Source: Cliona cf. orientalis (Eukaryota > Porifera > Demospongiae > Clionaida > Clionaidae). From it: 64,000 bases of DNA. The stretch's first letter is position 1, and every line of letters starts with the position of its first letter. Of the stretch, positions 1 to 64,000 are shown piece after piece. The stretch spans positions 9,068,899 through 9,132,898 of the forward strand of contig OZ005694.1 in NCBI GenBank assembly GCA_963930775.1, written 5' to 3'. The translations under genes and the position numbers were made by a program. A model generated the notes under the pieces. That model was not told the DNA's origin. It made no database searches and saw nothing but the letters and a program-made list of their open reading frames with translations.

Positions 1-94
1 CTCCCATACTCCCTCTCTCCTTCTCAATTCCCTCCCCTCTCTCCCTTTCTTCTCTCTTCTGATAAAAATTAATCACACTGACTTCTTTCTTTAG

Positions 95-800
95 GAGCCC
101 AGGATGACCTTGACAAGGTGACCCAAATGGCGTATCGTCAGGTGGTGGAGTTTGGCATGAGTCCAACCATTGGCCACATCTCTCTGCCTCACAAGAAGCC
201 CTCTGAACCGGCCAAGAGAATGTACAGTGACAAGCTGGCCAGGATGATCGATCAGGTACAATAATTGTGTACGTAACCCTTTACCAGATGATGCAAATGG
301 TTTGGAAAAGGTGGTCGCACGTATATGCTGCAGATGGGGCACAGAATGCAGTTTATGCATGCAATAACGGTTTTCCTCTAAAGATTGGGTGAAGCCTGAG
401 CATAATATTAACTTTTGTGCTAGAAATTTTAAATGTGGGTGCATTAAATCTGTGTGTACACATGTATATTGACACTGATACATCTTTTATTCTCTGGCAC
501 AGGAAGTGAAGAGCATTGTGGATAGAGCGTACAACAAGGCAGAGAGCTTACTAAAGGAGAACGCGACAAAACTTAGCAAGGTGCAGCGAATTGTACACAT
601 GGCACGCTATACATATGGTAAACATTTTTATGCTCTCTCACTCTCCTCTCTCTCTCTCCCTCCCTCTGCAGCTTGCTGAGTGTCTGTTGCAGAGAGAGGT
701 ACTGAACTACAAAGACATAGTGGAAATACTGGGACCACTGCCTCACGACAAGAAGTTCCATCACCACCATGAACTGCAGGACATGTGGTGCAAACAATAA
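95..800 (+). CDS. SPG7: SPG7 (paraplegin) 3' end, last three exons
   Basis: Exons 95-255, 503-580 and 672-800 (TAA at 798-800) encode the C-terminal peptidase helices of a mitochondrial inner-membrane m-AAA protease. They run from AQDDLDKVTQMAY through RAYNKAESLLKEN to EVLNYKDIVEILGPLPH, which matches paraplegin rather than AFG3L2. The exons are 161, 78 and 129 nt, against 161, 78 and 126 nt in the complete copy at 45040-50482. They differ by a few residues (YRQ for YHQ, an extra final Q). The AAA and zinc-protease exons would lie left of the window. No internal stop is seen, so this may be the end of a working gene. Downstream DNA from about 811 is not the normal SPG7 flank but matches the flank of the PTB-adaptor gene at 27775, marking a duplication junction. 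Confidence 0.93.
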
Positions 801-836
801 TAATTATTATTCAATCACAAGCCATCATCTCTGAAT

Positions 837-1508
837 TAGTCTCGTGCCCAGCCCCCTTTCACGCACAGGGAGAGAAGGGGTCTGGCCAAACGTACATGTG
901 TAGGGCCCGTGTCACCAGGAATGTATGACGTCGTGTATTTATGGTGTGCGTGAATAAGAAACGCAAATAATACCGATGGTTATATTTCGTACGAACGCAC
1001 ACACGCACAATCATTAATATGCATTCTGTTCATGCCCGCGCAATCATGTGATTTGATCCGTACATCTGATTGGCACGCACTGTACGTTGCACGGGCAACA
1101 TGGGTTCTATATAGTTGGGCGGAGCCCAACCTTCGCGGGGAGAGGGGGAAGGTTGGGAATCACGCGTATACCCGGATTTGTTCCACTGCCACTTTGTAAC
1201 TTGTAATCTCAAGTATCGTCCTACTGGCAGCAACAGCCGCTTCCCGAACTGCATTCGCCGTGAACATCACCAACCAGCCGATTCACGCTTCTCGCTAAGC
1301 TCGCGGTTAACAGCCACTTGAGCCACTTGAATCCTGCAATCTGATTGGACTGCAATTTTTCTGCAGTTGGAACAAATCCGGGTATACGCGTGATTCCCAA
1401 CCTTCCCCCTCTCCCCGCGAAGGTTGGGCTCCGCCCAACTAGGTTCTATACACGTTTGGCCAGACCCTTTCTCTCCGCGTGTGTGAAAGGGGGCTGGGCA
1501 CGAGACTA
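837..1508. mobile_element. Outer non-autonomous TIR element (MULE-like)
   Basis: Inverted ends TAGTCTCGTGCCCAGCCCCC and its complement extend about 60 bp inward. Flanks are CTCTGAAT (829-836) and CTCTGCAAT (1509-1517), a 9-bp TSD with one base lost on the left. The sister locus at 27792-27800 has a single CTCTGCAAT and no insert, a natural empty site. No transposase is encoded. A 9-bp TSD with long TIRs suggests the Mutator superfamily (inference). Confidence 0.85.
1112..1441. mobile_element. Inner TIR element nested in 837-1508
   Basis: The 330-bp element has TIRs of about 75 bp beginning TAGTTGGGCGGAGCCCAACC. It is flanked by a perfect 9-bp TSD, GGTTCTATA, at 1103-1111 and 1442-1450. It sits inside the outer element, so it is the younger of the two. 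It is non-coding, and its reading frames on both strands are chance. Confidence 0.88.
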
Positions 1509-1729
1509 CTCTGCAATCTAATGTGTGATATTCTTTTACTTATAATAATTGTTTTACGTTGCTGTAATAATTATCATAAAGCATGCTGTACTTTGTGTTT
1601 CTATTTAATGATTACAAAAGTGCTGGAAATTGACTTGTTTCTTACATCAAAATAACTAACACTCTTGTCTGTGTTGGATTGATTATTACTGGTAAAGATC
1701 GTTTATCCTCGTAACCAACGCGCATGCGC

Positions 1730-1791
1730 AAAATGATCAACCCCACCCCTCGATTGTACATAATACATTTGATCTGGCAAAGAGATCGAAA
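1730..1791 (+). promoter_or_regulatory. NLR1 proximal promoter with NRF1-like palindrome
   Basis: GCGCATGCGC at 1730-1739 is followed by AAAATGATCAACC and then CACCCCT, 52 bp upstream of the NLR1 ATG. The same motif order occurs before NLR2 (28066-28075). The palindrome fits the metazoan NRF1 site, but the motif also occurs in dispersed repeats here, so its function is inferred from position and conservation. Confidence 0.4.
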
Positions 1792-4700
1792 ATGGCTAAC
1801 GCCGGACTGGTATATCATTTATAAGCCGTTAATTGCTTTTGATTGTCTTCTATTGTATCATTTTTAGACTTATTATGGATTATAGACCCTTTGGGAATAT
1901 TTTAACCAACAAGTCGACGCTATTTACTGACCCTGATGCGCTCGCAGAAATTTAGGTCTTATTCCTCCTGGATCCTGACGAATACTGCGAAGGCTTACTT
2001 CAGTCTATCGAGTTGTATACCTATATTACATATGTAGCTATTAGCGGACGATCTAATCGAGATGGCAGGATCTATTGAATATGAAATTCTCGTTCACCAC
2101 ACGGCTGATCTTCAACGAGCAGTCAGGGACAATCTCACTCCCCTCGGTGCTGAACTTGTCTCTGCTGAAATTATCACTCCCAGCCAGTATAGAGAAATCA
2201 GGAACCCCCACCGACCGGTTGATGAAAGGGGGGCTGATTTAGTTGAATATGTCCAAAACAAAGTGCTCCAAAATCCTCAGCATTATTATGCTTTTATTGA
2301 AATTCTATGGAGTGATCTATCCCAGTACGATGATATTCTAACAAAACTAGAGCATGCTAGGTTGTTACAGGAATCGGAGTGGCAACCCGTGACCCCACAA
2401 TCCCCACCACCGAGAGAAGATGACAATCAACTTCCTGCTCAAGGTATATATCTTGTTTTTGTCCCAATTCTGCATGGTGATGGACTGTATACAGGGGACA
2501 TTTTCAAACTGTTTTAAGTCTTGGACCCCTCTCCCCCACCCCCTTTACTAATAAATAGCATCATGGACTTAAGAAACAGTGGTAGACAACTGACATACAT
2601 GTACATGTAATCTAGCTCAAGGACATAATTATTACTAGGAAGATTACATGTATATCATCAGGCAGGGTGAGCCTTCGCACATGGCATAAGCTGTACTCCA
2701 GGATTTTTATTAATTCGGGGCGAGCCTGAGCGAGCCCTGAATACACGAGGTACAGGAAGCGGTTTTATATGTATGTATATATATATATATATTATATACA
2801 AGTATGTTTGATGTCACAATCATGGGATAATGTGACTGAACACTACGCTAAAGTACAATCGAGTAGTATAGCGCACATGCGCAGATGAAGACCACACCCC
2901 TTACTGGAGGCCAAGAGTAGCTGATCAAACTCACCATGTAATGGCGAAATTCTCACTCCGCTCGAACATCGAATCTACCACCAGACCATGACAAAGAGCA
3001 GACATCGCCTCTCGCTTCGCTCGAGGCTTGGTGGCCTACCGAGCAGGCCTGTCGAAACGTGCGGCGCTTGCGCCGCTCGCTCGAGCTCGAGAATGCATCT
3101 CTATGGCCCCTAGGCCTTGGCAACCTCGTTTGTGCACACGGCACAACAATTTTGACCAATCGTGAGTCTTCTGAACTTGTAGGAGAGCGCATCTTTTATG
3201 CCCTCCAGGTTAGGACACGGACTATATAAGAAAATTGATCGTCTGAAAAATATTTTTCGTTGTATATATAATATAATAATATACAAGGAGTGAGCGAGCG
3301 AAGCGAGCTCACTCCTCTATCCCTGTGCTATTATTGTGCATGTGTGGTCAACGACCTCTACCTACATATTTGTGCGCATGCGCAGAGAGCAAGCTAGCGC
3401 ACGTGCACATCCTGCCTAATCATGTGACTTTGTCAATCGCCTAGCTAAAGAATTCGTTACTTGTCTTGCAGCTTCGCTCGCAAGGGGTCCCAAGAGAAGA
3501 CGCTTAGAATAGAATCGCCTCCCTCTGGAAAGCACCTATGGGCAACATCGACTCCAGAATGTCGCCCATTCGCATTCTCCAGGCCGCCATATGTAAGTGT
3601 ACAGTTCAGTCTAATTCTGCCCTGCCGTTTTTTTGACTCAGCTAACTTTAGTGGCTGCTGGGCCATAGCCAGCCGCCGTTAGTTGGCTGTCTACTGTATC
3701 GTCCCAAGTCCAGCGACGCCCAGAAAGAAAACTTTATAGCTTGGGTCAAATCGCTTCCGGTCACCTCCCGCTCGTACGCACGGACAACTATAATCTTAGT
3801 ATAATGATATATATACTAGTGTACATGCAGGGCCTGTTTGGGGCGAGCCTGAGCGAGCGTAAACTGGAGTGCTCAGTACCGGTAATTCAAGAACTAAGTT
3901 TAAAGACATAGCACGGTAGACCCAGCTCTGACACAGATCCAAGCAAACCGTGCGAGTCATAGTTGCCGTGTGCCTGCCCTATAGCCCCCTCCAAGTAGTG
4001 GTATCTATTCTGTCTGGCAATTGGGTGCCGTTGATGCCACTTGACCCTGGCAACTTAGTAGACAGCCACCAATGATAGCTGTCTGTGTTGTACAGTCTCA
4101 GTGAGCTATCTCAATCGCCTTCTTAGCCGCTCCTCACGCTGACTGGGATGGACGACGAGCTCTGTCCTCCTTTGCAGCCTTACTTTTCTCTGACTTACAC
4201 GTGGCCGTGGTTCGTTCATGATGATCGATGCTGCACGGTCAATGGCGATCTGCAATTCGCTAAATTAGAACGGCACATATACGGCCCGTAAGTCCACGTC
4301 AGGCATGAGAATGCGCAGTAGAATATTTCGCGCTTATGTCCATAGAGCCATGCTAGGGATATAATTTCGCGTGATCGACGTACCATAATATATGATAATA
4401 ATATAATTAGTTATAGTTAATACACCCCTACTAGTGCTGTATGGAATATAATGCACGAGTGCAGTAACCACATACAGCACGAGGGCGAAGCCCGAGGGCT
4501 GTATGTGGTTACGCACGAGTGCATTATTCCATACAGCACTAGTAGGGGTGTGTTAACTGGTTTGTATCCCCACTGTTGACTTAGCACTACAAGTGTGGTG
4601 TCTGAGCCTGACCACTGGGCCAGGTACCTGTAGTAGTCAGCTGTACCGCAGGGCAATATCATGATATTGCCCTAGCCACAGGGCAATATCCAGTATACTG

Positions 4701-7700
4701 CCCTGGCGGTAGCTTTGATCTACGTCATAGGTGGGATACAATAATATATAGCGAACACTGACGAACCGTTTATGTGGGGCTCGCTCAGGCTCGCCCCAAT
4801 AATGTTTGTGGAGTGATCATTTCAGTGAGGAGAGAGTTAAATTTTGAATGCGTAAGGTAATGGTCGTCATGCGCATGCGCATATACGCCCGCAGTGCACC
4901 ATCGATCTGAGAGACAACTCGAGTGTAGGCAAGGCATAAATCTGGAAAGGTGAGTGCTGTACCACTCTGGCAAGGCTCAGGTCCACGATTAACATCACTG
5001 GTAGACTCCACTTTCCTGAGCATGAGGATGACTGCATGGAGGCTTATCCTCTCAGGGCCTGGCTACAGGTACTTGGACTCATGATCATGGCATGTAGACT
5101 ACTAAACATAGCATAGGTGATCAACGTTATTGGACTATAGCTACTATACTAGCAATGTGTGATACTTTTATTGTCGTGGTAGCTTCTCAGGCCTAGCTAT
5201 TGGGGTAAGCTTACCAACCCCAATGTGCGCATGCATGCCTGTGAGAAATCTTGTGACTTTTGCGAAGGCTCGCCCCACACAAATGATTTTTATCACCACT
5301 AGTAATTTTGTAATCAGTGTTGTAATACCTTGGTTTTGAGTCACAAAATCTAGTCTAGTCTACCACCATAGCATGACAGGTATGCAGCCAGTTATAGCAG
5401 TACCAGGGACACAAATAATCAGCAGCCAGACTCTCAGTTTGACTATGGCATGATTCTTGACATCCTTGAGTATGGTATTAAAGCTTTACTTATCTGTTAC
5501 AGCAGACTAGAGGTCTCATTAAATTTGTTGGCTGCAATTGTTGTCACTTGCATTGATCCTCTACCTCATGGTGTCACCTCTTATTTATCATGAATGTAGT
5601 CATGCATGCGCTATAGCAGCTGTCATCAATGTTCATGGAGAGAAGTCGTTGACTACACTGATTAAACACCTCACTTAGACTACCCCCCGTAACGATTACC
5701 CCATGCACGTGTTCAAAGGATAGAGCAATCAATTCTGTCTGTCTGTCTCTCTGTCAGTATGAAATCGCCAGATCAGGAGATCTACGCATCTGAGTCACAT
5801 GTAAAGAATAATTAAATCTGTTGGAAAGCTGGTTCCATTATGCTTCGAATCATTTGGCAAGGCCCACGAGCATCACAAACACTGTATTTTTTGTTGACCA
5901 CGACTATCGACCCATGTGCTTTTGCTTGTGCACAATATGTAGGCAAGGGTTGTCAGCTACAGGGGCATGCTTGCATGCTGCTGCAGCTCTCATCTCTATG
6001 CAGATAGATGTGGATGCAGATGCAACGTATTCGTGCAGGTAATTGCTCTAGAGGGCTAGGCCCATACACATGGGGGTGGGGGTTCGAGGGGATTTGTCTG
6101 AACCCACCTAGCGAAGCACTAGAAACCAATCCAGGTGTAAGTTACATGCTTCTTTATGCAAAAAAAGTTATTGCTTTCCACCATAGTATTATGTTATAAC
6201 TAGATTATGCACAATGTTAATCAGCAGAGTGTGAATATATAGCTATCACATGCAGCACAGAGTATATATTTGCTCAAGGGTGGAGTAATGAGGGTGGCTG
6301 AGTACCTTCATATTAGCCTACTAGTACAGATCACTGCCAACTTGAGAAATTTGTGCATGTAGAGTGCGAGTGACGCACCAATAATAGAAAAAACAGGTGG
6401 CCTCCTAATTAGCATGAGGGTGGGTGACCAGAAACACATTTTCTATTAACACTGTCATTACTAGTATTAGTGTGTGAATCATAATATATAGTTGCTTAGG
6501 AAACAAGCTAAGTAGGGCAATTTTATAGAAGAGGGCTTATCATTGCCGTATAGGGGGAAACTTTGGCAAGCATTTGGTGAATCATCATCCATTGGAAGTG
6601 TTTGCAATTGCCAAATTTAAAATCTGCTGATGGCTAATATTTGTAGTGCCGTTTTAGTAATTATCATCTTTGTAGTGAAATAGTTTAGTCTATAGGTCAG
6701 TATAACACTTATGATGTAATGTTCTAGAATATTCTGATTTTGCAGTATATAAGGAAGCACTGAATAGTATGAATATGCAGTTGAGACTCTTTAGTTATAA
6801 TTATAACTTTTAAGCTGCTAAAGCTGATCTGATCAGTATGTGAAGACCCGCTCATTACATATTCGTGATAAAGTTTCCCATGCACTATACAGTATAATAA
6901 TATTCAAGGCGCATTGCGCATATTTGATCCCCTCCCAGTCTGGGCTGCATGTGTCTACTGCTGAAAGGGGCAGGGTTGCACACAGGATTTTTTTCTGGCC
7001 CGGGGGGGGGGGGGGGGGGGATCTCACGGATGACTTACATTGTATGTGTGTATATGCGCCGCTGCCATACGTATACTAATAAATAAATCACACAATAATG
7101 CCATGATAACAAACGATGTCTTCTTGCTTGTGTATGTAATCATATTATTTGTGCTGTATAAGTAATATTGTGTTATATTATTATGGAATTCTGGGGGGGG
7201 GGGGGGGGGGGAACTCAAGCTGGAGGGGGGAAATCCCAGTGCGCCGCCCACCCCCCCTCCCCTCTGTATGCAGCCCTGAGCGGGGAGGGCTTTATTTTCA
7301 GGAGGATGTCCAATGGGTACTTATCCTCCCCATAGGAACTCGAGGAAGCTCAAGGAATCCACCCCTGTCTCCCAGTACAAGAGAAAACTTGCATCAAAGA
7401 ATTCATAGGGAAACTCGATTAATGAAGTACAAATTTTCTAATTTGCAGACCCTGATAAGGGAAAACTTGAATATTAGTCCCAGAGTTCTTGCAACCCATA
7501 TAATTGGTATGTACATATTGAGTAAAGAGGACGAAACAAGAATGATAAATGCATCCAGTATTGAAGACATATTCATCATCCTTACAAAGTATTGGTCATT
7601 TTTAGACTTTGGTCACTTGGAGAATATTGCAGGACAGTATTGTAGCACGGATTGTGCTGCTCAACGAGAGCTTGAACAGTATAAAGGAGAAGTACAAGAA

Positions 7701-10700
7701 TTTTGTAGACGCAGAGTATCTGAACTCCCACAAGGTTCCCTCAACAATGGCAATGATATTGAAGGAATGGATAAGCTGGTTGTTACGTTAGACCTGAACG
7801 ATCCATCACTAAGACACGTACTTAATTTAAAGGAAATCATAGCTAATATTCTCGGACAACCAGCTTCTAAACTAGTACTCTATGATATAGGAAGTGGGAG
7901 TGTTATACTTACATTTTGGATAGCCACTTCACTAGGGAAGGAACTATTTTTGAAAAAGCCTGATATCTTCACACAAGAACAAAGAGATAAGTTGAAGGAT
8001 GTTCGCGTGATATCACTGAAATTCAAGGAAGTATTTGTGTACAAAGTTCACCAGAAAGCAAATGAAGGTATAATAGAATTAATTAATGTGCATGATATTT
8101 GTGACCGTCCACGAGTAAGTGGTCTACCATGTGGTGTCTGAGCATGCGCATTGAGTCGTTGCTATGCAAGATCATGCACAAATAAATTTAACCTTCCAGT
8201 TTCTTATGTATTTGGAGCTCACCCTGAATTAATTCATGCTAATATTAGCATCATGGCCCAGACCCCCTCCCCTAGCCCTCGTGATGATGTTAACGTCATT
8301 GCTAATGGCTCTAGATCTATTAATTTTTAGGATGATGTCATATGCATGTGGTGAGCCTTCGCTCACGGCATAGATAGTAGAGGGGGTTACCCCCCTATTC
8401 ATGGCCTGGTATCCACTGTATGCACATGCTCTGTTATTATTCAGATTTGGAATAATCCAATTATGTACAGATACTGCCTAGTATACTTGCCTTTGACCTT
8501 AACTCATCATATCATGCTCAACGTACCTAGAAATGGCAGGCTTAGACAGTTTGAGTTTCGAGCGAGATTTCGACGTAGCCCGAGCGACGTTGTCCATCGA
8601 TTGATGAAGGCCTCTGAACAGCGTGGGGACGAATTTAGCACGATTGGTAATACAAAGGTCAGGAGATCATCCTGTATTCTTTGACATATGGACCATTTCA
8701 CTTGTCAGTACATGGTAGGAATTAGTGTACGGACACTTTGCAATGAATTATATAATATTATAATGGAAGTGTAGTGCATGCACATGCAGTGGATACCATC
8801 GACCCATGTGCTCTCTGCTAATGTGCACAATATGTAGGGAGCAGCCGAGGCACGAGACTTTTAGAAAGCTTTACCAGCTTGTTGAGAGAAGAGAGGCAGT
8901 AAAACTATACCTAGCTCACAAACGAGCTCGGTTTTTTGCTGTCGAGTCTCGAATACTTGCGTGTGCCCTCGCGAGCGCGTGCACTCGAAACGCGGGTACT
9001 GGGGTACACGCGGTAGCCGGAAATTGACTCGCGAGCACGCGCTTCATACACGCGTGTCACTCGCACTTGTTTGTCAAGTTGCCTGTGAGCTGTACTGTAT
9101 ATAAATACAGTCCAGATCACAACCAACTTGACAAATTCGCACATGTGGAGCACGAGTAACGCACAGGTATCCGTAATGCACTCGAGCTCGCAAGGCCTCA
9201 CAGCTTGTATATGGCATGCAGTTGCCTCGTACCTGGTGCGTGTATGAGCTAATAAATGTCCTTACGGGCCATTTCAATATATTGCGATACATTTAACTTA
9301 AGAGAAATTTAATATCCCCCCCCCCCCAAATTTAATCATAACCCCCTAACCTTCATCCATATGTACATTGAAGGTGCTTATATCCCGTTACTATGTTGTT
9401 GCTAAGTAAAATATATGCCATATTGCACTAACCGCAAACTCATATTGCACTAACCGCAACGATATTGCACTAACCGCAAAGTCATATTGCACTGTCAAAT
9501 GCGCTTCAGGCAAAAGTATTGCCGAGGATCAAAGAACAGCCGCTTCTTCAGCGATTCTGTGGGACTCTGTAAAGCTGTATTAATGGAGCGTGTAGCGGGA
9601 AGAATGGCAGGAAAAAGCACAAAGCGGTTCGAAGCGATCATGGGCGGAGTCGTATCGTCAATCGGTTGCGAGTCTACACAGACTGAGAGAGCTACATACA
9701 TACCAAGGTAAGCTTACCGCGTAGAAGCTTTGGCATGGCAATAGGTATCCTTGCTTCTGCGCTAGGCAACAGCTTGAGCGACGAATATCAGATTCTGAAC
9801 TCGATGGTGGATCGAGTTTAGTGTCGATTTGACCACACCCCTCAGCCACGGGGCGCTCTAAAGAACGATCGACGTTCGAGAGCTGACTCATAGAGCGGCT
9901 TAGTAGACTGATACGACCAAGATGAGTTGTTCTTTCTTCTTCTTTTCAGTATCCATGGTAGCTAATGCCCACGGGATATAAAATAGTTATATCACGTGCA
10001 CTCGGGATGTATGGCATTTATTGCACTCAGCCCTCGGGCCGCTTTGCGCCCTCGTGCTTCGGTGCAATAAATGCCATACATCCCTCGCGCCCGTGATATA
10101 ACTATTACATAAGTAATAGTTTGCTAGCTTGTATGGTACTATCGGGATAATAATTTAATTAATTTGTAATAGCTGTCCGTGAAAAACGTCCATTGGAGAA
10201 ATCAGCTGAGGAACCACCAGAGAAGCATCCTCGCCTTGAAGGAGGACCTAGTGAAGCAGATGGTGATTCTCGCTCAGCCAATGTAGCTCATAGGGTGTAT
10301 ATGTATCCGTTGTTGAAACACCGGCCAAAATTGGCTGCATTCTATTTGCGCCAACCCGAGGTTCCTGATGGCACATGGCCGCCAGTCAAAAAGACACAGT
10401 ATATAAACTTAGCACTCATTAGAACAGAACAAGCAATTGACTTTAGCAAGGAATTCTTGCGTCAGACGATTCGTGGTTCTATTGATGACATCATGAAGGA
10501 TAAGGATGACATTAATTATGACGAGGTGTTTACAGAGTTGGAGGAGGGTACTACGCTACTCTTCGAAGGAAGGCCCGGGTGCGGCAAGACAACCATGATG
10601 AACAAAGTATCACAAGACTGGGCTAAATGGAAGTTCTTTTCTTCATGTCTACTATTCTTGGTTCACCTACGGAGGTTTGGAAATCGATCTGATATTAATC

Positions 10701-13700
10701 TTGAAACAGTTCTTCGCTCTACTCCTGTTGATTTTTCTAAAGAAGAATTCCAACAGATTCAGACACACATTGAAGATAATCAAGGAGAAGGTGTTGTATT
10801 TGCACTGGATGGGCTGGATGAATATTGCCCAGATAAGAAGGAAATGAAGACAACCTTTGTACATAAACTAATTAAAGGACAAATCCTTCCAAAATCTGTG
10901 GTGATTGTGGCATCACGTCCAGCTGCTTCTCAGAAATATCGAAGAGATTCTACCAAATGTATTGAGGTGCTTGGGTTTTTAAAAGAGCAAATATATGAGT
11001 ATATAGATAGTTACTTTAAGAACAAACGCTCATTAGTGGTAGGACTTAGAACATACCTGGAGCATCATCCCAATGTCATGCACATGTGCTACCTTCCCCT
11101 ACACATGGCAATGGTCACATATCTTTACGAAGTTGAAGGAGCTTCTCTTCCTCAAACTGAGACCGAGATATATCGCCACTTCACACTTTACACTTTACTA
11201 CGATCTATTCGTAAGAGAAATGACACAGAGATGGAAGTTGATGATGAAGAATTTCACTTATCGTCTTTTGATGAGCTGCAGCAAGAAGACAGAAACATAT
11301 TTGATTGTATTCTTAAATTTGCTTACGAAACCACTGTAGTCAATCCACATCAGGTATTCTCAGCTGAAGAAGTGAAAAAATTCAATGACAATTTGCTCGG
11401 TTTAGTAGTTTTCGACAAACAATTTGCAAGATATGGACTCAAGGAGATCTACACCTTTCTACATCTTACCTTTCAAGAATTCCTTTCTGCTTGTCATATT
11501 GTACAACTTGATCCTCAAGCCCAGGAGGAAATCATTTTAAAGTATGGCAGTGATAAAAGCTTAGGAGTCGTTTGGAAATTTTACTGTGGAATGACACAGT
11601 TTTCCGGTGAAAAAATGTGCAATTTCAAACAGTTGGTTGAAAAAACAAAATCTGAGGTACTTCTTCATCTTCGCTGTGCTCACGAATCACAACAAGATAT
11701 CTTATGTACACACACAGTAAACTCATATGACTCAAAGATTGTTTTGAATTCGTCGTCGCTCAATCCTGCCGACTTCACTGCTCTGGGTTATGTGCTCACT
11801 CATTCTACTGTGCCTGCTACTGAGCTTACCATCACTTCGTGTAATATCGGTCCTGAAGGTCTCTCTGCACTGGAGAAGGCAGCTAATCCCTCCCTTGCTA
11901 TGAAAACATTAAGGTGATTTTGGATTAGTTCTAATACTTTGCTCTTGATATACCGTATAGCCGGAAATATTGGCGGGAATTAAATTTGGTGGTTGAGCCC
12001 AAAATCGCTATTACAAGAATATTGGCAGATTCAAATTTGGCGGTTCGGTACTGGATCGCCACACATATGTATGCGAGTAGGAAAATTTTGGCGAATTTTA
12101 ATTTGGCAGTTGTAATATAGACCGCCAAACCGCCAAATTTATTTCCCCGCCAAATTTTCTGGCTATATGGTATTAATATGCATATTAAATTCTCCAGTTT
12201 TCATGGGACAAAGGTTAAAAAAATGATTCCCGAATTGTGTAGTGTTGTGAAGAAATTCCCGCAGTTGAGTAATATGAAGTAAGTAGCTAATTCACTGAGT
12301 AAATATACCTCACTTAGTTGCACTACATCATATATCTGTGTGCTGTACTCAGTTTCTCAAGCTGTGGCATCATAAACAAATCATTGAGTGAAATGGCTGA
12401 AATATTGCCAGAGTTGGCGTCGGTAGAGAAACTGGAGTAAGTTGCCATTAATTAAAATTTATGTAAGTAGCTACTATCCTTGCTTCTAAGCCAATTATTT
12501 CGGAGCCTGTGTCATAAATTTTATTTGGAAATTTGGATTTAATTTTGATGGGCCCTCCGTTATGAGAGTCGATTTTTATGCTGCTCTAACGACGTGAAAA
12601 TATTATTGTCTAATTTACTTGCATGCACATACTCTAGCTTGTCCTGTAATGATTTGGGCACAAAGTCTGTGAAGGTTCTCTGTAGTTTACTCACAAAACT
12701 ACCAAAGCTGAAGAATCTTGTGTGGTGAGGCAGTAGTACCCATCTGATTCAGCTTTCTTTTAGTGGTGCAGTATGTTCTCATTTTTGTGCAGGATGGACG
12801 GTCTGCTTACTTGGCCTTTATTGGATACCTTAATTAAAAGAGATGTTGAAATTAATTTGTAAGTATAAATATCAGATTAATACTAGGATCCTTTTTATGA
12901 CAATGTGTTTTGTTGCTAATAGTGTTAGCAAAAGCTCCAAGAGCCCCTTGCAAAGGTATATTTGAAAGGTTCTACCATAAATCATGAATATTTTGTGTCT
13001 AATATATTTTATGCAATAATTTTTCGTGTTAAATAATTTTTGGACAAACGACCCTGTACTGCATTTATCATTAATATTGTATATGTATGTATTTTCATGC
13101 ATTTAATTTTTCACATAAGCCAGGCTGTCCAAAAATATTTTAACAACGAAATATTCGCGATTTATGGTATATTATTATGCTACTTTTTGTGTGATTTTTT
13201 TCAAGCCTTGGTGATTTTGATGTCAATTCCGTTTCAAGATACTTTCAAGCTCACCCTTGTAAAGCAGTATGTTTTGAAGAGTTTAAGTAAGTTGACAATG
13301 TACTTTGAATCTAAGCACCGTAGACTCCCGCGATTACGCCCCCCTCGCGCATAAGCCCCCCCTGCATTTTTAACTCAAGTTCCTGCATAGGTAGTTTTGT
13401 CTCGCGTATAAGCCCCCCTCTCCCTGACTGTAAAATGGAGTCCATAAGTCAATAAAAACAGTAGCTACAGCTAGCAAACTAGCTATTTGTGTCATATTAT
13501 GCCTTACTTTGTCGTTTTTTCTCGAGTTTCGCCCACCAAACAGACAGAGAAAGTACAGAGATTGCGCGCCCACGTGGCATTCGACGGTCGGTAATGGTCG
13601 TCAAACGGAAATGTTAGGATCCAGAGGAGATTCGACGGGGTCAAAAGGTCACAATTAGCTAATCACGTGCTCCCATATGTTTGTATGGGAGTATTAATTT

Positions 13701-16700
13701 CTCCGCTGTACCCCAGCTATCTTGCTACAAAAGTATCTCTATCATGTTTTTCGTCGTGTCTAATACTAGTTCGAGCCCTGTACCCTTCGTGAACGATTTT
13801 TTAGGCTACCATATGGCTGACCTTGTGACCTTGAACAGCAAGGCAAGCTGCCGTAGCGAGAATGATGGCATAGAAAAGCCGCCGATTACTTCTAAAATGT
13901 CTATCATCCGCCTTGGAGAAAGCAGCGCCTGTCACCATGATAAATCAGGACTGTCTAAATTTGGGGTCAAAGTACAAGAATGCTCGTTAACGGAGGGTTA
14001 TTGCTGACCTTTTGACCCTGTCGAACCTCCTCTGGTTAGGATCCCGCGTATAAGCCCCCTCCCCACTTTTGCCCAATCCTAGCATGCACAAAGGGGGGGG
14101 CGTAATCGCGGGATTCTACGGTACATTGCATGTGCGTGTAGGTTGCCTATAGCCAGTGTGTGGTCCACACTCAATATCACAGCACAAGTTTGCTAGCAGT
14201 ATAGTACTAGACTGGCCGCACCACATAGGTATGGTAATACCTCGTGGCTTTAATATCTATAACCAGCTCCTAGAAATCAATATAGTTATGGCCATACCAC
14301 AGCCATCTAGTGCAAAACAACTATCCTTCTCCCAGTTGCTTCAATTGGTATGTATCATATGGCTCTTAGTACCTACATCAGTAAATGTACTAGAGTCCGT
14401 ATAGCAGGAAATTTTTGAGGGGCTTGCAATTTTCGCAGATAGTCAACTAGCCACAAAAATTAAACCCACGAAAAATAAGCATGATTGTGCACCCGCGAAA
14501 ATTAAGTTCTCCCCCTTATGAAACCTATATATAAAATTACCTTAAAGGTATTGTATCACGATAGAAGTGTGATTGTTACTAAATTTAGATCTAGTATATA
14601 GAGAACTATGATAAATCATGCACAACAAAAATATTATCATGCGCTCCTCATGTACTTCAGAACACCATCAAAAGGACTTAGCTGCGCGTGGCGCTGCTAG
14701 AGGACTGGTATCTCTGTCTGCTTCTCGACCTACTTTCACTCACTAATGGTAAACCTACTTGTGGTATACTACCTTGCAGGTGGTAGATCTAGCTAGACAT
14801 AGACGTCGCTACTCTGGCATGGCCAACTCTTGCCCATCCCCAGATAGACCTCTCAATACCTTCTGCCGCTAGCTAAAGACCTTTTAGCTTGAGCCTTTCT
14901 TGGACCGATCACGCTCTGCTGCTGCAAACTACCTACAACCGTTGAAAAGTAGCTACCAGGTAATGGCAGATTTCAATATAATGAGTGCGGTTATATTATG
15001 TGTGACACTAGTTTACTAAAAAATAGCCCTTATATCGTGGCACAATGCCTTGAAAGTCCTAATTATGTCCCTGATAGCATGGGGTAGTCCAACCCTTTCA
15101 GGGGTAGTGTTTTTATAATAAGACACATTTCTTGCTATTATTCACACATGCAGTCTCAGTAATAAAAGCATAGGTGATACTGATGTTGAGTCTCTGGTTA
15201 AATGTCTTCCACATTGTATAAATCTTCGGAAATTGAAGTAAGCTATATCAGCGTTATTTGATATGCATATTATGTTGTGGTGCCATGCATCCCTGCTCTG
15301 AATGTAGCTGTCAAATTATCATAATGCAGTGACTTTTATTAGGTAGTGGTCATCACTGGATAAAAATTTCGCCAAGCCCAGCTACCTTTGTATTGCAGAA
15401 ACTTCTGGTGGATAAAATTTTGGCCAATGTGGTAAAGGTCGCCATATCCTCTGTGTAATCGTTTACACAGGACAAAAAATTAGCGTGATAAACTTTTCGC
15501 CAATGAGAGCAGGTGGCAAATTGGCGAAACTTTTCTCCTGGTGAAATTTCCATGTATACGGTAGTGTATTCTTCCTTAATATTGTCAATATCGTACTTAA
15601 TCTAATACAACGCATAGAAAAAATAATTTCAATTTTGAAAAACATGGGTTTTTCTGGTAAAGGTCGTCAATTGCTCCATATATAAATGTTATGAGAATTC
15701 GTAAAATGCTAATTTCTTGCATTAAATTGGATCATGCGTTGTATTCGATTAACTACAATAATACCAATAGTACATGTATATACTACAGGTTGTTAGTTGC
15801 TCACACAATTATATTTTATCATTTATATACAGTCTCAGGCATAACAACATCAGTGATGCTGGTGCTCAAACTCTGGCTGAAGGTCTCCAACATTGTTCTA
15901 ACCTGCAAATACTAGAGTGAGTATTGACGGAAGTTTGACATGTGTAAAACTTGTGAGGTGGGGGCTAATTATAATTAAGCCATAATTAATTAACCCTCCA
16001 GCGCATGGAGGGTTACGATAATCGTTCTGTGTGTGTGTGCAAGCTAGCTGCTATATTATACCTCATTTATACGTTAAAAATCAGGTGTCATTAGTCTTTC
16101 TGCTGATTTCTATGTATGTATTATGTGGATTTCGTTGAAAACGCTTATTCTAGCGACATTTGCTGGCCACTACGGCTTTCTTTGCTTTTTGACCAGCTCA
16201 TAGTGGACAAAAGAGACAGCGATGGCTTCTATTCAAGACTAGTTAATGTATACGTAGTACTAGTGATTGTTTGAACCTATAACTTGACTGACTCATCACT
16301 GATCATAGTAGACTATCAACGATGCTTCTTGGCTTGTACTTTCTTTGTGTGCAACAAAACTGCTGATCAAGCATATACGCACACGTATATGGTAATGCTA
16401 GCATACATATTATGTAATTGTATACAATCATAAAAATATTAATATTATATATATAGTGCGTAAATGCTGACTTTGCATATTTTGTGACTCTTATATGAAA
16501 TATCAACCGTAAAGTAGTCTTCAGCCTAATTATAATTATAATCATAATAGTACTATGCTGTTAATCTGTGATCAGGATAAGATATTGTAAAATCTGGAGG
16601 TCTAGTGTCTGAGCTAAAAGCGGAGATGGGGAGTGAGCGAGCTCCCTTTGGCAGGCTATGCTCCCAGACTCCCCTAGACGCAATGGTGATTGATCACGCA

Positions 16701-19700
16701 TCATGTCCTCCCTACTTCCCCCACCCCCAAATTAAATAATCCTTTCAATTTTCATTAGTACTTATTCATGTACAGATTCAGTAACAACAACATTGGTGTT
16801 GCTGGTGCTCAATATTTGGTGGAAGGTCTCCAGCATTGCACTCATCTTCAAAAATTAAAGTAAACAACTTAGTATTATTGTGTATTAATCTTTCTATTAG
16901 TATTGTACTGTTGTGTATATGTAATTATGGGAAAGGTCAACGTGGTAAAAACACATGGTGCATTGACAATAAGCATTATTGTATTTGGGCCCAGTACATT
17001 ATTGTTGGCTAAGCCGGTATGTTCAGTCAAAGTGCACTCTTGCTTGAGATTAATGTACCCCTCGCATAGAACATTGTGGTTCAAGGGCATGTGTTGTGGT
17101 TAGCAACCATGTGTTATAGTTATGATTCTGATACAACCATTAGTCACATGAATCCTATATCAAGAATTGTGATAATAAGTGTTATTATTCACATACAGTG
17201 TCGGATACAACGGTATTGGTGATGCTGGTGCTCAAGCTCTGGCAAAAAGTCTCCAGCACTGGACTAACCTTCAAGAATTAGAGTAAGCAACCTGAATTGA
17301 TACACCACCTCCTGTGTTAAATACCCCACACACATGGACAAGGGGTAAAGTAGTCTTCAGCCTATATAATAGTACTATGTTGTTAATCCATCATCAGGAC
17401 AAAAATTGCAAAATCTGGAGGTCTAGTGTCTGAGTTATAAGCAGGGATGGGGATCACTTCCTTCGGCACCCACTTTGTATTTTCCATCACATTATTGCTA
17501 CACACCCACATACATGCCATAACAGTATATTTTGTTGATCATTCCTATCAATCAAGGGCTTATAGACATCCCTCAGGAAAGAGGATCTTACCAATAGCTG
17601 GTTGTGTACTTGCTACAATGCGTACATGCCAAATAGCATACATGTGTGTAGGGCTAAGGCTACATCATCAACTCGAGCAATTAAAGTGTAGCCTAAATCA
17701 GGGGCGTATATAGCTAGCTCATAAACAATGATGTGGCTGAAGTGTATAGAAAAGTGGGGGGGGGGGGGGGGGGGTGACTGAGAAGATTTTGTGTACAGCC
17801 AAGATTTACTATTGCTCAAAACAATAATCTTGTGAAGATCGGTATGGTGAGAGCCACACACTGGCTACACCACTGGCCTAAATAGTTTGTAAATCACAAA
17901 ATTTCTGTAGGGGGGTCACACTCCCAGACTCCCCTATAGACTAAGAGACAATCGTATCTGATCACCAGTCATGCCTAAAAATATATAACCCTGATCATGA
18001 GTTGCCCACATTCATGAATGTATCAGCAGGTACTAATACTAATACTTGTTCATGTACAGTCTCTCGAGGAACAATGTTGGACCTGCTGGTGCTCAGGCTC
18101 TGGCAGAAGGTCTCCAGCATTGTACTAACCTTCAAAAACTGAAGTAAGTGATCTACATGTAATACTATGTGTTAACATAATAATAGTTATAGTGCATGCT
18201 CATGGTTGTGATACTACATTTATATTTGAATTCTGGATTACAAATTGTGATGTTATTCACATGTACAGTCTCTATGACAACAAAATTGATGATGCTGGTG
18301 CTCAAATTCTGGTAGAAGGTCTCCAGCATTGTACTAACCTTCAAGAGCTAAAGTGAGTGCTATGTGTTATGACATTTGTTATAGTGCATGCACATGGAGT
18401 GCATTATAATTTTTTACATGCTGATATCGTATGGCAGGTAATTTTCGTGGAAAGTTCGAAAAGTCCCTCAAAATTAATTTTCATGGTTTTAAATTTCGTG
18501 ACAGCAACCAGTCTAGGGGCGTGGCACTGCTGCATAAGCGATGATGTAATCGATACACGCACTCGCAATCTTCTTTGTTTACTAAGCCATACCTACAGAG
18601 ACTTGGACAAAAGGAAGAATATTAGTGCCGAAGACGCTATCAGCTAGATGACAGTGGCTACTGTTGCTTGCTAACACTGGAAAGTGTTGGCCACGCTGCC
18701 ACGATGTTTGTGGCCACGCCCATCATCATGGACTAGTATCATATTACCGTAGGCATTAATTTTCGTGGGTGAGAAAATTTCGTGACTGCCAAGTCAACCA
18801 CGAAAATAACGAAAATTAGCACCCAACGAAAATTACCCGCCATACGGTTTGTACTTCAAAGTATGAATGTGCTTTTTTTGCTCACCATAGACACAGTGGG
18901 TTTTATATGCACGTGCCTATTGGTAAGAAACTCAGTTTCATATAATACTGTTGTACGTGCTAATATCAGCATAAAATTGACCACACCCACATTATGATAA
19001 GGCTCACTACAAACAGTGACCAGGAAACAGGTGGGAGCTTCTGCTTGATACAAATAAACCGAGCGATGCATTATGACATTGTGTAGATCTAGGCTGTATA
19101 CATGACTACATGACCAACTACGAATATTAAGACCGAAAAGAATGTATGCACCCAAATCAAAGTTACTGTACCGTATACCTGATTATACTATATACAACGA
19201 AAAATATTTTTCAGACAATCATTTTTCTTATATAGTTTGTATCCTAACCTGGAAGGCATAAAAGATGCGCTCTTCTACAAGTTCAGAAGGCCCACGATTG
19301 GTGAGAATTGCAGTGCCGTGTGCACAAATAGGGGTGGCCATAGAGATACATTCTCAAACGTACGGTGCGAAGTGCCGCGCATTTCAAGAGGCCTGCTCAG
19401 CAGGCCACCGAGCCTCGAGCGAAGTGAGAGACAAGATCTGTTCTTTGTCATAGCCTGGTGGTAGATTCAACAGAGCGAGGATGTTGCCATTGCTGTGGCG
19501 AGTTCGAGCAATGCTATTGACCTGCATCGAGGGGTGTGGTCTATGAACGTGAAGTAATACTAATAGGATCAAAGTTTGGTGCTGCTGCAGCTGGCATGCT
19601 CACTGCACTAATGATTGACATACGTACAGCTAGGGAGATGATACTGTTGAGATTTTCTCTGAGTATGTGAGCTTTAATACTGTGAGTAACTAATGCATAA

Positions 19701-22213
19701 TAGCCACATTATTCCATGGTTGTGACATCAAACATACTTATTTTCACTGGATAAAAATTTCGCCAAGCCCAGCTACCTTGGTATAGCAGAAAAATTTGGT
19801 GGAAGAAGATTTTCACCAACATGGTAAAGGTCGCCATATCCTCTATGCAATCTTTTAACAAAGGACTAAAATTTAGCGTGATAAAATTTTGGCCAATGAG
19901 AGCAGGTGGCGAAAATTTTCTCCTGGCGAATATTTCTACATATACGGTATATGCTTAATTCCTAAACAATCCTCACCTTCAGTATTCTAGTTTGATAAGT
20001 ACTTGAGTGCACCATAGCATGTCAACTGTGATAACTTGTGTGTGCTGACTCATGTATAGTATATCACAGAATTAGCTAATTGCCCCTAATTAGCTATCAC
20101 ATGCAGGGCTATACTAATTGGTCTATCCAAATTACCAGATCTCAAGATATAGACGTGTTAGTGAGTGGATAATGTTGTGAAGAAGTTGAAAATGGTGGTG
20201 TGACTAACTTTGCTTCTAAGGTCATAGCTACACAGCTTTTTGATTGGTCACACCTTATAATCATAGAGTCGGTAGACTCTATAAGTAGGGATGGCCCGGA
20301 TATGCCATATATTGATATATTACAAATACCCAAGTATCTCAAAATCGGTAATTTTGTGAAATTTCTAAGTGTGAAAATCAGAATCTCCAGCAAATTGTGC
20401 ATCTAACAAGACCAAGATCATTCATCAAAACAATTGTACACGTCAGAACCAGATGTTCAAAAAATAGGCCATTTCTCATTCTTTCTTTCTTCTTTCTTTC
20501 TTTCTAGTTTCTTGGGCTAGCTCAAGACTGCCTCCACCGCTCATCTTACTTTGAGTATAAATCCACTCTATTTTGTAGCGCGCAGTGCAGTGGCACGCTA
20601 GTTTGTCGTTATCTCGACAGTACGTAATAGTGGGTGTGTACGGCGCATTATCGAATGGGTGTGTCTGATACGCCATTTTTGTGACATAATGCGCATGCTC
20701 GGAATATGTTGCCATGGTGAAGTCATGTGACAGCGCCTGGCCCTAGGCGCCTACGTAGCTACACGTACACTGTGTACGTGTACTAGCTCGTACATCGATG
20801 CATCGCTAGCGCGTGCAACGGCACGCTGGACCGATCATTGATATGAAGGTTCAAGGCTAGAGGAGCGGTAAGGCGCTAGGCATAGGCGAGCTACTCGCTA
20901 GCGCTTGCAGCGCTAGTGCTACGCTGGATCGATCATAGATATCATACCATTCCGATACGAAAGCGCAAGGCTTGAGCAGCGGTGTTTTTAATAACGTACA
21001 GATCATAAAATTATGCCGGGTAGCTAGCTGCTGCCGACAGTAAAACTTCGAACTTGGTTTTCTCCCTAAGCGAAGTTAAGTCTCATCACTACTAGGGCCG
21101 CCTAGCCTTCTTGGTCATCCTATTCATCGTCATACAAGTTAATGAGGGGCGTGACAAAGAATTTTGTGCACCTCCCATCTTCCACTTAATCAGAAGTTGT
21201 GAGCAAACCATGTAAAATGACATTGATAATTTTCACTAAGTGCAATAAAAAAAAAATAGAAACAAGCATAAAAACAATTGAATATAATTGAATAATAAAG
21301 TAGGGATGGCAGGATCAAAAAGTACACAAACAAGAGATAATTGCATCTACTATACATCCCTACGCTTGCTTTTTGAGGGACCAGTAATAATGCGATTGAA
21401 TCAAAACTGATAAACCCAAACCATCATGACAACTAGGGAACAACCTGCATGAATGTCTCCCACATACCGCACTCAACAAAACACATCAACCATGATTAAC
21501 TGTTAATAGGTGCACAATAGTCGAGAAAAGTAAGCGTAGGGATGTATAGTAGATGCAATTATCTCTTGTTTGTGTACTTTTTGATCCTGCCATCCCTACT
21601 TTATTATTCAATTTTATTCAATTGTTTTTATGCTTGTGCTATTTCAACTGTACATGCTCAAGCTAGCTAGAAGGGCTATCAAATCATAAAATGATGTATG
21701 GTACTGGACCACCATGCTGCATGTGTTCTAGAGAGCTCTGGTTAATTGTGTATTGAGCCAGTACCGTATGATGATGACATTTGATTGTTGTTTCTTTATA
21801 TAGCTTACAGGTATGTGAACTGACTGACAGCAGTGTTGGTTCCCTCAGTCAGCTCATAAGAACAGCCAAACAACTTAAGAAATTGAAGTGAGTTGATGAT
21901 GCATACTCAATCATATACCGTACTTCTTCTAAAAATCCACCCCCTTCTAATTATTCGACACCCTTTACCAAATAATTGAAAAAAATATTTTGGCAAAGGT
22001 CGTTATAACCTCTAAAATTCAGCAGGTGTTGATTTTCATGCCAAAATTTTTAGAAGAAATATGGTATATACACATGACAGTGGTGGCATGTTTTCTCACC
22101 ACAGCCTTAGGTTTAACAATTTCACTGGTGATGGAAAGAGAGCATTGAGAGCGGCAGCAGAGGAGAGGAACTCTAATCCTAACTTTTCCAAGCTAGATAT
22201 CAGCATATATTAA
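1792..22213 (+). CDS. NLR1: CARD - GSI-type domain - NACHT - LRR receptor
   Basis: This is a predicted intracellular NOD-like receptor. Model exons are 1792-1809, 2038-2443, 7336-8067, 10173-11913, 12198-12278, 12353-12436, 12638-12724, 12793-12858, 12923-12955, 13206-13286, 15154-15237, 15833-15916, 16776-16859, 17199-17282, 18060-18143, 18269-18352, 21804-21887 and 22105-22213 (TAA). All junctions are GT-AG, phases agree, and the 4026-nt total gives 1341 residues. Residues about 15-130 are CARD-like. The second module (about 142-385) is the GSI-type domain. NACHT has GRPGCGKTT (518-526) and a Walker B VVFALDGLDEY. The C-terminal third is RNase-inhibitor-type LRRs. Use of the 18-nt first exon with exon 2038-2443 is inferred from phase; an alternative start is the ATG at 2062. 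It lacks the Death exon that NLR2 has. Confidence 0.85.
1868..2037 (+). pseudogene. Ghost CARD exon in NLR1
   Basis: This matches the functional NLR2 CARD exon (28237-28473). The acceptor TTTTTAG is kept, and so are stretches encoding DPDALAE and LLQSIE. However, it reads a stop in the sixth codon, has another after DPDALAEI, and has lost a central segment. It looks like a dead host exon skipped in favour of the unrelated CARD-like exon at 2038-2443. Confidence 0.75.
2038..2443 (+). CDS. NLR1 CARD-like exon
   Basis: This exon supplies the N-terminal adaptor domain of NLR1. It encodes a helical Death-fold module, with HHTADLQRAVRDNLTPLGAE, ITPSQYREIRNP, LVEYVQNKVLQNPQHYYAFIEIL and a Pro-rich linker at its end (TPQSPPPRED). 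Spacing and the PQHYYAFIEIL end are typical of CARDs. The exon has phase 0 in and phase 1 out. It is not the same sequence as the NLR2 CARD. CARDs recruit partners by homotypic contact (family knowledge); the partner here is unknown. Confidence 0.65.
2799..3268 (+). repeat. Dispersed repeat R2, copy 1
   Basis: Related copies lie at 19190-19740 (inverted), 28860-29275 (partial) and 43110-43345 (partial). Shared landmarks are GTATGTTTGATGT at the start, a Ser/Arg-coding-looking CpG-rich middle around GCTCGAG, a TGACCAATC box, and AAAATATTTTTCGTTGTATA at the end. It contains no convincing gene. Confidence 0.7.
3286..3815 (+). repeat. Dispersed repeat R1, copy 1
   Basis: It starts with the palindrome GAGTGAGCGAGCGAAGCGAG plus CTCACTC, continues through a segment beginning GCAGCTTCGCTCGCAAGG, and ends near ACTATAATCTTAGTATAATG. 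An inverted copy lies at 54765-55308 in an ITFG1 intron. Both copies carry short, non-conserved reading frames only. Confidence 0.7.
3836..4799. mobile_element. TIR element ending in GGGGCGAGCCTGAGCGAG
   Basis: TIRs of about 21 bp (TTGGGGCGAGCCTGAGCGAG and its complement) bound about 960 bp with no coding capacity. Part of the same sequence recurs at 59500-59735 without the internal palindrome. Solo end-like sequences occur near 2715 and 39471. The class is uncertain. Confidence 0.55.
4416..4557. repeat. Near-perfect 142-bp palindrome
   Basis: The arms GTTAATACACCCCTACTAGT and complement close on a loop around GAGGGCGAAGCCCGAGGGCT. The loop core (CAGCCCTCGGGC then CCTCGTGCT on the minus strand) is shared with the hairpin at 9983-10105, although the arms differ. 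Confidence 0.7.
5495..6330 (+). repeat. Dispersed repeat R3, copy 1
   Basis: This is collinear with 61965-62755, with landmarks CAGCAGACTAGAGG at the start, GTGTTCAAAGGATA, GGCCCATACAC and GGGTGGGGGTTCGAGGGGAT. Both copies are in plus orientation. The reading frames inside are not conserved between copies. Confidence 0.7.
7336..8067 (+). CDS. NLR1 GSI-type domain exon
   Basis: This is a symmetric phase 1-1 exon of 732 nt (244 residues) between the CARD and NACHT exons. A helical N-terminal half (YILSKEDETRMINASS, FLDFGHLENIAGQYCS) leads to a conserved-looking core: VVTLDLNDPSL, LKEIIANILGQPASKLVLYD, then GSGSVILTFWIAT and LFLKKPDIFTQEQRDKL. I recognise this pattern from sponge and cnidarian proteins where it neighbours Death or NACHT domains, but I know of no settled function. 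The acceptor CCCCATAG at 7335 and the donor AAG/GTATAA at 8067 were chosen because only they keep phase with both neighbours. No homologous exon was found in NLR2 or in the visible part of NLR3. Confidence 0.7.
8408..8797. mobile_element. MITE with GGTATCCACTG ends, copy 1
   Basis: TIRs of about 22 bp (GGTATCCACTGTATGCACAT and GCATGCACATGCAGTGGATACC) enclose a non-coding 390 bp. A second copy lies at 60729-61080. Confidence 0.75.
8798..10172. other. NLR1 intron with minisatellite and hairpin
   Basis: At 9420-9496 four tandem units of ATATTGCACTAACCGCAA occur. At 9983-10105 there is a hairpin with arms ATAGTTATATCACG and a GC-rich loop. A stretch at 9487-9714 is open on both strands and ends in a good donor (ACCAAG/GTAAGC), but it has no recognisable domain and I do not call it an exon. 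Confidence 0.5.
10173..11913 (+). CDS. NLR1 NACHT exon
   Basis: This single 1741-nt exon (phase 1 in, 2 out) encodes the NACHT NTPase and its helical extension. The features in order are: a charged linker, QYINLALIRTE, Walker A GRPGCGKTT (10568-10594), Walker B VVFALDGLDEY, sensor-like VIVASRPAA, and a winged-helix region with FLHLTFQEFLSA. It ends in the first LRR-like turn (LTITSCNIGPEGLSALEKA). It is close to the NLR2 exon, which has an indel-bearing variable patch near FDRNKNKDL. NACHT domains oligomerise on nucleotide exchange (family knowledge). All key residues are present. Confidence 0.95.
11951..12172. mobile_element. MITE with CCGTATAGCCGGAAA ends, copy 1
   Basis: The 222-bp element has TIRs TACCGTATAGCCGGAAA and TTTTCTGGCTATATGGTA and is rich in TTTGGCGG motifs. 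The same intron in NLR2 (33648-33705) lacks it, so it inserted into NLR1 after the duplication. Other copies are at 25114-25323 (inverted) and 63444-63646. Confidence 0.8.
13317..14122. mobile_element. TIR element in NLR1 with a nested insert
   Basis: Ends are ACCGTAGACTCCCGCGATTA and its near-complement (CGCGGGATTCTACGGT). NLR2 shows the unoccupied site near 34830 (CTAAGTACCGTACATTGC). Inside lies a second element at 13621-14035 with TIRs CCAGAGGAGATTCGACGGGG and the flanking repeat TTAGGAT (13614-13620 and 14036-14042). A reading frame at 13681-14007 lies wholly inside the inner element and resembles nothing I know. Confidence 0.78.
15354..15563. mobile_element. MITE family CGCCAAGCCCAGCTACC, NLR1 copies
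   Basis: This copy in an LRR intron has its counterpart at 36136-36369 in NLR2. A second NLR1 copy at 19741-19949 pairs with 43367-43553. Ends are of the type ATACCGTATACA...GTATACGGTA. Because both insertions occur at matching places in both NLRs, they predate the block duplication. Confidence 0.72.
18428..18848 (+). mobile_element. MITE with GGCGGGTAATTTTCG ends, copy 1
   Basis: Ends CGTATGGCAGGTAATTTTCG and AAAATTACCCGCCATACGG bound about 420 bp. An inverted copy at 63337-63995 is interrupted by another MITE. Confidence 0.75.
19190..19740 (-). repeat. Dispersed repeat R2, inverted copy
   Basis: This is collinear on the minus strand with 2799-3268, from AACGAAAAATATTTTTCAGA through the CpG-rich middle to GTGACATCAAACATAC. 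It lies in the NLR1 intron after exon 18269-18352. Confidence 0.68.
21263..21636. mobile_element. Foldback element with about 110-bp arms
   Basis: Arms starting CAAGCATAAAAACAATTGAA are nearly perfect inverted repeats around a short centre. It is part of about 1.35 kb (20262-21640) that is present in NLR1 and absent from the matching NLR2 intron near 43836. Confidence 0.75.
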
Positions 22214-22794
22214 CACAAGTGCAATGGACTAAACTCTCCTACTGAAGTGAGTATATAATTATTGAAGTCATGTGACACGGTATCTCATAGTCACTGTTGC
22301 TGTTGTCTTTCAATATCCTCAGGGGTTAATTACTGGGTCTCCAGAGGAGGAGGATCGATGGAGGCGGGCTGGGTGGCCAGGGAGATACATGTACATGATG
22401 ACCACACGTACTTGACTAGCTACTACAGTACATTGATCTAGCTACTGAGTCTACTGCAGGAGCTATGGTATAGCTAGGTGCGGTGCTGTGACAGTGGAAT
22501 ATTTATCTATTTCAGCTCTGTTTATTATAGGCCAACCAGTATTATATGATATATATATTGACCAGCCATACTTGTGCGATTGTAGACACAAACATCTCAT
22601 GCTTTATCAGTTTTTCATTTAAATGTTGTGGCTTTCTGTATCTATTATATGTTTTTATTTTCAAGGGAGCCGACACACAAGTAAAGCAATCATTGTAAAC
22701 AAATGTGGTAACGGTCGTCATATTTAGCTGATCATAGTGTGCTTCAAATAGAACAATTCTGGGTGAACATGTGCCGGTGGCGCCAGCGATTGTC
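22214..22794 (+). other. NLR1 3' flank to SPG7 pseudogene 5' region
   Basis: This is about 580 bp with no exon. It aligns throughout with 44482-45039, carrying the 3' flank of the NLR and the 5' region of SPG7. The close NLR-to-SPG7 spacing is kept in both blocks, showing the two genes were duplicated together. Confidence 0.7.
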
Positions 22795-24620
22795 ATGAGT
22801 CGCTCCTTCCTAGTGAGAGCAGCAACCTTCTGTGGTGGACGAAGAAGATCTGATCTTTGTAGGAACATCAGCGGCGCAGTGTTTGTATTTCAAGCTACTA
22901 CTCTCTATCAGAACTGCAATCATTAAATTGTCAAGAATGTATCCGGGGAACTTCTCCTGCTATAGCTATATAGTCGAAGGATTATGAGCTCGTGATTGGG
23001 AGGGTGCGGCAGATCACAGAGACTGTTCAGATACAGAGAGGGAGGTGTTTCATTGACACAAAAGCGCTTTTCCTCTGATGATAAGAACTACAGAAGGAGT
23101 AAGTTTTATATTTATAAGAAAATTCAGTTTGCATTGGCATAATCACTAATCATTGTGACTTGTATAAATCAGAGAGCTCTAGTTATCTCATACACTAAGG
23201 CTACAGTAACATAATATCATAATTATGATGTGTCTTGATCGTCGTACTGTATTTAATAAACCTGTATACAGTGGAACTCCTCTATTCTGGACACCCTTGG
23301 GACAGCTTAAAGTATCCTGATTAAAGGAGGTGTCCTCATTTCAGGGTAGTTTTGTATACTGTTCTAAGTAGATGGGATCGTGCATGGTGTCCTGATTAAA
23401 GGAGACGTCCTCATTTCAGAGATATCCTTATCATAATAAATTATGGAGGGGTTCCACTGAATGGGGATTTGCTGGGACGCTATGATAGTTGCTAGCCTAT
23501 GAGTATATTGACTGTGCATAGGTGACCCTGTTCCCGAAGAGGAGGAGGAGCCGGAGAGACAGAACCACAACGACTGGGCGTGGCTACCACTCTTTGCCGC
23601 ACTCACAACACTGGCCTACCTCTGGACTCCAAAGCAGGATCCCATTCCAGAAGTCTCATTCCCATTCTTCCTGCAACACATGCTCTACACTGGAGAGGTA
23701 TAATAAACCATATTATAGTAGTAGTATTGTACCAACACATATTCAGTATTGATTTAGGCCAGACCAAAACATTCATAATCTCCACCACTACCACCACTGC
23801 CCCCCCCCCCCCCCCCCCAAAACACAAAAATAAAACTGTCCATGGGTGTATGAGTTACATGTACAGTATCTAGCATTAATCTGTATGTACAGGTGGATTG
23901 TCTTGAAGTTGGCAAGAACAGGGATCGAGTCTACATCTATCTTCACCCTGGAGCGATTGTGAACGGAAAACAGGTTTGCTCTCTCTCCCCCCCCCCCTCC
24001 CTCCCTCTCTCTCTCTCTCTCTCTTTCTCCGCCCCCCTCCCTCCCTCTCTCTCTCCCAGTACATCAAATATTGTGTATCAAATATTGTGTATCTACAAGC
24101 TTCTTGGCTTGACACCTTCTTTCCCTCTCCCTCCCCCTCTCCCTCTCCTCCCACGGCAGGTGAGGTCTTACTCCCCCCCAGTTCATGCTGACCATCTCCA
24201 GTGTGGACAGTCTGGAGGCCAAGCTGAACCAGGCCCAGGACGACCTCGGCATTCCTCACTATGGGAGGGTCTCCATTACTTACCGCTCTAACCAGGACAC
24301 TGGGTATGTAAGCGTGTGTGTCAGCATTACAAACTATTAATTCTCTCTCTCTCTTCCTCTCTCAGATTTTGGTCGCTGATGGCGTTCAGTGGTCTTCTAG
24401 CTGCTTGGTTCTTGTACACATCCTATTCTCAGCGGAGGGGCGCAGTCAAAAAGAAAGCTTCCTTCAAATTTGTAAGCGCGTTAACTTCCTTATCACATTT
24501 TTACATTGTTTTGGTACCTCATTTTATTTTTAAATTTGTGCTATAATTTACCTTTTCTTATTGTACCAGGACTACATATAGCAAGCTAAAACTACTGTCA
24601 TCACAAATCCATCACAAACT
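22795..24620 (+). pseudogene. SPG7: SPG7 5' fragment (pseudogene)
   Basis: This is a copy of SPG7 exons 1-6. The targeting-peptide exon begins at 22795; the other exons are 23522-23697, 23893-23973, 24160-24303, 24366-24471 and 24570-24619. Compared with 45040-50482, exon 1 has a stop after LYQNCNH caused by an inserted TAAA. Exon 4 is 144 rather than 143 nt because of one extra C in the run after TAC. Exon 5 is 9 nt shorter. Exon 6 reads DYI then TAG. Homology stops near 24619, before the AAA module, so no protease can be made. The remaining sequence is very close to the intact gene, so the duplication is recent. Confidence 0.92.
23269..23459. mobile_element. MITE with CAGTGGAAC ends (pogo/Tigger-like)
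   Basis: TIRs CAGTGGAACTCCTCTAT and GGAGGGGTTCCACTG lie in SPG7 intron 1, with a left flank ending in TA. The same insertion is in the intact gene at 45529-45727, so it predates the duplication. The ends resemble the Tc1/mariner-pogo group (inference from end sequence). Confidence 0.7.
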
Positions 24621-24886
24621 GCTCTTAGAGTTTAGACACAACTATCTGGTCCGTAAACGCTCAATGACCAATAATTGTAGCTTTTGCATAGGATTGGCAT
24701 TTTAAGGCTAAGGGAGGGAGTGGGAAAGAATAGTTGAGATGGGAGGTGGTGTATTCCTTATCTTTGTAGAGGGAGGGGAAAAAAGCAATGTCTTTCTACT
24801 ATTTAACCATCTTAACTTACGAGTGATATTGTGGCTTTTAATTACAATTTTGTGTCCCCCCCCCCCCCACTCCCACCCGGCTCCAG

Positions 24887-27811
<2,925 letters not shown>

Positions 27812-28159
27812 TGTTCTATTAATTATTATAATAATATTATTGTTGCATGTTGTCATGTGCTGTAAATAATTATGATTAAGCATACTGTTCTTTGTGTTGC
27901 TATTTAATGATTGTAAAAGTGCTGATAATTGACTTAATCATCTTGTTTCTTATTTATTATCAATAAAAGTAATTAGCATTCCTGAATCCTGTTCTATGTT
28001 GGATTTTTGTGTCATGATTGGTATATACTATTGCTGTTAAAGGTCGTTAATTCTCTTTTACTGGTGCGCATGCGCAAAACTTAATGATCAACCACACCCC
28101 TTGCCCTTGCTGTGCTGATCTGGCAAATCATAGGTATAAATGGGCAAACGAAATCGAAA
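27812..28159 (+). promoter_or_regulatory. NLR2 upstream region with NRF1-like palindrome
   Basis: This lies between the adaptor stop and the NLR2 ATG. It is homologous to 1509-1791 plus the pre-insertion site of the MULE-like element. GCGCATGCGC at 28066-28075 is followed by AAAACTTAATGATCAACCAC and CACCCCT, as before NLR1. No obvious TATA box is seen. Confidence 0.4.
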
Positions 28160-28473
28160 ATGGCCGACGCTGGCTTGGTAGGAATCATTTATAAGCGTTA
28201 ATTGGTGTTGACCGTATTCTATTGCACTATTTTTAGACTGATCATGGATTAAACACCCTTTGGAAGCATTTTGACGAACTGGTGGACGCCATTACTGACC
28301 CAGATGCACTCGCAGAGGAAACGTGTATTGTTGGTCTGATTCATCCTGAATCTAAAGGAATACTAAAGTCGCTTCCCGTTGACGCCAAGACGAAGACTCG
28401 TTCTCTGCTTCAGTCTATCGAAGGAAAGATAAAAGATCAGCCTCTCTGTTTTAATTTATTTCTTGCTGTACAA
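28160..28473 (+). CDS. NLR2 CARD exons
   Basis: A tiny first exon (MADAGL) joins a 237-nt exon reading TDHGLNTLWKHFDELVDAI, then DPDALAEETCIVGLIHP and TRSLLQSIEGKIKDQPLC, ending FNLFLAVQ. The length (85 residues) and helix pattern fit a CARD at the start of an NLR. The dead relative of this exon is at 1868-2037 in NLR1. Confidence 0.72.
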
Positions 28474-31400
28474 GTATGTATAATGTCACAACAATGTAAT
28501 TATGCACTACAGTAATGACATTATGCATGGGCTGACTATAAATTAAATTATTTGGATCAGCATGACTGTATTCAATAATTATTAGAAATGGATAAATGTC
28601 ATGATGTTTTAATATATGAACGCATTCAAGTCGGTATCTCAACTCAGATAGTCAGGGTTGCTCCTCAATGTTGTTAAGCTTGAAACTCCCATATTGCCAC
28701 TAAAATGTATGCGCATGCGCAGACAAACTGATCTGTAGGCCACACCCCTCACTGCAGGTGGAATTTAATGAGCCAAGAGACTTAGCTCCACTCCAGCATG
28801 GATACTATAGTACCGGTATGACAGCGAACAGTTAACTCGCCTCTTCAGTCTTGCTTTGCAAGAAGCATAGATATGCGAGAAGTCGGAGACTTTGGTGGGC
28901 CCAACTTGCGAGTACAACGATGACGTTCTCACTCCGCTCAAACCGGCATCGATGCTGGCGCGGGCGCAAAATCGAGATATTAGGGCTAGGCTATAGCTAG
29001 CTAGCTGTACTGCAGCCTAGGCCGAGGGCCGGACGGCCCCAAGGCTGTACTCGTATGTACTCGTACTCGTACTCAAGTACTCGAACTCGCGATCGATGGC
29101 CGGCCGGCCGGCCGCGCCGAGCGCGCGGCGCTTTGCGCCTCGTACGTGCACATGCATCTCCATGGTTACCATGTTTTTTGCACACGGCCCTACCGTTCTG
29201 ACCAATCAGGTGCGTTATGACACAAAACGACACTTTCTGAAAATATTTTTCGTTGTATATAGTATAACTAAAGAAGCTACCTGGACTAGCAAACCTTGGA
29301 GCCACACTCCAGGGGACTTATGGTATTAAATTTAATAATATTTTAAGCAATTGCATGATCCCTATGAGGCTATGTATGTAGCGTAAGGTATATCCAGGTT
29401 ATTAGGCCACTGTTAGTAGTAAACGTGCTTCTGGTCCACAAATTCCCCTCCTGTTCAATTTCCTCATTTAATAATTAAATTTATAACTGACCACAAACAT
29501 TAACACTCTACAAAATGAGATCGTACTGAAAGACGGCAGGGTTTATAGACTTCAGCTGCGTATCGTACATCTCTTGAAACGTCAGAGTAGGAGGGTATAG
29601 TGGAGAAATCTGCCATGGCAGCAAGGTACGCTTCGTTTTTAAGCTAAAAACGCTCAGATTCACAATGCTCATGACGACTAGTGCCACCAACACGAAAAAG
29701 ACGAACTTTCTGCCAGCCATGTGCAAACGCTTTCTAGCAATGTGGGTGGGGCTACATGCAATAATGGCATACGTCATCAATAATGGCGAAATTCACACGG
29801 GGCCAAATATTGACATGGGCGGGTGAGCAGAAACTAGTTTACTACGAACAGTGGCATTATTTGTAGTAACCAGCGTTTCTATTTCAGATGATAAACTGGC
29901 ATCCAGAATGGCTGGTGCCGGTGCATCTTATTGATGATGCCGGTTCCACCAACCACTTCGCAACGGAGTCTAACTCTTGTGTACGCCAGGATAAGGCTAT
30001 TGCACCACAGCAAGAAGATAGTGGGAGGTCTGGAGGATCCAGAGATAGTGCAGGTAGCAATCATGCTAGATCTATTATTAAATTTGGCGTGTGCTCTTAT
30101 GAAATGCATACCAAATTCTGATAAAATTACAACAATCACGAATCTGATTGATTCACCTAATATTATGTTAGCTAGCTAGTGACTGTTGGTTCCCCTGGTT
30201 GAAGGATTGCATGCACAGGAAATCATTTAATACCACATTATGTGTAGAGTATAACACACTTCCTGTGGTTTTCTCACCACAAACCATTTAACTGATTACA
30301 GGCCAGGAGGGCTTGTTACGATGCAAATGCGATCCCGACCCGTTCGCGATACGCCGGTATACGTATGCCGCCGCGATCGCTGGACGATATGGATGGGAGG
30401 GGCTGGGAGGTCAGGGGATAGGTTGCGAATGGTTAGCAGGGTTAGTGTGGGAGGGGCTGGGAGGTCTGGGGATGGGTTGCGAATGGTTAGCAGGGTTAGT
30501 CTCTAGGGTTTGCGTATACGTGGACTGGAGGGGCTGGGAGGTCTGGGGATGGGTTGCGAATGGTTAGCAGGGTTAGTCTCTAGGGTTTGCGTATACGTGG
30601 ACTGGAGGGGCTGGGAGGTCTGGGGCTGGGTTGTGAATGGTTAGCAGGGTTAGTGTGGGAGGGGCTGGGTTGTGTAAGGTTTGTCTATAAAATAGTTGCT
30701 GTCGGCAGCAACAACGGTGGTGGCTGACTGGTTGGGCTCTTATGTATGGGACGGAATAGAGCGGGTTCGAATCTTGCCGTACACTTTGACTTTTTTTCTT
30801 TTTTTTCCCTGTCGAATTTTTCTAAGTGTTGATAGATCGCATTTGCGTTAGATCGCATTTGCGTCGTAACAGGGCTGCAGGTGTAGTCGGCTGATAAGCT
30901 ACATGTGTGTTGCAGTACAGTAACTGTTGTAGACCTCACCACTCATGGTTAATTTGTAGTGACCTGTTCTATAGATTGTTGTCAATCATTGCACTGTCAC
31001 CTGATCATGAATATAATTTGTAAAATCTGGCTGATAAGCACAATGCACTTATAGTGGTAAATGTAGGTGTAATGGTTATTTGCACCTATAATAAAGGATA
31101 GTACAGCAACCACCCCCGCGAGGTTTGGGTTTGGTTCTTGTGAAACAATAGCTAATAACGAGAAGATGTGCGCTTAATATGTATTATATATTGGGTTTAC
31201 TTATTAATAACTATATTATTGTATTGTATGCATGTATCTCTATTACAGTGCTTGATGAGATGCCTCTGCTGCATGAGTTGCAACGTCTTTGTAGAGACGA
31301 TGTTGTAGTTAATGTAATCAAAGCAGTAGCACCATTCTGGAAAAAGTTTGCACTATATTTAACGATGGACGGAAACATGGTCGAGATATGGGAAACAAAT

Positions 31401-34400
31401 CATGTATGTCAAGTTGAAGATGCTGCCATGAAACTATTTCGTCATTGGTTAAATGGCAATGGACGTCAACCCATTTCTTGGAAGACGCTGATCCAGGCTT
31501 TGCGTGAAAATGACCTTCCCATGATTGCAATAGAGGTGGAAGAAATTCTGACTGGCCATTCAGGTGAAATAAATCAGCTACGTATACAGATAAAGCAAAC
31601 ACCCACACGATTCACAGTACTTATAATGTACTCTGTCAGTGTTATTCCTGCATATGCATAAATGATATGAGTGTGTGCATACAATTGCCTCATACCCAAT
31701 CCGTGCATGTGCTAATAGTACTCCTTATAGGCCACTTAAATAATATGATAGACTCCCTCCCATGAAGAACCCCAACTTTGTAGACCATCCGTATGAAGGT
31801 GCATGAATAAGAGCTAGCTAGCTTGTATGACAAAAAAGATGCTGTTGCGATAATAATTTTATATACATAGTTATTCATGCAAAACGTCCATTGGAAAAAT
31901 CAGTTGAAGAGGAAGCATCAGAGAAGCGTCCTTGTCTTGAAGGAGGACCTAATGAAGCGGATGGTGATTCTCACTCAGCCAATGTAGCTATAGATAGTAA
32001 TCCACTATTGAAACACCGGCCAAAATTGTCTGCATTCTATTTGCGCCAACCTGAGGTTCCTGAGGGCACATGGCCGCCAGTCAAGAAGACACAGTATATA
32101 AACTTAGCACTCATTAGAACAGAACAGGCAATTGACTTTAACAAGGAATTCTTGCGTCAGACGATTCGTGGTTCTATCGATGACATCATGAAGGACAAGG
32201 ACGACATTAATTATGACAAGGTGTTTACGGAGCTGGAGGAGGGTACTACGCTACTCTTCGAAGGAAGGCCCGGGTGCGGCAAGACAACCATGATGAACAA
32301 AGTATCACAAGACTGGGCTAAATGGAATATCTTTTCTTTATGTCTACTCTTCTTGGTTCACCTACGAAGGTTTGGAAATCGATCAGATATTGATCTTGAA
32401 ACAGTTCTTCGTTCTACACCTGTTGATTTTTCTGAAGAAGATCTCCAACAGATTCAAACACACATTGAAGATAATCAAGGAGAAGGTGTTGTATTTGCAC
32501 TGGATGGGTTGGACGAATATTGCCCAGATAAGAAAGATATGAAGACAACCTTTGTACATAAACTAATTAAAGGACAAATCCTTCCAAAATCTATAGTGAT
32601 TGTGGCATCACGTCCAGCTGCTTCTCAAAAATATCGAAGAAGTGCTACCAAATGTATCGAGGTGCTTGGGTTTTTAAAGGAGCAAATATACGAGTATATC
32701 AACAGTTATTTTGATAGGAATAAAAACAAGGATTTGTTAGTGGTAGGACTTCGGACATACCTGGAGCATCATCCCAATGTCATGCACATGTGCTACCTTC
32801 CCCTACACATGGCAATGGTCACGTATCTTTATGAAGTTGAAGGAGCTTCTCTTCCTCAAACTGAGACTGAAATCTATCGCCACTTCACACTTTCCACTTT
32901 ACTACGATCTATTCGTAAGAGAAATGACACAGAGATGGAAATTGACGATGAAGAATTTTGCTTCTCATCCTTTGATGACTTGAAGCCAGGGGATAGAGGC
33001 ATGTTTGACTCGATTCTTAAATTTGCTTACGAAGCCACTGTAGTCAATCCACAGCAAGTTTTCTCAGCTGAAGAAGTCAGAAAATTCACCAATAGGCAGT
33101 TTAATAACACTGGAAACAATGAAAATTCACTTGGTTTAGTAGTCGTCGATAAGTATTTTGTCAGGTATGGACTCAAGGAGATCTACACCTTTCTACATCT
33201 TACCTTTCAGGAATTCCTTTCTGCTTGTCATATTGTACAACTTAATTATCAAGCCCAGGAGGAGGTTATTTTGAAGTATGGTGGTAATAAAAGCTTAGGT
33301 GTTGTTTGGAAATTTTACTGTGGAATGACACCGTTTTACGGTGAAAAAATGCTCAACTTCAAACAGTTGGTTGAAAAGACAAAATCTGAGGTACTTCTTC
33401 ATCTTCGCTGTGCTCACGAATCACAACAAAATCTCTTATGTACTCATATAATAAACTCATATGGCTCAAAGATTGTTTTGAATTCATCGTCGCTCAACCC
33501 TGCCGACTTCACTGCTCTGGGTTATGTACTCACTCATACTGATGTGCCTGCTACTGAAATTGCCATCACTTCATGTAACGTTGGTCCCGAAGGTTTATCT
33601 GCATTGGAGAAGGCAGTTAATCCCTCCCTTGCTCTGAAAACATTAAGGTGATTCTAGATTAGTTATAATACTTTGCTATTGATATTGGCATATTAAATTC
33701 TCCAGTTTTCGTGGGACAAAGGTTAAAAAAATAATTCCCGAATTGTGTAGTGTTGTGAAGAAATTCCCGCAGTTAAGTAATATAAAGTAAGTAGCTAATT
33801 CGTCGAGTAAATGTCCCTCACTCAGTTGCACTATATCATACATCTGTATTGTACTCAGTCTCTCAAGCTGTGGCATCATACTGAAATCACTGAGTGAAAT
33901 GGCTGAAATATTGCCAGCATTGGAGTCGGTAGAGCAACTGGAGTAAGTTTCCATTAATTAAAGTTTATGTAAATAGCTACTATAGCCTTGCTTCTAAATC
34001 AATCATTTCGGAGCCTGTGTCATAAATTTTATTTGGAACTGAATTTGGATTTATTTTCGATGTGCCCTTTGTTATGAAAGTCAACTTTTATGCTGCTCTG
34101 AAAATATTGTAAGTTGTCTAATTTTACTTGCATGCACATACTAGCTTGTCCTGTAATGAGTTGGGCGCAATGTCTGTGAAGGTTCTCTGTAACTTGCTCA
34201 CGAAACTACCAAAGTTGAAGAATCTCGTGTGGTGAGGCAGTAGTACCCGTCTGATTCAGCTTTCTTTTAGTGGTGCAGCGTGTTCTCATTTTTGTGCAGG
34301 ATGGACGGCCTGCTTACTTTGTCTTTATTGGATACCTTAATTAAAAGAGATGTTGAAATTAATTTGTAAGTATAAATATCAGATCAATACAGTAACTAGG

Positions 34401-37400
34401 ATACTTTTATGGCAATGTGTTTTCTTGCTAATAGTGCTAGCAAAAGCTCCAAGAGCCCCTTACAAAGGTATATGTGAAAGGTTCTACCTACCATAAATTG
34501 CGAATATTTTGTATCTAAAATATTTCGTGCAATAATTTTTCATGTTAAATAATTTTTGGACAAATGACCCTGTACCGCATTATCGTTAATATTGCGTATG
34601 TATTTTTGTGCATTTAATTTTTGCACAAGCCAGGCTGTCCAAAAATATTTTAACAATGAAATATTTGCAATTTATAGTATATTATTATGCTCACTAAGTT
34701 TTGTGTGATTTTTTCAAGCCTTGGCGATTTTGATGTCAACTCCGTTTCAAGATACTTTCAAGCTCACCCTTGTAGTGCAGCATTTTTTCAAGGGTTTTAG
34801 TAAGTTGACAATGTACTTTGAATCTAAGTACCGTACATTGCATGTGCATGTAGGTTGCTAACATCCCTATAGCCAGTGTGAGATCCATACTCAGTAATAA
34901 CTACCTCTATCTCACACTTTCAAGCACTCCGGATCACAGCACAAGCTTGCTTGCGGTATAGCTATAACTATATAGCACCACATGCGGCACATGCTAGACC
35001 GGCTACGCCACATAGGTGTGGTAATACCTTGTGGCTTTAATATCTATGACCAGACAGCGGATGTGGCAGAGCAGCTATCTCTTAGAAGTCAATATTATGG
35101 CCACACCACAGCCATCTAGTGCAAAACAACTATATCCCTCTCCCAACTGCTTCAATTGGTATATTGAAAATTAAACCCACGAAAATAAGCATGATTGTAG
35201 TGTGTTATGGGCATGATTGCGCACTCGCAAAAATTAAGTTCTCCCCTATATATATATATAATTATCACTTTAAAGGCATTGTGTCACGATAGGAGTTAAA
35301 ACTGTGGACTTGCATTGTGATAAATCATGCACAAACAAAAACATTGTCACGCGCTCCTCATGTACTCTAGAACGCCATCAAAGGACTTAGCTACTCGTGG
35401 TGCTGCTAGAGGACTGGTATCTCTGTCTGCTTTTCAACTTACTCTCGCTCACTCCTACTTGTGGTATACTACCTTGTACATGGTAGATCTAGCTAGACAT
35501 AGACATTGCTACTCTGGCATAGCCGATTCTCACCCGTCCCCAGATAGACCTCTTACCTTCTGCTGCTAGCTGAAGATTTTCCAGCTCCAACCCTTGAACC
35601 TTTCTTGGACCAATCGCATTCTACTGCTGCGAACTACCTACAACCGTTGAAATTAAAGTAGCTGCCAGATAATGGCAGATTTCAATCCAATGGGCACGAT
35701 TATATCATGTGTGACACTAATTCACTAAAAATAGCATGGCACAATGCCTTTAAAGTCCTAGTTATGCTCCCTGATAGGGTAGTCCAGCTGTTTCATAGGT
35801 AGTGTTTATAATAAGGCACATTTCTTGCTATTGTTCATACATGCAGTCTCAGTGGCAAAAGCATAGATGATACTGATGCTCAGTCCCTGGCTAAATGTCT
35901 CCCACATTGTACAAACCTTCAGGAATTACAGTAAGCTATATTAGCATTGTCAGTGGCTTGACATGCATATTATGTTGTGATGCCATGCATCCCTGCTTTG
36001 AATTTAGCTGTCAAGTTATCATAATGCATTCAAGGCAGTGATTATCATTTGGTAGTGGTCGTCACATTTCCATGATATAAAATTTTGAAACATGATCAGT
36101 GCTTGAATTCCAGGTATGTGACTGGGTGTATAATATACCGTATACATGCATGTGTATATGGAAATTTTGCTGGATAAAAATTTCGCCAAGCCCAGCTACC
36201 TTTGTGTTACAGAAAGTTTTGGTGGATAAAATATTTGCCAATACAGTAAAGGTCACCGTATCTTCTATGTACAAAGAACAAAAATTAAGGTGATAAACAT
36301 TTCGCCAATGAGAGCAGGCGGTGAAATGGCGAAACTTTTCTCCTGGCAAAAATTTCCGTGTATACGGTAGTGCATTTGATACACCCTTCCTTATCAGTAA
36401 TATCAATAGTGCACTGCAGGTTATTGTTAATTAATCATATGACTCAGAGATTTACATTTTTATACAGTCTCAGGCATAGTAACATCAGTGATGCTGGTAC
36501 TCAAAGTCTGGCTGAAGGTCTCCAACATTGTTCTAACCTGCAAATACTAGAGTGAGTGTTGGCCATGTGTAAAACTTTGGGGGGGGGGGGGGGGGGGGGG
36601 GCTAGTTATAAGCTTAAATACAACTGTACGTACATTATTTGGCTCATCATTGAACATTTTGCACACGTACATGTAGTTAGAGATCATGCCACAATAGTTT
36701 TCCAAATCAGGAACTATAATAATTATTATGTAGTTATTGCTGTTCACATACAGTCTTATGGAGAACAAGATAGGTAATACTGGTGCTCAGGCTCTGGCAG
36801 AATGTCTCCAGCATTGCACTAACCTCAAAGAGTCATTGTAAGTGATGTATCCACCCCCCCCCCCCCCCCCCCAAAAAAAAAAAACAAACAATAAATTTTT
36901 CTCACCCCCTGGAATATTTAATTATTTTCATCCTGTCATTTCCCCTTCCTAATTTGGCAATCTCATCCCTCATATATTTTCCCAGCTTATCAGGTGAAAT
37001 TGCTTTAGTTTGCATACAAGGCTATTGCACTGACTCCCTTTGAGCATGAACAGATTTTTGTGATGCTAGTGATGTTCATCCATGGCTATTTGTTACCCCA
37101 CACATATGTACAAGGGGGTGAAGTGATCAGTTTGTAACTTTGTCATTATCTTTACTTTACTTACAAGGGGTAGATTGAAACAAAATCATTTTTTTGTAGT
37201 TGTAACTAAATCTACCAAAGCTAATAGCATGAAACACATACACTGCAGACTAGAGGAAGGCTATTGCTGCAACTGTACTATCGTATAGATATAGCACAGC
37301 TGCATAAAGTTTGTGGTGTATATATAGGATGCAGTTATGACTGTTAGATTCTTGATGACAAGTCACATGATATGACCCTGGATCACTGTTTTGTCATTCC

Positions 37401-40133
37401 ACACAGCCTCTATGGAAACAACATTGGTGGTTCTGGTGCTCAAGCTCTGGCGGAACGTCTCCCACATTGTACTAACCCACAAAACTTAGAGTAAGTTCAA
37501 GGGCTATATATTATGGAAGCCGAGAAGTGCAATTTCCCGCACGACGCCCATTTCCGCATGCGGAGGGCCAGCTCCGCATGCGGATGTACGTTCTCCGCGT
37601 GCGGAGAGCCAGCTCCGCATGCGGGCAAACGTTCTTCGCATGCGGAGAGCCAGCTCCGCACGCGGGTAAACGTTCTCCGCGTGCGGAAATGCACCCACGC
37701 ACGCGGGCAAACGTTTTCCGCGTGCGGAGATGCACTTCTCGGCGTGCGGAGACCCTGCTCCGCATGCGGAGGTGCACTTTTCGGCGTGCGGAGACCCTGC
37801 TCCGCATGCGGAGATACACTTCTCGGCGTGCGGAGACGGCGTACCTCCGCATGCGGAGACCCTGCTCCGCATGCGGAAGTGCACTTCTCGGCGTGCGGAG
37901 ACCCTGCTCCGCATGCGGAAGTGCACTTCTCGGCGTGCGGAGCCCCTGCTCCGCATGCGGAGATGCACTTCTCGGCGTGCGGAGACCCTGCTCCGCATGC
38001 GGAAGTGCACTTCTCGGCGTGCGGAGACCCTGCTCCGCATGCGGAGATGCACTTCTCGGCGTGCGGAGACGTACCTCCGCATGCGGAGACCCTGCTCCGC
38101 ATGCGGAAGTGCACTTCTCGGCGTGCGGAGACCCTGCTCCGCATGCGGAGATGCACTTCTCGGCGTGCGGAGACGTACCTCCGCATGCGGAGCAGAGTCT
38201 CCGCACGCCGAGAAGGTATCTCCGCATGCGGAGCAGGGTCTCCGCACGCGGAGAAGACACCCCCGCATGCGGAGCAGGGTCTCCGCACACGGAGAACGTT
38301 TGCCCGCATGCGGAGCTGGCTCTCCGCACGCGGAGAACGTACGTCCGCATGCGGAGCTGGCCCTCCGCATGCGGAAATGGGCGTCGGGCGGGAAATTGCA
38401 CTTCTCGGCTTCCATAATATATAGCCACTGATTCTACATGTACCTGACCTGGGCCTGCATGTGATTAGCATGTATGTACAAAGGATGAAGTAGTTGATGT
38501 TTATGATCCGTACAGTCACCAGCTAGATTAGGTACCTGAGCGATGCAAGAAGTGATTTATTGATTGATGGTGAAGCCTGAGGCAATAGGCCACTAAACTG
38601 TCCAGTTCAAGTACTGTAGCCAATTTAATACTGAACAAAGGAAAATTATCAGGTGCAAATCACAGCTACCCCATGTCAATGTCAGGATCATAAATTATGA
38701 TAATATTTGTTGTTTACATTCAAGTCTCAGGGAGAAGTATATTGGTGATGCTGGTGCTCAGACTTTGGCAACCAATCTCCAGTATTACACTGACATTCAG
38801 AAATTAGAGTAAGCAACTACATGTGATGACATAATAATAAGTCATTAATTTTGTTCTATCCTAGTTACAATATTTAAATGTACATAGGATTGTTATTTTA
38901 ACAGTATGTATACATGGATTAAAGCGGGCAATTGTTCATTCACTTGAACTCTGTACTCAGATAGAAATGTTGCTAGTGTGTGGGGAACTACCCTAAAAAA
39001 TAACCCGGACTTCCCCATATTATGTATCAACAGTTACTATATCTTATTCATACAGTCTCTATGGGAATGGCATTGGTGTTGCTGGTGCTCAGGCTCTGGC
39101 AGGAGGACTCCAGCATTGTACTAGCCTTCAAGAGCTAAAGTGAGTTATCTGTGTTAACAGTGCATGCCCATGGTTGTGATATGATTATTACGAATCATGA
39201 TGTTGCTCACATGTATAGTCTCGAGAGGAACAATATCAATGGTGCTGGTGCTCAAGCTCTGGCAGAAGGTCTTCAGCATTGCACTAACCTTCAAAAATTA
39301 AAGTAAATAATCTTTATGTTGACTCATCACATTTATTTTGTGTGTCGATCTGTCTACTATTATAGTACTGTTACAGTACTCTTGTGCATGTATGTGGGAA
39401 AGCAATGCACTAACCTTCAAGAGTTAGAGGAAGAAGCCTATATCAATACTAGGGGACTGTACGGCATTGTGGGGCGAGCCTGAGTGACAGTAAGTGTGCG
39501 ACAGTTATTTATGTTGCGCCATGCCCAACTAACTATAGGCTGCAGGATGCACACTCGTAGGCTGACCTCTCTCTCTCTTCTGCCGACTCTGTATCAAATC
39601 TCTCACGTTGATACGCGCTCATTTCCAGTAGTCTAGACTCCCTCTCTCTTGTACTGACTCAGCAATGCTGGTGCTAAAAGAGGTCCTCTATATAACCCAT
39701 GATTATTTGTTTGTATATAGTCTCCAGGGAAATAGCATTGGTATTCCTGGTGCTCAAGCTCTGGCAGAAGGTCTCCAGCATTGTATTAACCTTCAAGAAC
39801 TAAAGTGAGTGATCTACATTATTATGTGTTCACATAAGTGCATGCACATGGTTGTAATTATTGCATTTAACCTCTGGAATACAAATCGTAATATTCCTCA
39901 CATATACAGTCTCTATGAGAACAGAATCGAGGGTGCTGGTGCTCAAGCTCTGGCAGAAGGTCTCCAGCATTGCACTAACCTTCGAAAGTTAAAGTAAGTA
40001 ATCACTCATTACATTTACTTTCTGTATTGCTCTGTCTATATACTAGTACTGTACTGTTTGTGCATGTATTATGGGAAAGCAATTCTGTTGCTGATTTACC
40101 CTCAGCGCATGTACCGGAGGGTTACGGTAGTCG

Positions 40134-40168
<35 letters not shown>

Positions 40169-41688
40169 TGTCTGTCTGTTATCAAGCTAGCTGCTACATA
40201 CCTCATTTATACCGTATAGCGGGAAACTTTCGAGGGAGAAAACTTTCACGAATTTCGCGATTTTTCCGCCATCCGCGAAAAATTTCTCCACGAAATTCTA
40301 GGCATGCCACCCATTTAATACCCATTATGCGGACCAGTTTTAATATTCCGCGAAAGTTTTCTCCGCGAAATGCTCCTTCACTACCGATCCGCGAAAGTTT
40401 TCTCCCTCGAAAATTTCCCGCTATACGGTATGTTGAAAATTAGGTGTCATTAGGCTTTCTATGCTGATTTCAACGTATGCATTGTATGGATTTTGTTGAA
40501 AATGCTTTGTTCAGAAGTTCTGGTGACATTTGCTGGCCACTACGGCCTTCTTTGCTTTTTGACCAGCTCATAATGGACAAGAGACAGCGATGGCTTCTTT
40601 TCAAGAAAACTAGTGGGTAAAACTAGCGATAGTTCGAACCTATAACTTTACTGACTCATAACTGATCATGGTAAACTATCAACAACGCTTCTTGGCTTGT
40701 ACTTTCTTTGTGTGTAATAAAACTGCTGATCAAGCATATATGCACACGTGCCTCATATTATGTAATTGTATACGATCATAATTATATGCATAAGCGCATG
40801 TGCATTCTTGTGGTTACTCTATGTTCTTGACAATGTGGTGATAACAGGATGTACTGACGATAATTTGGGCTCTGTACAGTTTCAGTCAAAGTGCACTTTT
40901 AGTAGAGTTTATGTGCCCCTCGCATAGAACATGCATGATGGTCAAGGGCATGTGTTGTAGTTATGATTCTGATGCAACCATTAGTACATAACATGAATCC
41001 TAGATCAAGAGTTACAATAATAAGTTGCTTTATTGTTCACATACTGGCAGTGTCAGATTCAACGGTATTGGTGAAGCTGGTGCTCAAGCTCTGGCAGAAG
41101 GTCTCCAGCACTGCACTAACCTTCAAGAATTAAAGTAAGCAACCTGAATTGATACACCACCTCCTGTGTACTCCACACACATGGACAAGGGATAAAAAGT
41201 AGTCTTCAGCCTATAATTATCATTGTACTATGTTGTTAATCCGTAATCTGGACAAAAAATGCAAAATCTGCAAAAAGCAGGGATGGGGAGCGAGCGAGCG
41301 AGTCCCCTTCGGCACCCACTTTGTATTTTCCATCACACACCTGCATACATGCCACAACAGTGTGCTTTATTGATCATGCCTATCAATCAGTATATACAGC
41401 ACCCTTCAGGAAAGAGGATCATACTAATAATGATCGTGTATACTTGCTGCTATATGTACATGCCAAATAGCATACATGTGTGTAGGAAAATGTCATTAAC
41501 AGAAATTAGAAGGGGTAGCCCCAGGAGGATGTTCCCCCTAATATTAGATTTCACCCTGGCCCCTCTTTAAAGTCACACTAATATTAAGCAGTAAGGCTTC
41601 CTCATCGACTCAGTATTAAAATGTAGCCTAAAGTGGGGGCGTAGCTATAGCCCATAAACAATGGTGTGGCTGAAGTGCATAGAAAAGT

Positions 41689-41720
<32 letters not shown>

Positions 41721-44481
41721 GACTGAGATTTGTATACAGCCAAGATTAATTTTAGTATTGCTCAAAACAATAATCTTGCATGCACGTGAAGATCGGTATG
41801 GCGAGAGCCACTCTCCGCCACACCCTGGCTACACCTCTGGCCTAAATAGATTGTAAATCACAAAATTTCTGTATCGGGTCACACTCCCAGACTCCCCTAA
41901 AGACAATGGTATCTGATCACCAGTCATCCCCAAAAATATAATCCTGATCATGAGTTACCCACATACATGTATGAACAGTACGTATGTTTGATGTTACATT
42001 AACAATCATAGGATAATGTGGCTAATAATATGCACGAGTTTTTCACAGTAAGCTCACATACTCAGAGAAAATTATTTCCCCCAACCGTTTTAACTAGAGC
42101 TCTCTAGAGCACAAAACCCTCGGCGCGTTGCATGGCATTAGCTGCACAAGCAGGCGATGACAATAAAAAGTTATTAATAGTAGCTTCCCTTTGCCCAGTT
42201 TCAATGTTGCACGTAGAAAAGGGTAAAGGACCAACTGCATGAGGGGTGGGGGTGAAGCTAATGTGTTGTTCAAGGTTTAATGGCTCACAGCAGCAACAAC
42301 TTTGATGTGTTGTATCGAATTCCACACTCATGGCAGTGCCTACATGCATCAAGTCAGCTTCCTTGAGGACAATGACCATAATATGCAAGCAATGACTGTC
42401 ATGCCCACTGAGCTGCTGCCACGGTGCTCCAATCAGTGATGAGCTAGTCATCTTGTTGGACCTACAAGTATAGCTAACCGTACATACACTTTGAGTTGAA
42501 AGGAAGCCACTGTCGTCGGCTTCATCCGTCGAAGTTCGCCAGCGAGCGGAAGAAGGCGGCGGTGACCAGCATCAACGACTATCCTACTGCGCATGCACCG
42601 AGGATTAGCATAGTAATAATTATAAACTTACCGTATATAGCGCATGACACACAATATTCTATTTATACGTAGAGGCATACCAGCGGTAGCCTGGAAAAGC
42701 CAAGAAGCTTGGAATCAGCAAATGTTGCCAAAACTGGCGAACGAAGGGTTTTCGGCGAAATCCACACAAATCATACGTTTGGAACGTCATAAGGAACCTT
42801 GCAACACCGAAAAATGGACTCGCAAACGAGCTATGTAGCAGCTAGCGTGGTAACAGACAGACAGACAGACAGACACACAGACACACAGAACGACTACCGT
42901 AACCCTACGGCGCATGCGCCGAGGGTTAATAATATATAGTACAGTGTGCATGCAGCAGCACGAACTTGAGGGTTATCTAGGATTGCCAACGACAGTCCTA
43001 GGACGTCCCCAAACCCCACCCCCATCCCATACCTTAACACTAACCTAGGACATCCCAGGACACCTGATGACAATTCTGGACATGTATGGAGGGGACATGT
43101 ATGGGAGGAGGACGAACTTTGAATTACGTCGTAGACCACACCCCTTGATGCAGGTCAACAGCAGCTGCTCGAAGTCACCACTGCAATGCCAACATTTTCA
43201 CTCTGCTTGAATATCAAAACCACCAGACTATGACAAAGAACAGACCTCTTCTCTTGCTTCTCTTGAGGCTCTGTGGCCTGCTGAGCGGGCCTCTCAAAAT
43301 GCACAGCGCTTTGTGCCGTTTGTTTGAAAATGCATCTCTATGGCCACCCTCGACCACCATATGCGTGATTTTCGCTGGATAAAATATTATTTCACCAAGC
43401 CCAGCTACCTTGGTATTACAGAAAAATTTGGTGGAAAAAAATTTCACCAATGTGGTAAAAGTCACCATATCCTCTATGTAATCTTTAACAAAGGTCAAAA
43501 ATTAAAATTTTGGCCAATGAGAACAGGTGGCAAATATTTCTACATATGCAGTATGTGCTTGATTCATAAACAATCCTCGCCTAGTTTGTACTTGAGTGCA
43601 CCATAGCATGTTAACTGTGATAGCTTGTGTATGCCGACTCATGTATAGTATATCACAGAATTAGCTAATTGCCCCTAATTAGCTATCACATGCAGGGCTG
43701 TACTAATTAGTCTATCCATCTATAAAAATTACCAGATCTCGAGATATAGGTCTTAGTGAGTGGACGATATTGAAAATGGTGGTGTGACCAACTTTGCCTC
43801 TAAGGTCATAGCTTTTGATTGGCCACACCTTATAATCAACTGCACATGCTCAAGCTAGCTAGAAGGGCTGTCAAATCAAAACTGAACTCTGTGACTGCAT
43901 GGGTCACCATGCTGCATGTGTTCTAGAGAGCTCTGGTTAATTGTGTATTCAGCCAGTACTGTATGACGATGACATTTGATTGTTGTTTCTTTAGCTTAGG
44001 GTCAAATGAACTAACTGACAGCAGTGTTGGTTCCCTCAGTCAGCTCATAAGAACAGCCAAACAACTTAACACATTGGAGTGAGTTGATGATGCATACTCT
44101 CAATCATAATTATTACTGTACGTACTTCTTCTAAGAATCCACCTCTTCTAATTATTTGGCACCCTTTACCGAATGATTGAAAACAGTCTCTATTATTTTC
44201 AGTAAAGCCATACATTATAACCTCTAAAATTCAGCAAGCTACTATTATGATTTTTCTGCCAAAATTTTTAGAAGAAATACGGTATATTATACACATGAGA
44301 GTCGCATACGTACCATTGAACTATGAACAATACTGCCATACTTCACAGTGGCATATTTTCTCACCACGGCCTTTATGGTAATCGTTTCACTGATGATGGA
44401 CGGAGAGCATTGAAAGCAGCAGCAGAGGAGAGAAACTCGAATCCTAACTTCGCCAAATTAGATATCGTATCAGTGCAATGA
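28160..44481 (+). CDS. NLR2: CARD - Death - NACHT - LRR receptor
   Basis: Exons are 28160-28177, 28237-28473, 29888-30053, 31249-31563, 31871-33647, 33706-33786, 33859-33942, 34145-34231, 34300-34365, 34435-34467, 34719-34799, 35847-35930, 36468-36551, 36754-36837, 37407-37490, 38725-38808, 39056-39139, 39219-39302, 39721-39804, 39910-39993, 41051-41134, 43995-44078 and 44370-44481 (TGA). The total of 3981 nt gives 1326 residues, with all phases consistent. The CARD is residues 1-85, a linker follows, then Death about 142-243, NACHT with GRPGCGKTT at 377-385, and 18 C-terminal LRR exons. The last exon's expected acceptor is GG instead of AG; an upstream AG at 44347-44348 would add 7 in-frame residues. 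The 166-nt linker exon 29888-30053 is supported only by phase and splice sites. It is a tandem sister of NLR1 with a different N terminus. Confidence 0.88.
28860..29275 (+). repeat. Dispersed repeat R2, partial copy
   Basis: This retains the start CTCACTCCGCTC, the CpG-rich middle (here GGCCGGCCGGCCGGCC), TGACCAATC and the end AAAATATTTTTCGTTGTATA. It lies in the NLR2 intron after the CARD. An inserted GTACTCGTACTCGTACTC microsatellite sits near 29047-29075. Confidence 0.62.
29508..29720 (-). CDS. Small intronic frame with signal-anchor
   Basis: This is a 70-residue frame on the minus strand inside an NLR2 intron. It starts MAGRKFVFFVLVALVVMSIV, a plausible type II signal-anchor, then reads SLKTKRTLLPWQISPLYP and ends QYDLIL. 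It could be the first exon of a Golgi-type enzyme, a remnant of one, or chance. There is no counterpart in NLR1. I do not recognise the family. Confidence 0.25.
   Translation of the reverse strand: MAGRKFVFFVLVALVVMSIVNLSVFSLKTKRTLLPWQISPLYPPTLTFQEMYDTQLKSINPAVFQYDLIL
30314..30871. mobile_element. TIR element carrying a minisatellite and a tRNA-like module
   Basis: Ends TGTTACGATGCAAATGCGATC and GATCGCATTTGCGTCGTAACA are flanked by a 5-bp repeat, GGGCT (30309-30313 and 30872-30876). Inside, 30388-30670 is a G-rich minisatellite (units of about 57 and 77 bp with GGGAGGGGCTGGGAGGTCTG). At 30721-30735 TGGCTGACTGGTTGG resembles Pol III box A, and GGTTCGAATC at 30764-30773 matches box B, as in tRNA-derived SINEs. 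The right end has a second copy of TAGATCGCATTTGCG. Confidence 0.7.
31249..31563 (+). CDS. NLR2 Death-domain exon
   Basis: This symmetric phase 1-1 exon of 315 nt encodes a Death-fold domain. Its sequence is VLDEMPLLHELQRLCRDDVV, then VAPFWKKFALYLTMDG, ALYLTMDGNMVEIWETNH, DAAMKLFRHWLNGNG and SWKTLIQALREND, ending EEILTGHS. The order W..L...L and SW..L...L is the usual Death-domain signature. The NLR3 exon at 58859-59275 is a distant homologue with the same phases. It likely recruits Death-domain adaptors (family knowledge). Confidence 0.88.
31871..33647 (+). CDS. NLR2 NACHT exon
   Basis: This is a 1777-nt exon (phase 1 in, 2 out), a close copy of 10173-11913. Walker A GRPGCGKTT is at 32263-32289, Walker B is VVFALDGLDEY, followed by VIVASRPAA and FLHLTFQEFLSA. 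Length differences from NLR1 sit in two loops, near NSYFDRNKNKDLLV and near FTNRQFNNTGNNENSLG, both after the NTPase core. No disabling change was seen. Confidence 0.95.
36136..36369. mobile_element. MITE family CGCCAAGCCCAGCTACC, NLR2 copy
   Basis: This is the best-preserved copy: left end TACCGTATACATGCATGTGT, right end AAATTTCCGTGTATACGGTA. It occupies the same intron position as 15354-15563 in NLR1. Confidence 0.75.
37502..38426. mobile_element. Long foldback element of palindromic tandem repeats
   Basis: This 925-bp insert has terminal inverted repeats beginning GGCTATATATTATGGAAGCC and continuing through AATTTCCCGC. The interior is a tandem array of units of about 42-48 bp built on TCCGCATGCGGA and TTCTCGGCGTGCGGAGACCC, running one way and then inverted on the right side, so the whole folds back on itself. 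It is rich in CpG and contrasts with its AT-rich surroundings. It sits in the NLR2 intron after 37490. Long open frames in at least five frames are an effect of the repeat. Confidence 0.85.
40210..40430. mobile_element. MITE with ACCGTATAGCGGGAAA ends, copy 1
   Basis: The 221-bp element has ends TACCGTATAGCGGGAAA and TTTCCCGCTATACGGTA and many TTTCGCGAA-type motifs. It interrupts an older repeat whose uninterrupted form is seen at about 16060-16090 in NLR1. A second copy lies at 52184-52388. Confidence 0.78.
42056..43100. other. Insert in NLR2 intron with an unassigned minus-strand frame
   Basis: About 1 kb breaks a copy of repeat R2 between 42055 and 43110. It holds a 115-residue minus-strand frame (42104-42451; MTSSSLIGAPWQQLSGHD, then LNLEQHISFTPTPH) and a stretch at 42840-42930 with (CAGA)n and CGGCGCATGCGCCGAGGGTT, found inverted near 40100. 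I recognise no domain. Coding status is doubtful. Confidence 0.4.
43110..43553. repeat. Repeat R2 fragment followed by a MITE
   Basis: 43110-43345 matches the CpG-rich middle of repeat R2 in plus orientation, although many CpGs have decayed to TpG/CpA. 43367-43553 is the CGCCAAGCCCAGCTACC-type MITE shared with NLR1 (19741-19949). Confidence 0.62.
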
Positions 44482-45039
44482 ACCAACTCTCCCACTGAAG
44501 TGAGTATAATTGAAATCCTGTGACACAATTTATCTCATACTCACAGTTGCTGTTGTCTTTTGATCCTCAGGAGTTAATTAACTCAGAGAAGAGGAGGAGG
44601 GTGGCCAGGGAGATACTGCATGATGACCACATATGTACGGGCGTACGTACTGGACTACTATTTAGTACATCGATCTAGCTACTGAGTCTACTGCAGGAGC
44701 TACGGCATAGCTAGGTGTGGTGCTATGAAGTGGAATAATTATCTATTTTAGCTCTGTTTATTATAGGCCAACCAGTATCATAATAATATTATTATTATAA
44801 TATTGATCAGCCGTACTCGTACGATCGTAGACACAAACATCTCATGCTTTATCCGTTTTTCATTTAAATGTTGTGGCTTTCTGTATCTACTATATTATGT
44901 TTTATTTTAAAGGGAGCCAACACATTTCAAGCATCTACCAAAAAAAACTTGTATCTGCAATCATTGTGAACAAATGTGGTAACGGTCGTCATATTTAGCT
45001 GATCATAGCGCGCTTCAAATAGAACAATTCTGGGTGAAC
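44482..45039 (+). other. NLR2 to SPG7 intergenic region
   Basis: This aligns with 22214-22794. It contains NLR 3' flank and the SPG7 5' region, with a (TAA)n stretch near 44779-44800. No coding exon is seen. Confidence 0.65.
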
Positions 45040-50482
<5,443 letters not shown>

Positions 50483-50771
50483 TAATAATTATTATTATAC
50501 TGATACTTATACGTTTGTATGTTCCCCTCACCACTGCATCTGTTGTGATGCATTTCAACAAAAGATTATCAATGAATATCACACTCTTGATCATAGCTAC
50601 TGATCAGCCTACAAAAATAATAATATGTGCACAATTCTATAATCGTGCACTAACAGCTAAGAATGTTATATATACTACAAAACTACAGAGTCGGGTTCTC
50701 ACTAAACTATTGCTAGCTATACTTCAGTTTTGCTTTAGTATACCGTAGTGTGACAGAATTAGTTCGTTCAG

Positions 50772-51290
50772 TCAATCGAGCAGGCGCAAGAGGAGCTCCT
50801 GGAGGCGAAGGCGTGAATTTTCACCGTCAATCATAGTACTATCATCATCGTCACCCTCAGCCATGGCCTCGGGTATTGAGTAGTCCTTAATTGCTCCATT
50901 AATTTCACCGGCCAAGGATAACATCTTTAAAGGTGTTTCTACCTTTATCCATTCCGTACCACCACCGCCTTTGCCAAATCGAAGCTTCGATATTTTTTTT
51001 TTTTAATCATCCTCTGCTTTCTTGCAGTCGGATACATGAAATGTTTTAACTAGTTGTAGTTTGTTAGGATTGCCTGTTTGTAGGACTTTAAGACGATTTT
51101 CTGGATTAATACTTGCTCCAATTTTATACCAATTACTGCACTGATCGTAATCTTTTCCCGGTTTCGTCATCTTAAGGATATAAATGTAGCCCTTTACTCC
51201 ATAACTGCGGCAATCATTACTAGCTTGAACGGACTCAAGCATCAACAGTGCACCAAGTGAGAACGCAAGAAAGATGACCAGCTTTCCCAT
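50772..51290 (-). CDS. Secreted T5orf172/GIY-YIG-like protein with in-frame stop
   Basis: The ATG at 51290 has a good context (GCCATGG). A signal peptide MGKLVIFLAFSLGALLMLES precedes a T5orf172-type GIY-YIG core: GYIYILKM, WYKIGASINPENRLKVLQTG, NPNKLQLVKTFH, KKAEDD. A TAA at 51003-51005 ends the first open stretch at 95 residues. The same frame then continues without another stop through KISKLRFGKGGGTEWIKVE, the usual C-terminal piece of this family, to an acidic tail and TGA at 50772-50774. The TAA directly precedes a run of As (12 in the sequence), so sequencing error, a real nonsense allele or readthrough are all possible. GIY-YIG folds are usually nucleases; a secreted one would be unusual. 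Confidence 0.72.
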
Positions 51291-52183
51291 GGCTAGTTGG
51301 AGACACGTAGCAGCTGTGACTATAATCAGCTGTGCTATTGGATGTTAAGGTCTTTCTCTGGTGAGTGGTTTTCACGTTGCTGGTTGCTTGAGTTGGGCTC
51401 CTTCCTTCGTAGGATGGTGGTGATCGAACGTACACACGCATGCATTTATACACAGCACTGCAAACCCTACAGTGCTGTACTTCCTCTCTGTCTGCTTCTG
51501 CATAGCTATCTACCAAGAGTGGTAATGATAATTAATATAATTTTTATATGCTTGAATCTTTATTATGCTTTTCCTCGTGCAAAGTCAAGTGTATGGTTTC
51601 AGAGGATTCTTGTGACTGTGTGAAATGAGTGATCTCATTAGCTTGAGGTATTATGAAGAAGGTAACTTGGTTACTAATAATAGACCAGTTTAGCTTCTGT
51701 TTGCGGTGCTTTGAGACAAGAAATGATTTTTTTTTTGTACAAGACGTGTGATCCTATTAATTATTATTTAAGGTATTGTAATTGTGAAGAAGGCAGCTTG
51801 GTTGCCAATAATAGACCAGTTTAGCTTCTGTTTATCTCTAGATAATAAGTCAGATTGTTATACCCAACATGCATGCCAGAATTAACCATTTTGTGGGCAT
51901 ATTATAATTATAATAATTATATTATTAAAATATATCACTTGATGTTTATATTCCGCCACCGGTACCGTTTATTGAATTAGCCGTAACATGCCGGTATTGT
52001 TGAAATGTTGTATAGTATGTACCGAAACCGTGCAAAACAAAGGATACCAATTACTGCCGAAGTCGCTTACAAGACTATAGCTAGTTCCCACAGGAAAACC
52101 GGAACCAGTGCATGGGATGAATATTGATATATTATAGCTCCCAGCCACACACAAGACCTAGCTTGTTATGAGCCAGCCTATAA
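51291..52183. other. Intergenic region with a direct repeat
   Basis: This holds no gene that I can support. A block of about 64 bp (GGTATTATGAAGAAGG... to TTAGCTTCTGTTT, about 51647-51703) recurs at about 51771-51830, separated by a poly-T run. Confidence 0.5.
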
Positions 52184-52388
52184 TACCGTATAGCGGGGGA
52201 GAAAACTTTCACAAACTTCGCGATTTTTCAGCCATCCGCGAAAGTTTTCTCCATGAAATTCTAGGCATGCCACACCCATCATGCGACCAGTCTCAACATT
52301 CCGCGAATTTAAAGCTTTCTCCACGAAATGCACCTTTCCTACTGATCCACGAAAGTTTTCTCCCTCGAAAATTTCACACTATACGGTA
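52184..52388. mobile_element. MITE with ACCGTATAGCGGGAAA ends, copy 2
   Basis: Left end TACCGTATAGCGGGGGAG, right end AAATTTCACACTATACGGTA. It is homologous to 40210-40430 and lies just beyond the ITFG1 stop. Confidence 0.75.
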
Positions 52389-52455
52389 GTACTTTTAGCA
52401 GAATAGTTGCAGAAAACTATTATTACAAGTAAATTAAAGCCAAAATTAATTATTT

Positions 52456-57025
<4,570 letters not shown>

Positions 57026-57708
57026 CTGTAATTAGTACAATAGCGTAGTTACGATCCAAAGTATATGTACCAGCTATCGTCATTCACTGAGCACACAATC
57101 TATTGTCACTATAAAGATCAAGAAGTGAGGATAAATGTACAGTTAACAGTTATGCATCATGCATGCATGCTTCATTCCCAGTATGACGGGGCTTTGGCAC
57201 CTATGTGGCTACAGAATTGTTTGCTAGCATGGACATTGTAGCATTACAAAAATTGGATTATAATGTAGCCCTAGCACCCAGACTATAGCCTTGTTGCTGT
57301 AGAAACTTTTCTTGCGTACTGATGCCTTACCTTTGCTTGTTTTCTAGCGATCTGGATGCGCACTGCCACTGGCGTCTGAGTTAGTGTGGCCAACGTTGAC
57401 GATCTTTACCTCAATGATTATGCGCATGCGCTATGAGCCAGCAAACAGGTATCGCTTCCTCGTGTGTCTTCTGAACAGCTGTTCGGATGAGAATCAATCT
57501 CCGGAGGCCACAATCGAACTTTTCTTCGTACATGAACTGTTGTAAGTGCAAAAGAAACTGATCATTTTGATAGATTTGATTTTTTTCCTTCATATTTGTT
57601 GACTATTCCAACCATTCAATTTTTATTATGATATACTAGTATAGAAATCTTTGCAACTAAGTATAGTAATACTGGATTATATTGTCCTTATTTAATAGGC
57701 TGTCCACC
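57026..57708. promoter_or_regulatory. Divergent region between ITFG1 and NLR3
   Basis: This is 683 bp between head-to-head genes. GCGCATGCGC at 57422-57431 is an NRF1-like palindrome of the kind seen before NLR1 and NLR2. A minus-strand stretch ending at a good donor (GCAAAG/GTAAGG at 57332) could be an untranslated first exon of ITFG1, but no signal peptide is encoded. Confidence 0.35.
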
Positions 57709-59275
57709 ATGGTGGCTCTAGTTGAATTTGACGTAGCCGAGGCTCGTATCAATTGCAACATTCATTCTGACAAAATCCATCGGCAGCTGTCCAGTTCTAG
57801 ACTGGCCAACAGAAGACTCCATGCATGTCACTCAGTCATCGCAATGTCTCTGCTCCACCCTGCGCTGCTTATCCTCATACTCTTCATTGTGCTACGCCTT
57901 CGATCGATGAAAATTAAACTACCACTAAAGTATCACCACAAACGATGCCACAATTCTTTTTATGGTGCTGGTGTGGGTGGAACTACTAGGCCACGACTAA
58001 CCTTGAAGACACTAGTGGTGATGCTCAAGAAATATGAAACGTACCTCCTGGTGATACTACATGCGTATCGCTCTGTCATCACAATATCTCAACTCCACCC
58101 TGCACTGCTCATCCTAACTCTATTTATCGTGCTACACATTCAATTGATGTTTAATTTTCAAATTCACCTCAAACGATACCACCTTTTGTACAGTGCCAGT
58201 GCCAATGTGCGGTCATTCAAATTAAATAATTTTTTTCACCATAAGCGATGCCACCATTCCTACAAAACTACTAGCTATGGGTCACGACTAATCTTGAAGA
58301 CAACAGTGGTGATGCTCGGTTATGCAGAGAAAGACAAAATGTACCTCCTGGCGATCATACATCAACGTCTGATCATTTCTGGAGATGTGGAACTCAACCC
58401 TGGACCCCTGGATGGTGAGCAAATATTACACAGAGCAGGGTTCTCCCCACACTGGCCTAGTGGTGACTACATGTATAGTAATGGACTTGTAAACTGTGGT
58501 TACTATGAAATTAGTGGTTATAGGCATGCCCAAAGCATGACCATGAGGTTATGTAGCCATTTGTAGTGCACCACAGATAGGTGAATGGTGGTAAATTTGA
58601 GTAGTTTCTGGAATAGTTGAGTTAGCAACTGATCAACCCTGTGTATCTGCATACAGATTTACTCTGGGGAAAACCCTGACACAGCCTAGGAGTATGCTAT
58701 TATATAAAAATATTATTATATGAGCATAACTATATTGTAAGCGTAAAGGGGGTGGACACCTCTTAAATATTATAGTCATCATATTATTTTTTATTATGGT
58801 TATAAAATTAATAATAATATTATTATTATGAGCTGGTATGAATATTTATGATTTTTAGTGTTGGAGTTGTGGAGTGTAACTAATGAGCTTTTCTCTGTGG
58901 TAGCCAAGTGGTACTGCATTGGAGTCCAGCTGGGTGTCGATCCAGCCAAACTCGAGGAGATTGAAAACAACCATCAAACAGCTGACAGACGCTTCTCCGA
59001 AGTGATCAAGTTCTGGCTGAGGGGAAACACAAGAGTAGCTGCGAGCTGGGAGTCACTAGTAGAGGTCTTAGAACGATCTTCTGTTGGTGAGAAAGGACTG
59101 GCCAAGACATTGAGGCAGAAGGGAGGAATGGTCGTCAGCGAAACTGTGGGCATAGCACCTGGAGCTGCTGAAAGTGGAGTACAACCACAGGAGAATAATG
59201 GAAGCCAGAGAGGAAAGAAGAGGTCTGTGGAACAGAAATTGGATGATAGCGGGGATCAACATCATGAACATCAAG
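57709..59275 (+). CDS. NLR3 5' part: hydrophobic cassettes - 2A - Death domain
   Basis: Exon 1 (57709-58414) starts at an excellent Kozak (CCACCATGG) and encodes 235 codons. Hydrophobic segments LLHPALLILILFIVLRL (48-64) and QLHPALLILTLFIVLHI (128-144) precede YLLAIIHQRLIISGDVELNPGP (212-233), a 2A-like site. Exon 2 (58859-59275, phase 1-1) encodes a Death domain (LELWSVTNELFSVVAKWYCI, IGVQLGVDPAKLEEIENNH, RFSEVIKFWLRGNTR, SWESLVEVLER) and a charged linker with SQRGKKRSVEQKL. The donor AAG/GTGCAT implies more exons. No NACHT is present before 64000, so calling it an NLR rests on its Death exon sharing phase and position with NLR2 and on its neighbours. It could instead be a stand-alone Death protein. 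Confidence 0.72.
58381..58407 (+). other. 2A-like translational recoding site GDVELNPGP
   Basis: This lies in frame at residues 225-233 of NLR3. The nine residues fit the D(V/I)ExNPGP consensus, with an upstream Leu/Ile-rich stretch as in active 2As. Known 2As make the ribosome skip the Gly-Pro bond (between residues 232 and 233), releasing the upstream peptide and restarting at Pro. The splice donor lies 7 nt after the motif, so the Death-domain product would begin PLDVLELW. Confidence 0.88.
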
Positions 59276-59499
59276 GTGCATATGCTAGTAATATTATCTA
59301 CTGTACAATAATATTGATTATGTATGTGGATATTGCCATAGTAGAATGACGATACCTCGGAAATACCACTTGTTTATTGCCTTTTGCATTGTTACTTATG
59401 ACAATACTTGTAACAATACGCGGCAATGAACTCGTGATATTTCCCGGTATCATCGTTCTACTATAGCAATAAGTATAATTAGTACTACTGTATGGTAAA

Positions 59500-59735
59500 A
59501 GCGCGAGTGTAAATCTACAATTTGCTTAATTAGAACAGTGTACATACGGCCCGTTGCCCAGGCATGAGAATAGAATATTTCACGCTTATATCCATATCGC
59601 TATATATACTGGGCATAATATATAATTCGCGTGACCAATGTAGCATAGTAATATATATTATATACATGTACAGTATGCATACAGCTGTACCGTTTCGGTG
59701 CTGTGAGATTTATTGGGGCGAGCCTGAGAGAACCC
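59500..59735 (+). repeat. Partial copy of the 3836-4799 element
   Basis: This matches about 4245-4410 (TTAGAACAG, ACGGCCCGT, GGCATGAGAAT, TTCACGCTTATATCCATA) and ends in TTGGGGCGAGCCTGAG. The palindrome of 4416-4557 is absent. Confidence 0.6.
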
Positions 59736-59855
59736 CACATAGGGTTTGGCACCAATATGGTGTTCATTATTAGTGGTAGTACAAACGTGCATGCAAATGT
59801 ATGTATGGTTGTTAATTATCTTTCTAGTGTTACTTTGAATTATCTCATATATATA

Positions 59856-60517
59856 TGTGACCCTCCACGAGAAAACCAAGCATAATGCGCGGAAAAAAAT
59901 TTTTGAGTTAAGGCTACCATTACCAACTACAACCTTTGAACTATTGCTCCAGCAAATTTGAAGTCTCTAGCCCGTGTAGTCATGGAGATGTGAGCAAAAA
60001 TATACCCGGATCGCCCGTACTAAAGTCTTGCAAAAATTGCAATGTACGTTGCACACGGAAGTCCGTATATTCGCCATTTATGCAAAATACATGGCCCCGC
60101 CCACTAGCTAGATGGCTGCCAAAACGTTGGAAAGAGAGCAGCAGCTGGCGTTTCGATGGAAAAGAACGAAAAGATAAGTGTGTCTATAGATCGTTAGTAC
60201 ACAAAATCGAAGAAAGAATTGACTGGAGAGTTTTTTCTGTGTAGCTGCCGTGCTTGCCTACCTGCATGCAACTATGGCAACGGCTCCATATCATGGACGG
60301 TCAATGTTAGCTACACAGCTGACTTCTTCAAGCCATAACTTGGTAAGTATAGCATTCTAGAAGCTACGAAGCAGATTTTTTGTGTAGAGGAATGATTCCT
60401 GTATCGATCTATGCCAAAAAGTGAAAATCGATAGTTATCACCATAGGCAACTATTTTAGCCTATATCACAGATTGATGTCTAGCACATTATGCTTGGTTT
60501 CCTCGTGGAGGGTCACA
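59856..60517. mobile_element. TIR element with GTGACCCTCCACGAG ends
   Basis: The 662-bp element has TIRs of about 33 bp (TGTGACCCTCCACGAGAAAA and complement) flanked by TATAT and TATCT. A 102-residue frame at 59936-60244 lies inside and is not recognisable. Confidence 0.78.
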
Positions 60518-60680
60518 TATCTCTAGAAAAATCCATCATAACTATTAAGGAATATTTTTATGTTACATTTTTGATAAGCTCTATCCTAGAGCTGCACTAG
60601 CGGCAAAAAAAAAGTTTTGATTCATTGTATGCATCATTGAACGACAGTGTGAGCTAATGTGAAAGGGAACCAGGACCATA

Positions 60681-61114
60681 ACTAACCTCGTCCCCAGGCC
60701 TTCTGAGGGGGAGGGGAAGAAAAGGCCTGGTATCCACTGTATGTGCATGCGCTGTTATTATTCAGATTTGGAATAATCCAATTACGTACGGTATACTTGG
60801 CCTTTGACCTTAATTCATCGTGCTCAATGTACCTAGAAATGGTAGGCTTAGACAGTTCGAGTTTTGAGCGAGATTTTGAGGTAGCCCGAGAAGTGTTCAT
60901 CGATTGATGAAGGCCTCTGAATAGCGTGGGGATGCATTTAGCACGATCGCTAGTACGAAGGTCAGGAGGTCATCTCGTATTCTGGACCATTTCACTTGTC
61001 AGCACATTGTAGAATTAGTGTATGGACACTTTTATAATGAATCATGCAGAAAATATAGCGCATGTGCATGCAGTGGATACTATCCCCTTAGAAGGCCTGG
61101 GGGACGAGGCTAGT
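60681..61114. mobile_element. TIR element with a nested GGTATCCACTG MITE
   Basis: Outer ends ACTAACCTCGTCCCCAGGCC and its complement (GGCCTGGGGGACGAGGCTAGT) enclose the MITE at 60729-61080, the second copy of the family at 8408-8797. Little else is in the outer element. Confidence 0.7.
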
Positions 61115-61964
61115 CTATAACTCACCAGCGAGTTTGAGACAGCTTGCACAGTGTGCTTTGTTCAGGATTTCGCTACATGCACAGAAACTGAGAAAATACA
61201 GTCTGATGGCGTTGCTACTGCATGGGTGGAGCTGTTCAAAATATTATATTATTAATACTTTCGGAGAACTAGAGCTCTGTAGAGCACATACCTCGCGCGC
61301 ACATTGCGCAATCTATAGATTTACTTTCGGTGCATGGCTATAATGTTGTGAACTTGAGAGAAATAATGGAAAATTATGCTACTTAGTTGTCCCAGCCTGA
61401 CACTTGAAACAGCGCTCTCTGCACCCAGACTAGGAAGACATGAACTTGTACCTAAATTTTGTTGTGACAATAGTATAGCTATCTTACATAGTGATTGGTT
61501 CCATTGGGCTTCAGATTTCAGTCACTATAGACGTCTCGAGCATTATTTAGAACATCGACGATCTTTACCAGTCATATGCTTGTTAGTTGTGCACATGAGC
61601 AGAAAGCACAATGAGCATGCATCATGCATTGATGGGCACTGCCGATAGGCGTGGCTACGGTGGCCAACAAAAAGGCACTATTTGTGACGCTCGTGGACCA
61701 TATCCCTCGATTTGACGCACACTGAAGCCAGTTTTTCGCCTAATTCGATTGATTCGTTGTGCTTACGAGTCGCTTACACGCCTATATCTCGAGATATGGC
61801 GATTTTTGTGCAAACGACAACGACAACGACAACAATGACGACACGACCGATTACTTTACCCCTTGCGCATGCGCGCGGGGTAATTATGTGACTGTTATCA
61901 TAATTATTGGTAGCATTCTACGTGCATTACTGCATCTACCTAATTGAGACCCAGTGCTAGATTG
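61115..61964. other. NLR3-downstream region, nothing assigned
   Basis: This is about 850 bp with short frames only, a (CGACAA)n stretch near 61816-61835 and GCGCATGCGCGCGGGGTAA near 61865. No Death, NACHT or LRR signature is seen. Confidence 0.4.
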
Positions 61965-62755
61965 TATACAGCAGACTAGAGGCCTCATTAAATTTTGTTT
62001 GCTGCAATTGTAGTCATTCTCTACCTCGTGGTGTCACCTCTTATTTATCATGAATGTATTCATGTATGCGTTATAGCAGCTGTCATCAGTGTTCATGAAA
62101 AAAGTTCAAGTTGACTACAATGATAAAAGCGCCTCACGTAGATTATCCGCCATAACAATTACCCCGTGCATGTGTTCAAAGGATAAAGCAATCAGTTCTG
62201 TCTATCTGTTTGTCTCTTTGTCAGCATGAAAATTACGAGATCTGGAGATCTACGCATCTGAGCCACCCGTAAAGAACAAATCCGTCGAAAAATTGGTTCC
62301 ATTATGCTTCAAATCATTTGGCAAAGCCCACAAGCATCACAAGTACTGGCCACGACTATTGACCCATGTGCTTCTGCTCATGTGCATAATAATAATATGT
62401 AGGTAAGGGTTGTCAGCTACAGGGGCATGCTTGCATGCTGATGCAGATGCAACGTACTCGTGGTATGTGCTATGAGAGGGCTAGGCCCATACACGTGGGG
62501 GTGGGGGTTCGAGGGGATTCGTCCGAGCCCCCCTTTTGGCCACCTAGCATAGCACTAGAACAATCCAGGTGTAACTTACATACTTTTTCATGCAAAAACA
62601 ATTGTTGCTTTCCGCTGTATAAGTAGATTATGCACAATGTTAAATCTGCAGAGTGTGAATAGCTATCACATGCAGCATGCAGCACAGGGTATTTGCTCAA
62701 GGGTTGAGTTATGAGGGTGGCTGAGTACCCTTATATTGGCCAGGTACAGATAAAA
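61965..62755 (+). repeat. Dispersed repeat R3, copy 2
   Basis: This is collinear with 5495-6330 in NLR1. It lacks the region encoding NPPSEALETNPG in copy 1, so that frame is not conserved. 62756-63336 beyond it holds an imperfect inverted repeat around CACTAAATCTTCCC and no gene. Confidence 0.7.
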
Positions 62756-63336
62756 CGTCACTAAAGAAATTTCATTCCTACAGTATAATTATAGGAGTGA
62801 AATAGTGCAGGAAGTCACTAAATCACTCCAATAATACAATTATGGCATTGCACACTATTTTGTATACTATATCTTCCCCTTAAATAAAGGAAAGATTTAG
62901 TGCCTAGTTACCTATTTTATGCCTATTTAGGGAACAAATAGTATACACAGCACTAAATCTTCCCTATTGTACTGGAGGAGTAGTCCAGTACCTCTTGGCA
63001 CTAAATCTTTCTTATAATAATGTGGGGAATAAATAGTGATCCATGCATTAAATCATCCCTATACGCTGTTAAGTTTAAGTGCAGTAGTTTTGCGTGAAGG
63101 TGTTGCCACATCTTGATATCTTACACCAAGGTGAAGAATCTTATACCTAGGTATCAGAATGTAAATCACACCTGAGATACAGCAATTGCCTGCGAAGGGA
63201 CACACCTCTTTTTTCCACCTTACGTTTCAGTATATAACCAAGTGACTAGCAATTAGCTGTTGTTATTTCAAAGAGTATCAGCACCTTGTTTCAAGTGATC
63301 AAGACATTATTTCAAGTGATCAGGAACTGTTTGCTA

Positions 63337-63995
63337 AATGGCAGATAATTTTCGTGTGGTGCTAATTTTCGTTATTTTTGTGGTTGACTTGGCAGTCACG
63401 AAATTTTCCCACCCACGAAAATAATTAATGCCTATGGTGATACTGTATAGCCGGAAATATTGGCGGGAATTAAATTTGGCGGTTGAGCCCAAAATCGCTA
63501 TTGCAAGAATATTTGCGGATTTAAATTTGGCGGTTTGGTACGGGATTGCCATACGTATATATGCGAGTAGGAAATTTTGGCGGATTTTAATTTGGTGGTT
63601 GTAATATAGACTGCCAAACCGCCAAATTTTCCGGCTATACGGTATGGTATTATGCAAGTCCATGATGATGGGCGTGGCCACAAATATTGTGCCAGCACGG
63701 CCAACGCTTTCCAGTATTAATAAGCAACAGTAGCCACTGTCATCCATCCAGCTGATAGCGTCTTCAATACTAACATTCTTTTACCTCATGCTATTTATCC
63801 AAGTCTCTATAGGTATGGCTTAGCAACAAAGAAGATCGCGAGCGCATGTATTGATTATATCATTGCTTGTGAAGCAGTGCCATACCCCTGGACTGGTTGC
63901 TGTCACGAAATTTAAAACTACAAAAATTAATTTTGAGGGCCTTTTCAGACTTTGCATGAAAATTAGCACGCACAAAAATTACCCGCCATACGGTA
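63337..63995 (-). mobile_element. MITE (GGCGGGTAATTTTCG family) interrupted by another MITE
   Basis: This is the inverted relative of 18428-18848. At 63444-63646 it is split by a CCGTATAGCCGGAAA-family element (ends GTATAGCCGGAAATATT and TTTTCCGGCTATACGGTA). The undisturbed sequence at 18750-18760 shows the site before insertion. Confidence 0.78.
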
Positions 63996-64000
63996 GATGA

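What the first reader, a model, noticed from the sequence alone, without database searches (positions are those of the whole stretch)
58381..58407. 2A recoding site upstream of a Death domain in an immune-receptor-like gene
An in-frame GDVELNPGP follows a Leu/Ile-rich stretch at the end of an exon whose next exon is a Death domain. Established: 2A motifs of this form cause ribosomal skipping, and N-terminal 2A-like signals on sea-urchin NLR-type proteins can act both as signal sequence and recoding site, giving dual targeting. Inference: NLR3 could be made as a membrane- or secretory-directed fusion when skipping fails and as a cytosolic protein starting PLDVLELW when it works.
Basis: partly seen in the sequence, partly recalled or inferred. 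Interest (0 to 1): 0.9.

Follow-up and report, generated by a model that had tools for sequence, protein, structure and literature searches.

The report
StopGo leader on sponge Death-domain genes
A sponge immune-receptor-type gene carries a conserved signal that should make the ribosome release a small membrane protein and then carry on to make the Death-domain protein, and the same arrangement recurs at many places in this genome, so a trick known mainly from viruses and sea urchins may be routine in sponge immunity.

Summary
The motif is real and not chance. GDVELNPGP is in frame at window 58381-58407. D[VIM]ExNPGP-coding DNA occurs 152 times in the 216.8 Mb genome, 0 times reversed. Chromosome lengths match Cliona cf. 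orientalis. All 54 places read have [SAC]G before the motif, which the search did not ask for; this is the published L-rich StopGo context. Death-like exons lie within 3.5 kb downstream on the same strand for 72 of 136 placed sites, 1 upstream, 0 opposite, shifted controls 0-5. These are divergent Death families: none of the 150 best Pfam Death hits is within 6 kb of a site. The window's upstream part is a 235-aa leader with two predicted membrane stretches, under purifying selection (dN/dS 0.38). Its 13 genomic copies all end in the motif, as do 72 of 76 public homologues. Best reading: a cellular StopGo site separating a membrane leader from a Death/NACHT receptor. Sea-urchin NLRs already show the principle; the phylum, scale and long leader look new within my searches. 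Skipping, splicing and dual targeting are untested, and no transcript was found.

The parts
57699..58414 (+). Leader exon: CDS from ATG 57709 (CCACCATGG) to the phase-1 donor at 58415; 235 complete codons plus one base. Exon start 57699 is a guess from an acceptor-like AG at 57697-57698
   Evidence: 13 copies in the genome counting this one, 9 of 9 gap runs multiples of 3, median dN/dS 0.38
57832..57900 (+). First hydrophobic, membrane-helix-like stretch SVIAMSLLHPALLILILFIVLRL (leader residues 42-64)
   Evidence: hydropathy maximum 2.73; low-confidence helical model
58072..58140 (+). Second hydrophobic stretch SVITISQLHPALLILTLFIVLHI (leader residues 122-144), an internal duplicate of the first
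   Evidence: 94-nt direct repeat, 78% identical, spacing 240; hydropathy 2.19
58339..58407 (+). 2A/StopGo element MYLLAIIHQRLIISGDVELNPG/P; predicted break between Gly 58402-58404 and Pro 58405-58407
   Evidence: lowest dN/dS of the leader; all invariant columns of the 68-row alignment fall here
58415..58858 (+). Predicted intron, 444 nt, GT...AG, phase 1
   Evidence: donor and acceptor phase kept in paralogues
58859..59277 (+). Death-like exon (Pfam match 58867-59076) ending in a weak phase-1 donor-like site CAAG|GTGCAT

Best explanation
The site is a working cellular 2A/StopGo element at the end of a separate leader exon. The spliced mRNA would encode one frame: membrane leader (235 aa) - 2A - Death domain - (about 14 kb downstream) NACHT. 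At NPG/P most ribosomes release the leader and continue, making a cytosolic Death/NACHT protein that begins PLDV. A minority that form the Gly-Pro bond would make a membrane-tethered fusion. Shown from sequence: motif, context, leader coding constraint, conserved junction phase, and linkage of many 2A sites to Death-like exons. Inferred: splicing, skipping, cytosolic release, membrane insertion, any regulation, and that the distant NACHT exon belongs to the same gene.
For: Motif 152 against 0 reversed. [SAC]G before the motif in 54 of 54 places read, 45 of 45 distinct sequences, though not in the search pattern; this is the L-rich (A/S/C)G class of Li et al. 2026 (PMC12846837 section 10). All 13 leader copies in the genome end in D[VI]E[LS]NPGP. 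72 of 76 public homologues keep it; the other 4 predicted proteins stop short of it. Leader median dN/dS 0.38, last 35 columns 0.19, last 30 codons 0.26 (8 sequences). Gap runs 9 of 9 multiples of 3 in ten leaders against 14 of 41 in eight introns. Phase-1 acceptors in 11 of 11 paralogous Death exons listed. Death-like match within 3.5 kb downstream for 72 of 136 sites, 1 upstream, 0 opposite, eight shifted controls 0-5. Listed NACHT within 6 kb downstream for 9 of 100 sites, 0 upstream or opposite, 0.14 expected under uniform placing. Both C6 copies have a NACHT exon 9-14 kb downstream; none of five Death-type queries hit directly before the NACHT of this gene.
Against: No public protein spans the leader-Death junction. 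Skipping could not be measured. Death is sub-threshold in the window copy, its model is poor (pLDDT 51) and the fold search weak (best death-domain hit E=2.8). The 150 best-scoring Pfam Death hits of the genome include 0 within 6 kb downstream of any of 136 sites and 1 within 15 kb, so 2A goes with particular divergent Death-like families, and the 72 of 136 rests on queries taken from 2A-linked genes. NACHT is 14 kb away with a transposase-like ORF between; six C3/C4 paralogues (L023-L028) have no NACHT hit within about 8.5 kb, so some members may be Death-only genes. The first 50 leader columns are less constrained (dN/dS 0.65). de Felipe 2010 (PMC2978324) reports that translocated upstream sequence can inhibit 2A, which could favour the fusion here.
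Confidence: 0.7

Rival explanations
1. Short signal-2A as in sea urchin: translation starts at an internal in-frame Met 24 or 15 codons before the motif, and the long upstream frame is incidental 5' sequence.
For: In-frame Met at -15 and -24 occur in 10 of 10 family members listed. Other 2A sites in this genome seem unable to have a long single-exon leader: 18 of 47 sites with a closed upstream frame have at most 60 codons from the first Met (one of the 18, L025, is a long leader broken by a stop). Described sea-urchin N-terminal NLR 2As are 26 aa.
Against: The long frame is under purifying selection, has only in-frame gaps and is conserved from its own ATG in public homologues. An in-frame TAG lies three codons before that ATG in 7 of 10 copies (L023-L028 and L063; contexts), fixing it as the start of the conserved frame.
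Confidence: 0.13
2. The motif is inactive in vivo and the product is simply a membrane-anchored Death/NACHT fusion.
For: Upstream translocated sequence can inhibit 2A (PMC2978324 abstract and passages). No activity data exist.
Against: Without skipping there is no evident reason for exact retention of the octapeptide with [SAC]G in 54 of 54 places, or for all invariant columns of the 68 aligned leaders to fall there.
Confidence: 0.12
3. The leader exon is a remnant of a mobile element; non-LTR retrotransposons also carry 2A.
For: Some 2A sites here lie in element-like sequence: L034 and L035 have a PHD-like/endonuclease-like frame after the 2A (by eye), and a tandem HTH-like unit in L032 shares its motif spelling with other C1 sites.
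Against: At this locus the leader is joined by a conserved phase-1 intron to a Death-like exon in tandem paralogues; the leader has no convincing Pfam match (1 of 68 members, E=0.0079, to an unrelated family) and is under constraint.
Confidence: 0.03
4. Chance motif.
For: None found.
Against: 0 reversed-pattern matches in 217 Mb against 152 forward.
Confidence: 0.01

Closest known systems
S. [quoted passage not shown] 2016, PMC4981915)
   Same: D(V/I)ExNPGP near the N-terminus of Death/NACHT-type receptors, after hydrophobic sequence; predicted separation of a leader from the receptor. [quoted passage not shown]
   Different: There the described leader is 26 aa and doubles as signal sequence. 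Here it is a conserved 235-aa protein (roughly 130-240 in relatives, by eye) with earlier membrane-like stretches, in its own exon, in a sponge. Activity is untested here.
Viral 2A/StopGo, L-rich (A/S/C)G class (Li et al. 2026, PMC12846837)
   Same: Core octapeptide and an L-rich stretch ending (A/S/C)G before D.
   Different: Cellular, apparently spliced gene, not a viral polyprotein. That paper calls cellular use rare and names sea urchin.
2A in non-LTR retrotransposons (cited in PMC4981915 and PMC11512398)
   Same: Same motif class; L034 and L035 in this genome look like such elements (by eye).
   Different: The window locus has a predicted intron and a Death-like exon; I saw no reverse-transcriptase-like frame beside it in the ORF lists, which were not searched for that family.

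Membership tests
2A/StopGo element | D(V/I)ExNPGP core | tested here: met
2A/StopGo element | Permissive upstream context, for the L-rich class ending (A/S/C)G | tested here: met
   RLIISG here; 54 of 54 places read; class definition
2A/StopGo element | Ribosome skips the Gly-Pro bond | not testable with these tools
   needs a translation assay
NLR with N-terminal 2A (sea-urchin type) | 2A precedes Death in one frame after splicing | tested here: inconclusive
   phase and frame fit here and in 11 of 11 paralogous acceptors listed; no transcript
NLR with N-terminal 2A (sea-urchin type) | About 26-aa N-terminal leader acting as signal sequence | tested here: not met
   235-aa conserved leader; short leaders are likely at other loci. 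Start codon use itself is untested
NLR | NACHT domain in the same gene | tested here: inconclusive
   NACHT exon C6:9142263-9144065, 72 bits, 14 kb downstream, same strand, phase-1 acceptor by eye; order repeated at C6:9294534
NLR | LRR repeats | tested here: inconclusive
   motif scan after the NACHT exon found only weak candidates; an LRR_6 search lists none here among the 150 scored of 813 candidates
Death domain | Pfam PF00531 match | tested here: inconclusive
   window copy 19.6 bits against 22.6; 28 of 55 relatives at E<=0.01; FADD the only PDB profile hit at E<=0.1, E=0.043

The most novel reading that the evidence does not exclude
In this sponge, StopGo is a routine, exon-shuffled gene part: dozens of Death-like/NACHT immune genes, in several unrelated leader families, start with a membrane leader plus 2A. 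In the window family the leader is itself a functional membrane protein made one-to-one with its receptor, so these genes act as two-protein cellular polyprotein genes, with the fusion as a membrane-bound alternative.
Probability: 0.37. Interest if true: 0.87.

Novelty: new variant of a known kind. Interest (0 to 1): 0.76.

Why it matters
StopGo in cellular genes is called rare (PMC12846837) and its documented immune use, in what I could read, is in sea-urchin NLRs. Finding it recurrently on Death-like/NACHT genes of a sponge would either push the association back towards the base of animals or show strong convergence. It gives a large natural set of 2A sites for testing how membrane targeting and skipping interact, and it warns that standard gene models will report fusions that cells may rarely make.

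Tried and rejected
Chance and mobile-element origins were considered and set aside for this locus (see rivals). A public-protein search with the spliced leader+Death query gave no hit across the junction, so no cDNA support. AlphaFold models of leader (pLDDT 57.6) and Death exon (51.2) are too weak to rest on; fold search was uninformative.

Limits of the counts. Death-like and NACHT places come from capped lists (150 of 859, 150 of 414 and 103 of 490 candidates scored). The two Death queries came from 2A-linked genes (the window and L043), so 72 of 136 shows that these families are 2A-linked, not that Death genes in general are. With the unseeded Pfam Death list (150 of 1292 candidates scored) 0 of 136 sites have a hit within 6 kb downstream and 1 within 15 kb (run when checking this report). 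Because of that result I lowered the best explanation from 0.72 to 0.70 and the novel case from 0.40 to 0.37. Of 152 sites 136 have known places: 100 listed, plus 36 GDVELNPGP-type places, a biased addition (65 of 100 against 7 of 36 with a listed Death-like match). Some of the 64 misses do have Death-like exons on reading (L049, L051, L054, L056). By my reading, 30 of 50 2A loci in that database have a hit to at least one Death query downstream on the same strand, three of them being the queries' own loci. For NACHT, at 15 kb there are 12 downstream pairs and 1 upstream. In the dN/dS set 8 of 10 leaders were used: L028 missed the start pattern and L025 has an internal stop. The homologue query included the 2A, some hits match mainly there (such as P0074-P0076), and several homologues are probably other assemblies of the same sponge, so 72 of 76 is not 76 independent lines. 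A1 used 67 of 76 homologues plus the window (left out: P0024, P0029, P0031, P0034, P0059, P0068, P0074-P0076; the first four lack the motif), so its invariance is conditional. A2 used 54 of 80 plus the window.

Literature: ten answered searches of the held library; lists were capped. No title or abstract opening listed reported 2A on sponge receptors. Two papers that I looked for by remembered identifier, one on Amphimedon NLRs and one on 2A in retrotransposons, were not held. Papers: PMC4981915 (part 1 of the abstract/introduction section, part 1 of Results, Discussion, passages); PMC12846837 (outline with abstract, section 10, passages); PMC2978324, PMC11512398, PMC5009743, PMC12909245, PMC12639293 (passages only, the first with its abstract); all others only in search listings.

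Full report
Where it is. The window is contig C6:9068899-9132898 of a 216.8 Mb, 149-contig assembly. Contig lengths seen (37.50, 14.80, 11.96, 11.51, 11.46, 11.33, 9.99, 9.97, 9.79, 9.46, 8.93 Mb) match the published chromosome table of the sponge Cliona cf. orientalis (PMC12639293, passages). That assembly is given as 217.17 Mb in 307 scaffolds, slightly more than is held here. The window is most likely its chromosome 6.

What is there. Window 58381-58407 encodes GDVELNPGP inside an open frame. The frame's likely start is ATG 57709 in the context CCACCATGG. A GT donor follows at 58415 and an AG acceptor precedes 58859, both phase 1. The next exon is Death-like: 19.6 bits in the window copy and 21.3, 20.6 and 24.3 bits in three other copies, against a cut-off of 22.6, so one of the four passes. 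Of 55 aligned relatives, 28 match Pfam Death at E<=0.01. About 14 kb further lies a NACHT exon; a sister copy at C6:9294534 repeats leader, Death and NACHT in the same order.

Is it chance? A DNA pattern for D[VIM]ExNPGP matches 152 times genome-wide, and its reversal 0 times. The pattern asked nothing of the upstream residues, yet all 54 places that I read have Gly at -1 and Ser, Ala or Cys at -2, and all 45 distinct sequences have Leu, Ile or Phe at -5. Li et al. 2026 define L-rich StopGo contexts ending (A/S/C)G before D (PMC12846837 section 10).

Is the upstream part a protein? A search with the 235-aa leader found 10 full-length places (the window's included) and 3 with the first 73-76 residues and the 2A end only; all 13 coincide with a D[VI]E[LS]NPGP site. 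Eight leaders give a pooled pN/pS of 0.43 and a median dN/dS of 0.38; by 50-codon blocks it runs 0.65, 0.34, 0.51, 0.48 and, for the last 35 columns, 0.19; the last 30 codons alone give 0.26. All 9 distinct gap runs among ten leaders are multiples of three, against 14 of 41 in eight of the following introns; mean identity is 0.906 against 0.749. Public proteins gave 76 homologues, 72 with the motif; the other four predicted proteins stop short of it. In a 68-row alignment the invariant columns are Q, L, S, G, D, E, N, P, G, P, all in the 2A stretch (nine homologues left out, four of them without the motif). The leader holds two duplicated hydrophobic stretches. One copy, C3:11851354, has an internal TGA, so not every copy is intact.

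Is it linked to Death genes? Of 136 2A sites with known places, 72 have a listed Death-like match within 3.5 kb downstream on the same strand, 1 upstream, 0 on the opposite strand; eight shifted controls give 0-5. The two queries behind these lists came from 2A-linked genes. The unseeded list of the 150 best Pfam Death hits tells the other side: 0 of 136 sites have one within 6 kb downstream, 1 within 15 kb. So the 2A belongs to particular, divergent Death-like families and not to Death genes at large. NACHT was sought without such seeding: 9 of 100 listed sites have a listed NACHT within 6 kb downstream, 0 upstream or opposite, 0.14 expected under uniform placing (genes cluster, so that figure is a rough guide).

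Exon structure. In one search a simple donor pattern was found within 60 nt after the motif at 41 of 54 places; in 39 of these 41 the first one is phase 1, and 13 places had no call. The Death acceptor is phase 1 in 11 of 11 paralogous exons listed. Leaders differ between families: of 47 sites with a closed upstream frame, 20 could encode more than 120 residues, 6 between 61 and 120, 18 at most 60, and 3 have no Met. This looks like one kind of phase-1 exon attached repeatedly to Death-like genes; that phase-1 exons favour shuffling is recalled knowledge. Not all sites are of this kind: L034 and L035 look like retrotransposons and L032 like another repeated element (by eye).

Mechanism. By the established 2A mechanism (PMC4981915, PMC12846837) ribosomes would release the leader at NPG and resume at P, giving a Death/NACHT protein beginning PLDVLELW. 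When the bond forms, a membrane-anchored fusion results. de Felipe et al. 2010 found that translocated sequence just before a 2A can inhibit it, giving fusions (PMC2978324 abstract and passages). A leader whose membrane-like stretches end about 80 and 160 residues before the motif is a natural case in which to study that interaction; whether it insulates or tunes the 2A is open.

Relation to known systems. Roulston et al. 2016 report 85 of 241 sea-urchin NLRs with 2A-like sequences in the N-terminal region, 14 of 87 later database entries with a 26-aa one at the N-terminus, and about 80% recoding for one tested. The window gene would work like these if active, but does not share the 26-aa leader; short leaders are likely elsewhere in the genome. 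A recent sponge NLR survey holds none of the words recoding, skipping or signal peptide (PMC12909245, term search). My literature searches found no report of 2A on sponge receptors, within the limits stated in Tried and rejected.

Limits. There is no transcript, no translation assay, a sub-threshold Death score in the window copy, weak structure models, a distant NACHT and unresolved LRRs. The claim that the site works is inference from conservation and context.

Noticed in passing
window 10163-11914 and 31831-33648: Two NACHT exons of neighbouring NLR-type genes (NACHT E=5.9e-23 for the first; a Death exon at 31152-31658 before the second, 24.7 bits). Only one D[VIM]ExNPGP site lies in the window, so these two appear to lack it.
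   Followed up: partly
L032, and 13 listed C1 sites between 18.0 and 35.5 Mb with the spelling GATATAGAAGT[GA]AACCCTGG: A repeated unit with DIEVNPGP followed by an HTH-like frame, in tandem in L032; a 2A-bearing mobile element by appearance. Only L032 was read.
   Followed up: no
L034, L035: 2A followed by a PHD-like and endonuclease-like frame, as in 2A-bearing non-LTR retrotransposons (judged by eye).
   Followed up: no
C6:9134313-9135541 (L009 8314-9542): Transposase-like (Tc1/mariner-type by eye) broken frame between the Death and NACHT exons.
   Followed up: no
L024 1869-2252 and 3049-3432: Two tandem Death-like exons after one 2A leader.
   Followed up: no
window 37476-38428: Repetitive stretch open in all three frames of the + strand (HACGEPAPHAGKR-like repeats).
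   Followed up: no
C10:760125 and 760495; C10:773803 and 774007: Pairs of 2A motifs 200-370 bases apart on the same strand.
   Followed up: no
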